A stretch of DNA of 64,000 bases, from positions 3,426,001 to 3,490,000 of the forward strand of contig OX365954.1 in NCBI GenBank assembly GCA_947247005.1. Direction: 5' to 3'. The stretch is from Spisula solida (lineage: Eukaryota > Mollusca > Bivalvia > Venerida > Mactridae). Positions 1 to 64,000 of this stretch are shown piece after piece (position 1 is the first letter of the stretch; every line of letters starts with the position of its first letter). Both the position numbers and the translations under genes were made by a program. Under the pieces are notes generated by a model. The model saw nothing but the letters and a program-made list of their open reading frames with translations. It did not search any database and was not told the DNA's origin.

Positions 1-1115
1 CAGAAAATAAACGTTATTATATTTAATGAAAGAATTTGAAGAATTGACAAAGTTATGATCATTTGAAGTTCTATAAGCTGAATTTTAACAGCAGATCAAT
101 CTTTGAAACAGAGTTCTGCTGTAGGGATGTGTGCTTATACGTGAAATGGACTTGCGACTCATTTTCAGGATTGGTCATAATGCCTTAGTAGGATGCCTGT
201 TAAATAGGGCAGTGGTCCTTAGGTAAGTGACACCCCTTGTTCTATAAGGTTAAGCATCCTGATTGGATGATTACTCAATTTAAATCTTGCACTTTCAGGT
301 GGGCCTCACAGTGTATTTACTTCCTCCTATATGATGTATGTATCGTTATTCTGTAAGCTTGGATTCTCTAGTCTAATGGGTAAGAGAGTATAATATAATT
401 ATGTTATAACATTAGCACTGAAATTATAATGCCCCTGTATGGGACTGTGGCCGAGTGGTTAGCTCTCCCACTTCCAATCTGGAGGTCCTTGGTTTGTATC
501 TCAGCTGGGGCACTGGAAATTTTACCTAACTAGAGATGAACTGGTTGGAAACCCAGAGGTATTTTCGTGTTTATCGGTGCTATATAAAAATTATATTTCT
601 ATTGGCGTGAGTATTGGGAAAGAGCTAGGGCAGCGCTCTCGGATTTCTTGTATAACACAACCTTTCTGTCTCTTCCCTTGAAACCAGAGGTTATTGGCCA
701 ATTAGGCAGAAAGAAAACCGAATGGCCATGCACTACGACTGTTTCAGTCAAACGCTAACAAAATGCCCTCCACCATCTTTGATGAGGGAGGGGGGATATT
801 GCTTTGCACACGTTGCTACGTTTGGTCTGTCAGTTGGGTGTCTGTCATTTGATCAATTAAGACTGGCCCTGCAATCCTCACCCTTTTCATGGAGGGTGGT
901 CAGCTCTAGTAGATGACAATTATGCATGTACTGATTTTGAGGTAAGTAGATTAAAGGCCAAGGTCGCCTTCAACATAAATAATTAGACCTTCCGATCAAT
1001 AACTCCTGAACGATTGGACTTTGGGTATTCAAATTTGGCTCTTTATTAGTTTCACAAAATGAAAAATGTTGTTTATTACAGTAAAATTTCGAAAGCTCCA
1101 CTTGAACTATTTCAG
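1..1115 (+). other. intron sequence upstream of first visible APEH exon
   Basis: No coding exon is recognisable here. The exon at 1116 begins in the middle of a codon (two bases complete a Val codon), so this stretch is intron of the peptidase gene and the earlier exons lie left of the window. It holds one degenerate tRNA-headed SINE (about 436-690) and otherwise nothing I can name. Confidence 0.6.
436..690 (+). mobile_element. tRNA-headed SINE, copy 1 (Ser/Leu-like head)
   Basis: Starts with an A-box-like segment (tggccgagtggttagc) and a decayed B box (ggtttgtatc where the better copy at 5456 has ggttcgaatc). It is followed by the body shared with the copies at 5456, 23851 and 44928: 'aaacccagaggta', 'tatcggtgctata', 'gaaagagctaggg' and 'tgtctcttccc'. 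Promoter decay suggests an old, inactive copy. Confidence 0.7.
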
Positions 1116-4100
1116 TGAACTACCGTGGATCAGTTGGGTTTGGTAGTGATAGTATATACAGTCTACCGGGGAAATGTGGAGACCAAGATGTGAAAGATGT
1201 ACAGGTGAGTACAGGTCTCAATCTTCTGAACCATCGCAAGTAGAAAAGTCAGCTCAAATTGAGATTTTACTCAAATCATAGTCTAAATTTGAGATGCATC
1301 TTAAGTTTGAGCTCTTACAATTTTACTGCAATAAGCTCAGACTAATGTTTCTGTTCTGTAATGCCAGTTTTTATTTCATATGGAAATTAACATTTAAACA
1401 TGTGACTCTTTGAGATGAGAATTAGCTCAGATTGAGATGCTTCAGGAGATTAGGGCCTGGTTGCCAAACACACAAAGTCTACCTATGTATTACTTAGAGA
1501 TTAATAACTGGGCGCGCTGTGGCATTGAATGATTATATCCCCGGTACGACGATAATGGCTCGAGGGCGCTAGCCCGAGTGCCATTATCAAGCGCCTGGGA
1601 TATTATCATTCAATGCCACAGCGCGCCCAGTTATTGAACTGTTTAATATACAAGTTCCGGCGAAGGAAATATATAAAAGCACTCAATGTCAACATCTTAC
1701 ATAACAGTATAGAATAAAGGTTACACACAGTGCAATTCTTATTCCGAGGCAAAATAGAACTAAAAGAAAACGGTCAATTAAATATTATGTCTTTTTAGTA
1801 AAATAAAAAAGTATGGATGTCCCGTTTTCCTTAATTTATTAGGCCTAGCCTTCAGGCGTACGTTTCGACGTGTATGTACAATAGGAGCCGTACGTTTAAC
1901 GTAAATTCCGCGTAAATAACGTCACGTCGCGCGTGCGCACGATCGCAGGGCGATTATTGATCACGTGATCGATAATATCCCGGGGGATATTATTGGTTTT
2001 CAACATTTTGATGATAATATCCTCGGTGGGGCGATAATACAGATTTTGTCAACGTAAAAATGTTACTATATATAGTAACAGGTGTATTAATAGGTCTTAT
2101 GACATTTCTGTTAATACTTGGGTCTGTCTGTAGAAAGTATCTCATGACCATAGGTACCGTAATGTTCTGGACCATACTGATTGACTTGTATCTATTTCCT
2201 TTAAATTACTAATCCTTGCATTCATGTGTTGCAAAACAATGAAGACTCCACCATCTTGTGAATTTTAAACTATTCATTTACTACTTGAATTTAATAATGA
2301 TTATTCTTCAGGTAGTGTATAGGAGTTGCACATTTGTTGTTATATGAAATCCTCTGCAATAGTCAAGACTGTTCAAATTATACCACAAGGGTAAAAAGTA
2401 GCCAATTCTATGGTTACTAGGTTTTTATAGATTTATATAGAGAAATATTGAAAATCTCTTCCTCTGAGACCACATGGCTTACAGCTTTGATAGTTTGTCA
2501 TGGTGTATCATGTTGAGGTGCTCTGTAAAGACTGTTGGAATCATACAACTGGGTGGGTATGATTTAAGTTTCCCCCTTTTTAAGGCCTTTTAGTACAGAT
2601 AGTGATTATTGTTGGAATCATAAAACTTGGTGGGTACAAATGGATTGCTTCGAGGTCAAGGTCACACTTAGGGGTTAAATGTCATATGGCTTTGTTTCCC
2701 TTCCGCTCTGTAACACTAAACCTGCAGTTAAAAATTAGTATGACATGCAGATTGCATATCTTCAGATGGTTCACTTCAAAGTACTTAATATGTTTCAACA
2801 GTCAAACGTTGGCTACCAAAACCTGAAACAAAACGTGTGGCGATGCTCTTGTTGTACTGATAGTATTATATTACAGAGTGCAGCTATGGAAGTGTTAGAG
2901 AAGGAAGGTTATGATAAGGAGAGAATGTTGATATGGGGAGGATCTCATGGTGGCTTCCTGACATGTCATCTTGTCGGACAATATCCGGTATGAACACAAT
3001 ATTTCCTGACAATATCACTTACTTAAGAAAACTAGTAAATAATTTGAATATGAAACCTTGCCAGATGTGTGGGTTTTGAACCCACGACCCCTGTGAAGCA
3101 ACTAAGTTGTTAAAATTACCAGAGATTATTATTAATAATAGTATAATACTGGCAACTGTTCTTATCCGAAAGATTCTTAGAATTACTTTTGAAAAAAAAA
3201 TCATTTAAATTCGAATTCTATATTCCTACTGTATAAGTGGTTCAGTTCGTGTCTTGGAAATCTTCGTGTTTTTCGCGAATAGCACATTGTAACGAAGTTT
3301 TCCGCCCGCCTAAATATCGGCCATCAAAAAACAGTGTTTATGTACGATCAAATATGATTTCACCACTTACTTTGTTCGTATTATACAAACCAATATAGGA
3401 AATGTTAATGAAGTGTGATATGAAAATAAAAGAAAACATTACTAAAAATGACGAATACTTACAGTGAAATAAATATTGTATTGACATTTCAACCGTCATG
3501 GCTATTTTACATACGTACATGGTTGAGTCACCGGTGTAAACACACTTTTTTTATTTATTTAATTCAGTCCTATTTATTTCCCTTCGTTAACGTGCACATA
3601 TGCATTTCGGATTACATCTGTGTTATTATTAAAGAGTTACTGGCATGTCTTCATTAGCGATCTGCATTGAAAACATCAAATATGCCAAAAGCTTGTTGAT
3701 CACACATGCAGAAACGACGAATGAAAGATGTGTGAATGCATACGAGTTTACATCGTACTATGTCAGTTTATCATAAACTATGAATGGGGACCTATTGTTC
3801 TAGGTGTGAACATATATACAACGAGACAAAGAAAACACTGACACTAAACAAAGACTTGACAAGTTTTTACGATTTTTTCAGTTATATTCATTAGAGTCAA
3901 TATCAATGAGTAGCATTAATATTAATTTCATACATAAAGATTATCTCTTGATAGCGTATCTTAACACATATCGTGCTAATAACATACAACATGCATAAAA
4001 TACGAGGTCAAACTAAAACGTATCCCCTCGATAGTTATAGTAATTTATTATTATAGGACAATCTGACCGGTACGGTTATACCGGAAAACAGCATTTTTAG

Positions 4101-7100
4101 CGATTTTCACGACATGTAATTATTACGCTCTTCCGAAAATTGAATTTATGTACGCGAAATGCCTAGAATAACGGATTCGCGAACTTTTCGACACGTGAAC
4201 ATATCCACTTATACAGTATGATTTTCACAGTTTAATGTGTACCAGCTACATGTTGTTGTATGATTATATGAGATATTTCTGTTCATGTTGTTCTACAGTC
4301 TATATTATTATACTATTATATATTGTTCTACAGGGTGTGTATAAAGCGTCTGTATGTAGAAATCCTGTCATCAACATTGCAAGTAAGTGTACATCAATTA
4401 CACATGTACACTGTACAAAATTATTTACCAGGAAATGATAAATACTAGTGTTTTCATTACTGTAAACCAAGAAATTATTTCGCGCGATTTAATTTCGCAG
4501 AGTTCGCGAGTGGTAGAATTTTACAAAATTAAGTCGCTGCGAAAATGCTAAAAACATTAATATGGACATTACGAGAAACTTAAAAGCACATTTGTAGTCA
4601 CGAATATGCCGACAATAAGCAAAATGTGAAAGTTAGTATTCGCGAAAGTAAATTGGTTTATAGTATCACAGACAACTTCTGGTTATTGCAATAAATCATA
4701 CACGTTGAATTGTATAGTCTCTCAATAAGTCATACAGTGATTAGGTTTATAATTATGCTGTGATTATTGTATCATAAGAATGGTGTGACTGGTTAAAATA
4801 ACAAATCTGATGACCGTGAATAAGCACGAATATTCGTGGTCCCAGGTTATACGATGACACATAGATCCGTGAAAAGTGACCTAGCCCACCTATATATATA
4901 TAGGTAGGCTAGGTCAGGTTTCACGGACCTGTGCGACGACACACTACCAATGTGGCTATTTATCATGCATGACCATTTTAAAGCATTAAAACATTACACG
5001 CGATACACGAAACATGACCATTTCTCTGCCGTATCATGTTTACATTATCAATTATTGTTTGTATGTAAAATTTGTATTATTGTTACATTGTATATGGAAA
5101 TTAAGGGTACATTAACGAAGAAATGATAAAGAAGGGTTCTTTTTCAACTTTGGAGACTTTTTAAAAACTATTGGTTTTACTGGCTAAACTTTGTTGCAGC
5201 CAAGGTTGGACTATCTGATTTCCCTGACACGTAAGTATCATGGAACTTAACATATCCTATATAGATTGTATGAAAGGATGATAACGATAAATGTGTAAGC
5301 ATGTTTCTCCAATTTTCATTACATTGTTACAGCAATGTGTGGTTCCTCTGATATACCTGACTGGTAAGTTGTGTTAAGTTTTCTCCACTACTAACAAACT
5401 TGTGTTACATGGTGAATCATTTGGCTAACCTTCACTGTTCATTAGTTCACCTTATAGGGTGGCCGAGTGGTTAACGCTCTCGACTACCAGTCCGGGAGTC
5501 CATGGTTCGAATCTTGGCCAGGACACTAGACATTTCTGAAACACTTTTCAGTGTTTCACACCCTACTAGAGATAAACTTGGTGGTAACCCAGAGGTAGTC
5601 TAGCGTGTATCGGTGCTATACATAGAACCCACGTTTAAGAACCAAGGAATCTGTTCAGAAAGAGCTAGGCTATCCCACCAGGATTCCTTGTATCACACTA
5701 CTGTCTCTTCTACTTGCTGTCTCTTAAGCAAAAACACAGGACCCCATTGGAAATAAGTGCTTGCACTTTTATGGGTTATCCTTGACCGAAAGGACTAAAT
5801 AATTACATACATACATACACACCTGAACTCACTTTCAATTATTATTAGCTCACAACAATTGCCTTTAGTTTCCATTAGCTCTTTAATTTCTATTAGGTCA
5901 CCTTAACTAACCTTCAAGTTTTGTTAGCTCACTTGAACTAACCTTTAATGTTATTAGCTCTCCTGAATTAACATTCAGTGTTCATTAGCTCACTTAAACT
6001 AACCTTCAATTTTTGTTAGCTCACCTACACCTATAAGCAGATTTGGCTCAGTGGTAACACGCTGGGCTGTCAATCCAGAGGTCGTGGATTCAATCCCTGG
6101 CATCGGAACTTGACATTTCTGAAATATTTATAATATTTCCCACTATATCTGGCCGTGTGGTCTGCAAAGTATCTGGAAGTGGCAGGAAGCTGTGTATCGG
6201 TTCTATACACCGGGCACATTAAAGAACCAGGCTCTCTATTCGAAATAAGGATAGGAGCACTTCTACAGCGCCTCACATGCCTGTATCTAATGTCTCTCTT
6301 TCCTTTAGGAGCTTTCTCTCAGTCTTTCCCTCTGGTCAGATCATGCTGTATCTGCACTGGTAGAGGATGCACCTGCGCCCTTGTGGCTGCAACACAATTA
6401 TGTAAAGTGCCTTTGAATGTGCATTCGCATAAAAAGGGCACTATATAAATCTGGTATATTTATTTATTTATTTTATTCGCTTTCAATTTCTATTAGCCGA
6501 TATGAATTCACAATTAGTATTTATCACAGGCCCTCAACGCGATTCAATGGTCTTAGTTATATTTTTTTCCGAACCATGAAATCGCGTCGAGGGCCTGTGG
6601 TATTTATTAGCTCAATTGAACCCACATTCAATTTTCATTAACTCACGTAACTTGCCTTCAATTTCATTAGCTGACTTAAAGTCATTGCACTTACTTTGTA
6701 ACTTGTACATGTATATTATATAGGACTAATGTTGAAGCTTGCATATTATATAGGACTAATGTTGAAACTTGCATATTATATAGGACTAATGTTGAAACTT
6801 GCATATTATATAGGACTAATGTTGAAGCTTGCATATTATACAGGACTAATGTTGAAACTTGTATATTATATAGGACTAATGTTGAAACTTGCATATTATA
6901 TAGGACTAATGTTGAAGCTTGCATATTATATAGGACTAATGTTGAAACTTGCATATTATATAGGACTAATGTTGAAGCTTGTATATTATATAGGACTAAT
7001 GTTGAAGCTTGCATATTATATAGGACTAATGTTGAAACTTGCATATTATATAGGACTAATGTTGAAGCTTGCATATTATAAAGGACTAATGTTGAAACTT

Positions 7101-8936
7101 GTATATTATATAGGACTAATGTTGAAACTTGCATATTATATAGGACTAATGTTGAAGCTTGTATATTATGTAGGACTACTGTTGAAGCTTGCATATTATA
7201 TAGGACTAATGTTGAAACTTGCATATTATATAGGACTAATGTTGAAACTTGCATATTATATAGGACTAATGTTGAAACTTGCATATTATAAAAGACTAAT
7301 GTTGAAACTTGTATATTATATAGGACTAATGTTGAAACTTGCATATTATATAGGACTAATGTTGAAGCTTGCATATTATATAGGACTAATGTTGAAACTT
7401 GCATATTATAAAGGACTAATGTTGAAGCTTGCATATTATATAGGACTAATGTTGAAGCTTGCATATTATATAGGACTACTGTTGAAACTTGTATATTATA
7501 TAGGACTAATGTTGAAGCTTGCATATTATATAGGATTAATGTTGAAGCTTGTATATTATATAGGACTAATGTTGAAGCTTGTATATTATATAGGACTAAT
7601 GTTGAAGCTTGTATATTATATAGGACTAATGTTGAAACTTGCATATTATACAGGACTAATGTTGAAGCTTGCATATTATATAGGACTAATGTTGAAGCTT
7701 GCATATTATATAGGACTAATGTTGAAGCTTGCATATTATATAGGACTAATGTTGAAGCTGGTCAGTCCTTCAATCATGCTACCATACCCAATGAACAGAG
7801 ATTATCAGCCATGTGGAAATGTTCACCTTTACAGTATGTTGACCAGGTAACTTATTGTGTTCAATAGTTTAATTGACACACTTTGTACATGTATTAAGCC
7901 ATTATCACATGCCACTTTTAACATAATTTGGTTGAAATATTCTTCCAGGCACAAACATATTTTATTTGGTCTCAGAGATATGGTCTGATGATAGTCTAAA
8001 ATTATGAACTTATTCTAGTTTTTGATACAGTTTAGACTGTCTGAAACAGACTATGCAGTTTGTCATGAGCTACAATAGTGCTGAGATATTAACGTGATCC
8101 TGACCTTTATGCTGAATATATCAATTTCCACGTACAAATCATGCATTACTGGTGTTTGTATTTTACACCTTATGTATAATTGTAATACTTCCTGCTTATG
8201 GAAACAAAGAATCGAAGTTAAGTATAGACGAGAAATCAACTGTTAAATTATGCTAAAAGTGAGTTCGAGCTAACAGTGAGTTTGAGGTCTGCATGGTAAA
8301 ACCATTATTATACATGAACAGCATATAATGTTTTGACTGATGTGTATTACAGATTACCACACCAATGATGATTATGATTGGGTTAGATGATAAGAGAGTT
8401 CCACCGAAACAAAGTTATGAGTTATATAAGGCATTGAAAGCCAGGAATAAAGTTGTCAGGTAAACCTATGAAATCTTCCGAAACTGTTAGGATGAAAACC
8501 ATGGCCTTTGTCAGATTACAAAGTCTTTGTATTTGCTATGTTTTAAAGCTTTGTCTTGAAAGTCATGTTCCAATCTATGAATTATTTGCGATTCATTTCA
8601 GATGCAAATTGGGAGTGTATGTTCATCACTATTGCGATATCATTGTTAATTAACCAAGATTTATTTTATTTGAATTGTTAAAATTCATTGTTTTGTTACG
8701 GATATTTGTGAGATGTATAGATTTGATTTTGATTGAGTTTATAAGGTCCTTGTATTGTCCCATACCTTTCAGTAATCTGGATTTTTATAAGAGCCCATGC
8801 AAATGCTTACTGTTATACTTACAGGTATATTGCTTATCCTGACAATGGTCATCCAATCGTGAAAGTCGATTCAGAAGCAGACGCCTTCATTAACATCTAT
8901 AAATGGTTTACTGAACATCTACCTGCAGTCAAATGA
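1116..8936 (+). CDS. APEH: Acylaminoacyl-peptidase (acylamino-acid-releasing enzyme), 3' part
   Basis: Serine hydrolase of the prolyl-oligopeptidase clan that removes N-acylated residues from blocked peptides, normally cytosolic (family knowledge). Exons: 1116-1204, 2877-2987, 4334-4382, then either 5200-5230 or 5333-5363, then 7744-7846, 8353-8459 and 8825-8936 (stop TGA 8934-8936). All have AG/GT borders and phases close. About 200 C-terminal residues of a roughly 730-residue enzyme are present. Visible motifs are NYRGSVGFG and DVKDVQ; nucleophile Ser in GGSHGG (exon 2877); NPVINIA; catalytic Asp in GLDDKRVP (exon 8353); and catalytic His in NGHPI (last exon). The fold should be the C-terminal alpha/beta-hydrolase domain. 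The 5' exons and propeller domain lie outside the window. Oddities are a duplicated 31-nt exon and an acceptor-site tandem array, each entered separately. Identity is firm; use of the alternative exons is inferred. Confidence 0.93.
1503..1635. repeat. palindromic MITE-like element
   Basis: Arms at 1503-1533 and 1605-1635 are near-perfect inverted copies (core ctgggcgcgctgtggcatt). A second inner inverted pair surrounds a gctcgagggcgctagcccga centre. Related palindromic pieces (gataatatcccgggggatattat-like) recur at about 1970-2035, so a larger decayed element may cover about 1503-2060. It lies in an APEH intron. Confidence 0.75.
3059..3125 (-). repeat. tRNA-like SINE head fragment
   Basis: Read on the minus strand, a T-arm-like B box (gtgggttcaaaacccac) follows a short region with a weak anticodon-arm shape. 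There is no intact acceptor stem. It is probably the head of a truncated SINE, not a tRNA gene. Confidence 0.4.
3229..4216. mobile_element. 988-bp MITE-like element with TA target duplication
   Basis: Ends CTGTATAAGTGG and CCACTTATACAG are inverted, each flanked by TA (3227-3228 and 4217-4218). The similarity extends imperfectly inward (gttcgtgtc at left, gacacgtgaac at right). No transposase reading frame is visible. TIR plus TA duplication fits the Tc1/mariner group. It occupies most of the intron between the nucleophile exon and exon 4334-4382. Confidence 0.75.
4460..4663. mobile_element. 204-bp MITE-like element with TA target duplication
   Basis: Left end CTGTAAACCAAG and right end TTGGTTTATAG are imperfect inverted copies flanked by TA on both sides (4458-4459 and 4664-4665). 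The interior is rich in 'cgcga/ttcgcg' words. No open frame. Confidence 0.6.
4866..4926. repeat. perfect-stem hairpin around a TA core
   Basis: Arms (tccgtgaaaagtgacctagc and gctaggtcaggtttcacgga) pair almost completely around a tatatata centre. A compact foldback or MITE remnant in the APEH intron. Confidence 0.7.
5200..5230 (+). CDS. APEH: APEH alternative exon 'a' (31 nt)
   Basis: Acceptor ttgttgcag, donor gtaagtat. Read from the A left by exon 4334-4382 it gives [10 protein letters not shown] plus the first two bases of a codon. It has the same length and phase as exon 5333-5363, and 19 of 31 aligned bases match. It occupies the place where human APEH reads roughly SMLGSTDIPDW, but lacks the Trp at its 3' junction. 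Including both exons shifts the frame into a TGA inside the second, so the two should be mutually exclusive. Possibly a decaying duplicate, though both splice sites are strong. Confidence 0.7.
5333..5363 (+). CDS. APEH: APEH alternative exon 'b' (31 nt, canonical-looking)
   Basis: Acceptor cattgttacag, donor gtaagttg. Encodes [10 protein letters not shown] and two bases of a Trp completed by exon 7744. It resembles the conserved GSTDIPDW segment of vertebrate APEH more closely than exon 'a' does, so it is likely the ancestral form. The intron separating the two exons is only 102 nt, short enough that splicing the pair together may be hindered (inference). Confidence 0.85.
5456..5716 (+). mobile_element. 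tRNA-headed SINE, copy 2 (best-preserved head)
   Basis: A box tggccgagtggttaacgc and B box ggttcgaatc are both intact, with a Ser/Leu-like head. The body is shared with copies at 436, 23851 and 44928 ('ctagagataaact', 'aacccagaggtag', 'tctagcgtgtatcggtgc', 'aagaaccaaggaatc'). It lies in the large intron before exon 7744. Confidence 0.8.
6036..6455 (+). mobile_element. SINE with an Asp-like tRNA head
   Basis: The head at 6036-6107 has an A box (ttggctcagtggtaacac) and a B box (ggattcaatcc) unlike the Ser/Leu-like heads elsewhere. Downstream it carries the same body words ('tgtatcggttctatacaccg', 'cattaaagaaccagg'). It seems to be a variant in which a different tRNA head joined a common SINE body. 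Confidence 0.65.
6525..6599. repeat. 75-bp hairpin element
   Basis: Arms cacaggccctcaacgcgatt and aatcgcgtcgagggcctgtg are inverted copies around an AT-rich loop. It is inserted in the diverged tandem repeat. Confidence 0.7.
6705..7743 (+). repeat. 30-bp tandem array of the intron-exon junction (35 acceptor-like sites)
   Basis: The unit begins GACTAATGTTGAAGCT (16 nt, identical to the start of exon 7744-7846) and ends TGCATATTATATAG (14 nt, identical to the intron end before it). It recurs every 30 bp from 6721 to 7741. Variation is mostly A/G in GAAACT or GAAGCT, C/T in GCATAT or GTATAT, and the base before AG (T, C or A). Each unit carries an ACTAAT branch-point-like word about 24 nt before its own AG. 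The array is open in the gene's frame from 7412 onward (repeat [10 protein letters not shown], with T for A in some units). In-frame TAA occurs upstream where the unit ends TATAA, the last at 7409-7411. Confidence 0.95.
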
Positions 8937-9801
8937 ATATCTGATCTACAATCTTCATTGACCTTCATCTTCGTTAGCCTTTATCTTCATTGACCTTCAC
9001 CTTGATAGACTTGCCACCTGTATTGTGATACATTTCAGGCCCATAACATGCTGCCGAGTTTAAGGTGGTTATAAAAAAATATGGATTTTAGACAATGTTA
9101 ATGTCTCTGTGATGTTAGATGGAACATTATGACCTTCATTGTATCCTTGACTGTGTTCACCAGTTACCTGGTCAGTTATATCACCACTGTTTGTTGTGAA
9201 CATGAACTTTATATTTATACAGAGGATACCAAGGTATTGTGTGAAATTATTTACCTGGACTTCATGAAAATATGACAATATTAACAAGTCAAAACACTCC
9301 TACAGTGTACAATAACGGAAACACCTTGTGATATTTGTGTCAACTGTTGATGGTGGTAAAATATAAACATTCCATTGTTTACAGTATTAAATAAGTTCAT
9401 AGTATTACCTCATATACATGTATACAGGCCATCATAACATGGAGTATAGATTTAAGGGGCATTCTTGTTAACCAGCGTATTTTTCACCCATCTAGTTGGG
9501 ACTTGACTAACCTATGGTGTATAAGGATTACATATAAGGGAGACATTAACTTCATTTCAGCGGACTCATGCTTTCACTCACTCAAGCTTGTGAATTAAGA
9601 GAAGAGATACAATCCAGGATTTTCAATATTTGGATTTTCCCTCTAATTCACATGAGGTACAAATAATATTTACTGTAATTTGTTGCTAATGTTATTGTGA
9701 TTAATATAAGTATAACCCGCTTCAATTGTCAAAATATGATTATTGATTGTACAGGGGTGTCAACAGAGCCAAATTACAAATCCTGAAAATCATATTGACA
9801 T

Positions 9802-10304
9802 CCGTATAGCGGGTTATTTCTGCGGGTAGAAAATTTTGCGATTTAGGCCTAAAATGGGTAGGTTTTATTTCTGCGGTTTTTATTTCTGCGACCTACCAGA
9901 AAATCGAGAATTAATTTCTGCGGATTTCAGAAACCAGGTATTGGTATATCGTTAATACAATTATACACAAACTACAGTGTTGCAAATTGAACCAGTTGTC
10001 AAACTTACACCAACGTGTATTGAGGGTCAATACCGGTATAACACATACCATTCATTAATTGTTAAACACACAAGCAAACAAAGACAGTCGATCACTATAC
10101 GTGTGAAAAATACGACAGTAACAAAACACTAGAAAGATATAGATTAAATGTATATTACCAGTATATTGAAGGAAAATATGGAAGTTAAATTTTGCGAACA
10201 AAATTTTTACGGATGTTTAATTTTGCGGAATTTAATTATACGGGACAGCCTCAAACCGCAAAAAACGCAGAAATAAAAACCCGCAGAAATTACCCGCTAT
10301 ACGG
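9802..10304. mobile_element. 503-bp MITE with 'tatagcgggt' terminal inverted repeats
   Basis: Left end ccgtatagcgggttatttct and right end agaaattacccgctatacgg are inverted copies. 'tttctgcgg' words recur inside at both ends. No open frame. Confidence 0.8.
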
Positions 10305-10724
10305 TACTCTAGTAGTACAGCACAGAGAATTTGATGTGATCCTGACCTTTATGCATGAATGTATTACAAGGTTCTTGCGTTGAATATATAAATTTCTGCG
10401 AGCAAATTTGGCAATATCGGTCCTTTAGATTTGTGTTGATATTGCACATTGAGCGTCTTTGTGATACTTCCTGCTTATGAAAAAATTTAACCAGTGTTAT
10501 ACATATATACAATATATCAGCTGTTAAATAATGCAAATAGAATGTCGAGAGTCCTGTCAAATTCTCCGTACTATAGCAGCATGCATAACATTTTTAAAGC
10601 AGAGAAATAATAAACAAATTATCAAGAGACAGTATTTGATTTTGTTATATTTTATTTTATCAAATATTATGGCACAACGATGATTTATTAATACAAAAGG
10701 TTTATGATGGCCCAATAACACTCA

Positions 10725-11690
10725 CCTGAATATCACTTTAAACAATTGAGGCTCTGATGCGGGGCTAGTTGAAATCCCAATGGGCATCATTTATACAATA
10801 TTGGTAAGGCACTTGGAAATGATGTTCCATGCAAAATATCAAAGCAGTAGGCCTTGCAATGTCCGAGGAAGATTTTTGAAGTTTTCTCATATTAACTCTA
10901 TAGAAAACCAGGCTGATTTTACCTGTTTTCATCCGAAATGATTTTTTTGGTTTGTTTGTTTATTCTGGTTTAGTGCCATGTACCAAAAACTTCAGAGCTA
11001 CAGTTAAGCTGCGTATTGGGGTAATTACCCAATTAATTTTCTTAAAAACCCAATTGATTTTGAAAGGAGGGAGTAAGAAAAAGCTAAGACAATCTCAAAT
11101 ACCCAAATAGAAAAGTGTGTTATAGTGAGAAATAGTACATAAAAGCTTATTTACCCTATGAGTTTTATTAAATACCCAATTAAAATTAGTCAAAACCCAA
11201 TCAAAATTGAAACTCGGGGGTAAAATACCCAATTGACTAAAACCTTATCTGTAGCTCTGAACAACTGTTCAGTAGTATATGGCTGCAGGTTAACATAGCC
11301 AGTTTACCTGGACTACATCCTAACCAGGACTAACTTGCCTTTCCACAAGGAACCAGCCACTTCACATGTGGAGGAAAATTGACAGTTGACAGGTATGACC
11401 TGCCCAGAATGGGAATCTAACCCAGATCACCAGGTTACAAATCCAGCGCACTTACCACCGGACACAGCCGCAGCTCCCACCTGACTGATACCGAGACTCA
11501 TTTCACAAACACAACCATTATAACCCCACATGACCCATATACTAACCTATTGAGGAGTTTATATAAAAATCATTCTGACCAAGTTGCATGAAAATGATGT
11601 GTAAAGATGTCTAGGCAGATTATGGACAACTGACAAAATCTGATCACAAAAGCTCACCTTGGACACTTGATGCTCAGGTGAGTTAATAAC
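10725..11690. repeat. interspersed repeat with ctcacctga ends and a nested SINE
   Basis: Begins near 'actcacctgaatatca' and ends near 'gatgctcaggtgagtt', short inverted ends seen in many bivalve dispersed repeats (recollection, not checked). A SINE on the minus strand (about 11285-11480) sits inside it, with 'caaggaaccagccactt' and a decayed B box. Boundaries are approximate. Confidence 0.4.
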
Positions 11691-13404
11691 ATTCATATAA
11701 CCGACCAGCAGTTAGAGAACAGGGTATAAATCTACTGACCATACAGTTATAGACCAGACATGTACACATACAAGTACACAATCATACAGGGTACAATCTA
11801 CTGACCATACAGTTATAGACCAGACAAGTACATATTATACAAGTACACAATTATACAAACTGTAGAACAACATATTCTACAGTAACACAGTCAGAAATAC
11901 AGAAACAGCAAATAACATGTTTATGGAATGTAGGTATGACAGTTATCAATTTAAGATTAATTGAAATATGGCATTGGCAGCACAAATTAAAATCTGACCT
12001 TATTTAGCGACTAGAAAATGAGAACCTACTCTAACATTAAAAACATTCTAACATAATGAAATCAATATTTTAACAACAATATTCTAACATATAAAAACAT
12101 TATTCCTACATTAAAAGCATTTTAAAAAGTTATCTATTCAATATAAAACCACAATCAATGCAGTACTACATTGTTTGCATAGAGTATATGGCAGGTTTTG
12201 TTCCGGAGTATGGTAAAAAAAATCAAATAAGAATAATTCAAACTAGTCTACTGTTATAGTTTCAGTTAACTATGTATGAGAGTTACATTTTAAGTATACA
12301 GAGTTCTCTCTCTTTAACATGCATTTGGGAATGAATAAATAATGTTTGTTAGTTTGATTGGTACAAACACATACTGAAGGTGATATGGTTATAATGCTGT
12401 GGTAAATGTTGTAATGAAATACAGAATATCTGAGCAATGATCACTAAAATACAAACCAGTTAAAACAAAGAAAAAACTATATGTAACAAATTTAGCTCAC
12501 CTAAAGCAGTCATAATACATTTAAACTAGAATAAAACCAGACCAGAAAATAGCTTAAAACCGATATCATACAATGACATTATAACTTAAATGTGTACATA
12601 ATGATTAAATAAAGACCATAAATACAAAATACTGTCACTTAGTGAAGCTTTTTGATTTGTCAAATAAATATGTGTACCGTACGTACTGTACATTAAAGCT
12701 GCTACAGTGTAAAATATATCAAATTGTATTTCATAAAAATATTATTATTATTAAATATTATTGTTCCAGCTACATCCCTGACATAGTTATGTTTGCTTTA
12801 ATGGCACACATGTAAAAATATGCCATAATGTGGACACTGTTTGTCTACATTCAGATAGACAGGCAAAATTCGAAAAAGCGTTAACTTCGTAATTGGGGCA
12901 ATAATGATTGCTGGCAAGTCACAATTATAGGCAAGTACTTGACATCACTGGCTAGTAATATTTTTGGCAGAATCTTTTTTCACCTAGTGGAAACTCTGCA
13001 CCAGCATATAGTGGATTATCTCTATTGCTTTAAATAAACTTTATACACAATGGTGGTCATACTACCATAAATAAGAAAATTTTGTGAGAGATTAATTTTT
13101 GCTATATTTGGGGATTCTTAAGTTCAAGATACATATACACAAACAATGGCAGTATAGACTATAGCGCAGAATAAGTTCTTTCTGAAGTACCAAAGTCGTG
13201 AAAATTTAACCTCGCAATCTACTTCAGAATAACAAATTCACAAAATTTGAACATTGGGAAAATATATGATTTTACAAGACATAGTTTTCTGCAAGAAAGA
13301 ACAATTTGATCCCAAACATAATATACCTGAAGTAAACGTATGAGAGCTATCTAACCTTATATCTTGCTGGTAGTTGGATGTGAACCAAATGTACGGAAGA
13401 CAAT

Positions 13405-13410
13405 TTTATT
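13405..13410 (-). terminator. candidate polyadenylation signal of DD3-3-like gene A
   Basis: Minus-strand AATAAA about 150 nt past the TAG stop. It follows a hairpin formed by 'ctgtatcattgat' copies at about 13460-13477 and 13520-13537. Position and sequence fit; no other evidence. Confidence 0.4.
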
Positions 13411-13557
13411 GCAGTAAAACATATTTTGATGTTATCTATGTGTTATCAACACAGGTGACTGTATCATTGATATACATGAATTGATCTTTTTGTACAAAAA
13501 TAAGTTTTAAGTATTATACATCAATGATACAGTAACGTGTGGTTAACAATACATTGC

Positions 13558-16500
13558 CTATACCTTATCATCAAAACCTCGGGTTGCATGTTTTGTGTTG
13601 CTTTTCAATTTGTTCCATTTTGATGGGTTTCTCTTAAAGTAGCAAGCACCACCCACTACTAGCACTACCAAAACTAGAGCAGATAAAACTAATGCCAGTA
13701 TCAATTCTTTGTAACTATGTGACTTGGCCACGTAAACTCCACCAGAGGATGCTTTAAACATGGCTGTGTCCCCGTCTACCTCTGTCGACAGTTTAGTCCA
13801 GGTTCCATAGTTACTTGCTGATGTCGATCGGTATACGGCCACATTACTGGCATCAGGGTCTATCTTTAATGTAACTGACATATATTTCCCTGGTGCTGCC
13901 AATGTGGACTCTGGATATATGACTAGGAAATCACTGGCATAGTCGTCTCCACTCTGTTGGATAAAATGTGATAATGTTTACAATGACAACATGACAAATA
14001 TGGAAGTTAAACACTTGACTCAAATCTTAAAAAGCACCGGATTCTTTTTTTAGCTCATGGTCACGTGACTAAGAGAACTGGATTTTCATACTTCCCTGAA
14101 GACTTGGTGAAAGCCGAAACATTGGTCTTTAATAAAATTATGATAACCTAAACCTGCTTCGATTGTGTAGCTACATTTACACTTTGGTGTCTTAGTTGAC
14201 AATGACAATGACAAGTTGAAAAATATAGAAGTTTAGTAACATGTATAAGGTCCATAACAATAGCAATCATAATTTTATTATTTTGATCTGCAAACAGCAA
14301 AAAGGTCAGATGTGAGGCAAAGAGAGAATATCTTCAAACTCTTGAACCAGTACAGATCATTTGTCTGTTTAAAATTCTGTGTGCAATGGTTACAGTGTAA
14401 AAATAGATGTGTTTATTACAAAGTGAATAATGAGTAATCTTCTGATAAAATATGTGACTTATTGAATTTACCGTTAATGCTTTGCCTTTAGCCTTGACTT
14501 TATCATTGCCTTGATCTTGTGGCCACACCTCCATTCTCATCAGATGTAGACTATCAAACACACCCTCATCTACGTGAACTGTTCCAACTCTGAAAAAATA
14601 TTATATATAAAGTCATAATCAAGTTGTTTCTAATCAGTGACAAAAATACACTATGCATAGTCATAAACAGACGGAAATGGTAATCTAATAGAAAACGAAA
14701 CACAAAATAAAGAATAATCTGATGTTTGTTTTGATGCCAACTAATATCATAATTGATCAATCCCTTGTCACAGAAAGGGTTATTAGATCCTTTTGAAGGG
14801 AAATAAAATACAATAATTTATGTAACTTGTATCAATATTGAATCAAGAACTACAGACAAACTGTGATGATCCCCAATTAGACGACTACCTGTCTGAAGCC
14901 ATCTATGCTATTAAATAACAATTGATCTATAAAAAAGTATATTTTATATCAAATGTACCTGTATCAAATAGCCACTTGTGTTAAGCAGTTATGTGACTGG
15001 CTGTTTAGGACAGGTCAGGGTGTATGTGCTAGAACAATATTACCATGACTACAGATGTTGAATCATTTACACTTACCCGCCAGGTAATTTCATGTTTCCA
15101 CCAAGTAAGCCAAGAGGTGATTCAGTGAACTTAAGGTTGGAGACCATTATTCTTCCTTTCTGATCTCTGTTGGTAAAATCATTGTTCCTTGTACATACAT
15201 AATGGTATGTTCCTAGTTGATCCACCTTACGGGCACCAAGGTCGAAGTATGGAGAGGCTTCATCCAGATCAACACCAACATTTCCTGCACCATATATAAC
15301 ATGTAACTTGATAATAAGTATATAACATACAGTACAAACTCTATACAGCACCACCCTTTGGGAACTGCAATTTTCATTATCTTGTTTAGAGGTTGTTGCT
15401 CTACAGAGGTGAAATTTAGAGCAAATATCAGCTTAGGATTTTTTTTGAAGGTGTTGTTATAGAGAGGTTGTTGCTTTACAGATGGCCACTCTGGAGAGGG
15501 TGTACTGTACATTTATATTTGTGTTCCTCTGTCTATGTCACATAGTAGTACTATTTTAACTTTCCACAAGGAACAAGCAACATATTTTACTGTGATACAT
15601 ACAGTGATATGATAAGTATCACTCTTTAAATTAAATCTGGGGCAATATTTCAACACAACCAACATGATATTGGCAATACTGGTGGCCTACTATGACCACA
15701 GGTGACAGCAATATTCCAGGGTTTCCACAAATATTCAGACACAAAATTCCCTGACTTCCCCCCCCCCCGGATTTTTCCCGGAGCAGTTTTCCCTGACTTT
15801 TTAGAGCAACCGGACACCAAAGCATCTTTTAGTTTAGGTAAAATATGACAATAAAAATTGAGAAAAGAATGCATATTAGCTTTATACAAAACTAAGAATG
15901 TTGAAGTTAACAGTTCTACAGTTACTGTCCCTCCCACTGAACAAAAATATGTTCAGATCCTCTATACTGAACACAAAATAATTGTATGCAACTTGAAATT
16001 AATATACATGTAGATATTTAATTAAGGTAATTGATTTATACCTGGATCAAGAAATGCAAGTTTTGTTAAATCATTCTGATTGAGTCCAAGGAATGCAGAT
16101 TGGCTCATGTTGACTGGATAGTTATTGCCATAGTGACCAAACGTAGGAGCAGGACCATACTGTACACCATTGCCTTCTAGGTAATTTCTATCTCTAAGCA
16201 AAAGAACATTATTCCTGTCGGAACCCTTTTTCCCTTGTCCGTCATTGTTGATATTATTAGTGTCTGATCCTGTCCATCTGTAAGATTAACAGAAAAGCTA
16301 CAGAAATGGAGAACTATAGTACAAGGACAGTAATTGTTCATGCACAATTACAATCTCATCAAAATCAGACCCTTATAACGCTTCACTTCTTTACGTTGAT
16401 ATTGGATCTGATGACATCTGATGATATGGGGTCATGTTGATGTGAACTTTACGTCATCCAATTAAATTGCTTCTTTCTCAAATCTCAAAGTGCGGTGAAA

Positions 16501-19500
16501 GTCTGCTGAGGCGGCTAGATATAATTTCATTGGACAAACTATGTGACGTCATTGTGCACCAGAGATGTGATTTGAACATGACCTCTTACAAAGTGTCGTC
16601 AGATACGAATGGAGCAAATGTTAGGGTCTGATTTTAATGAGATTGGCACAATTAGAAACATGATAACAGAAATAAAATCCAATACAGTGTTTATAAAAGA
16701 ATGCTTTTTCAAACCCATTCTGCTTTATATTTTTATGGAGAGGGAGAAGTACAGCTAGATTAATGAATGCTGTATGTGTTATAGTGATAGGAAAGGATGA
16801 TCAAACTTACTGGAAATGAACAGAGTCTCCAGGTGACATTTCTAAAGTGTTGGGAACAAAATCATATTCAACACTTGGATAAACTTGCACAATATTTCCA
16901 CGTTTTCCTCGTACATTTATGTTGTGTATTGTCGATCCTTGTAGATTTTTCGGCACTTTCTTTATTGAAAACACGTGTGACCTAAATAAAATCAAACACA
17001 TGAGACGTAATATATCTGTAGTTGAGAAGTAAGAAATATCGCATTACTTGACCAATATATGCTCATTTAGGGACTGTAAATCTCATATGATTGATCCAAT
17101 CTATTATACCAGGACTTTTTTGTGTTTGAGGCAAAAGTGTTTAATGTATTTAAATTCTACTGAACATGGCAGAACTCCAGCATGAAACATCAGTAACGTT
17201 TCAAGTGCCAGTAATTCTGCTAACATCAAATGGATTTATTTTCTTAATGTATTCAATGTACAGTTTTAGGTTATGATTTTACATCTGATGTTAAATTTTA
17301 ACATTCCTTGAAAAGATTTTTTCTCTCTAAATATCACAAAACTATTTGTAGAGTTTTCTCATTACCTGTCCTGAAATGTTCTACCAAATTGTGACGTATC
17401 AATTGCCAAACGAAAATTAAAAGTCCCCTCATCAAATATCTTAACCTCAGGGTCACCTTCAAACACATAGCCTCGAGCTGAAGCTGCTGTATAGTTGTTG
17501 AAGCCGTATTTCTTGGAGAGATCTAGTTTGGTTGGTTCGTTATTATTCACAGCATTCTTAGAAGAGTTTGTATTCCAACCATCATAGTCATTGGTAGAAA
17601 TATTGTACCTGGAATATACAGCCATACAATACAGGTTTTTAATTGAAATGTGACATTATGTATTTAAAATCATCCGCAACGCACAAAATACTGTCAAGTT
17701 TATCAATTTTCAATATGGCATACATAAAACCTTTTTGCATTAAAACATGGTTTCCTTAGTGCATTGATTATTTATGTCACAATAGATGTAGGGTTGGTTG
17801 CGTTTTTGTGACTGTCCGGTGTTTCATGCTCTGATGCTGCTGGTGGGTGCTGGCTTCCCTGTCTGATTGTTGTTGTCTTTTGTTATACAATCCTACAAAG
17901 TATCATTTATTAATAAAATACAGGTCAATTTTGGTTATAAAATATGCTCCCACTAATGAATAAGTGTGGGAGGGCACAAAAGATTTATTCCAGTGTATTT
18001 GCATTCATACAAGCTGGTTCATTTTCAATCTCGTATTTTCACAGACATATTAACTTTCCTTTGGTAGATCAATCAATCATGTTACATATGATTGAATACT
18101 GTCAATTATCGTACAAAAAATATCAATCAACGAAAAACAAATTGATTCCCATAATGGAAAGTCAATGTGGTAACCGATTATAACTAATGGAAAATCCAGG
18201 TAATTAACTGCGAAATAAATCATAAAGTCTGTAACATAGATTTCTCTGTTTCCAGTTACCTAATTCTCAGCACACATTTGTCTTCTTTGATATCAGGAAT
18301 TGTCCAATTAAATCTGTTAGGGTTTCCATCAAGACCGTTACCAAGGTGATTATCTCTGGTGAATTGTGTTTCTCTACAATCTGGTGGTGGTATACCATGA
18401 GCAGCCTCTTTCTTCCATACACCTTTCACACCATTATCATCATTAGCCGGGAATCTGAACGCCTGATAAATACATATCATATATAATCCATCAAACCAAT
18501 CCATAAAGTAATAATAAGACCAACAAACAAGACCACAATTATATGTAACACCATACGACAATAATCTGTCTGTTTATTCTGGTAAAAATCCAACTTCAGC
18601 AAATCCCTACATTCTGATTGGCTGAGACGAGGTGTTTACACACCAGTGAACAAATTTCAGTAACATACACCGTGGCCAATTAACCTAACCAAGTTTCCTG
18701 TATTGTTACCCAACCGATACTAACTAACCCTTTCACAAGGAATCAGCAACTTCTCCACATGTGCCGCAACTGGGAATCAAACCAGGATAGCCCTGTTACT
18801 AATCCAGCACAATGACCACTGAAACCACAGCCACGGCTAAAGACCTTTCTACACACAGATCTATAATATACATATATAGCCTACCTCACAATCCTCCCTG
18901 TTGTTTGGTATAGTTTTCACATTAGCTTTAGCCATTTCCTCTAGTTTATCAGTAGGGAACGAACATAACCAGCGCTCCTTCACGTTCGCACTTTCTGTTG
19001 TGTAATATTTACATCTTTCTGCGTTATTGGTCAATACTGCAACATCCTATAACATTAACAAGTACCGGTACATCATACAAATCACCTCAAAATACACAGT
19101 ACATTAATACACTATCATATCGTCGGCCTATCTTATTTTCGAATTCCTGTAAAGTCGATCACATTGTTGTGTTTTACAATAATTATAAACTAATCCATGA
19201 AAAGTATAAATTACAAGATATGAAAGTCCAAAGTGAACTACATGTACATGTTTCGTGAAAGAGAAATCCAGTTGCATTCTAGCATATCAAAATTATTTTG
19301 CTTTTTAAAGTACAAGAAATCTTGAGAAAACAAATTTGATAGTGTCAGAAGTTGACGGTCCCCACCTTCCATGGAGATGGATGCCAATATGGATAATAGT
19401 CTCTCTCTTCTGTACATTCATAACCATAGCGATTGTTCTTTCCATTATTTTCCTGGCGTGTGCTTACAGCAGTATCCCTTCCTTTCATAATCTGAAGAAC

Positions 19501-22500
19501 AAGAAATATTTTTCTTCAAATTATTGTAATTAACTCAAGTTGATTAACCAGAATTTGGAAAAGTTTACAAATCTCTAACAAGGAATTCAGACATTAGCTT
19601 ATAGAAAAACAAAACTCATCCACACGGAGTTTGCATACTTGTAAAAAGAATGTTATGAAAGTTTATTGCAATCTTCATTTACCATATTAATACTATCTAC
19701 TTTGGTTGTGAAATTCTTTTTGTTGAACAAAAACATAAATTTTTATGGATTAATTTTTTCTTTGCAGCATAAAATATCAGGGGTTTTGTCTATAAAATGG
19801 TAAAATCCAGTGGAAAATTATCAAAAAGACACCCCAGGGACTTAGCGCTTTGTGAAAACCCTGAATATAATACTAGTAATTTTAGTGCAAAATTAAACCT
19901 TTGAGAATATTACTGATTTTACAGTAAATATATGTACAGTCTAACTTGTATTAAGCGACCACCCTTGGGAAGGTCTGAAAACGGTCGCTTAATGGAATGG
20001 TCGTTTAACGCAAATGGTATAAACATTGAGTGTAATTAACGAATTTTCGATTTTAGGCTCTACGAATACTATTCAACTTCAATTGATAAACATTAGTGTG
20101 TAAATAAGTTTTATGACGAGTCTATACTTGTATGCGTCGTCTTCATCATAAACATTACAATTTATCAATTTTAATAAACTTACTCATATACATGTATTAC
20201 ACAATTCAATTAATGTAAGTCAGTTTTGCTTACACTCGAAGAACAAAAAACAGAATAGACCGCGGGTTTTAACCCATTTCAAATGGATGGTGACAACAAG
20301 CTGATTGCAGCAAAAGATACAACAATTAATCCGTAATAATTTTTGTAATTGGATTAAAAAGCATCTGTATGTCATGCTCTGCGGACACAATGGTGATTAT
20401 CAATGCTGTTAATTGAGGACCAGTTAACAAAAGACAAACTCTGAAGTGTGAACAAACAATGATTTATGACGAGATATAAAGTAATTATCAACATGTCACT
20501 ATAGACGACCAGTGTTTTTTTTGTTTTTTCGGTCGCTAAATGAAATTTGACCAATCAATTATAGTGCATAAATAGTGGTCGTTGGTAGCGTTAGACAAAA
20601 GTCGCTTAATACAATAGGAAAATAGAACAAATGCGGTCGGGAGGAGTTTAAACCGGTCGTTTAAGACAAAGGTCGCTTAATACGCGTGGTCGCTAGTACA
20701 AGTTAGACTGTATATCAGAAACTGGAGAAGAACAGAAAAAATGTTAAACCTGGTCCGCAGTGAATAGTCCTTTATTTCTTTCTCGTAAGCGACATTGTCC
20801 ATAGTAGTCGTAGTTTTCATGCATACCATACTGTGTATCTGTGTTACAGTTCTGATTGGCACATTGGTTCTTGTCTAGAGGTATGGTGCTGAATAGAAAA
20901 CAATATGACACACAATGAAATACAGGTACTAGTATAAGATAACAAGGGATATCAAAATCACAGAACTTTAAGCATGTCTTCACTGACCCTGGTATTTAAT
21001 GCATGAATATGTTACAAGTGTTAGGTTTTAACGCAAAATATATCAACCCCTACAAAATTAAACAATTATGAGGAATTCTTCTTTAGCTTTGTGTTTGTAG
21101 TACACCATATGCATACTTGTAATATAAGTGGATTTTTCAACCTGTCACAGGTATTTTGACATCGAATATTCATTAGACAGGTCAAAGAGATAAAACGAGT
21201 ATCATACTCGTTAAATATATAACAGTAAATTCTCAATTTCTGTTCAAATCACGTTTTTTACAGTACAATTTAACAGTTCGAATGCGGAAACAAAATGTTA
21301 CCCGTATGTAAAATAGGCTGGTCTCATGATCAGCGGTCAAGCAGATGACCTGCGAATCTGCGACAGATCAGAAATATCTTACTACACTTCCCGCTTATGT
21401 ATACATACAAAAACTACAGAAACAAACATAGAGGTACATACTCTGTACTAGTGCCATCACGGACATTGTCACCACACATATACTGTATCACTATCTCACA
21501 GAAATTGTTCTTGTTATTACACGAGTGTTGGTTTGTCCTGAAATCATTTTATAAATAAATTTTTATAAATAAATAACACTATCATGTAATAATTAACGAT
21601 ATTAAACAGTAGTAATTAGCACTGAGCAGTGGTTTTATTGGTGCCAACTAATTTTAATTGTGCTATGGTTAAGCACATTGATAATTTTCGTAATTGTGTT
21701 CTCACATTAAATATGTTCACATGGTTGTCAGGAAACCTCAGCCTATCAATAAAATAGTTTTCTAAATTTTTATTTTCCTTAGAAGCAATAAAAAATGTTT
21801 TATATATTTTATGTCCTTGAATTTTGGAGTATCAGAGACTTGATATATTTGGCTAATACAAGTACAAATGTAGCTAAAATGTATTTATTTACATTCAACA
21901 CATACAATTACATAACAGTTGTACAAAGCTACACATTTTATATAGGCAATGTAAAAAGGATTAGATCAAAGCCATATACTTATAGAGATTGTCTCCTCTG
22001 TAATACTACTACGTTTTATCAATTTTAATATGATACAATAAATGTGGCCATACAATGATGTCACAGATTTTAACATGTAACTAAATATAAAACTAATTGT
22101 AACGTAAACAAATGTTACAATAGCATCTTTGACATAATAGCATTTATAAAGTATGATCTAACAATACAGGACACAAATAAAATGGGGTTTGAACATACCC
22201 TCGGGTATACATATAATGGTTTAAGATAGATTTGTGAAGCACATCATAAAATCTGTATGATCTACACAACAACAGGTATTATGGGTAAATTGCTGAATAT
22301 CACACACATACAAAAATTGTACACAAATACATTAAACAAACTTTGTGACATCCATCCGTCCAGACAGACTTACATAGTCAATATGTCTCCCCTACTATAT
22401 ATGTGGGACTGGGAAACATAAAGACTCCAAGAGCAAAAGAAAGAGTTTACACTGACCATTCTATCTGTAACTTTGATCCAGCATAGTAATACATTGGCTG

Positions 22501-25016
22501 ACCCACATTGTAACCTCCTCGGTTATTATTCTGCGAGTCAAATAACCTGTTAATAAATACATGTATTAACACATAAATAAATCAATATCAGGGGCGGATC
22601 CAGGATTTAGTGTTAGGGGGGGGGGGGGGGGGGGGGGCGTGAAATGAAAAATGAGCTGGGAGTCCAGGGGGTCACAGTCATTTCCATAAACGGTAAAGTA
22701 TACATTGATTCATACACATTTTTTTCTATTTCATTTGTCATGAAGTGTTTATTATGAAAAAAAAGAAGAGTGCTGAAAAAAAAACAATTTGTACGGCCCA
22801 ACCGGGATTTGAACTTACACTCCCAGGATTATGAAGCCATAAGCGCTTCCACTACGCCACGCAGGCTTTTGTCTTCAAGATAGGTAAACTAATATATGAA
22901 AGCGCGGAATGACGTAATCGAGCGGTTTATTCATGCATTCGTTAATAAATTTTGACAGGCAATTCACGATACCAAGGGAAAGTGACAATTTTATCAAATA
23001 CAAATTAATGGAAATGTAAAAAGAGAAGAGTTCGACCTGAATAACGGGGCGGCAGAGAGTCTATCGAAGTGTCTGTGGTTAGTGGAAAATGTTAATTGCA
23101 CGCTGTGCGCGCAGAAAGCAGAACAAAAATGACTTTAAATATGTGATTTAGTGTGAAACAACAAACGAATGGACTTTACTTTGGTGATTTTAGGGGGGGC
23201 ATACGCCGGGTCCGCCCCCCTTGGATCCGCCTATGAATATCCCATATAAAGTAAGGAATAAATGATAAATCTGCCAATTTTAGATGAACATGGACATCAT
23301 CTATCAGGGGTGGGTCGATGCATCGAAATATCGATGCATTGCGATCCCAGGTGTCCCGATAGTATGGATCGATAGTAAAAGTCTCGATCCAATAACTATC
23401 GCCGATAGTTAGCTCAACTATCGATAGGTACAATAGTTTCCTTTTTTATAAATTATGTTTATTATTGATATAAAAGAATTTCTGTTCTCGTTAAAAAAAC
23501 TAATTTTAAATAATCCCACGCATCAATACTGCCACAAAAGACTAATGACACACTATTTAGTTAAATTTAATTAATTTACTTCTGTCCAATTCATTTTAAA
23601 TCATTTTCACAAATAGTAGATTTATATGTTGTATAAAAGGTGATAGCTTACACAGTGCAAATTTGCATTTACAAATTAATCTCTGGGTTTCAAATCTTGG
23701 CAATAACTATTGCAATAGTATCGCAATAGTTTCCAGCAATACAATTATGAGTATCGCAATAGTACTTTCAGCAATATCAATAGTATTGCAATAGTCAAAA
23801 ATGGACTCAATTGTCACCCCTATCATCTATATGGAGTAAAACATTGAAGAGCAAGCTGAGTGGTTAACGCTCCCAACTACCAAACCGGAGGGCCGTGGTT
23901 CGAATCTTGGACAGGGCACTGGAAATTTCAGAATTTCAAGCCCTTTTCGGTGTTTCCCACACAACTAGACATAAACTGATCTCACCTGGATCGGTACTAA
24001 AAATTATACCAGGCAAGTTAAAGAAACATTAGGAGTCTATTTTGAAAAAGCTAGGACAGCGTGCCTCAATTCCTTGTGTCAGACAACTTTGTCTCTTCCC
24101 TCGTTGACCAATTAGGCAGGACTAAAATTGAATGGCAAACTACGACTATCTCAGACAAATGCAATAAATCCCCTTTTAATAATTATTTAACAAAATGTAA
24201 TGAAATTCACTGATAATAACCCTTCATGTTTACACTAAATTACAGTACAAATTAACTTTGGCATTTACCTTTTAGCATTTTTTCTGTTGCGAGTATTTTC
24301 ATCTAGTCTGTTATTACATCCTCTGTGAAAAATAACATAATTCAGTTATAAAAATGAAACAATAATAGTTATTGTACTAAGTGGCTGCCTTTGAATCCCA
24401 CTTAAGAGATATTCTAAGATCAATGTATAAGGCCACAAACAAATTTCTGGATCCATGCATGACCATACATACATACATTTATTTGGTAAATCGACATATT
24501 CAATGTCTTTGACCATTTACAATATAGATCTTTGAATTATCGAAGTATTGTTTTGCTTGGATTTAACTGCTTACATTTAGCTATGATATTCTCCATAGGA
24601 AGAAGTCATAAATGTTAATAAATCATAATAATTAGAAGAAAAATGCTAAAGAAACATAATTATGTATTTATAAACAAGAGACTACAAATAACATATTCTC
24701 TCAGGTATAATCTTCTTAGTTTTACCACATGTCAACTTATTATTATTGAGTAATTCATAATATTATAGTTGAAATGAAATACCAATCAACTGCTTCATTG
24801 ATCAACAAAAACATATCAATATACACATATTAACAGCCGAATATTTATGTAGCAAAAATTAATTTACTAATTATACTTTTAAAAGCAAAAAAATACACTG
24901 GTGAAGTTTATTAAGTAACAGCCAATTAATAACAAATTAACTTACCTGGGATTATGAAAATAAATATCTGCACTGACAACTGTCAAAATAAAAAAAATGC
25001 ATGTAACAGTTTTCAT
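13558..25016 (-). CDS. DD3-3-like protein A, predicted type I membrane protein (770 aa)
   Basis: Molecular function of this family is not established; it is named after a Dictyostelium protein. Exons in coding order: 25016-24946, 24322-24269, 22546-22457, 21537-21442, 20888-20750, 19491-19366, 19046-18885, 18462-18260, 17608-17366, 16981-16811, 16277-16042, 15284-15077, 14589-14472, 13953-13558. All have GT-AG borders and phases give exactly 771 codons. Residues 1-16 look like a signal peptide (mature start DIYFHNPR). Marker motifs are [58 protein letters not shown] and [12 protein letters not shown]. Residues 433-455 (EYDFVPN... GDSVHFQWTG) and 555-570 ([11 protein letters not shown]) resemble the two ends of a cupredoxin-like domain (inference). 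One transmembrane helix, about 723-745, precedes a short basic tail ending DDKV. The last codons overlap a weak donor (AAG/gtatag), so an extra exon is not excluded. Confidence 0.9.
16351..16645. mobile_element. MITE family copy 1 (295 bp, 9-bp target duplication)
   Basis: Terminal inverted repeats CAATCTCATCAAAATCAGAC and GTCTGATTTTAATGAGATTG. Flanked by perfect direct repeats GCACAATTA at 16342-16350 and 16646-16654. Same family as 39011-39124 and 53216-53493. It lies in the gene A intron between exons 16811 and 16277. A 9-bp duplication fits Mutator-like or similar superfamilies (inference). Confidence 0.93.
18670..18840 (-). mobile_element. SINE of the 'cacaaggaa(c/t)cag' group, minus strand
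   Basis: Shares 'taactaaccctttcacaagg', 'caacttctccacatgtg' and an A/B-box-like head ('ggaatcaaaccagga' on plus) with copies at 11285, 28890, 32010, 38640 (partial) and 53905. Head decayed. It lies in a gene A intron. Confidence 0.6.
19937..20710. mobile_element. pogo/Tigger-like non-autonomous element (774 bp)
   Basis: Left end CAGTCTAACTTGTATTAAGC and right end GCTAGTACAAGTTAGACTG are near-perfect inverted repeats, flanked by TA (19935-19936 and 20711-20712). 'ggtcgctta(a)' words recur near both ends. CAG...CTG termini and TA duplication fit the pogo/Tigger branch of Tc1/mariner. No transposase frame. It lies in the gene A intron between exons 20888-20750 and 19491-19366. Confidence 0.8.
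22592..23236. mobile_element. 'ggcggatcc' inverted-repeat element with 22-nt G tract and a tRNA-like insert
   Basis: Left end ggggcggatccaggattt, right end ...cccccttggatccgcctat. A 22-base G run (22616-22637) follows the left end and a gggggg run precedes the right. Inside, on the minus strand, 22798-22866 is tRNA-like with a B box (gttcaaatccc) and a Met-like anticodon loop (cttcataatc), but no paired acceptor stem. Boundaries are approximate. It lies in the gene A intron between exons 24322-24269 and 22546-22457. Confidence 0.6.
23851..24150 (+). mobile_element. tRNA-headed SINE, copy 3
   Basis: Head has an A box (gctgagtggttaacgctccc) and an intact B box (ggttcgaatc). Body shares 'gcactggaaatttc', 'tttcccacacaactag', 'aaaaagctaggaca' and 'tgtctcttccct' with the copies at 436 and 5456. 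It lies in the gene A intron between exons 24322-24269 and 22546-22457. Confidence 0.75.
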
Positions 25017-25724
25017 TGTTTATAACTTCTTCGCCTAAATTGACGAAATACAGACGAATTCGTGAAACTATCGTCGTGCAGACGATATATGACACTTTGA
25101 TTACTGTTGAAAAGTCTGTTTTCCCTTTATCACTTCAGTAACAATATGAGAGACGTTGTCCAAATATGGATTCGATAAGTATCCGATAAAAATCACCCGG
25201 AAGTTTTCACTTAATTATTGACGAAACAAGTGATCGTGATTTGTGAAGAATAATCACGCGTACCTGACTCTGACTCACGTTCCGGTTTGTTTACTAATAA
25301 GTCGGTCACGCGGAAATTAAATACACCAAAAAAGTAGTGCATTATTTAATGTTCTTTTATATTAAATCGGATGTTAGTAAGTGTGTGAGACGCTTAATAT
25401 ATGCCAAAGTAAATATGTACAAATATATTTATTTAATAAACAGTACTTAAATAGGTATTTTGGTAATTTATAACAAATAAACATAACAACAAAAAGTAGT
25501 TCGCATACTTACCTGGCGGATGGGTACAGCAGCTGTTGCAAAATGAAAGTAAGACTGTGTTGACTAAGTGTGTATGTTTGTTATTGATATTGTAAGCAAG
25601 AAATCGTGTTTTGTAGTTTGAAGACAACTTTTAAAGGTATTTTTGTTTTTATTTGTCTTATATTGCTTCAGATCTGTTGATTTATTAATACACGATTAAT
25701 ATACGGTGCCCAATTAATATACCT

Positions 25725-25844
25725 ACAGTCACGGATATGTATTTCCGTGCTACAGTATTGTATTTTGCTTATGTGCTGTTAAAGCAGCATTACATTATAA
25801 TCAACTGATCAATGTACTGTACCACGGAAATATCCGTGACTGTA
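25725..25844. repeat. 120-bp foldback element
   Basis: Arms acagtcacggatatgtattt and aaatatccgtgactgt, continued by ccgtg and cacgg, are inverted copies around a 70-bp loop. A small MITE-like insert in the divergent intergenic region. Confidence 0.75.
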
Positions 25845-26079
25845 CACATAGCTTAAATACTAACATTTCGTTTTCACAAACATACTTACATACATGTACA
25901 TAGTTCAGATACAATGTACTAATACATTAGGAAGTAAAGAATGACCACAAATTAGAGAGATTGCTGATGATATTCTTTTACAATTTAATTCTTATTATTT
26001 ATATTATATATGATCGTTTAGAATTGTTAAATACGATTTCATATGATGTTATCTTTTTATATGATGTTTTATGTATAAA

Positions 26080-26917
26080 TCAGGCCTGCCATAATAAAAT
26101 CATGCAAAAGCCTGAGATTCTAGCAAACTTTGAATTAAAGCGTGCAATGCTGGCAAATTCAATATTTTGCGCTTAGCGCGCGAACCGCTTAGTTCAAGCC
26201 GCTTAGCGCGCAAACCGCCTAGTTCAAGCCGCTTAGCGCGCAAACCGCCTAATTCAAATCGCTTAGCACGCGAACCGCCTATTATATAGGCCCTCCAAGA
26301 TCAAAAACCACTTCATTTATTTCGATAAAGCCATGCAAGTAGTTGTTCTGTAATATTTAGGTCTTAGAATAAATGCCAAGGGAGAATTAGAGCTCTACAT
26401 TTCTTGGTAGCCTTGTCCAGAGACTCATATAAATCTATAAGTCTCTGCCTTGTCTAAGCAAATTTAAAAAAAAAGATATTTCCTCAATTCTAATAAATTA
26501 ATTAGCAAAAATATTTAACTCATGTTGATCAAATATGGACAAGTATTTCAATAATTTTCGATTATATATACAATTAAGCTTAAAAAGCAAAGTCGTTTTA
26601 TATATTGAAAATGAAAGCGTTCAAGTGAGACAGATCTAGTACATTAAATCTGAATCACATTTTGGGAGCAATGGGAGGTGGTAAATTTTATGACACCCGC
26701 TTCCTGTTAATTGCTTTATCACCAATTACCGACTGTCAATATACACTATGAACCATGTACGCTACGATTTTATGAAAACGGTATACACTGTGGAGAACTA
26801 TGTATGCTTTGATTTTCTCAAGATTGCCGGTAAATTGGACCTCAAAGCCGGTGAGCCTGTAGTCGCATCAGATTGCCGGTAATTACCGGCTCAATGCCTG
26901 AGAAATGGCAGGCCTGA
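26080..26917. mobile_element. 838-bp inverted-repeat element carrying a CpG-rich 30-bp tandem repeat
   Basis: Ends TCAGGCCTGCCAT and ATGGCAGGCCTGA are perfect inverted copies. Internally, 26172-26283 holds nearly four copies of a 30-bp unit (gcttagcgcgcaaaccgcct plus agttcaagcc). Near the right end 'agattgccggtaa' recurs. No transposase frame; target duplication not clear. Confidence 0.75.
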
Positions 26918-27025
26918 TAAATTATTAATAGCTTATTAAAATAGAAAAACTTTCATACCTGAAATCCACAGCTTTAATAATTATTATATCTGTCACTAAG
27001 CATATTTATTATATTTTAGGCAAAT

Positions 27026-27734
27026 ATGAGTTTTGAAGCAATTTTAGTATTGCTAAGTGTTGCCATGGTTACACAGGTGACATGTGACCTTTACCTCCAT
27101 AACCCTAGAGGTTCTAACAACAGATTGAACGAGAAATCAGCAAACAGAGACAATGCAAACAGATTATTTGATTCCCAGGTACAATATATTAATCATTTAC
27201 TTTACTACTAATTTACTTTAAAATTGTTTGTTTCACATGCTCAAAACTTAGGCAGGTATGTAGGAAATGCTTATTTTTTAATTTTTAACATATAGACAGA
27301 GATACTACCTTTTCAAAGTATAATAAATAGTGGTTTGACTTTGAATGATTTTTTTTCAAATGCCATTAAAAGGGAATTTTTAAGATACACTGTACATGTA
27401 GGTCTGGGTTCTGAAAACAATGTTCATGCCTTATGTTTCTTTTTAGTTGCCTTTTGTTCTGTTTATCAGCTTTTTCGTATAAAACCTTTTTCCTGAAGTT
27501 TCCCTCTCTGAATGAATTATTTATGGTAAATGCACCTAGTTATTAATATTTTGCTCCAGGGGGGGAGTGACTTATACACAGAGCTTTAGACAAGACAACG
27601 ATTTGTCCCATGTATGTGTGCCGCTTCCTCTGGGGGCAAGATATTGATTGGTGCATTACTGGTACTGTGTAAAGTTACTTGTGACAAAAAGAACCTTTTG
27701 CTACTAATGAATAGATCTCTATTAAACTATGTGC

Positions 27735-27833
<99 letters not shown>

Positions 27834-30800
27834 TTGTTTCAGAACAACAACAGGGGAGGATACAATGTGGGTGATGCTACTGATGTACCAGCTGAGAAAA
27901 ATGCAGCAAAACAATATAACATGGTAAGTGGCGCCTATTCTCTCAATTCAACATTTTACCAGCGTTTTTTCCAAGTTACAGGATCAGCCTTTGGGGGATG
28001 AATATCAGAAGATTTGGTGACATGGACATTGGAGCACCGATATATTTTGAAGTCTGGAAGACTTCATTTTTGGGGAAAACTGCATTATTATTTTAAATAT
28101 TCTTTCCTGGGGAAGGTGTCTAATGACCCCCACTTTATAAAGAAAAACTTACTTCACTTTCTGTTGACAGTTAGACATATTCATATATTGTCCTTCACTG
28201 CATCCTCTGCAGGACACATTCGAGTTTACCGTAAGTGGTTAGGGAGTTGTTCCTTGGTGGTTTGTTGCTGCGGTTTCTACATAGCTTGGAATTGTCAGTG
28301 CATTGCAGTATTTAATAATTATTTATACCTGATTTATTACTTAATGGATATCATATATATAATTGAAGAATGCAAAATCTTACTATTGTATAAAGTGGTC
28401 GCATCCATTATATAGACCCTACCCTATAAAATATAATCTACCTGCGGCGTAGTCAGGCAGGAATTGATGCTACACACATTAGCCTTGAGATATACCTGTA
28501 GGGGATTAATAAATCTACTAAGCTATATATCCTATTGCAAAGTTAAAGATTTGATTGACACACGGGTCCTTATTTCTGGTATCATGTTGGGGTAGGTTGG
28601 GGAGGGGTTCCCCACCCGTAGAAGATTTTTTCAAGTTTTGAATGAAAATGGTGCAATTTTTTGCAAAGAATCTGACGTTCAGAAATTGGATTTAAAGGAC
28701 TAACACCCTTAGCTTTTGACTTTAATGCCAATTTGGCCATATTTATATGTTTGCTTTTCTAATTAATGGGTTGTTACGCACATGTGTACATGTTTATCGC
28801 TGGTTATACCACTGTCTTCACCACAGATAGCTGTAGTGCCATGATTCCCAGTGGTAACAGGTCAAACCTTTCCATTCAAAGTTGACATCAATGTCAATTT
28901 TCTTCCACATGCGGAGAGACATCAATGTCAATTTTCTTCCACATGTGGAGAAGTTGCCAATTCCTTCTTGACGGGTAAGTTAGTACTTGTTTGGATTCAG
29001 TCCCGGAAAACTGGTTAGGCGAGGAATTGTCCGCCATATATAACTGAATAGTGTTAAACCAGAATGAACATACATCAGTTGTTATCAGTATAGATTGAAA
29101 GAGTAAATGCATTTAAAGCGCTTATGCACGAGATCGAACATAAATCGACTCGAAAATGTATTTGCCATTTTTATTTGTAAACAAAGGCTATAACTAGTGT
29201 TATCTCCGGCCTACTATATGTCTGCTTGTATATTGATCAACAATTATACAGCTCTTCTGTCCTGATACCGGCAGTCCAACATTCAAATTTGAATTTTGAT
29301 CTCTGCTTAATTATAATATATCTACTAATTAGCCATGCAAATTCTATAATATATAGGCCTGTGTTGGTAATATACATTGGTATAATATTATGGCCATTGT
29401 TTTCATGAATGATTAATGTTATTTTTTAATTGATTAGTTGTAAAACAACTATAGTTTAATATGATGCATCCATATAATTTTGACAAAGGCACAGGGCGTA
29501 TAATGGGTTACTCATAAAAATTATGGGAAAACTATTTTGTGTGTTTGTTTTTTATATTGTTTTAATTAATAGTTACCCTAAACATTCATTTTTTTAACAA
29601 TCTTTCATTCATCACTTGGGGGTTATTTGAGTGGGTGCTCCATTTCACTGCACTAATGCACCTATCAATGTTTCCCCAGGAGGGGGGCAGCGGGCTGACC
29701 CAGGGGAATTTGACATTTTTACTTTTTCAAAGTCTAAATTCCCACCCTAGAGCAAGGGCAATTTGTCAAAATCCCCTCACTGAGAGGCTTTGCATACCCC
29801 GGGATCAAAATTTCGGCCAAAGTCAAAATTTCCCGGGACTCAGCACCATTCTGTCTGTCAAATTCCCACCTATCGGGAACAGCCTTCTGTCAAAAGTCCC
29901 GTGTATGCCCGCCGCTCCCCCCTGGGGGAAAACATTGATAGGTGCATAACTGGTTAAGATATACAAGTTGAAGGCATAATGTGAAAACACTTGAAATCTT
30001 GGTTACATAGTGTAGGTTTATTACTAGTGTTGTATTTACTGTGTTGTAATAAAAACATACAGTAAAACCTCGGTAATGCGAGCAGCGATTATTCGAGCAA
30101 CCGGCCTAATTCGAGCAAATTTCAAAGTCCCGACGAATTAGCTCTATATTATACATTAATTTATCCCTCTAACTCGAGTAAAGTTATTACGAGCATCCGG
30201 TCTACTTCGAGCGCAGGTGTCGGTCCAATCAATAATTGTCAACGATAATTAATTACCTTATCTCGAGGCAATCATCCGAGCGAAATTTCACACCTCCGAA
30301 AAATGTCATACTAAATTTTGTTACGGTCCGTATTTTTCACACATTGTGATAATCACGTTTTATGACAATAGCGTAATCTCTAACACTTAAATTGATTTCC
30401 GTATTTTCGATTTGTTACATTAAACACGAAGTAGAAGATATTTTATTAATGAGCGTGATTTAAACAACACTTACGTTTCAGAACAAGTTCAATAGGCAAC
30501 AATTGGGAACTGTTAACACTTATGAGAACTAGAATTATTAAATGCAACATCGTTGCTTCAAACGTACTGACTCGCACAGACTTTTAATTTTCGTTAGATA
30601 AAACGACGTACATTTAGAATCTTAAATATTTAGGCGCTGTTCGTTATAAAACTGCAAGTAAAAATCATTTCAAAAACTTTTCATATCCTGTATTTCATGA
30701 AAAACTGCGAATGTTAGCTTACGTACGGTACAATTTCGCGTGTCTGATACTGAATAAGTGAAGTAAATCAAGTCCGGGATTAAATCCAATTCTTATCAAA

Positions 30801-33800
30801 CAACACTGAAGAATAAAAAATTTGTTGACTTTGAAAAGTAGAAAATTAAATATCAATTAAATCTACACTATGCGCAGATTGGCCGATTCATACCGCGGTA
30901 TGGAACTCTGAAGTAACACTGATGTCTCCAAATTGTTGCGCGCGTTTCAATTGGAAACCACAGGGATATAACTCATTCAGCTAAACATCATGTCCTAAAT
31001 AAATTATCATAGACAATATAGTGCATGTTTTTTACTCAACGAGCCGTATCCCTGTGCTGGAAACTGGATCGACTTTACATTTTACGGTTTTATTTTATCA
31101 CGAGCGATTTTTGTGCGAGGGTGTTTGTTCAAACATGTAGGATCTATCGTACACTTTGGGTAATGTTATCTTTTTGCCAATGCAAACTTTTATTACAACC
31201 GTTAAATGCAGTTTGATATTTAATGTAAAAGGATTCATTACGACTTTCATATGCAATTTGTTGAATTCGGCAAATGTCCACGAGATTCAAATTGCATATA
31301 GACTTGATAAACAATGACAATATTTATAGTTACAACCAAATACATGTATCATACGTGTTTTCATTATAAACACAGTTACACTTAGTCATAACTACAATTC
31401 ATCATAGCCTTCGGATATTTCGAGCACCTGGCTTAACTCGAGCATTTGGCTTGTCCTGATGGGTCCTCGAGAGAACGAGGTTTTACTGTATTTCAATCCT
31501 ACATTTTGTTCAATAAAAAGATCATGTACAGTAAGCAAGTAGATGTAAAAAATGTGAACAATGATGAAGACTGTATAACTTATGAGCAAGTCAAGAGCAT
31601 GTTACAAAGATTTAAAGTGATAGCATAGATACGGTATGTGCTATTTTTGTATCCTACAAAACAAAAATTTGACATATATAATACGCATAAAATGATATTC
31701 TCCCGTGCGAAAAGATTTTTATTGCCTGAAAATTGGTTTATTTGAGAAAATTGTTACGTATATAATATAAGTCAGTCAGATGTCGTCATTGTAAAATACC
31801 CTCTTTACCCGGTAGTCACGGAAAGACTCAAATAGATCAATGGGTCAAGTTTAAAACCACCTATATCAGATTTAATGAATAGTCAGGTTTGATACTTGGG
31901 TTCACAGGTTATGTTCTTTCATGACAAGTGAAACTATCAATTACTCTCCACATACAGAAAACTTGATGATGTTAGTTGCTTGTGGAAGAAAAAGTTAGTA
32001 CTTTTAGATAAACTGGTCCGATCATGCAACTGAATCACTGACAGAATGCTGTGCAACCCAGCAATCCAGGTTCGATTCCTGGTCAAGGAAGGTCATATTT
32101 TTCCTTGAAAATATGTCAGCCATTTGGATTTACCTTCTCATGTGTAGAAGTTGCCTGTTCCCTGTGGAACTGTAAGTTATAAAGTGCTGGTTAGAATAGG
32201 GACCAGGAAAACTGGTTAGGTGAATCAGTTGCTATATATAACTGAACTATTGAGTTGAGAAATCATGTTAAACCCAACAATTACAGACAGGATGCTGTTT
32301 AGTGTTTATATTGCTTGAACTAATTTTAATAAACATGATAAAAACACTAAAACAGTCACTATTCAAATTATGGTGTTAAAACATTTTCAACTTATTTAAT
32401 GTTTTAACAATATTATAGTTTCTATGACATGATTTTCTATGACATGAACTGAACTTCTATGAACCTAGCTGTTAAATAAACTATTTCATATCTGATGTGA
32501 ATTAAATGTGTTTTGACATTTCTGTATATACAACAATATCTGTATATAATGGAGGACCTTATCCATCTTCATAATTAAACACACGTTTTTGTTCTTATAA
32601 AATGCAATTTTGTAGGCTGTGCGTAGTGTACGTGGTAAATATATCTAGCTATAAATGTCAGACTCATCCCAAATGAGCTGATGTTGCATGGCTACAGTTT
32701 TGTTACACATTAAAATGTTATTTGTCGCAATTATTCAGAGCAGGTGTTTTTCGACCACAATGCATTGTTATTTAAGATGGTGTGGTATTACTTAGATTTT
32801 TTATAATGTCAAGTAAAACAGTGGTCCATGTATATTTGTGTGACATCAACAATCTTTAAACTTGAGAACTAATTACGAAATCTAGATATAATGTGTATAT
32901 TTGCAAAACTTCAAACACAATCATCTTATTTGAGAATGTAAATCTAGATAACAATTACATATCCATTAAGCGGCAAAACCTATTGAGTTAAGGGACACAC
33001 CTCTCTCCTTATGGGCTGAAAATCTAGTTTCATTAAAGTTTGTTTGTTACTGATACCCCTTTCAGTCCTTCCATCATTATTCGATTTCCCCTCATTTTTT
33101 AGCTCATCTGATTTTTGAAAAAAAGATGAGTTATTGTCATCACTTGATCGGCGTCGGCGTCAGCGTTGCATGGTTAAGTTTTGTGTTTAGGTAAACTTTT
33201 TTCACAAACTATCAAAGCTATTGCTTTGAAACTTGCAACACTTGTTCACCATCAATACCTGAGCCTGTAAAGCAAGACCCATAACTCTGATCTTCATTTT
33301 GTAAGAATTATTGCCCCTTTTTGGACTTAGAAAATAAAATGCCTTGGTTAAGTTTTGCGTTTAGGTCCACTTTTCTTCTAAACTATCAGAGATATTGCTT
33401 TGAAACTTTCAACACTTGTTAACCATCAATACCTGATCATGTCAAGCAAGATTCATAACTCTGATCTGCATTTTGCATGAGTTATTGCCCCTTATTGGAC
33501 TCAGAAAATTCCTTGGTTAAGTTTTGTGTTTAGGTCCACTTTTCTCATACACTATGTGGGATATTGCTTTGAAACTTTCAACACTTGTTCACCATCAATA
33601 CCTGACCATGTCAAGCAAGATTCATAACTCTGATCTTCATTTTGCATGAGTTATTGCCCCTTATTGGACTTAGAAAATTCTTTGGTTAAGTTTTTTGTTT
33701 AGGTCCTCTTTTCTCATACACTATTTGGGCTATTGCTTTGAAACTTTTTCAACACTTGTTTACCATCAATACCTGACCATGTCAAGCAAGACTCATTACT

Positions 33801-36800
33801 CTGATTTTCATTTTGCATGAGTTATTGCCCCTTATTGGACTTAGAAAATTCCTTGGTTAAGTTTTTTGTTTAGGTCCTCTTTTCTCATACACTATTTGGG
33901 CTATTGCTTTGAAACTTTCAACACCTGTTCACCATTAACACCTGACCATGTTAAGTCAGAACCATAACTCTGATCTTTATTTTGCAAGAGTTATTGCCCC
34001 TTTTTCTACTTAGTAAATTCCTTGGTTAAGTTTTGTGTTTGGGTCCTCTTTTCTCCTAAACTATCTGAGTTATTGCTTTGAAACTTTCAACACTTATTCA
34101 CCATCAATACCTGACCATGTCGAGCATGACCCATATAACTCTGATCAGCATTTTGCAAGTTAATGCCCCTTTTTTTCACCATCAATTCCTCACTTTTTTA
34201 GGCAAGACTCATAACACTGCCCTACTTTATGCAAGGGAAATGGGCCTTTTTTACAGTGACAATGATCAAATGAGCGTCTGCACCCGCAAGGGGGTGCTCT
34301 TGTTCAGTCTTGTATTGACATTTTGATGTGAAATTTGGAATGTTATGGTTCATCATGAGAATATGCAGCTGGTCAAATTCGAATATGGTTCTGGTCAAAT
34401 AGTATTTGACTGAGTTACGCCCCTTGGACATGGAAAATTTCTAAGAACTTGTGGTTTCTGCTCATTTATCTCAGTCATTTATTGATATTAAATTTGGAAT
34501 ATTGTTACATTTTGAGAATATGCATGTTTGGCAGAGTTATGTCCCTTGGACAAGGAAAATTTGCAACCTGACGCAGTATTCAAACCTGGAGTGCTCCTGA
34601 TCGAGTCATGCCTATCCTCATGCGGAAGATAAGCAGCTTGTTAATTGTGTTAGAATTGGTTATAGAGAATGACTATGCTAATCGATATGCTGATAATAAT
34701 GTTTGCGTTAAATTCTGTTTATTTTTGTACAGTTATGTTTAAGCACTTTCTGCACCAAAGCGGTCACTGATTTCAGACCATAACAAAGATATATACATTG
34801 TTGGTAAAAAAGTGGCCTTATATTGTAGTCGAATCAGTTAAGTGAACTATATGTGAAGTTCAAATTATTTCAAGATGATGTATAAACACGTAGGATAGTG
34901 TAGGACCATTATACTGAAGATAATATTTATCTCAAGTGTACTTATTGCTCACTCTTCATGAAGGAAACAACATCTTGATATCAGTGTGACTATCAGTCAG
35001 CAACAATGTGTCAGTATATATATAATAATGGTGATATTGATGACCAATTAATGATCATACTTAGTAGGTCAGCTGCACTTTACTTATCCTATCGATGACT
35101 ATAGTAGCTAGGTCAGCATCTAGCTTATGAACTTTAATGATCTACCAATTAATTTATACAACAGTGTGATTTAACTATTTATGGTGTATTTATCTTAATT
35201 ATTATCTCACTTTGAATCTATAGCTATCAGTCTTAAACATGTATGGTATTTAGGGTAACATGACTGTATAATATACTTAGACATTTTGAAAGATTTGGGT
35301 AGGTTGGACATTGTTATGTTATTTAGTTCAGCAGACCTGGTGAAACAACACTGTTCAGCATGTTCTAACAATATTGACATACATTACATTTTAATTCTTT
35401 AAGATCACATTGTTTGGTTCACTTGAGCGCAAGGTGCTCTACTGATGTACGTTGTTGTGATCAACCAATATCCTGAAGTTGTTTTACCAACATCTATGCT
35501 TGACAGAATTTGAAGATTGAAATAAATTATCAGGCCCTCTTCTAGCTTTTTTATAGCAACCTTAATGCATCATTTTGATTATGTTACAAACTCATTTATA
35601 AACCTTGAAGAAGTAGATATTCCCCACTATTTATTATGTTAATCAAGTAATGTCCTTTCAAGTGAAATAAATCGTAAATTTAGTACTGCAATACCATATA
35701 TGGATATATCTAAACTCCAAATCTTACCACATTTGATTTACTAGTATCTACGTCATATCAATAGATACATGTATATTATGGCTCTCAGTCTACTTTTATT
35801 TACATGTTGTGTTGTAATGTATCTTACATGGTTACAAACTTACAACACTTTGTGGTAAACTATATGAGATCTTAATCGTTCGGGTTTTTAAAACTTTTTT
35901 TTACGAGAGTGATCAGAGATTGAATGACTAGGCGTTATTATAGTTAATGGAAGCTAGATTACATGTTCTAGCATATCAGATAAACACAGGTAGTCATTGT
36001 CTGTCATTGTGTTATGCTGAAACATACTGTAAATCACTCAATTCATGTAACTTTATTTTGCGATTTTTCTGAACATTACAAGATTTTTATGTTCACGAGA
36101 ATTTAGAATTCCAATCATTGATAATGTCCAATTCCCATCTTTGTATTGCGAAATTTTCGCAGGACTAATGATTTTGCAAGTAAACATCCTCGTGAATATA
36201 AGCGAAAATAAAACTTTCACGAAAAAGGGATTTACACTATACATTTTATATCATGATAGATGATGAATATTGTATGTTTGTGTGTGCTTCATCTGTCGTA
36301 CCAATCAATCATGTACCGATAGCTGCCTGTAATGTGTAACACTGTATTATCTGTAGGTTTAAATAATAAGAATATCGGTCAGCCTGATAGTTGCCTCGGT
36401 TTGTGGTTTGTATTATAATTGTTGTCAGACAATGATGTATAAACTTGTCACATTTAACACCTCAAATCATGCTGATTAAATATGTTTATAATGGACTTGT
36501 TCAGGCTATGTCCAATTTTAACCATTTGCATTATATTAATAAGTGAAATTCAAAAGCAGTATAAAACATCTTGTATCATAAATGTAAATTTTTCACACAT
36601 GGTAGGGGGTCCAATTTAGCCACTATTTTTCTGGGGATGAGGTCTGTCCAGCTTATTTTCTTATAGGGGACAATGGGGTCTTGACCCCCAGCCCCCCCAT
36701 CTGGATCCGTGCATATTATAAGTCTGAATATAGAGGGTCAGTTTGATATATATATTTTAATGCTGTTCCCTTTTTATAGAGCATATAGCTAAAACTGGGC

Positions 36801-39800
36801 TCATCTTCAAATATACATATTTTTCAAAAACAAATTATTGCGAAAACTGGATACAAAGTATTTAAAACGTTGATGTATTTTGTAAACTCTCCTGGTTATT
36901 TTGTAAACTCTCCTGGTTTTGGACATTTCCAAAATCACTAAATTGTCAAAATAATCTAGCCGAGCAACTGCCATGAAATTTGTGATAAAACTATAATAGT
37001 TACTCTACTGGTTGCATGTACGAAAACAGTATGTTGTTCAACTATTTTTTTCATATAACTTAAAAATAAAAAATCACATATTTTAAAATTACATTTAAAA
37101 ATACATATAACATGCAATTATTCTCAAACAAACGTTATTGTGTTATTCCGTATACGATGCACAACGCGAGAAAAGGGCCCTTAAGCGACGTTACGTCATT
37201 TTGTTTAGAATGTACAGTACCGGTATTTGAATAAACTTGTTAAATATGTTTCTGCAAATATTTTAACTTTTTTACTTAAATCAGCATGTTTTTTTATTTT
37301 AAGATGAAAAAATATTGTCAAACTGTTCGTTAAATCGATATTTTTGCAAATAATCATTCCGCTGAGACCATATGGAATTTGTTTCATAATAAGAAAATGA
37401 CGTATAGCTATTTGAATAATTTATGCATGACGTATCCATCAAATGTCCCGACTGCATAGCTATTTTTAGAACTTATATTGAAGGTTCTGTAAGAAGCTAT
37501 TTTTAGAATATACACCATTGACTAAGCGAAGTAGTTCCGAAGTATTTACATGTAATATAAAGTTATAAACGTATTGCACCAGCAACCAACTAGAAGACAC
37601 TGAAATATAGGGCCTATATACATAAACACCGTGTTAATTTTGACTAACGTAAATAATACAATGTAGACGTAATTGTTTTAACTAAATAACAGTCCAGAAA
37701 ATTACTACTTCCAGAACAGGGTGATGTGATCAATTTGCTATTATGAATGAAAAGCTATTACCCTCATATCGTCTGCAATGCCTGTTATCGGTTATGTAAT
37801 CTTATAGCGTAGTACTGACCAGATGTATACTAGCGTCTCGGTATCGGAATCCAGCTGCGCTCGGTCAGTGTTTACTGTAAGCGTACTGTTGAGTCTGATA
37901 AATAGGCGCTTATAATTTTTACTGCCGATTTTGATATTCGCATAAAAGATATGTTTGCCAAATAAAATAAACCCTTTTTGCAATTGTTTATATATACAAC
38001 ATGCCTATAAAGTCACATAAGCCTATTTTGATGTTTGACAAGATCGGCAGTAAGAAAACGAACATAAAACGTGTAAAGTAGGTTTGAGCTTTAATAACAG
38101 CAACCAGAAAGCCTCCCACCAGCACTCTCAGTGCTTTGATTTAACATGTTTGCAGGTAAGTTACCTTGAACGCAGGGCTGCACATACATTATACATATTA
38201 TAGTATCTTTCCAATTCATACCCAAAAAATAAAACCAGTGTTGTATAAAGCTTGTATAAAGAGTTGGTTAATAAGTGTCTCAAACAACAACCTTTATCAC
38301 ATCCTTCCAGGTGTGTGTCTGTACTTATATATATGGTAACTTCCAGTACAAATTGTCACCAAGATTTTCATTGATATACATATTTTGTCTATTTCAGCAT
38401 TATTTCCAAAGTGGACCATATGTGAACGCAGACAGCCTAGAGGGTGGTAGTCAGCTGGTTATTGAATGGACCAATCAACATGGCTGTGGTGGGAATGAAG
38501 ATACTGACCCACAGAAACAGAACTGTAACATGGTGTTACAATATATGTGTGAGGATGCTGTGGAGAATATACCAGGTATGTCGGTACTTGTAATACTTGT
38601 TTGTTCAGGTTTAACTTGATTTCTCGACAATATTACAGATACACTTAGCTAGTTTTTCTGAGCTCTATCCTAACCAGTACTAACTTTAAATACCCTTCCA
38701 GAAGGAACCAGTAACTTCTCCATGCATCCTTCTCCTGTCATACAGTATACAGAAAGTCAACGTTAGATATAGACATATAGTGTTAGTCCATTGTATAACT
38801 ATGCTAAATTTAAGTTTGAAAGAATCAGGACGGGCCCGTTTTTAAAAATATTGAGGATTTGAAAATATTTGAGGAGCTATGTGAATACGAGCCCATGATA
38901 ATAATATCTGTGATGTATAGTTTTTTAAACGTAATGTAAAATCACATATTTTTGTGTGTATTAAATTTCGTGGATTTAGATAAAAAATACATTTTACATT
39001 ATATGTTTGACAATTTCATTAAAATCAGACCCATATTACGCTTCACTACTCTACGCTGATATAGCATAAATCTAACAGCGTAAAGAAATGGAGCAAATGT
39101 TAGGGTCTGATTTTAATGAGATTGTATGTTTGATTACAGTACTGAAGCAACAGATAAGGGATGGTACCAGTACAGATCAAATGGAATATACAGCTCCTCC
39201 CAAAATGGATGAAAGTAAGGGAGAAGTGAATACGAGACGTAACGGAAATCTCGACACATCACGGGGACTGCAGGAATCATGGATGTCATATGATGCATGT
39301 TATATGCGAGAAAGAAATGGAGGTAATTGAGCAGATTTTTATGTCAAATTTTACAGCAATCCAGTAGGGATATGTCCTACAATATGAATGATTTGTCAGG
39401 TAAATCAAATTTGAAGATAAATTTCAAGGAGAGAATTGGTTGAATTGATGATACATGATATGAATAGGGAGAAAATGGTGTAACTCAATGAGGAATGACA
39501 TGTAAAGGGAGATACATTGATGATAAATTACATACAAAAGGGAGAGAATTGGGTAATTTGATGATAAATTACATACAAAAGGGAGAGAATTAGGTAATTT
39601 GATGATAAATTACATACAAAAGGGAGAGAATTGGGTACTTTGATGATAAATTACATACAAAAGGGAGAGAATTGGGTACATTGATGATAAATTACATTAA
39701 AGGGAGATAAATTGCACTTAAAGGGGAAGAATTTGGTACATTGATGATAAATTACATATAAAGGGAGGTAAATGGGAAACTTGGTGATAAATTACATATG

Positions 39801-42800
39801 AAGGGAGAGAATTAGGTAACTTGATTCTGGACCTGCAACATTCTTCTGATTTTAGGATTATTTACTGCTGATCAGAAATTGAAGAAAAATAAATTTGGTT
39901 ATAGAAGTTCAATACATACCAGACAAAATCCAAATGGCAATCGTAGAGGCTATGAATGTCCAGAGGAGAGGGACTACTTTCCTTACTGGCATCCCACTCA
40001 GTGGAAGGATATTGCAATTCTTGCAGAAAATAGTTCCATGTGCAGGTATGATTCCTGATTTATCCTTTAAATGACTTTGTTGGCCTGCCCATTAACACCT
40101 CATCAGCATGGGTGTCTAAATTACCATTTATGTTCAAATAGAGAATAAATTTGTATTTATATCACAGAAATTAATAATTTTTTAGTTGTTTATTGTTGAT
40201 TATTTCAAACCTCTGTAATGAGATAAACAATTATTTTGAATGGAAACAAATACTATTGTCTTTATAATATATTTAGATAAGTCCCAAAAGACTTGTTTAC
40301 AAATCCAATTTCTACCTAAATTTACCATAAAACTACCTGTTACAAATGCTTGTATATGTACCTCTTCTCTTCAATAATCTTGTCTATGTAACACATAAAA
40401 ATGCATAACTATGGAAATAAATATTGTTTAAACTATTGTCTTTTTTCAGTCACTACCAATCTAAGAGTTTCAATGTACAACCGTATCATCGATGTGTAGA
40501 GTTTTGGTCTCCAGGCAATCCTAAACATTCATCACGATGGAACAATGAAGCTGACTGCTCTCAGAATGAAGGCCAATGGATTCTGTTTCATAATTATCTG
40601 GAGAAAGCACCAGGTACGGTTGTGTAACGAGTATTTACACTTTTTACCGAAAACCAGTACACAGTAAATTTACCGAAAACCAATGCACAATAATTTTACT
40701 GAAATCCAGGTTACCATAATTTTACTGAAAACCAGTACACAATAATTTTACTGAAAACCAGGTTACCGAAATTTTACTGAAAACCAGTACACAGTTATTT
40801 TACTGAAATCCTGGTTACCATAATTTTACTGAAAACCAGTACACAATAATTTTACTGAAAACCAGGTTACCGTAATTTTACTGAAAACCAGTACAGTTAT
40901 TTTACTGAAATCCTGGTTACCATAATTTTACTGAAAACCAGTACACAATAATTTTACTGAAAACCAGGTTTGTAGTTCAGCAGTTTTACTGTTGTTACTA
41001 GGTCATTTAGCGTAGGCATTCCAACTTTTGGTTGCTGTATCTTTTCTACTGGGTCATTCAGCTAGTTATAATTTATTATACTTTTCGACAGCTTGGACTT
41101 GGGCGGATCTGCGCTTGTTTAGTTGGGCATTGTGCTTTGTGTGTTTTTAATGTTTTCTGTGCTTGGCTGGTTAAGTTGAGTGCTGCCTTTCCTGTCTGAC
41201 TAATATACTCTTTTTACCGTAATTTTACTGAAAACCAGTACACAATAATTTTACTGAAATCCAGGTTACCATAATTTTACTGAAAACCAGTACACAATAA
41301 TTTTACTGAAAACCAGTACACAATAATTTTACTCAAATCCAGGTTACTATAATTTTACTGAAAACCAGTACAGAATAATTTTACTGAAACCAGTACACAA
41401 TAATTTTACTGAAATCCAGTACACAATAATTTTACTGAAATCTAGGTTACCATAATTATACCCCCAGATACATAGTATATGGGGGCTATATTGGAATCAT
41501 GCTTGAGGTTGGTTGGTCTGTTGGTTGGTCCGTACCAATTTTGTCCGCGCTATTTCTCCGCAACCGTTGGTCGTATTTCTTTGAAACTTTGCATGACTGA
41601 TCAGTATCAAGTCTAGTTGTGCATATCGTCGGCGGACGTTGGTCGGATCAATTTTAAGGGAGTTATGGCCCTTTATTTTTTTATACTTATAAATTTTGTC
41701 CGCGCTATTTCTCCGCAACCGTTTGTCGTATTTCATTGAAACTTTGCATGACTGATCAGGACCAAGTCTAGTTGTGCATATCGTCGGTGGACGTTGGTCA
41801 GATTAATTTTAAGGGAGTTATGGCCCTTTATTTTTTTATACTTATAAATTTTGTCTGCGCTATTTCTCCGCAACCGTTGGTCGTATTTCATTGAAACTTT
41901 GCATGACTGATCAGTACCAAGTCTAGTTGTGCATATCGTCAGCGGACGTTGGTCGGATTAAGTTTAAGGGAGCTATGGCCCTTAATTTGTTTATACTTAC
42001 AAATTTTGTCTGGGCTATTTCTTTGTAACCATTGGTCGTATTTCATCGAAACTTTGCATAGCTCATCAGTACAATTTCTAGTTGTGCATATCATCGGCAC
42101 ACATTGGTCTGATCAATTTTAAGGTAGTTATGGCCATTTTAAACTTTGCATGACCGATCAGTACCAAGTCTAGTTGTGCAAATATGACTGTGTCAAGCAG
42201 TTGCTGAGGGTATTCATCACATTCAGTGATATTTCTTGTTTTACTGAAAACCAGTACACAATAATTTTACTGAAATCCAGGTTACCATAATTTTACTGAA
42301 AACCAGTACACAATAATTTTGCTGAAAACCAGGTTACCGTAATTTTACTGAAAACCAGTACACAATAATTTTACTGAAATCCAGTACATGCTTATTTTAC
42401 TGAAATCCAGCACATAGCAATTTTACTGAAATCCAGTGCACGCTAATTTTACTGAAATCCAATTCATGGTAATTTTACTGAAAATGATACAGGATAATTT
42501 TACTGGAACCACAAACATGTTCATTTTATTGCAAACCCGATGCATGCTACAGTAATTTTACTGAAAGCAGTACATGATGATATAACTGAAATATTAAGAA
42601 TGGGCTGAAATGGGTATATTTTATCCGTCAGGTTTTGACTCGGAGTCCAAATGTGTGTCTGCAAGTAAAGGACAAGTCAAGTATATATGGGCTGTACCGT
42701 ATGATTCAACCACTGTGGATAAGAAAGAATGTCTGGTTGCCTTGGATACACCTGATTGTCGTGCGGCATCCTGGTCAAGGTATTTAATTTGAAATATTAG

Positions 42801-45800
42801 CTCTTCTTTTAAGATATATCAATTTTACATGAAATGTTTTGTAAAATGGCCGACTTTGTAAGCCAAAACAACTTTCACTTACACTACATACAGTGAAACA
42901 TATCCATAAAGATCACTCATAGAAACAGCAAACTGGTCTTTGTCAACAGGTTGTCTCTGTAATTAGGTTAAATATCTTTGTATATTGTCTAGTGGTCTTT
43001 GTCGACAGGTGGTCTCTGTTATTAGGTTAAATATCTTTGTATATTGTCTAGTGGTCTTTGTCGACAGGTTGTCTCTGTTATTATCTTATAATATCTTTGT
43101 ATATTGTCCAGTGGTCTTTGTGGACAGGTGGTCTCTGTTATTATCTTATAATATCTTTGTATATTGTCTAGTGGTCTTTGTGGACAGGTGGTCCCTGTTA
43201 TTGTCTTATAATATCTTTGTATATTGTCTAGTGGTCTTTGTCAACAGGTTTTGAAATACAAGTCTCTATACTATGATGCTGTTTGTTCCGAAGAAAAATG
43301 TTGTTGTAGCGAATATGCCAATATACTGAATTTATACAAAGAACGTTTTAAAGCATTTGTGCCCATAAAATGATGTCAGTTTATGAATATGTCAGTATAT
43401 CGGGTGTTGTTATATCGAGACCTGACTCACAGTATGTGGTTATATAGAGACCTGACTCACAGTATGTGGTTATATCGAGACCTGACTCACAGTATGTGGT
43501 TATATCGAGACCTGACTCACAGTATGTGGTTATATCGAGACCTGACTCACAGTATGTGGTTATATAGAGACCTGACTCACAGTATGTGGTTATATAGAGA
43601 CCTGACTCACAGTATGTGGTTATATAGAGACCTGACTCACAGTATGTGGTTATATCGAGACCTGACTCACAGTATGTGGTTATATAGAGACCTGACTCAC
43701 AGTATGAGGTTATATCGAGACCTGACTCACAGTATGTGGTTATATAGAGACCTGACTCACAGTATGTGGTTATATAGAGACCTGACTCACAGTATGTGGT
43801 TATATCGAGACCTGACTCACAGTATGTGGTTATATAGAGACCTGACTCACAGTATGTGGTTATATAGAGACCTGACTCACAGTATGTGGTTATATAGAGA
43901 CCTGACTCACAGTATGTGGTTATATCGAGACCTGACTCACAGTATGTGGTTATATAGAGACCTGACTCACAGTATGTGGTTATATCGAGACATGACTCAC
44001 AGTATGTGGTTATATCGAGACCTGACTCACAGTATGTGGTTATATAGAGACCTGACTCACAGTATGTGGTTATATCAAGACATGGCTCACAGTATGTGGT
44101 TATATAGAGACCTGACTCACAGTATGTGGTTATATCGAGACATGACTCACAGTATGTGGTTATATCGAGACATGACTCACAGTATGTGGTTATATCGAGA
44201 CATGACTCACAGTATGTGGTTATATCGAGACATGACTCACAGTATGTGGTTATATAGAGACCTGACTCACAGTATGTGGTTATATAGAGACCTGACTCAC
44301 AGTATGTGGTTATATCGAGACCTGACTCACAGTATGTGGTTATATAGAGACCTGACTCACAGTATGTCGTTATATCGAGACATGACTCACAGTATGTGGT
44401 TATATAGAGACCTGACTCACAGTATGTCGTTATATCGAGACATGACTCACAGTATGTGGTCTTTGTTTGATGGTTGTCCTTATCATAGGTTTGACTGTAT
44501 GTGTATTTGTGGTAGACAATATTCCTAATTTTGAAATGATGTGCCGGTACATTAGTTGTTGCAAAAACTGAATGGTGTTAAGTATCTATGTGCCACAAAC
44601 TTATCACAAAATCACTAAGAAATGATCAATTTATATTTCTGTAATAAGAAAATGCCTTATTTATGTTTTCAGATCAAACCATTTAGGAAATGGACGAGGA
44701 GATGGTCAACCCCTCACATATACATGGACTCTACCATATTTCCCATCAGGCCATGAACACAAATGTGTGTACAGAATGAGGTAACCAAAGCAATATTGGC
44801 GTATTGCGCAAATTTGCAGAATTCACCAACGTTTCCTTTAGCAAAAGTTTTGGCCTACAAAGAATTCTACAATAAAGAAATAAATCACTAATATTTTCGC
44901 AGGCTGAATGTCAAATTCATAATTGCTATGGGTGGCACCAATGTGGAGGTTCCTTGTTTGAATCTCCAATTTCAAAAACACTTCAATGTTTCCCACCCAA
45001 CTAGAGTACTGCTTGGTTACCCAGAAGTAGTCTAGCGTTTATCAGTGCTATACTGGCATGCGAGGTATTACCGGACAGCAGTAATGACCGGACAACTGGT
45101 CCTAGACGCTTATTTTCTGGAGCTATGTATTGAAATTTGTACCTAATCACTCAGAAGCGTGTTTTGAATAAATCTAGAAGAAAAAAAATATTCAAGATTA
45201 ACAAAACATTGTCTATTTATCCAAAATGTCGTACGCGGCTGCGTGTTTACGTTAGCGGCGCTTGGGGAAATCACCATCGTGTGCGCATGCGCAAAATAAC
45301 ACGAGCTGAGCGCGTGCGTCATTGATTTTATACGGTTAAATTAATTAGCTTCATTTTATGTAAAGAGTGAATAGCAGAGTGGTTAACGTCTTAGGTTATG
45401 AAGCGAGAGGACCCGCGATCGGTTCCTCGCGGCGTCAAAATTTTTATCTTTTTTTTTTTAAATTTAATTTCTTCCATTTATACCAGCTCTAATTTCAGCA
45501 GGATATTGTTAATTACGAAATTTGTCAACGGATATCAGTTGAGTAACCCTTTTTAAGATCTTATCCATAAGTCTGAAATACTTTGAGTTGATTTTTAATC
45601 GTTTTAATCGACTTTTGATTGGTATGTTATGTACGGTATATTACGGTATCTGACCTACCACAGAACGCCACCTGGCGGGAAAACATGGCGCGTCACGAGT
45701 TGTTATTACGAAAATAGTGACATATTTTCGCATAAATAGGAAGTACGAACCCTGTTTAAATCATTTCCTATAATAAGTTTCCAAATTTTAAGTTAAAAAT

Positions 45801-48800
45801 GGTTGAAACCGACTGTCCGGTAATACCTGCTGAACGTCGTTGAAAAAAGCGTAAAAAGTGCCCCTGTTTGGGCCCCTAAATTTGGATGTTATGGTGACGT
45901 CATTTTTCAGGAATTCTATTTTTAGGAAGGCCTTGAACACAGGTATGTGTCAGCACCAAAAATTCTGGGTAAAAATCGATTTTTAACTTGACATGAAGCT
46001 TTTTATGCCATTTCTGTCCGGTAATACCTCGCATGCCAGTACACCGGGCACAATAAAGAACCAAGGAATCTTTTTAGAAACAGCTAGGGTAGCGTACCTG
46101 GATTTATTGTAAGCTTTGTGTCTCTTCCCTAGAAGCCAGAGGTCATTGGCCAATTAGGCAGGGATAAAATGCAAAAAAAAAAAATTCGCTAACCTCCTGA
46201 CCCAAGCAAATATCCACCTATTCGTTACTCAACTATGAGAAATGTTGCCATATTTCAGGTATAACATATCAACAGATGATTATGATCCATATAACACCAA
46301 CTCTAGTCACAATCAGGGTAATGGTGTAATATCACCCGTACAGGATAATATACAACTTGATGTTGGTGGACCTACCAAGTTACAGATGGCGCTCAATACT
46401 GATCAGACTGGCCGAGTATTCCAGGTGAGGAGTTACTCCCATTGTATGATATACACTCAAAGTTGTACTTTAGTGTCACGTTTTGAAGTGTCACAATTTC
46501 TTTTTTACTGAATTTATTTGAAAATTTTGTTATGCTCTTATGAGTGTGAATCAGAAATTCCTGACAATGACATTATAATTAAACATACTAGTATTAGTTT
46601 TATTGGACAGCTATCTAACTGTCCTCAATTAGATATTGGACCAAGTATTTTCCCCTAGATGTAGGACCAAGTATTTTCCCCTAGATGTAGGACCAAGTAG
46701 TTTGCCCTAGATGTAGGATCAAGTATTTTGCCGTAGATGTAGGACCAAGTACCGTATTATAATTCCCCTAGATACAGGATCAAGTATTTTGCCCTAGATA
46801 CAGGACCAAGTATTTCTCGTAGATGTAGGACCAAGTACCGTATTATAATTCCCCTAGATACAGGATCAAGTATTTTGACCAAGTATTTGCCGTAGATGTA
46901 GGACCAAGTATATTGCCGTAGATGTAGGACCAAGTATTTATCCCCTTAAACCAATTACTGAAGCACTGAGTAACCAGTGAGTTCTTTATAAATTCCTCTT
47001 TTATTTATTAATATGTATGTTCAATGATTTTAACAGGACCGGTCTCATAGATTTCGTCTGATGCCTCGACCGGATGGCTGGGAGGGGGAGACAATACATA
47101 ATCTAAATGCACGTGGAAAGAGAGGAAATATTGTGCAAGTTTATCCAGCAGTGGAGTATGATTTCACACCAAACCGTCTTCAGGTCTCAGATAGACATCT
47201 GGTTCATATCCAGTGGACAGGTAATTTATATATTCATATATATCAATATCATCTAGTTAGGGCTCTATAGTAGCATAAATAAGCTCCTAGCTTTGATCAC
47301 CAACCAACTGAAGGACAGATATATCAGGTAATACAGGTAAGGTTTTGTTGACGATATTTAGATGACATGTCACCTTCGGGAATCATGTCAAAGTCAAACT
47401 TAGAGGTCAAAGGTCATAATTATAGTTACTAAGGGGGAATTCATGCCCTTCAATCTTAGTGTATCAAGTTTTATGTAGCGTCTACATGTGTTTAACTGTC
47501 CAATAAAAGTTTGTAGAACATGTGTTGAACTGCCTATCAGATGATTGTCTTTAATTTGATAGAGGCTCCCATGGAAGACAAGGTATGCCCCCATTGTGTT
47601 GCCTCTATAACTCTTTCAAGGTACATGTATAAGTCTATATTAGTCTTGTTTATGATAACTAATATTATTGTACATTATATTTGTTACTAGGTTCTAACAC
47701 CCACAACAATGGGAATCCAGCCGGAGATGGACAAGCTGGTGATGATGGCGAAGGAAAAGATGGTAAATACTATACTGTAAAATCATAGATATTTGTGAAG
47801 CATTTAATTTTGTGGATGACCGCAACCATAAAATTAAATCCACAATGAATAATTGTACCAATAAATATGTCAAGTTTACAGCAGCTGCCATACTTGCTTT
47901 CAAGTTCAGTCAGGTATAAGACAAGGTTTTTGGGATGTTTACATGCATATATCAACATGTAATTAAAGTTATTATTATTAAACATTTATTATATCTGTTA
48001 GATGTTGAATGATTTTGCAGTAAATCAGTTGTTTGTATCGGGTAACTAGCTCTCAAAACATAGGGCAGATAGGTTAGAAAATGTTGGTTTGTTTAAAACA
48101 TATATGTAGAGAATGAGCAACTACTCTTCAAATGTATCAGAAATATCGGAAAATAGAAAAAACAATTCTAACGCTCAACAACAGAGGATTGCATTGCTAT
48201 AAATTAAGAACTTGACAAAAAAGGTTAAAGCTGGAGTTGTGTTAAATATAAATCTCCCCTATTGAAAATCTCCCCTATCTCTCACATGAAAATCTGGCTT
48301 TTATTTCATACCCCTGCGATGGATACCCTCAGAAATGTAGTGTCTAGAGTGATTAATATATTTGTATATCTTGGGTTACAATTTACCCATGTTTACTATA
48401 TTACAGGCTCAGACAGGCACAATATGGTACAGATAGGAGATTTAAAGGACAACTTTCCATTACCATTTGAGCAGACTACAATGTGGAATAACGCTAAAGT
48501 TGTCTGGATGTACCATGGCAAGAATGATATATCATCGAAAGATCTCGCACTGAACATAGCTTCATCTGGATATTACAGGTAATACTCTGTCTGCATTGAA
48601 CACCTGGGTACTGTTTTACTAACATTGTGTAAATGTCAAGTAAATCTACGTATACATTTTTCACTTATGCAGATTCCTTAGCGTGTTTTACTAATCAATC
48701 ACAAGTTATTGCATATATTTACGTAAAAATATTGAATATTGAACATAGACTGGGCCACAGTATTACCAATATAACAGGAACGAGAATGAATAAATACATA

Positions 48801-50325
48801 AACGTTCGATAAGTTTTGATGTTTAAACATGTTTTTGTTACTAATCAAGTCTATAACAACAAGTGATGGTCCAAAATCAACAGTGCGTGTCAATTTTTAC
48901 TCACTACGTTCATATTTGGTATTTACGGTTACTCTGACCTTGCGTAGAAATATGCCAAAACTTACTACAGATAATGAGAAAAAATATCTTAATAAAATGC
49001 ATTTGCGCAAATATTATCGACGTACGCAATACTTATGGAAAATTTAGAGTTACGCTAGAGTAAATGCTTTGATAAAACAGTACCCAGTTCCCTGTTCCTT
49101 CATCTCATATACACTTATAAATACATACTATGTATGTGTTATAATCAGTCATGAAGACTACCTTTACAAAATCATTTCCCAAGGTTACCGAAATAAATAA
49201 GCTAGGGCCCAAAAACTTTGGAAAGAAACACTCTTACAAAATCTGTCTGCAAAAACCACTTGTGAACAAAAACCACTCTTACAAAACATGTGTGCAAAAA
49301 CGATTAAAAATAATTTGTGAACAAAGACCACTCTAACAAAACCTGTCTGTAAAGCCGAACAACTTTACCTTCCATCAGGCTGTTTTCAATGATACTAAAT
49401 ATTTAAAGTGTTTACAGAGACCACGTGTCAACTAGGACCACTATTATGTTCCGATCTAGGACCACTATTATGTTCCGATCTAGGACCACTATTATGTTCC
49501 GATCTAGGACCACTATTATGTTCCCATCTAGGACCACTATTATCTTCCCATCTAGGACCACTATTATGTTCCCATCTAGGACCACTATTATGTTCCCATC
49601 TAGGACCACTATTATGTTCCCATCTAGGACCACTATTATCTTCCCATCTAGGACCACTATTATCTTCCCATCTAGGACCACTATTATGTTCCCATCTAGG
49701 ACCACTATTATCTTTCCCATCTAGGACCACTATTATCTTCCCATCTAGGACCACTATTATCTTCCCATCTAGGACCACTATTATCTTTCCCATCTAGGAC
49801 CACTATTATCTTTCCCATCTAGGACCACTATTATCTTTCCCATCTAGGACCACTATTATCTTCCCATCTAGGACCACTATTATCTTTCCCATCTAGGACC
49901 ACTATTATCTTTCCCATCTAGGACCACTATTATCTTCCCATCTAGGACCACTATTATCTTCCCATCTAGGACCACTATTATCTTCCCATCTAGGACCACT
50001 ATTATCTTCCCATCTAGGACCACTATTATGTTCCCATGAGTGGTTTCTACAGACAGGCTTGACTGTACACAGTATTCCTTTATGAATATCTTATCCAAAT
50101 TTTATGTATTTCAGATGTTTCAAGAAGCTCTCGTGTCCTGACAGGTCACATTCTAACTATATTGTAGAAACAAAGACCACACCACTACAGAATCAGTTAG
50201 ACAATGCACCTGCCTCCTATATGGGAGCCGTACTCAGATTCAAGAAAGGGACATATTATTATATGAACTCAAGAAATAATAACTTCACAAACCGTTCTAA
50301 TAAGGGAACACTACATGTTGTATAG
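27026..50325 (+). CDS. DD3-3-like protein B, predicted secreted (669 aa)
   Basis: Paralog of gene A, transcribed away from it. Exons: 27026-27178, 27843-27923, 38398-38575, 39140-39322, 39856-40045, 40450-40613, 42632-42779, 44673-44780, 46259-46424, 47037-47220, 47691-47762, 48407-48578, 50115-50325. All have AG/GT borders and phases give exactly 670 codons with TAG. Residues 1-20 look like a signal peptide (mature start [16 protein letters not shown]). Shared motifs are [53 protein letters not shown] and [16 protein letters not shown]...HLVHIQWTG (residues 497-519) and [16 protein letters not shown] (645-660) match the cupredoxin-like region of A, but the A Cys561 position is Asn651 here. 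A Gly/Asp-rich linker is encoded by exon 47691. The protein stops where A continues into its extra ectodomain and membrane helix. The biochemical role is unknown. Confidence 0.9.
27531..27655. mobile_element. short copy of the 'tgcacct...aggtgca' MITE
   Basis: Left end tgcacctagttattaa with a following ccagggggggag, right end ctctgggggcaagatattga then ttggtgca. The ends match those of the 290-bp copy at 29657-29946; the interior is deleted. It lies in gene B intron 1, just before the TA microsatellite. Confidence 0.65.
27741..27830. repeat. (TA)45 microsatellite abutting a 3' splice site
   Basis: Ninety bases of uninterrupted TA end at 27830, and the acceptor AG of gene B exon 2 is at 27841-27842. 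Only 'ttcttgtttcag' lies between, so the branch point must sit inside or upstream of the TA tract. Confidence 0.97.
28890..29060 (+). mobile_element. SINE fragment, 'gaaaactggttaggc' group
   Basis: Shares 'cacatgtggagaagttgcc', 'gaaaactggttaggcga' and 'atatataactgaata' with the fuller copy at 32010-32285. It lacks a recognisable tRNA head. A short internal duplication ('gacatcaatgtcaattttct') precedes it. Confidence 0.6.
29657..29946. mobile_element. 290-bp MITE with 'tgcacctatcaatgtttccc' ends
   Basis: Left end tgcacctatcaatgtttccc and right end gggggaaaacattgataggt plus gca are inverted copies. Flanking TAA on both sides may be a 3-bp target duplication, which would fit PIF/Harbinger (weak inference, because the copy at 27531 does not show it). 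Confidence 0.75.
30060..31488. mobile_element. pogo/Tigger-like non-autonomous element (1.43 kb)
   Basis: Ends CAGTAAAACCTCG and CGAGGTTTTACTG are perfect inverted repeats, flanked by TA (30058-30059 and 31489-31490). 'tcgagca' words cluster near both ends (subterminal repeats). No transposase frame. The termini differ from the 19937-20710 element, so it is a second family of the same general type. Confidence 0.85.
32010..32285 (+). mobile_element. tRNA-headed SINE, second family, fuller copy
   Basis: The head contains a good B box (ggttcgattcc). The body has 'tgtgtagaagttgcctgttc', 'gaaaactggttaggtgaa' and 'atatataactgaact', shared with minus-strand copies at 11285, 18670 and 53905. Confidence 0.7.
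33100..34330 (+). repeat. ~170-bp tandem repeat, about six copies
   Basis: The word 'ttggttaagtttt' recurs at about 33171, 33345, 33513, 33682, 33853 and 34022, spacing 168-174 bp. Each unit also has 'gctttgaaactttcaacac', 'accatcaatacctgacc' and 'gagttattgcccctt'. The block opens with 'agctcatctgatttttgaaa' and 'agatgagtt' (short inverted pair) and ends near 'gatcaaatgagcgtctgc'. Likely a dispersed element with an internal tandem core. Confidence 0.85.
39011..39124. mobile_element. MITE family copy 3 (114 bp) 15 bp upstream of a splice acceptor
   Basis: Ends CAATTTCATTAAAATCAGAC and GTCTGATTTTAATGAGATTG. Perfect 9-bp direct repeats TATGTTTGA at 39002-39010 and 39125-39133. The right duplicate forms most of the sequence before the AG (39138-39139) of gene B exon 4. 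It is an internally deleted relative of 16351-16645 and 53216-53493. Confidence 0.93.
39480..39830 (+). repeat. ~40-bp intronic minisatellite
   Basis: About seven to eight units based on 'gatgataaattacatacaaa' followed by 'agggagagaattgggta' with length drift. It lies directly before gene B exon 39856-40045. Confidence 0.85.
40630..42600 (+). repeat. composite intronic satellite: ~28-bp 'ttttactgaaaaccagtaca' array split by two insertions
   Basis: Units 'taattttactgaaaaccagt' plus 'acacaa', or 'taccg' variants, run through 40630-40965, 41215-41460 and 42240-42600. An unrelated block of about 250 bp (40967-41215) and an imperfect ~155-bp tandem repeat (41490-42190; 'ctatttctccgcaacc', 'tttgaaactttgcatgac', 'ttatggccctt') interrupt them. 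The second insert shares its skeleton with the repeat at 33100-34330. All lies in the gene B intron between exons 40450-40613 and 42632-42779. Confidence 0.85.
42950..43255 (+). repeat. 60-bp tandem repeat, about five copies
   Basis: Unit 'gtggtctttgtcgacaggtg' followed by 'gtctctgttattaggttaaa' and 'tatctttgtatattgtcta'. It lies in the intron between gene B exons 42632-42779 and 44673-44780. Confidence 0.9.
43405..44460 (+). repeat. 30-bp minisatellite, about 35 copies, open in one frame
   Basis: Unit TGGTTATATCGAGACCTGAC followed by TCACAGTATG, with mainly C/A (TCGAGA or TAGAGA) and C/A (CCTGAC or CATGAC) variants. Copies are nearly identical, implying recent expansion or homogenisation. 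There is no stop in the frame that reads [10 protein letters not shown], but splice sites and the flanking exons show it is intronic (gene B, between exons 42632-42779 and 44673-44780). Confidence 0.93.
44928..46175 (+). mobile_element. SINE of the 436/5456 family split by a DNA transposon
   Basis: The left part ('gaggttccttgtttgaatct', 'tttcccacccaactagagta', 'cagaagtagtctagcgttta') ends at 45052. The right part resumes at 46040 with 'tacaccgggcacaataaaga', 'accaaggaatc' and 'tgtctcttccct'. Joined, they follow the body seen at 5456 and 6036. The insertion at 45053-46039 is therefore younger than the SINE. Confidence 0.85.
45053..46039. mobile_element. 987-bp TIR element, TA target duplication, nested in a SINE
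   Basis: Ends CTGGCATGCGAGGTATTACC and GGTAATACCTCGCATGCCAG are perfect inverted repeats, continuing with GGACAG / CTGTCC. TA flanks both ends (45051-45052, 46040-46041), and the SINE reads 'ctatacaccggg' across the empty site. Inside, 45368-45437 is weakly tRNA-like (agagtggttaacg, ggttcctcgcgg). No transposase frame is recognised. Confidence 0.92.
46630..46950 (+). repeat. ~27-bp imperfect tandem repeat
   Basis: Units 'ccctagatgtaggaccaagt' plus 'attttcc', with a longer variant 'accgtattataattcc'. About eleven units, in the gene B intron between exons 46259-46424 and 47037-47220. Confidence 0.85.
49432..50035 (+). repeat. 24-bp minisatellite, about 25 copies
   Basis: Unit taggaccactattatcttcc plus catc; some copies have one extra T (25 bp), others 'gttcc'. 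The first copies read 'gatc' instead of 'catc'. It lies in the last intron of gene B, ending about 80 bp before exon 50115. Both strands are open in several frames; not a gene. Confidence 0.93.
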
Positions 50326-52654
50326 ATTGTTACAGTTATCATGTTTTACTATTACGTGCCATAGATACCACTCAGTACTTTAAAAGCAGAAATTTTCATG
50401 AGAGATTAAATTTTGCTATATTAACAAATTTAATAAGTTCGGGAAGATTAATGTTCGTGAACTTTAACAGGAACAGTAAAACACAGGAAAAAGTTCCTTC
50501 TGAAGTTTTAAAAAGTTCAGAACTTTTAACCTCGCAAACTATTTCAGAAGACCGAATTACCAAAATTTTGATCTCATGAAAATTTCGGATTTCATTATAT
50601 GTCCCATAGTTCCTACCATGACAGTTGTTAGAACATGTTGTCACTCCTCGTTTGTGATGCCATGTATTCAACTTATATTAAATATGACAGATATCACTGG
50701 TTTATAGAGTCTATACTGGTATTTAATTACTGTGATTAGGTTTAGTCCAGGATAATTAACACATACATATGTGTTTGCCATCCTCCCATCAACGTTTGGT
50801 TGGTGCTGGTATCTTGTTTTGCTGATGTCTGTCAGTCTGTCCAACGACTAACCAAGAACAATTTCCATATGCTAATTTGAGAATACTTCAATCTAGGTAC
50901 ATCAAACTTAGTATACAGGTCGGTCATTTCTTTGTGAACTTTATTGCCAAAAATGATAGACCAAACGAATTAAGCCTTTTCATGCAGACCTTATTCACAT
51001 CTACTTGTAGCAATTTGAGACAGTAGTATGTAATATGTTGACTATAACACATGAACAGTTTAGTGAATTAACATGCCATATTATAAGTTTGATGACGGTA
51101 GACATCTGAATTAGATCTACATGTACAGTATTAGTCAATGTGATCATGTTACCATGTTATGTAACTCACTGTTATTATATGTGCTCAATCCTTTACTTCA
51201 TAGATTCCACAGCTATTCAAATTTTTGTAGATTGGTTAATTGTGTATACATCTCCATGTAGGTTATTAGAACACATATTCATCAAAATATGTTTTCAACT
51301 TGACAACTTTGATTGCTTTTGCTTATATTTGCAAAATACCAGAAGGCCTATGACCCAAGTGGTAACACTTAAACACCCAATGTTTGCAAAATTATTATAT
51401 ATATGTAAACCAACCTCCAAGTTGGCAAACATGCATAATAGTCAATTTATTTTTACATATCACACATAATATATGTCAACATGTGTTTCCATGGAGTAAA
51501 GGGTTTAGAAAGTACAGTGTGCCTGAAATGTACTGGTATGCTTTAATTTGATACTTTTATATAATCATTCGACATGTTGTATATTATACTATATTTTATT
51601 ATGCAATGTGTATCATTTTCTCTTTGTATATAATTGTGATACTTATATTTGGTTCGGATGGTACCTCTTAATTATAATCTAGTCTATTCTTCAATGATGT
51701 CCCTGTTTATTTACAAACGCTAGCATTATATATATTTATCATATTTTGCCATCATTCAAATATTTGGCCAAAAAATGCCTTTAAAGTTTTAACAAATATT
51801 CACAAACATGGGCAGGTCCCATAATTTGGTAAGGTATTTTGATAACCAAATAAAGTCAAGGAAACCTCCATTGACAAGGTTGTAGTTTCTGATTTTGATA
51901 ACTCTAGAATGTTCCGACAGATCTGAGATTAGAAAACTTTTTTGGAAAACTTTTTGGTCAGCCATGACAAGATGCACCAAATCAATTTTAAAGGTCACTA
52001 GCATATAGAGGTCAAGGTCATATGATGGAGGTGTACAGGTCATAGTTTATTCCAACAACTCTTATAAGGCCTTAAAAGAAAAAATGTTGGTTTCTGGTAT
52101 CCTAACATAGACTTGAACTTTACTGCAAACCGGTATGTGAACTTTTTATGCCTTTTTTATACTTTTCGAACTGAAGTTGATTTTCTTCATTGTAAAAATA
52201 ATTATCCCCAAGAAGATTTTCCAACCTACATACCCCTACCTACATTTGTTTTTGCTTTTTAACTGGAAGCAAATAAATTTTAAGGCCTTAAAAATTATAT
52301 TGTGTTTTGTATTCTGCATGATGCTCATTTATTTGACTTGTTCTTCATTGTATATTGTGATATTTCTTGCTATATTCTTGTCATTTCATGAGATTAATAA
52401 CATAGACATAATGTTAAACAAAGACATACTGGCTCTGGTCAAGACTTGTTACTAAATGTAAACATTTCTGTAGTATTGTGAATGATTGTGCTGTATAGTG
52501 TGGAGATAACAACTTGATTCTGACCTTAATGCATGAATAAATTACAAGATGAAGGTTCTTGTATTAAATATAATTTCCGCATATCAGTCCTTCAGCGATG
52601 TTTATATTACACCTCAAGTATGTTGATAATACCTTCTGTTTATGAAAATTGAAT

Positions 52655-52920
52655 ATAACTAAACAAGTTTATGAAACATTTTTCATACAACCGGAATTGA
52701 ATATAACTAAGCAAGTTTATGAAAACATACTACTGGAATTGAATATAACCAAGCAAGTTTATGAAAACATACTACTGGAATTGAATATAACTAAGCAAGT
52801 TTATGAAAACATACAACTGGAATCAAATATAACTAAGCAAGTTTATGAAAACATACAACTGGAATAGAATATAACTAAGCAAGTTTATGAAAACATACAA
52901 CTGTAATTGAATCTAACTAA
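52655..52920 (+). repeat. 42-bp tandem repeat, about six copies
   Basis: Unit 'ttgaatataactaagcaagt' followed by 'ttatgaaaacatactactgg', with small changes. It lies in the intergenic region after gene B. No coding context. Confidence 0.9.
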
Positions 52921-53215
52921 GCAATCAGCTGTTACATTATGCTATAAGAAGGTTAACGGACCAGGTTAATATCTCTGCACTATACAACAAATTGCTAGCA
53001 TCTTGTATAAATGTAATACTATGGCATATATCTGCTGGTTCAGACAATTATATGAGGTAATAAAGACATTATTTATTAATCATTTCGTTTCTTCCATTAC
53101 TAGAACCAAAACATAAAGACTTTGTTGTTTGTTTGTTGGTTGTTTGTTGGTTGTTTGTTTGTTTGTGATTGACTGAGTCAATTAATGGTAATTTAATGGT
53201 CATTCGGTTTTGTCC

Positions 53216-53493
53216 CAATCTCATTAAAATCAGACCCTAACATTTGCTCCATTCCTTTACGCTGTTAGAGATCTGACTACACTCCGAAAGAGGTCATGTT
53301 CTGATGATCTCTCTGGCACACAATGACGTCACATAGCCTCAGCAGTATTTCACTGCACTTTCAGATTTATGAAAGCAGTCATTTGATTGCTGACGTAAAG
53401 TTCTCATCAACATGACCCCATACGGAGTGTCGTCAGATCCTATATGAGCGTAAAGTAGTGAAGTGTAATAAGGGTCTGATTTTAATGAGATTG
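53216..53493. mobile_element. MITE family copy 2 (278 bp, 9-bp target duplication)
   Basis: Ends CAATCTCATTAAAATCAGAC and GTCTGATTTTAATGAGATTG. Flanking direct repeats GTTTTGTCC at 53207-53215 and 53494-53502 are perfect. The interior shares 'gtaaag', 'gacgtcac' and 'gtgtcgtcagat' words with copy 1. Confidence 0.93.
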
Positions 53494-53904
53494 GTTTTGT
53501 CCCTGCCATAAACGGCAGCCAAAGACGAGACAGTTATGTCTCTCAGTCTGTGTGTAACAAGGAACCCGAGTGTACTACCCTAGCTCTTTCTGAATATAAA
53601 CACTGATTCTCCAATTGAAAATCCAGGGCAGAAAGGATGCAAGAAATATATAATACTGTTGTAAGGATTTCCTTGTTAAGTATAAATACAATATATTATA
53701 CATGTATATGAAATATCAAAGAACAATAACATGGCACTGTTTAGCTTACATAATGATGAGAACAATTATTACACACAAAATGTAGAAGGTATATCAATAC
53801 ATTGCATCAAAAGTTGAACACAGAAATTAATATCTTTAAGTTGCATTTCAAGAACTACTCAGTTTGTAGGTTGGACAATTCATGTTTGTTTATCCAGGTT
53901 TAAA

Positions 53905-54140
53905 GCCAACACTTCTTAACATTTTTTCAGTAATATGTGGCAGCTGATTCATCTAATCAGTTTACCTGGACAGTTTCCTAACCAGTACTAACTCGCATTT
54001 CCACAAGGAACGCGCAACTTCTCCACATGTGGAGGAAAATTGTTGTTAAATTTCATGGATGGGTATGACCTACCATGACAGGGAACAGAAACCAGATCGC
54101 TGGGTTACAGATCCTAACCACTGAACCACAACCGCGGCTC
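53905..54140 (-). mobile_element. second-family SINE, minus strand
   Basis: Plus-strand text 'agtttacctggacagtttcc', 'cacaaggaacgcgcaacttc' and 'cacatgtggaggaaaattg' matches the complement of the copy at 32010. The tRNA-like head lies at the right end ('accactgaaccacaaccgcg'). Confidence 0.7.
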
Positions 54141-54714
54141 ACAGACTATGCCATTGAAGAAATGAACTTTGGATGTATTGGAATGAAAACAAACCTTGAT
54201 ATTTTTCTATGCTGCACGAAAAAGACTGTGCAGTAGTTTCCTTATTGGTTAACATTACAAAAACATCAATATTAAAACCAATTTACGATGAATTTAAATA
54301 CCTTAAAAATTATCTTTCAAAACAAGGGGGGTAAATATTGTAAGATTCAAAATGTCTTTTTTAAAATATTGTTCCACGGGTCAACAGTATTCCAGTCATA
54401 CGGAGACTATAAAGATCCAAATGGATGCTGCAACTGTTTGTACAATGAACACAACATAGGGGGCAAACATTCATATAAATACAAATAACTATACAAAATG
54501 TATTGTACACCTTGGAGCAGCCCTCCACTATATCACAGCATATAATTAATTTGAGATTCTGGTATTTTGATTATGTATACTTGTTCCAGTTTATTGTTGC
54601 TAACTGTAACTACGCCACTGTCTCTTGTACCTGTAATATACCAGCAGTTGTTAAAAAATTAGCATGTTTATTATTTAACATATGTTTACCAGAATTTAAC
54701 AAAACCATTTACTG

Positions 54715-55150
54715 GAATTAACATGTAAGTGTTTTACTCCCAATTTACCAGTATTTAACATGCGAGCGTTTTACTCCAATTACTAGTCTTTTTATAACAT
54801 TGTAAGCTTTTTTCCCAAATTTACCAGAATTTAACATGTGAGCGTTTTACTCCACTTTACTTGTATTTTTATAAAATTGTAAGCTTTTTACTCCAATTTA
54901 CCAGTATTTAACATGTAAGTGTTTTACTCCAATTTACTGGAATTAACATGTAAGCGTTTTACTCCCAATTTATTAGAATTTAACATGCGAGCGTTTTACA
55001 CCAATTCACTAGTATTTTTATAACATTGTAAGCTTTTTACTCCAATTTACCAGTATTTAACATGTAAGTTAAAACTCCAATTTACTGGAATTAAAATGTA
55101 ACTGTTTTTTCCCAATTTACCAAAATTTAACATGTGAGCGTGTGAGCGTT
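54715..55150 (+). repeat. diverged ~35-bp tandem repeat beside the SLC6 3' end
   Basis: Units 'tttactccaatttaccagta' plus 'tttaacatgtaagcg' drift in length. The array runs up to the in-frame stop of the last SLC6 exon and may form its 3' UTR if that stop is used. Confidence 0.8.
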
Positions 55151-58100
55151 TTACTCCAATTTACTTGTATTATATACATATGTAACATGTATTACTTGAC
55201 TTACTGTAATATCACAAACATTCACTCTGGCTGGTTCTGACATGTTCTGGTACCCAAATTCAGTACCATGATTGTCTTCGGTTGGATTAAGTACAAAGCC
55301 AGGAACATGTTTGATAAGATGTCGATGTTGAACTAAAGCCGGACCCCAGTCACGAGTTGGTGTCAAAAGTACTTTGATTGTCTGAAAAACAAAATATATG
55401 TACATACACAAAATGACTGACATGTAAATGTAAATATAAATACATGTGTATTTCAACAAAACATTACAATTTAGAACAAGTACATATATTATAAAAAAAT
55501 AAGAATAGTACTTCAAAAAAGGAGAATTATTAAATATTAATAAAGTTAAAGAACATAATGTTCTTTTATCAAGATGTAACATTTGCATGCTTCTGTATTT
55601 CAAAACTCTCAGCATAATATTCGTTATGATTGCATAAACATAACGACACTTATTTTTAGCAAATTACTTGTGTCTCCGCTCGTGTAGCCTCTACACAAAT
55701 TACTTCCGTGTTTATCCAGCTTTTGGATGTAAACAAAAGGTATCCGAATTTAAATGGTAGACGGCTCCGCTGTGTTTAACTCTGCAAATCGCAGATCCTG
55801 TGTGATGTCGGTAACCCAGTCAGTAGGTTGGCGGGTTCTCACTTTTTCGCCTGAAAGGATTCGTTTTTAGTCATTCGGCACTGGAACCTGTATACCAGTC
55901 TGTACCACTTCCTTTTTACGCCAAGCAGTAGCCGAACACACGATAAAATTAATAATCACGAAAATCACCCGCCCTCCCAGACCCCTTGTCAGCTTGTTAG
56001 GTGTTGTGCTTGGCGGAATCTATGGTTATGCTGGGTCTATTGCCGACTGACTTGTTTTGTGATACTTGTTTGCTGCGGTTTTTATATTATATATTTCAGG
56101 CCCATGCCGCTTATGCTAGTGAAATAAAGTTCCAGCTGGCTGCTTCAACATATTCACATCAGGCTCAAGACATCCTATTGTCAAGTCGACATCGAAGTGA
56201 TAATTTATTCATTCACAAACTGTATCCAATAGTTTAGTTAACTCGTCATCAATGGAACTTTCCTATACGTGTTAAACAATATTTCGAATTTCTAGTCGCG
56301 GAAAAATTCAACCGGCCGAGAGATTAGGCCAATATTTTCCTTTATATTTATTCTAATGCAGATCTAATCCACCATTTGTGGTGAATTGCAATATTTTACA
56401 ATAGTTTAAGTCTGTGGCCAACTTGCAGCTGTCGATGGGGCCTGGCTACAAATTTATGTAGCTAACCCCAATCCCTGCAGTGAAATGGTGGTCACTGACA
56501 TGTTCACTAAATTCTAATTTAGGATAGCTCGACGCAATTCACATAGTTGCATATTTCATAAGTAGAGGTTATTGCCCTTTGTGTATTGGTAAAACCTCAT
56601 GTTGCGTGTTCCTGCAAGTGGAGTTATATTTAATTTGTACAGGTCGAGGTTGTCACTCTTTGTGTACTGGTGTCACCTCATGTTGCGTGTACTTGCAGGT
56701 TTTTGCGTGTTGCGTTCAGACATACTGTGTCTCATGTTACAAAGTATAGATCTGATCTATACAGGTCGAGGTTGTCTCCCTTGGTGTACAGGGAACACCT
56801 CATGTTGCGTTTTGCGTCTATACAGGTTGAGGTTGTCTCCCTTGGTGTATAGGGAACACCTCATGTTGCGTTTTGCGTCTATACAGGTCGAGGTTGTCTC
56901 CCTTGGTGTACAGGGAACACCTCATGTTGCGTCTATACAGGCCGAGGTTGTCTCCCTTTGTGTACAGGGAACACCTCGTTTTGCGTCCAGTCTCATTGCG
57001 TCCAAGGACACATGTTGTAAATCCTTCAGTTGATGAGGAGTTGCGTGGTGTATAGCAATTACCAAATTGTAACGTGAATTTTGCGTCTGGCAAGTCTAAT
57101 AGCTCATAATAGAACCTCAGTAAACACCTATCTCTCGGCTGGTTGGATTTAACAGATAGATTTGGGCCTAGTTACAACTTCTCGTTAATTTATTCTAGGC
57201 GACCCACCTATCTGTTTCTGCGGCCATATTTTCCACTCACTAATTACAAACTATTTACTGTGTGCTTTAATTACAAATTGTGTATGAGACATTCATGTCG
57301 ATCTAAATTGAGCCAAGCTGGTGATAATAGCTGAAACTAAAACTGTGTTATGATTACTTCATGCTTAGTCACAGCATTAAATATTCGTGTAAAACCTTCC
57401 TCAGTGTTGTTTGATTAATTTCCTTATAAAATAATAAAATATGCAAACATTTTCTTACTTGAAAAATAGATAGGCCAGTCTTTCTATGTGTGACTATCTT
57501 ATATACTATAACAACTGGCACAGCGGTGATTGCACTAAATGATACGAGCCATCCTAAATCTGTCGCCCAGTCTGGATACATGTAATCATTGTACATCACT
57601 GGCTCATACTCAATCCACGAATACAACAATATAAACTGAAATATACACAAACTTATGTAATTGAACGATATTAGGAACTGCAATAAACTGTACGGATAGC
57701 TTATTAGACGAGTTTTTGGGATAAAATTTCAGTTTCAACAAGGGGGTCTGTCTTATAAGCGCAGGCAAAAATTTGCAAGTGTCTAATTAAAAATTTCAAA
57801 ATTGTTGGGGACTCGTCTTATAAGCCATTTCGTCTAATAGGTGAGTCTGATGGTATTGCATTCATAAGTGAATTAATACACATGGCAGATCACCAGTCTT
57901 GATAAATCATTTAATTAAATTATGTTAGAATACAAGTAAAGTATTTATGTATTTCACATGAAACCAGAAAATCTAAGACGCTTTGTTAACACAGACCTAG
58001 ACATCCAACCACCCTAAAAGCATCACCTTTACAGCACTCTTCAGCAAAATGTATTTTTATCACAGATAATGTGTACATAATGCTCCTTAGTGTAGATTAT

Positions 58101-61100
58101 AACAAAAACTATGCAGCTTGAATTTGGAAGACATAGTATAAGTATATTAGTCTGACTTAAATAACAATGTAGGTTAAATGACAACTGAGTTCTGTCCGAG
58201 CGTTACACCAGTTTTCAGTTCCCTCAGAGCCAAATGAAAACTATACAATTTTCTGATGAAACTCGGAGAAGCAGTGTATTAGGATTTAGTACCGAGATAT
58301 GAGCCTGGCTTGATAACTTTTCCCTTTACTGCGTACATTTGTATTTACAACATACCTAACACTGTATATTTTTTTTGTCATGAATACAGGCCAAATTGCA
58401 CAGTTGAATACGACGAGACAGATTACATGTTCCGTATCATGCCTGTATGACGTCTAATATATTGAGCAATTATTATCATGCCAACGTCAATGACATCATG
58501 ACATAAACATTTACCTTTTTGTGAATGGACGTAGTGTTATATATGTGTATATAGTGGTATTCCATATGTGAACAAGATGGAGTGCATTTAAGACACAGAG
58601 CTCCTAATCAACTCACCAAGGTTCCTGCTGGTGTTATAACGAACCAACAACATTTCCAGTACCATGTAGACCAAGGTCCTATCATTGTTTCAATATCTGC
58701 ACAGAATCGATTTATACCTGTAATAAGTAAAGATAATACACACAGATGCAATACTAGAGTGGTACTGTCCAGATAGGATAATAATATAGTGACCCAGTGG
58801 TCGAGACAACTATAACCGTGTAAAAGCAATAATAAAGGCTTATCCAGACATATATAATTGAATGCTAAATTAAAATACTTTACCTGTTCAAACCATGATT
58901 GCAATCTTTTGTTTTATACTTTACCTGTTCAAACCATGATTGCAATATTTTGTGTACACATAAAATACAACTTCACTCTCACATTATCCTAACTGTACAG
59001 TACAAGACAAATGATTCATATTTGTTTACAAGATACAATTATTATATGTACTTAGATTCCAATGAGTCTATTTGAGAAAAACCCATCAGATCTGGTTGTG
59101 TCATTTGTAAGGTTCTAGCCCCTGTCCCCTAGCTGTCCTCCTGATTGACAGATTCCTGATTGACCACACAGTCAATTATCATCAGCATTACTAGTATATG
59201 TATATGATTTGGTGATATACAGGAATTTTCTGTTACTTATACTTACCAATGTTCTGCCTAATGTAGCAGAGTGTAGACAGAGCTTGATAGGTAATTATGA
59301 ATCAGACCTTCAAGCGAGAGTCATCCTTTTGATCTTATAAACACAGGGCTATTTGTCTGATACATTTATTTTAGAGGCCATTAAGGCTGTTCACGAAACC
59401 ATAGGAATTTCCGAAATCACAGGAAAGAAGGATATCGAGTATATGTACCTCTTCCCCACACATAAAATCATAAAACTTTTACAGTTTTCCAAAAAATGAA
59501 CTCTAACCCTACAAAATCAGTTCCGGAATTTATTAATACCAATTATATATGTTTCGCACAAAATAGGACTAAAGGCCCGAACCATTGAACTACTATCTAT
59601 ACCCAATATATTTAATGTTGGGAAAACTTACCATAAACATGAGCGATAGCAATAACCTCAAGAAGTCCAGTCAGTAACACACCCCATGCTGCACCATAGA
59701 AATCTATCAACGTCACCCAGTATATCCCACTCTACAACAAGTAGAAATAACACAAGGTTTGCCTTTTCTCCAAATTTATCTGTTTCTTTTATGTTGTAAT
59801 TGTTGTTGTCACATATGCATATTACATTATAGTATTATACGCATTGACTAAAATAAACCTTCCTACTTTCGCAGAGATTTGTCTCCCTATTTTATATATA
59901 AAAATTTATATAATATAATACTTATATATATTTAATGACTTATCCCCCTTTATTCTAATTATTACTCTCATAGTCTGGTTTCAGGGCTCTAATCTTACAG
60001 TATTGAGGTCAGGCAAAGCTGAACAATGGTGGCACACAGTGTATATTCAATGGCAGTAAGAAAATCCTAATTTAACTGATCAGAGGCAAGTTAAGCTATA
60101 TTTTAAATGTGTTATGTGATCACATTCGATTTCCAGATACTGTGAGTGTTTGTCAATAGGCATTGAATTCACTGGTACTTACATTTCTAAAAACTAATCA
60201 ACAAAACACATATATACCCCTGCAACATGATTACAATATTTCAAAATCAAATGCCAACATCACAAAATTAGGTCACATTCAGAAAATTGATTGTTGATTC
60301 CTGAACAAATGTAACACCCTGAACTGGGGCAGAATTTTAGCAATGGATTCTGCCCAAAAAATTTGGTTCCATCCAGAGATTAACATTGAACATTTTCAGG
60401 GCCAAAATATAGGATTTAATTCAAAGGAAATCGGGCGAGAATTTCCCAAAGGATGTAAATGAGCCAGAATATTTTCCATTTGTAAAATTTTCTAGGACAA
60501 GACAGAATTTGGCACAAAATGTGTTTCGTATGAAAATCTTTCTGGTTGGGAGGGAATTCAGCACAAAATATTTTACATACTGAATTCGGCTTTCAGTGGC
60601 AATTTTCAAATTATTTGGGAGCTGACGACAAAGAATGTATACCTTTGTTGTAAATGGCAGACCAAGTAGGAAGAAGATGACACATATAACAAATATAGCA
60701 AGAGTCTTCTTTTCCCTGAACTTCGGCAGAATATCTTGTAGACCTGTAAGTATTGCCTCAACTGATGCAAACTGAAATCATAATATTAACTTTATCAATA
60801 ATAATAAAACTGTGCTCGGCTGGTTAAGCTGATTTCTGTCTTCCCTGCCTGACTTAACATTATCTTTTTTAAGCTGTTTAAGTAACAAAGAGCCATTACT
60901 CTCAACTAATTCTTAATTCATGAATTGATGGATTGGAACTAGTCAGGTATTTTACCATCAAATGCATATGTGTCCAATGTACCATTATTTGATTTTATTG
61001 ATCATAAACTGGCTTATCACATGGAGGCAACACATATTTATTATTGAACTTGGATGTCACTTTGCCATGGGTCAATTAGCCCCCCCCCCCCCCCTCCCCA

Positions 61101-64000
61101 AAACACCAAGCCAAGCAGAGTGCGTACATCGTGAGATTATGCATGCAATTTAATTATTATCATTATAATATTACTCAGCGTCTTTCAAGTTTGCCTCCCT
61201 ATATCATACCACCATAACAATTAGGATTACAATAGAAACATTAAGTGCTGGCACATTTCACTGTTATCCTAATGGTATTGGAAGCATGCCATCAATTAAT
61301 TTCATCTGATTTTGTCTATCTAAATATTTTTTATTATTATAATTATGTTTTTTATTTAAATGTTGTAAACCATGCTTGCCATGTGCAAATAAATCTATCC
61401 ATCCATCTAATATTTTATCTCATAAATACTGTGATCTTCCATGTGAGAACAAACGATGGAACAATGTTCTCCAACATGTGTGATAACAAATGTGTGACTT
61501 CACCAGCTTTTTGGCAGAAAACGTACTATTCCCAGGCTTAAATTTGTTATTTCTGACGTAGTTTTGAACGGTAACTATAGTGATGTGATAAAAAAGCATC
61601 TGCCACTTAATTGTTGTCTTATTAAACCAAAGGCTCGCTTAATAACCTGTGCTTTCTGGACTCATTTAAGAAATGTTGATCTCCAAAGACAACTCATGAC
61701 AGATCCTATATACATGTATCTACATATACATTACCTGACTGTCCAAACCCAGTGTTATCAACATGAAGAAAAATATAATAGACCAGAAAGTTGGAGCAGG
61801 TAAACTCAGTATGGCCTGCGGGTAGATGATAAATGCCAGACCTGGACCTGAAAAGGTATATGAACGAGGGGTGATCAATTTATTCCAGAACTTTCCTTTT
61901 AACTTATGAAATATTGATTCTAAAACAATTAAATAACCAACTGATGTTAATCAATAAATTATCTCACGTTTAAATTAATCAATTATATGGTGACGTCACA
62001 AGGGACTTGATGACATCACTTATTGTGGAATATATTGATCACCCCTCATTATAAATGTCTTCAGAAATTTGTAGCCTTCGTTACTGTCACCATTTAGAAC
62101 ATCTAAGCCATCTAATTGGCTTAGAATATAAGATAAACCTTACACAGAATAGTCACAATCTGGTCAATTATTATTCACTATTTATAGTCCTATGCTATAT
62201 TAGCTACAAAGTTCTTGCATGCTAAAATGAATGATATGCAATGGATTTAAAAAGTTTAATAATATTTTATTCATATAAAATACATAAAGGGATTGGGTAC
62301 AAGTTATTACAACATTATTGAAGCCCTATCACAGGATATTAACGAAGTCATGGCAACTACAAGAAAATAGTGATATTCGGACAATTATAAATCAAACAAG
62401 GTAAAGCTATAAAAATACCAACAATATTGGTAGTGAAAATGACTTTTTTTTTAAAATGCCGAGCATAGCTTTTATTTGCCAATCAGATTTTTGCTGAAAT
62501 ATGGCAGGCATATGAGTGCCTCTACCCGTATTTGAACCCGGGTCACCAGATTAGACGGTAAGCGCGCTTACCATAGAGCTACGGAGGCACACATTTCAGC
62601 ATACTAGTATAAGGTGGAATATTGAATATAAAGAACAATATAAGACTAACCATCATCAGCTACATGGTCGACACTGACATTCAGCTCGTTTGCCATATGA
62701 CCAACATATGAGAATATAACAAAGCCACCAAATACACTTGTCATACAGTTCCCTAAAGACACAATCAGGGAATCCCTAAAACAGAAACAGCAATTTTTTA
62801 TATCTATTTTCATGTAAGCTTTTACAGAACATAGAAGTCAAATAGTTCCTGCAAGCAAATGATGTACCGACTTCATTTGACAGAGAATTGATAGGATCCT
62901 CGACCTTCTATCTGCATAATTCAACAGCTGATGTGTATAAAATTAAGCATGAAAATCTCAAAATTGTGAGAAAAAAATAAGCGCGATAGGCCGGTTGCTT
63001 TCAAATTGGGAAAACTATATGCACGATAATTTGACATACGAAATTTATCAACAAATTGTTAAATAATTTCATGTATAACAAACCAATTTTCAAGACACTT
63101 AATTGCATATTATGACTCCCTTGGTCGATATAATATTTATATGCTTATAAATAAAACCTCGTATCAGTTCATTAAAGGTATTATCATAAGACATGTTTTC
63201 AGTGTTCAACTATATCAAAGATCATAAACCAATTTCGATTATGCAGCTGCAGTCACCTGCTGTTTAGATCCATGGTCTCAATATTGCCTAGCGCTCACTG
63301 AAATTTCGGACAGTTCTGATTTCTTCGGTAAATAAACTATTGCAATGGGACAAAGACCGATGTTATCCGCATGGAATAATGGAATTAGTCTGGTTCACGA
63401 CATTCTTACAAAATGCATCTTTTTTTGGATTTTCTTTTTGAAATCGTAAAGCATCGAGAACAGGTCACGTGCCCCTCCATGGACTTTTTACTTTATGCTA
63501 TCCAATATACCTGCTCGCTCAAGGCTCGCAGGTAATAAAATAATAATCATCATTGCAACCTCCTCACATTGCATCAAACTATCTCACTCATGCAATGCTT
63601 GAAAAGCTTTAAAATATAAAAGTTATACACTGATTATCAATACAACTTGTTTCAGTATGATATTAGTGGGATTGTTTAGTCAACACACTGTTTAGCAGTG
63701 AAAAGGCATCATTCTGAAAGACTGGGAAATTGTGTCAATCCTGTATCTTTTTAAAAACTGGCATGAAATAATTCAAATACAGATTTTTTAATCAGCTGCT
63801 TGTTATTATTGTGCATTTAACACAGATAATATTTAATGTCCGACCTTACCTGAGTATATTGTTGTGGAATCTGTTATAACTAGATAAAGCAATGATTCCT
63901 CCCCAAGCTGGACCCATTGAATAAAATATCTGTACCGCTGCAGCTTTCCATATAGCAATATTCCACAATTTATGAAAGTCTGGGGTTATATAATATCTAA
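55151..64000 (-). CDS. Sodium-dependent neurotransmitter/amino-acid transporter (SLC6 family), 3' part
   Basis: Na+-coupled plasma-membrane symporter with the LeuT fold (family knowledge). Exons in coding order: 64000(edge)-63850, 62775-62651, 61847-61735, 60771-60643, 59731-59632, 58717-58617, 57635-57459 and 55381 to either 55205 or 55151. All borders are GT-AG and phases close. Visible family motifs are [29 protein letters not shown] with [27 protein letters not shown] then [34 protein letters not shown] and [14 protein letters not shown]. The window covers roughly the sixth transmembrane helix to the C terminus; N-terminal exons lie to the right. Substrate cannot be fixed; the helix 6-8 region recalls glycine/GABA-type members. 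The last exon either stops at TAA 55151-55153 or splices at a perfect gtaagt (55204-55199) to an unseen exon. Confidence 0.92.
56575..57000 (+). repeat. ~60-bp tandem repeat in the last SLC6 intron
   Basis: Units contain 'acaggtcgaggttgtctccc', 'ttggtgtacagggaacacct' and 'catgttgcgttttgcgtcta'. About six to seven copies, the last four being most alike. Confidence 0.85.
57693..57850. mobile_element. small MITE-like element
   Basis: Ends 'gcttattagacgag' and 'tcgtctaataggtgag' are imperfect inverted copies; 'gtcttataag' recurs within. It lies immediately upstream (in coding sense) of SLC6 exon 57635-57459. Confidence 0.5.
61080..61094 (+). repeat. poly-C tract
   Basis: Fifteen consecutive C, then T, then CCCC, in an SLC6 intron. 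G-quadruplex-capable on the minus (transcribed) strand. No other context. Confidence 0.8.
62516..62590 (-). tRNA. tRNA-like sequence with perfect acceptor stem (pseudo or SINE-derived possible)
   Basis: Minus strand, 75 nt. GTGCCTC and GAGGCAC pair as a perfect 7-bp acceptor stem. The D-arm region (tagctctatggtaagcgc) and T arm (acccgggttcaaatacgggt, good B box) are present. The anticodon loop (tctaatc) does not have the usual T33, so the anticodon is unclear; some likeness to Arg-UCU. It is inside an SLC6 intron. A working gene is possible but a pseudogene is more likely. Confidence 0.45.

Follow-up and report, generated by a model that had tools for sequence, protein, structure and literature searches.

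The described system closest to the locus studied here is a minisatellite in the human 6-16/IFI6 gene, which was reportedly the subject of a report by Turri et al. in 1995 and is said to lie over an exon-intron boundary, where extra units would add a few in-frame codons; the array that we describe in the APEH gene of the clam Spisula solida likewise overlaps such a boundary and reaches 16 nt into the exon. In the portion of its published description drawn on here, the IFI6 minisatellite provides multiple splice donors, and three mRNA species arise by way of two downstream repeat units (PMC4526556). On that description the two loci are alike in that minisatellite units offer alternative splice sites for one exon. 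They differ in that the IFI6 units are donors whose use in mRNA is reported, whereas the APEH units are AG acceptors, most of them with a branch-point-like motif, and are known from sequence. By analogy, the APEH array would be the mirror image of the IFI6 donor minisatellite. An earlier, sequence-only reading of this DNA had known of no described case with such a design, a claim that has to be narrowed: a donor-supplying minisatellite is in print for human 6-16/IFI6, and what stands is that no acceptor-side minisatellite was recognised in the literature searched, of which the coverage was partial and left subscription journals largely outside.

Other known systems share part of this arrangement, as far as the available sections of the respective papers describe them. 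NAGNAG tandem 3' splice sites resemble the APEH array in that one AG can replace its neighbour without loss of frame, but their AGs are mainly 3 nt apart (PMC2423196); the array places 34 AGs on a 30-nt grid, most of them accompanied by a branch-point-like site. Held against the NAGNAG criteria, the array departs in its spacing (30 nt instead of 3), and the frame is kept from all 35 of its positions, 12 of which are stop-free. The coding 30/33-bp repeats of the prawn Rlec lectins have in common with APEH their 30-bp, frame-keeping units, and their variable copy number alters protein length; they lie inside exon 2, however, and the alternative acceptor described there belongs to exon 5, outside the repeat (PMC7536079). 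In the human morpheus (NPIP) paralogues, in-frame tandem units vary in number among transcripts of one locus, but these repeats are exonic and the differences are ascribed to structural polymorphism, not to alternative splicing (PMC2812944). Finally, the tandem duplications that make new introns are likewise local duplications touching splice signals (PMC4974935), although those cases gain introns while the APEH array multiplies one acceptor with no new intron.

The window referred to below is the whole 64-kb stretch of Spisula solida DNA that was analysed, positions 3426001-3490000 of contig C12, and the features of the locus within it are collected in Table 1. The identification of the gene as APEH in the sequence-only reading is borne out by exons along the length of the homologues P0001-P0004, by a match to acylamino-acid-releasing enzyme in PDB (E 1.5e-66) and by Peptidase_S9 (Pfam) matches within single exons; homology is full-length and takes in the S9 catalytic domain, which places the gene in the APEH class. 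By tblastn with four bivalve homologues, its exons span from about -13,877, 5' of the window (L010/L009), to 8936. Joined together, they form one open frame 715 codons long, which codes for 714 residues and closes with a stop; in this model a few upstream donor positions are approximate. Among the homologues listed (120 out of 684 proteins passing E 0.001), those closest to the C-terminal part of this model are from heterodont bivalves, with 80% identity in Mercenaria and Mactra antiquata and 79% in Dreissena and Ruditapes. The intron that carries the array is preceded by two short exons, A and B, which encode alternative versions of the conserved SDIPDW segment and have the same phases. Either of them alone keeps the frame and, because inclusion of both or neither would shift it, the two are apparently mutually exclusive. 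An A-like form, SKVGPSDIPDA, is found in Mactra antiquata P0002, and Haliotis rufescens P0085 has another form without the W.

Table 1. Features of the APEH gene and its splice-junction array (positions of the window).
Feature	Position	Strand	Basis and remarks
APEH gene, in-window part	299..8936	+	tblastn and homologue comparison; other exons 5' of the window
APEH exons	299-379, 1116-1204, 2877-2987, 4334-4382, A/B, 7744-7846, 8353-8459, 8825-8936	+	
Alternative 31-nt exon A	5200..5230	+	Resembles Mactra antiquata P0002
Alternative 31-nt exon B	5333..5363	+	Form in most homologues; its donor opens the array-bearing intron
Splice-junction minisatellite, 35 head-to-tail 30-bp copies	6710..7759	+	TRF, unit walk, edge check
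14-nt intron end TGTATATTATATAG, 5' array edge	6710..6723	+	Abuts non-repeat intron; equals the intron half of one unit variant
Upstream block, acceptor positions reading into TAA	6724..7411	+	TAA ends at 7081, 7291 or 7411; unit walk, frame check
Stop-free 3' block, 11 units	7414..7743	+	Each unit equals an in-frame 10-residue insert; unit walk, frame check
16-nt exon start GACTAATGTTGAAGCT (W-TNVEA), 3' array edge	7744..7759	+	Runs on into the exon
APEH exon starting at the last array acceptor	7744..7846	+	Phase-2 junction with exon A or B; confirmed as a genuine APEH exon by homologue comparison

The array structure is real and unusual. TRF delimits the array at 6713-7759, with a period of 30, 34.9 copies, 94% matches and 0% indels, and stepping back 30 nt at a time from 7744 yields 34 complete units plus the copy in the exon, all in one phase. 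By exact periodicity the array starts at 6713, or at 6710 if a C/T difference at unit position 19, which is carried by 9 of the 34 units, is tolerated; with the end at 7759, the longer span comes to 1050 bp, or 35 x 30, and is free of indels. The unit begins with GACTAATGTTGAAGCT, the 16 nt with which exon 7744-7846 opens, and continues as TGCATATTATATAG or TGTATATTATATAG or as rarer variants; TGTATATTATATAG is identical to the 14 nt immediately 5' of the first unit, at 6710-6723. Unit walk, TRF and edges therefore agree with what had been described from the letters, a unit made of the last 14 nt of the intron and the first 16 nt of this exon and present 35 times. A 20-mer of the unit has 35 matches in the window at up to 3 mismatches, compared with a mean of 0.01 in shuffles, and a 28-nt unit pattern has at least 29 exact matches across the whole genome (931,988,947 bp), every reported one of them in this array. 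With head-to-tail units in the range of about 10-100 bp, the array is a minisatellite.

No known structured RNA or tRNA gene was recognised in the array region by Rfam at its gathering score or by ARAGORN, and the predicted RNA folding of 7534-7803 is unremarkable (z = -0.71). A pentapeptide-repeat identity for the translated array was set aside, and the likeness was taken as the chance similarity of a period-10 repeat: PF00805 reaches 29.8 bits over the whole protein, above its cut-off of 20.2 bits, yet no single stretch passes, and PF13599 stays below its cut-off.

The branch-point-like CTAAT lies about 24 nt before the AG of the unit, its A being 25 nt before the exon start. The claim that each unit has all the sequence elements of a 3' splice site holds for most units and falls for a few. 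An AG is found at 34 of the 35 acceptor positions, 7294 being preceded by AA instead, and ACTAAT is unbroken in 31 of 34 units, with three units having no perfect copy. What had been claimed about the reading frame survives in full: when joined to a preceding TG, every one of the 35 positions gives a length to the exon end that is a multiple of three, so that the 30-nt unit keeps phase; the twelve positions from 7414 to 7744 are stop-free in the frame of the gene; and the remaining 23 read into TAA and would be non-productive.

With moderate confidence, we interpret the array as a tolerated and probably leaky splice-junction minisatellite, the nearly neutral by-product of a neutral expansion over the junction. 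Most likely it began as a tandem duplication that took in the splice junction, because its left edge enters non-repeat intron and its right edge enters the exon. The exon half is the likely source, with no need for an invader, because it encodes part of the conserved W-TNVEAG motif. At the matching columns, 117 of the 120 listed homologues share the W, 111 the E and 119 the G. From the composition and the edges we infer that a 30-bp segment spanning the end of the intron (14 nt) and the beginning of the exon (16 nt) underwent tandem duplication, and slippage or unequal exchange could then have expanded it to 35 copies. By luck, the duplicated unit would have been a multiple of three, stop-free in the gene frame and provided with a CTAAT about 24 nt before its AG. 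Each copy could thus serve as a weak, self-contained 3' splice site, and the expansion would leave the gene intact. Splicing would probably be spread over several near-equivalent acceptors, of which 7744 would give the normal enzyme, nearby copies would add in-frame 10-residue repeats and far-upstream copies would produce TAA-ended transcripts that should go to nonsense-mediated decay. Leaky acceptor choice is likely on these grounds, and the units give no sign that the leakiness is selected for.

In the strongest rival reading, exon definition or an unseen enhancer fixes 7744, the upstream copies are ignored and the array is intronic filler. We consider a silent array of this kind unlikely, although far from negligible. 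Scored with a weight matrix built leave-one-out from the 20 other acceptors of APEH, and hence representing one gene only, the real acceptors range from 2.0 to 13.4 and the 34 array AGs from -8.1 to -0.5, below all 20 real sites. Elsewhere in the array-bearing intron, 16 AGs score higher than the best array copy, and in 15 further window and pseudocount settings the best copy surpasses between none and 3 of the 20 real sites. The upstream copies, poor by the matrix, may simply be ignored. The same scores count against the rival, however, since 7744 is itself no better than its neighbours. Its score is -5.25, which is equalled or exceeded by 55% of the 916 other intronic AGs of APEH, and it lies under all 20 real acceptors and under the best array copies in each of the 15 settings.

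Simpler measures are kinder to the array. At 33 of its 34 AGs there are 7 pyrimidines per 12 nt (6 at 6724), where real acceptors average 7.75 and have at least 6, and the pyrimidine run is 3, where real acceptors average 3.9 and have at least 2. By these counts the array acceptors are within the real range, so 7744 could equally be used cleanly. The 25-nt spacing of the CTAAT A from the exon falls inside the range covered by the YTNAY candidates that 17 of the 20 real acceptors possess. YTNAY is a loose pattern; because L009 contains it no more often than chance predicts (487 occurrences in 10 kb on both strands, compared with 513 by chance), it was not used for ranking sites, and branch-point likeness is weak evidence. 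The array acceptors thus appear weak but plausible, and none stands out as a single strong site.

Comparison of homologues also speaks for a silent array. The D..E spacing at the array junction is exact in 119 of the 120 listed homologues, the exception being P0021, which is without the neighbouring segment, and an insert at this junction is absent from all 120. A search for insert-bearing proteins found none among 446 candidates, its 3 matches all being known homologues; such a search barely covers minor isoforms, speaks to mRNA at most indirectly, and may have been made in a database that lacks this clam's own proteins.

A functional array fares considerably worse. The sequence-only reading had suggested that array length and acceptor choice tune APEH protein length or transcript decay, and we see only a slim chance of this. 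Nor do we give much credence to its fuller form, in which a working splice-acceptor array would by its length set both a ladder of APEH proteins with 0-11 inserts and the share of decayed transcripts, with alleles acting as expression settings; a selected tuning role appears quite improbable. The frame-preserving unit, the twelve open acceptors, the stop-containing upstream block and the position of the array directly after an alternative exon pair are all as such a role would have them, but several observations tell against it. First, the units carry no signal of constraint. The columns that vary among the 34 units are 3, 6, 14, 19, 27, 28 and 30. The AG columns show 1 loss where 0.7 would be expected (at a rate taken outside columns 14 and 19), and the distinct unit variants comprise 5 non-synonymous changes, 2 synonymous changes and 1 stop, compared with 63:18:6 among possible single changes, so that across the 34 units neither AGs nor codons are protected beyond chance. 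The open 3' block is no evidence of selection either, because the chance that the last 11 units are stop-free, given three stop-bearing units among 34, is 0.30. Taken together, these three comparisons indicate no clear selection. One column differs along the array: at unit position 14, G is present in 9 of the 11 exon-proximal units, compared with 9 of the 23 units further upstream (p = 0.03 in a single, uncorrected Fisher test). Exon 7744-7846 itself has G at this position, and the G adds an extra AG 16 nt before the unit acceptor. Local homogenisation explains the excess most simply, although selection could have left this trace.

Second, the protein would have to accept inserts, which no listed homologue has, beside invariant residues. 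In the Mercenaria model (mean pLDDT 90.4, with a mean of 84 for block 601-610), they would fall between W605 and C606, where helix 605-609 of the catalytic domain begins, and would adjoin D601 and D604, which are invariant in a 36-sequence alignment. Because every insert would bring a TNVEA-like stretch with it, the junction would keep its sequence on either side and the extra residues could also sit after the helix; on this model, tolerance of the inserts by the protein is possible. The weakness of the array acceptors by the small matrix is a further point against tuning.

Finally, such arrays are common in this genome. An array was counted as a minisatellite if it had 5 or more copies, a match of 85% or better and a period of 10 or longer; 190 kb sampled at 19 positions contained 11 of them, making up 4.4% of bases, and 5 of these have at least 15 copies. 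Five arrays lie in the 64-kb window under the same rule. With random placement at this density (11 arrays in 190 kb, a small sample), the chance that an array edge lies no more than 15 nt from any one acceptor would be about 0.35%. The Spisula solida annotation comprises 13,833 protein-coding genes, according to the part of the genome report drawn on here (PMC11101916), and for that number, if several introns are assumed for each, the expected overlaps between arrays and acceptors would be of the order of 100 or more, of which selection would remove some. A single array-acceptor overlap needs no special cause, because overlaps are expected from this base rate.

We regard it as highly improbable that the expansion instead damaged the gene and gave a poorly spliced haplotype that survives as a recessive or rare allele. 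A naive model of acceptor strength does assign 0.38-0.40 of use to the open acceptors and 0.004-0.025 to 7744, but this model is illustrative and blind to exon definition and branch-point choice, and the rest of the APEH gene is open. Least credible of all is a false or collapsed array produced by assembly: arrays are hard to assemble, but this one, at about 1 kb, is shorter than a typical HiFi read. The Spisula solida assembly has 31-fold PacBio HiFi coverage and a QV of 62.8, as given in the part of its report available (PMC11101916).

The array illustrates how a minisatellite can extend over a splice junction while a conserved gene keeps its reading frame open. The choice of the spliceosome among many equal AGs is usually studied in artificial constructs. 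APEH may offer a naturally occurring set of 34 nearly identical acceptors, the majority of which have a branch-point-like motif, downstream of a fixed donor pair. Counts of junctions at the array would report acceptor choice by position, and the differences between units (C/T at position 19 and the extra AG from G at position 14) could serve as built-in variants.

The array-bearing intron has other contents as well. An acceptor-like decoy AG at 6309, the highest-scoring of the 16 non-array AGs mentioned above, scores 7.9 and exceeds every array acceptor by the small matrix. Sequences at 5455-5760 and 6037-6450 look by eye like tRNA-derived SINEs, and ARAGORN reports no tRNA gene there. About 100 bp 5' of the array, an inverted repeat at 6515-6609 (37-nt arms, 81% complementary, 21-nt spacer) may be MITE-like by eye. 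Elsewhere in the window, a second 30-bp array (43405-44460, 35.2 copies by TRF) stops some 210 bp short of a likely exon, placed by eye near 44673, and is probably intronic and off any junction. A Pfam scan of seven open frames of the window, 46239-46511 included, returned no match; the open frames 17362-17655 (minus strand) and 46239-46511 (plus strand) encode a similar 16-residue peptide, which suggests two paralogous genes in the window.
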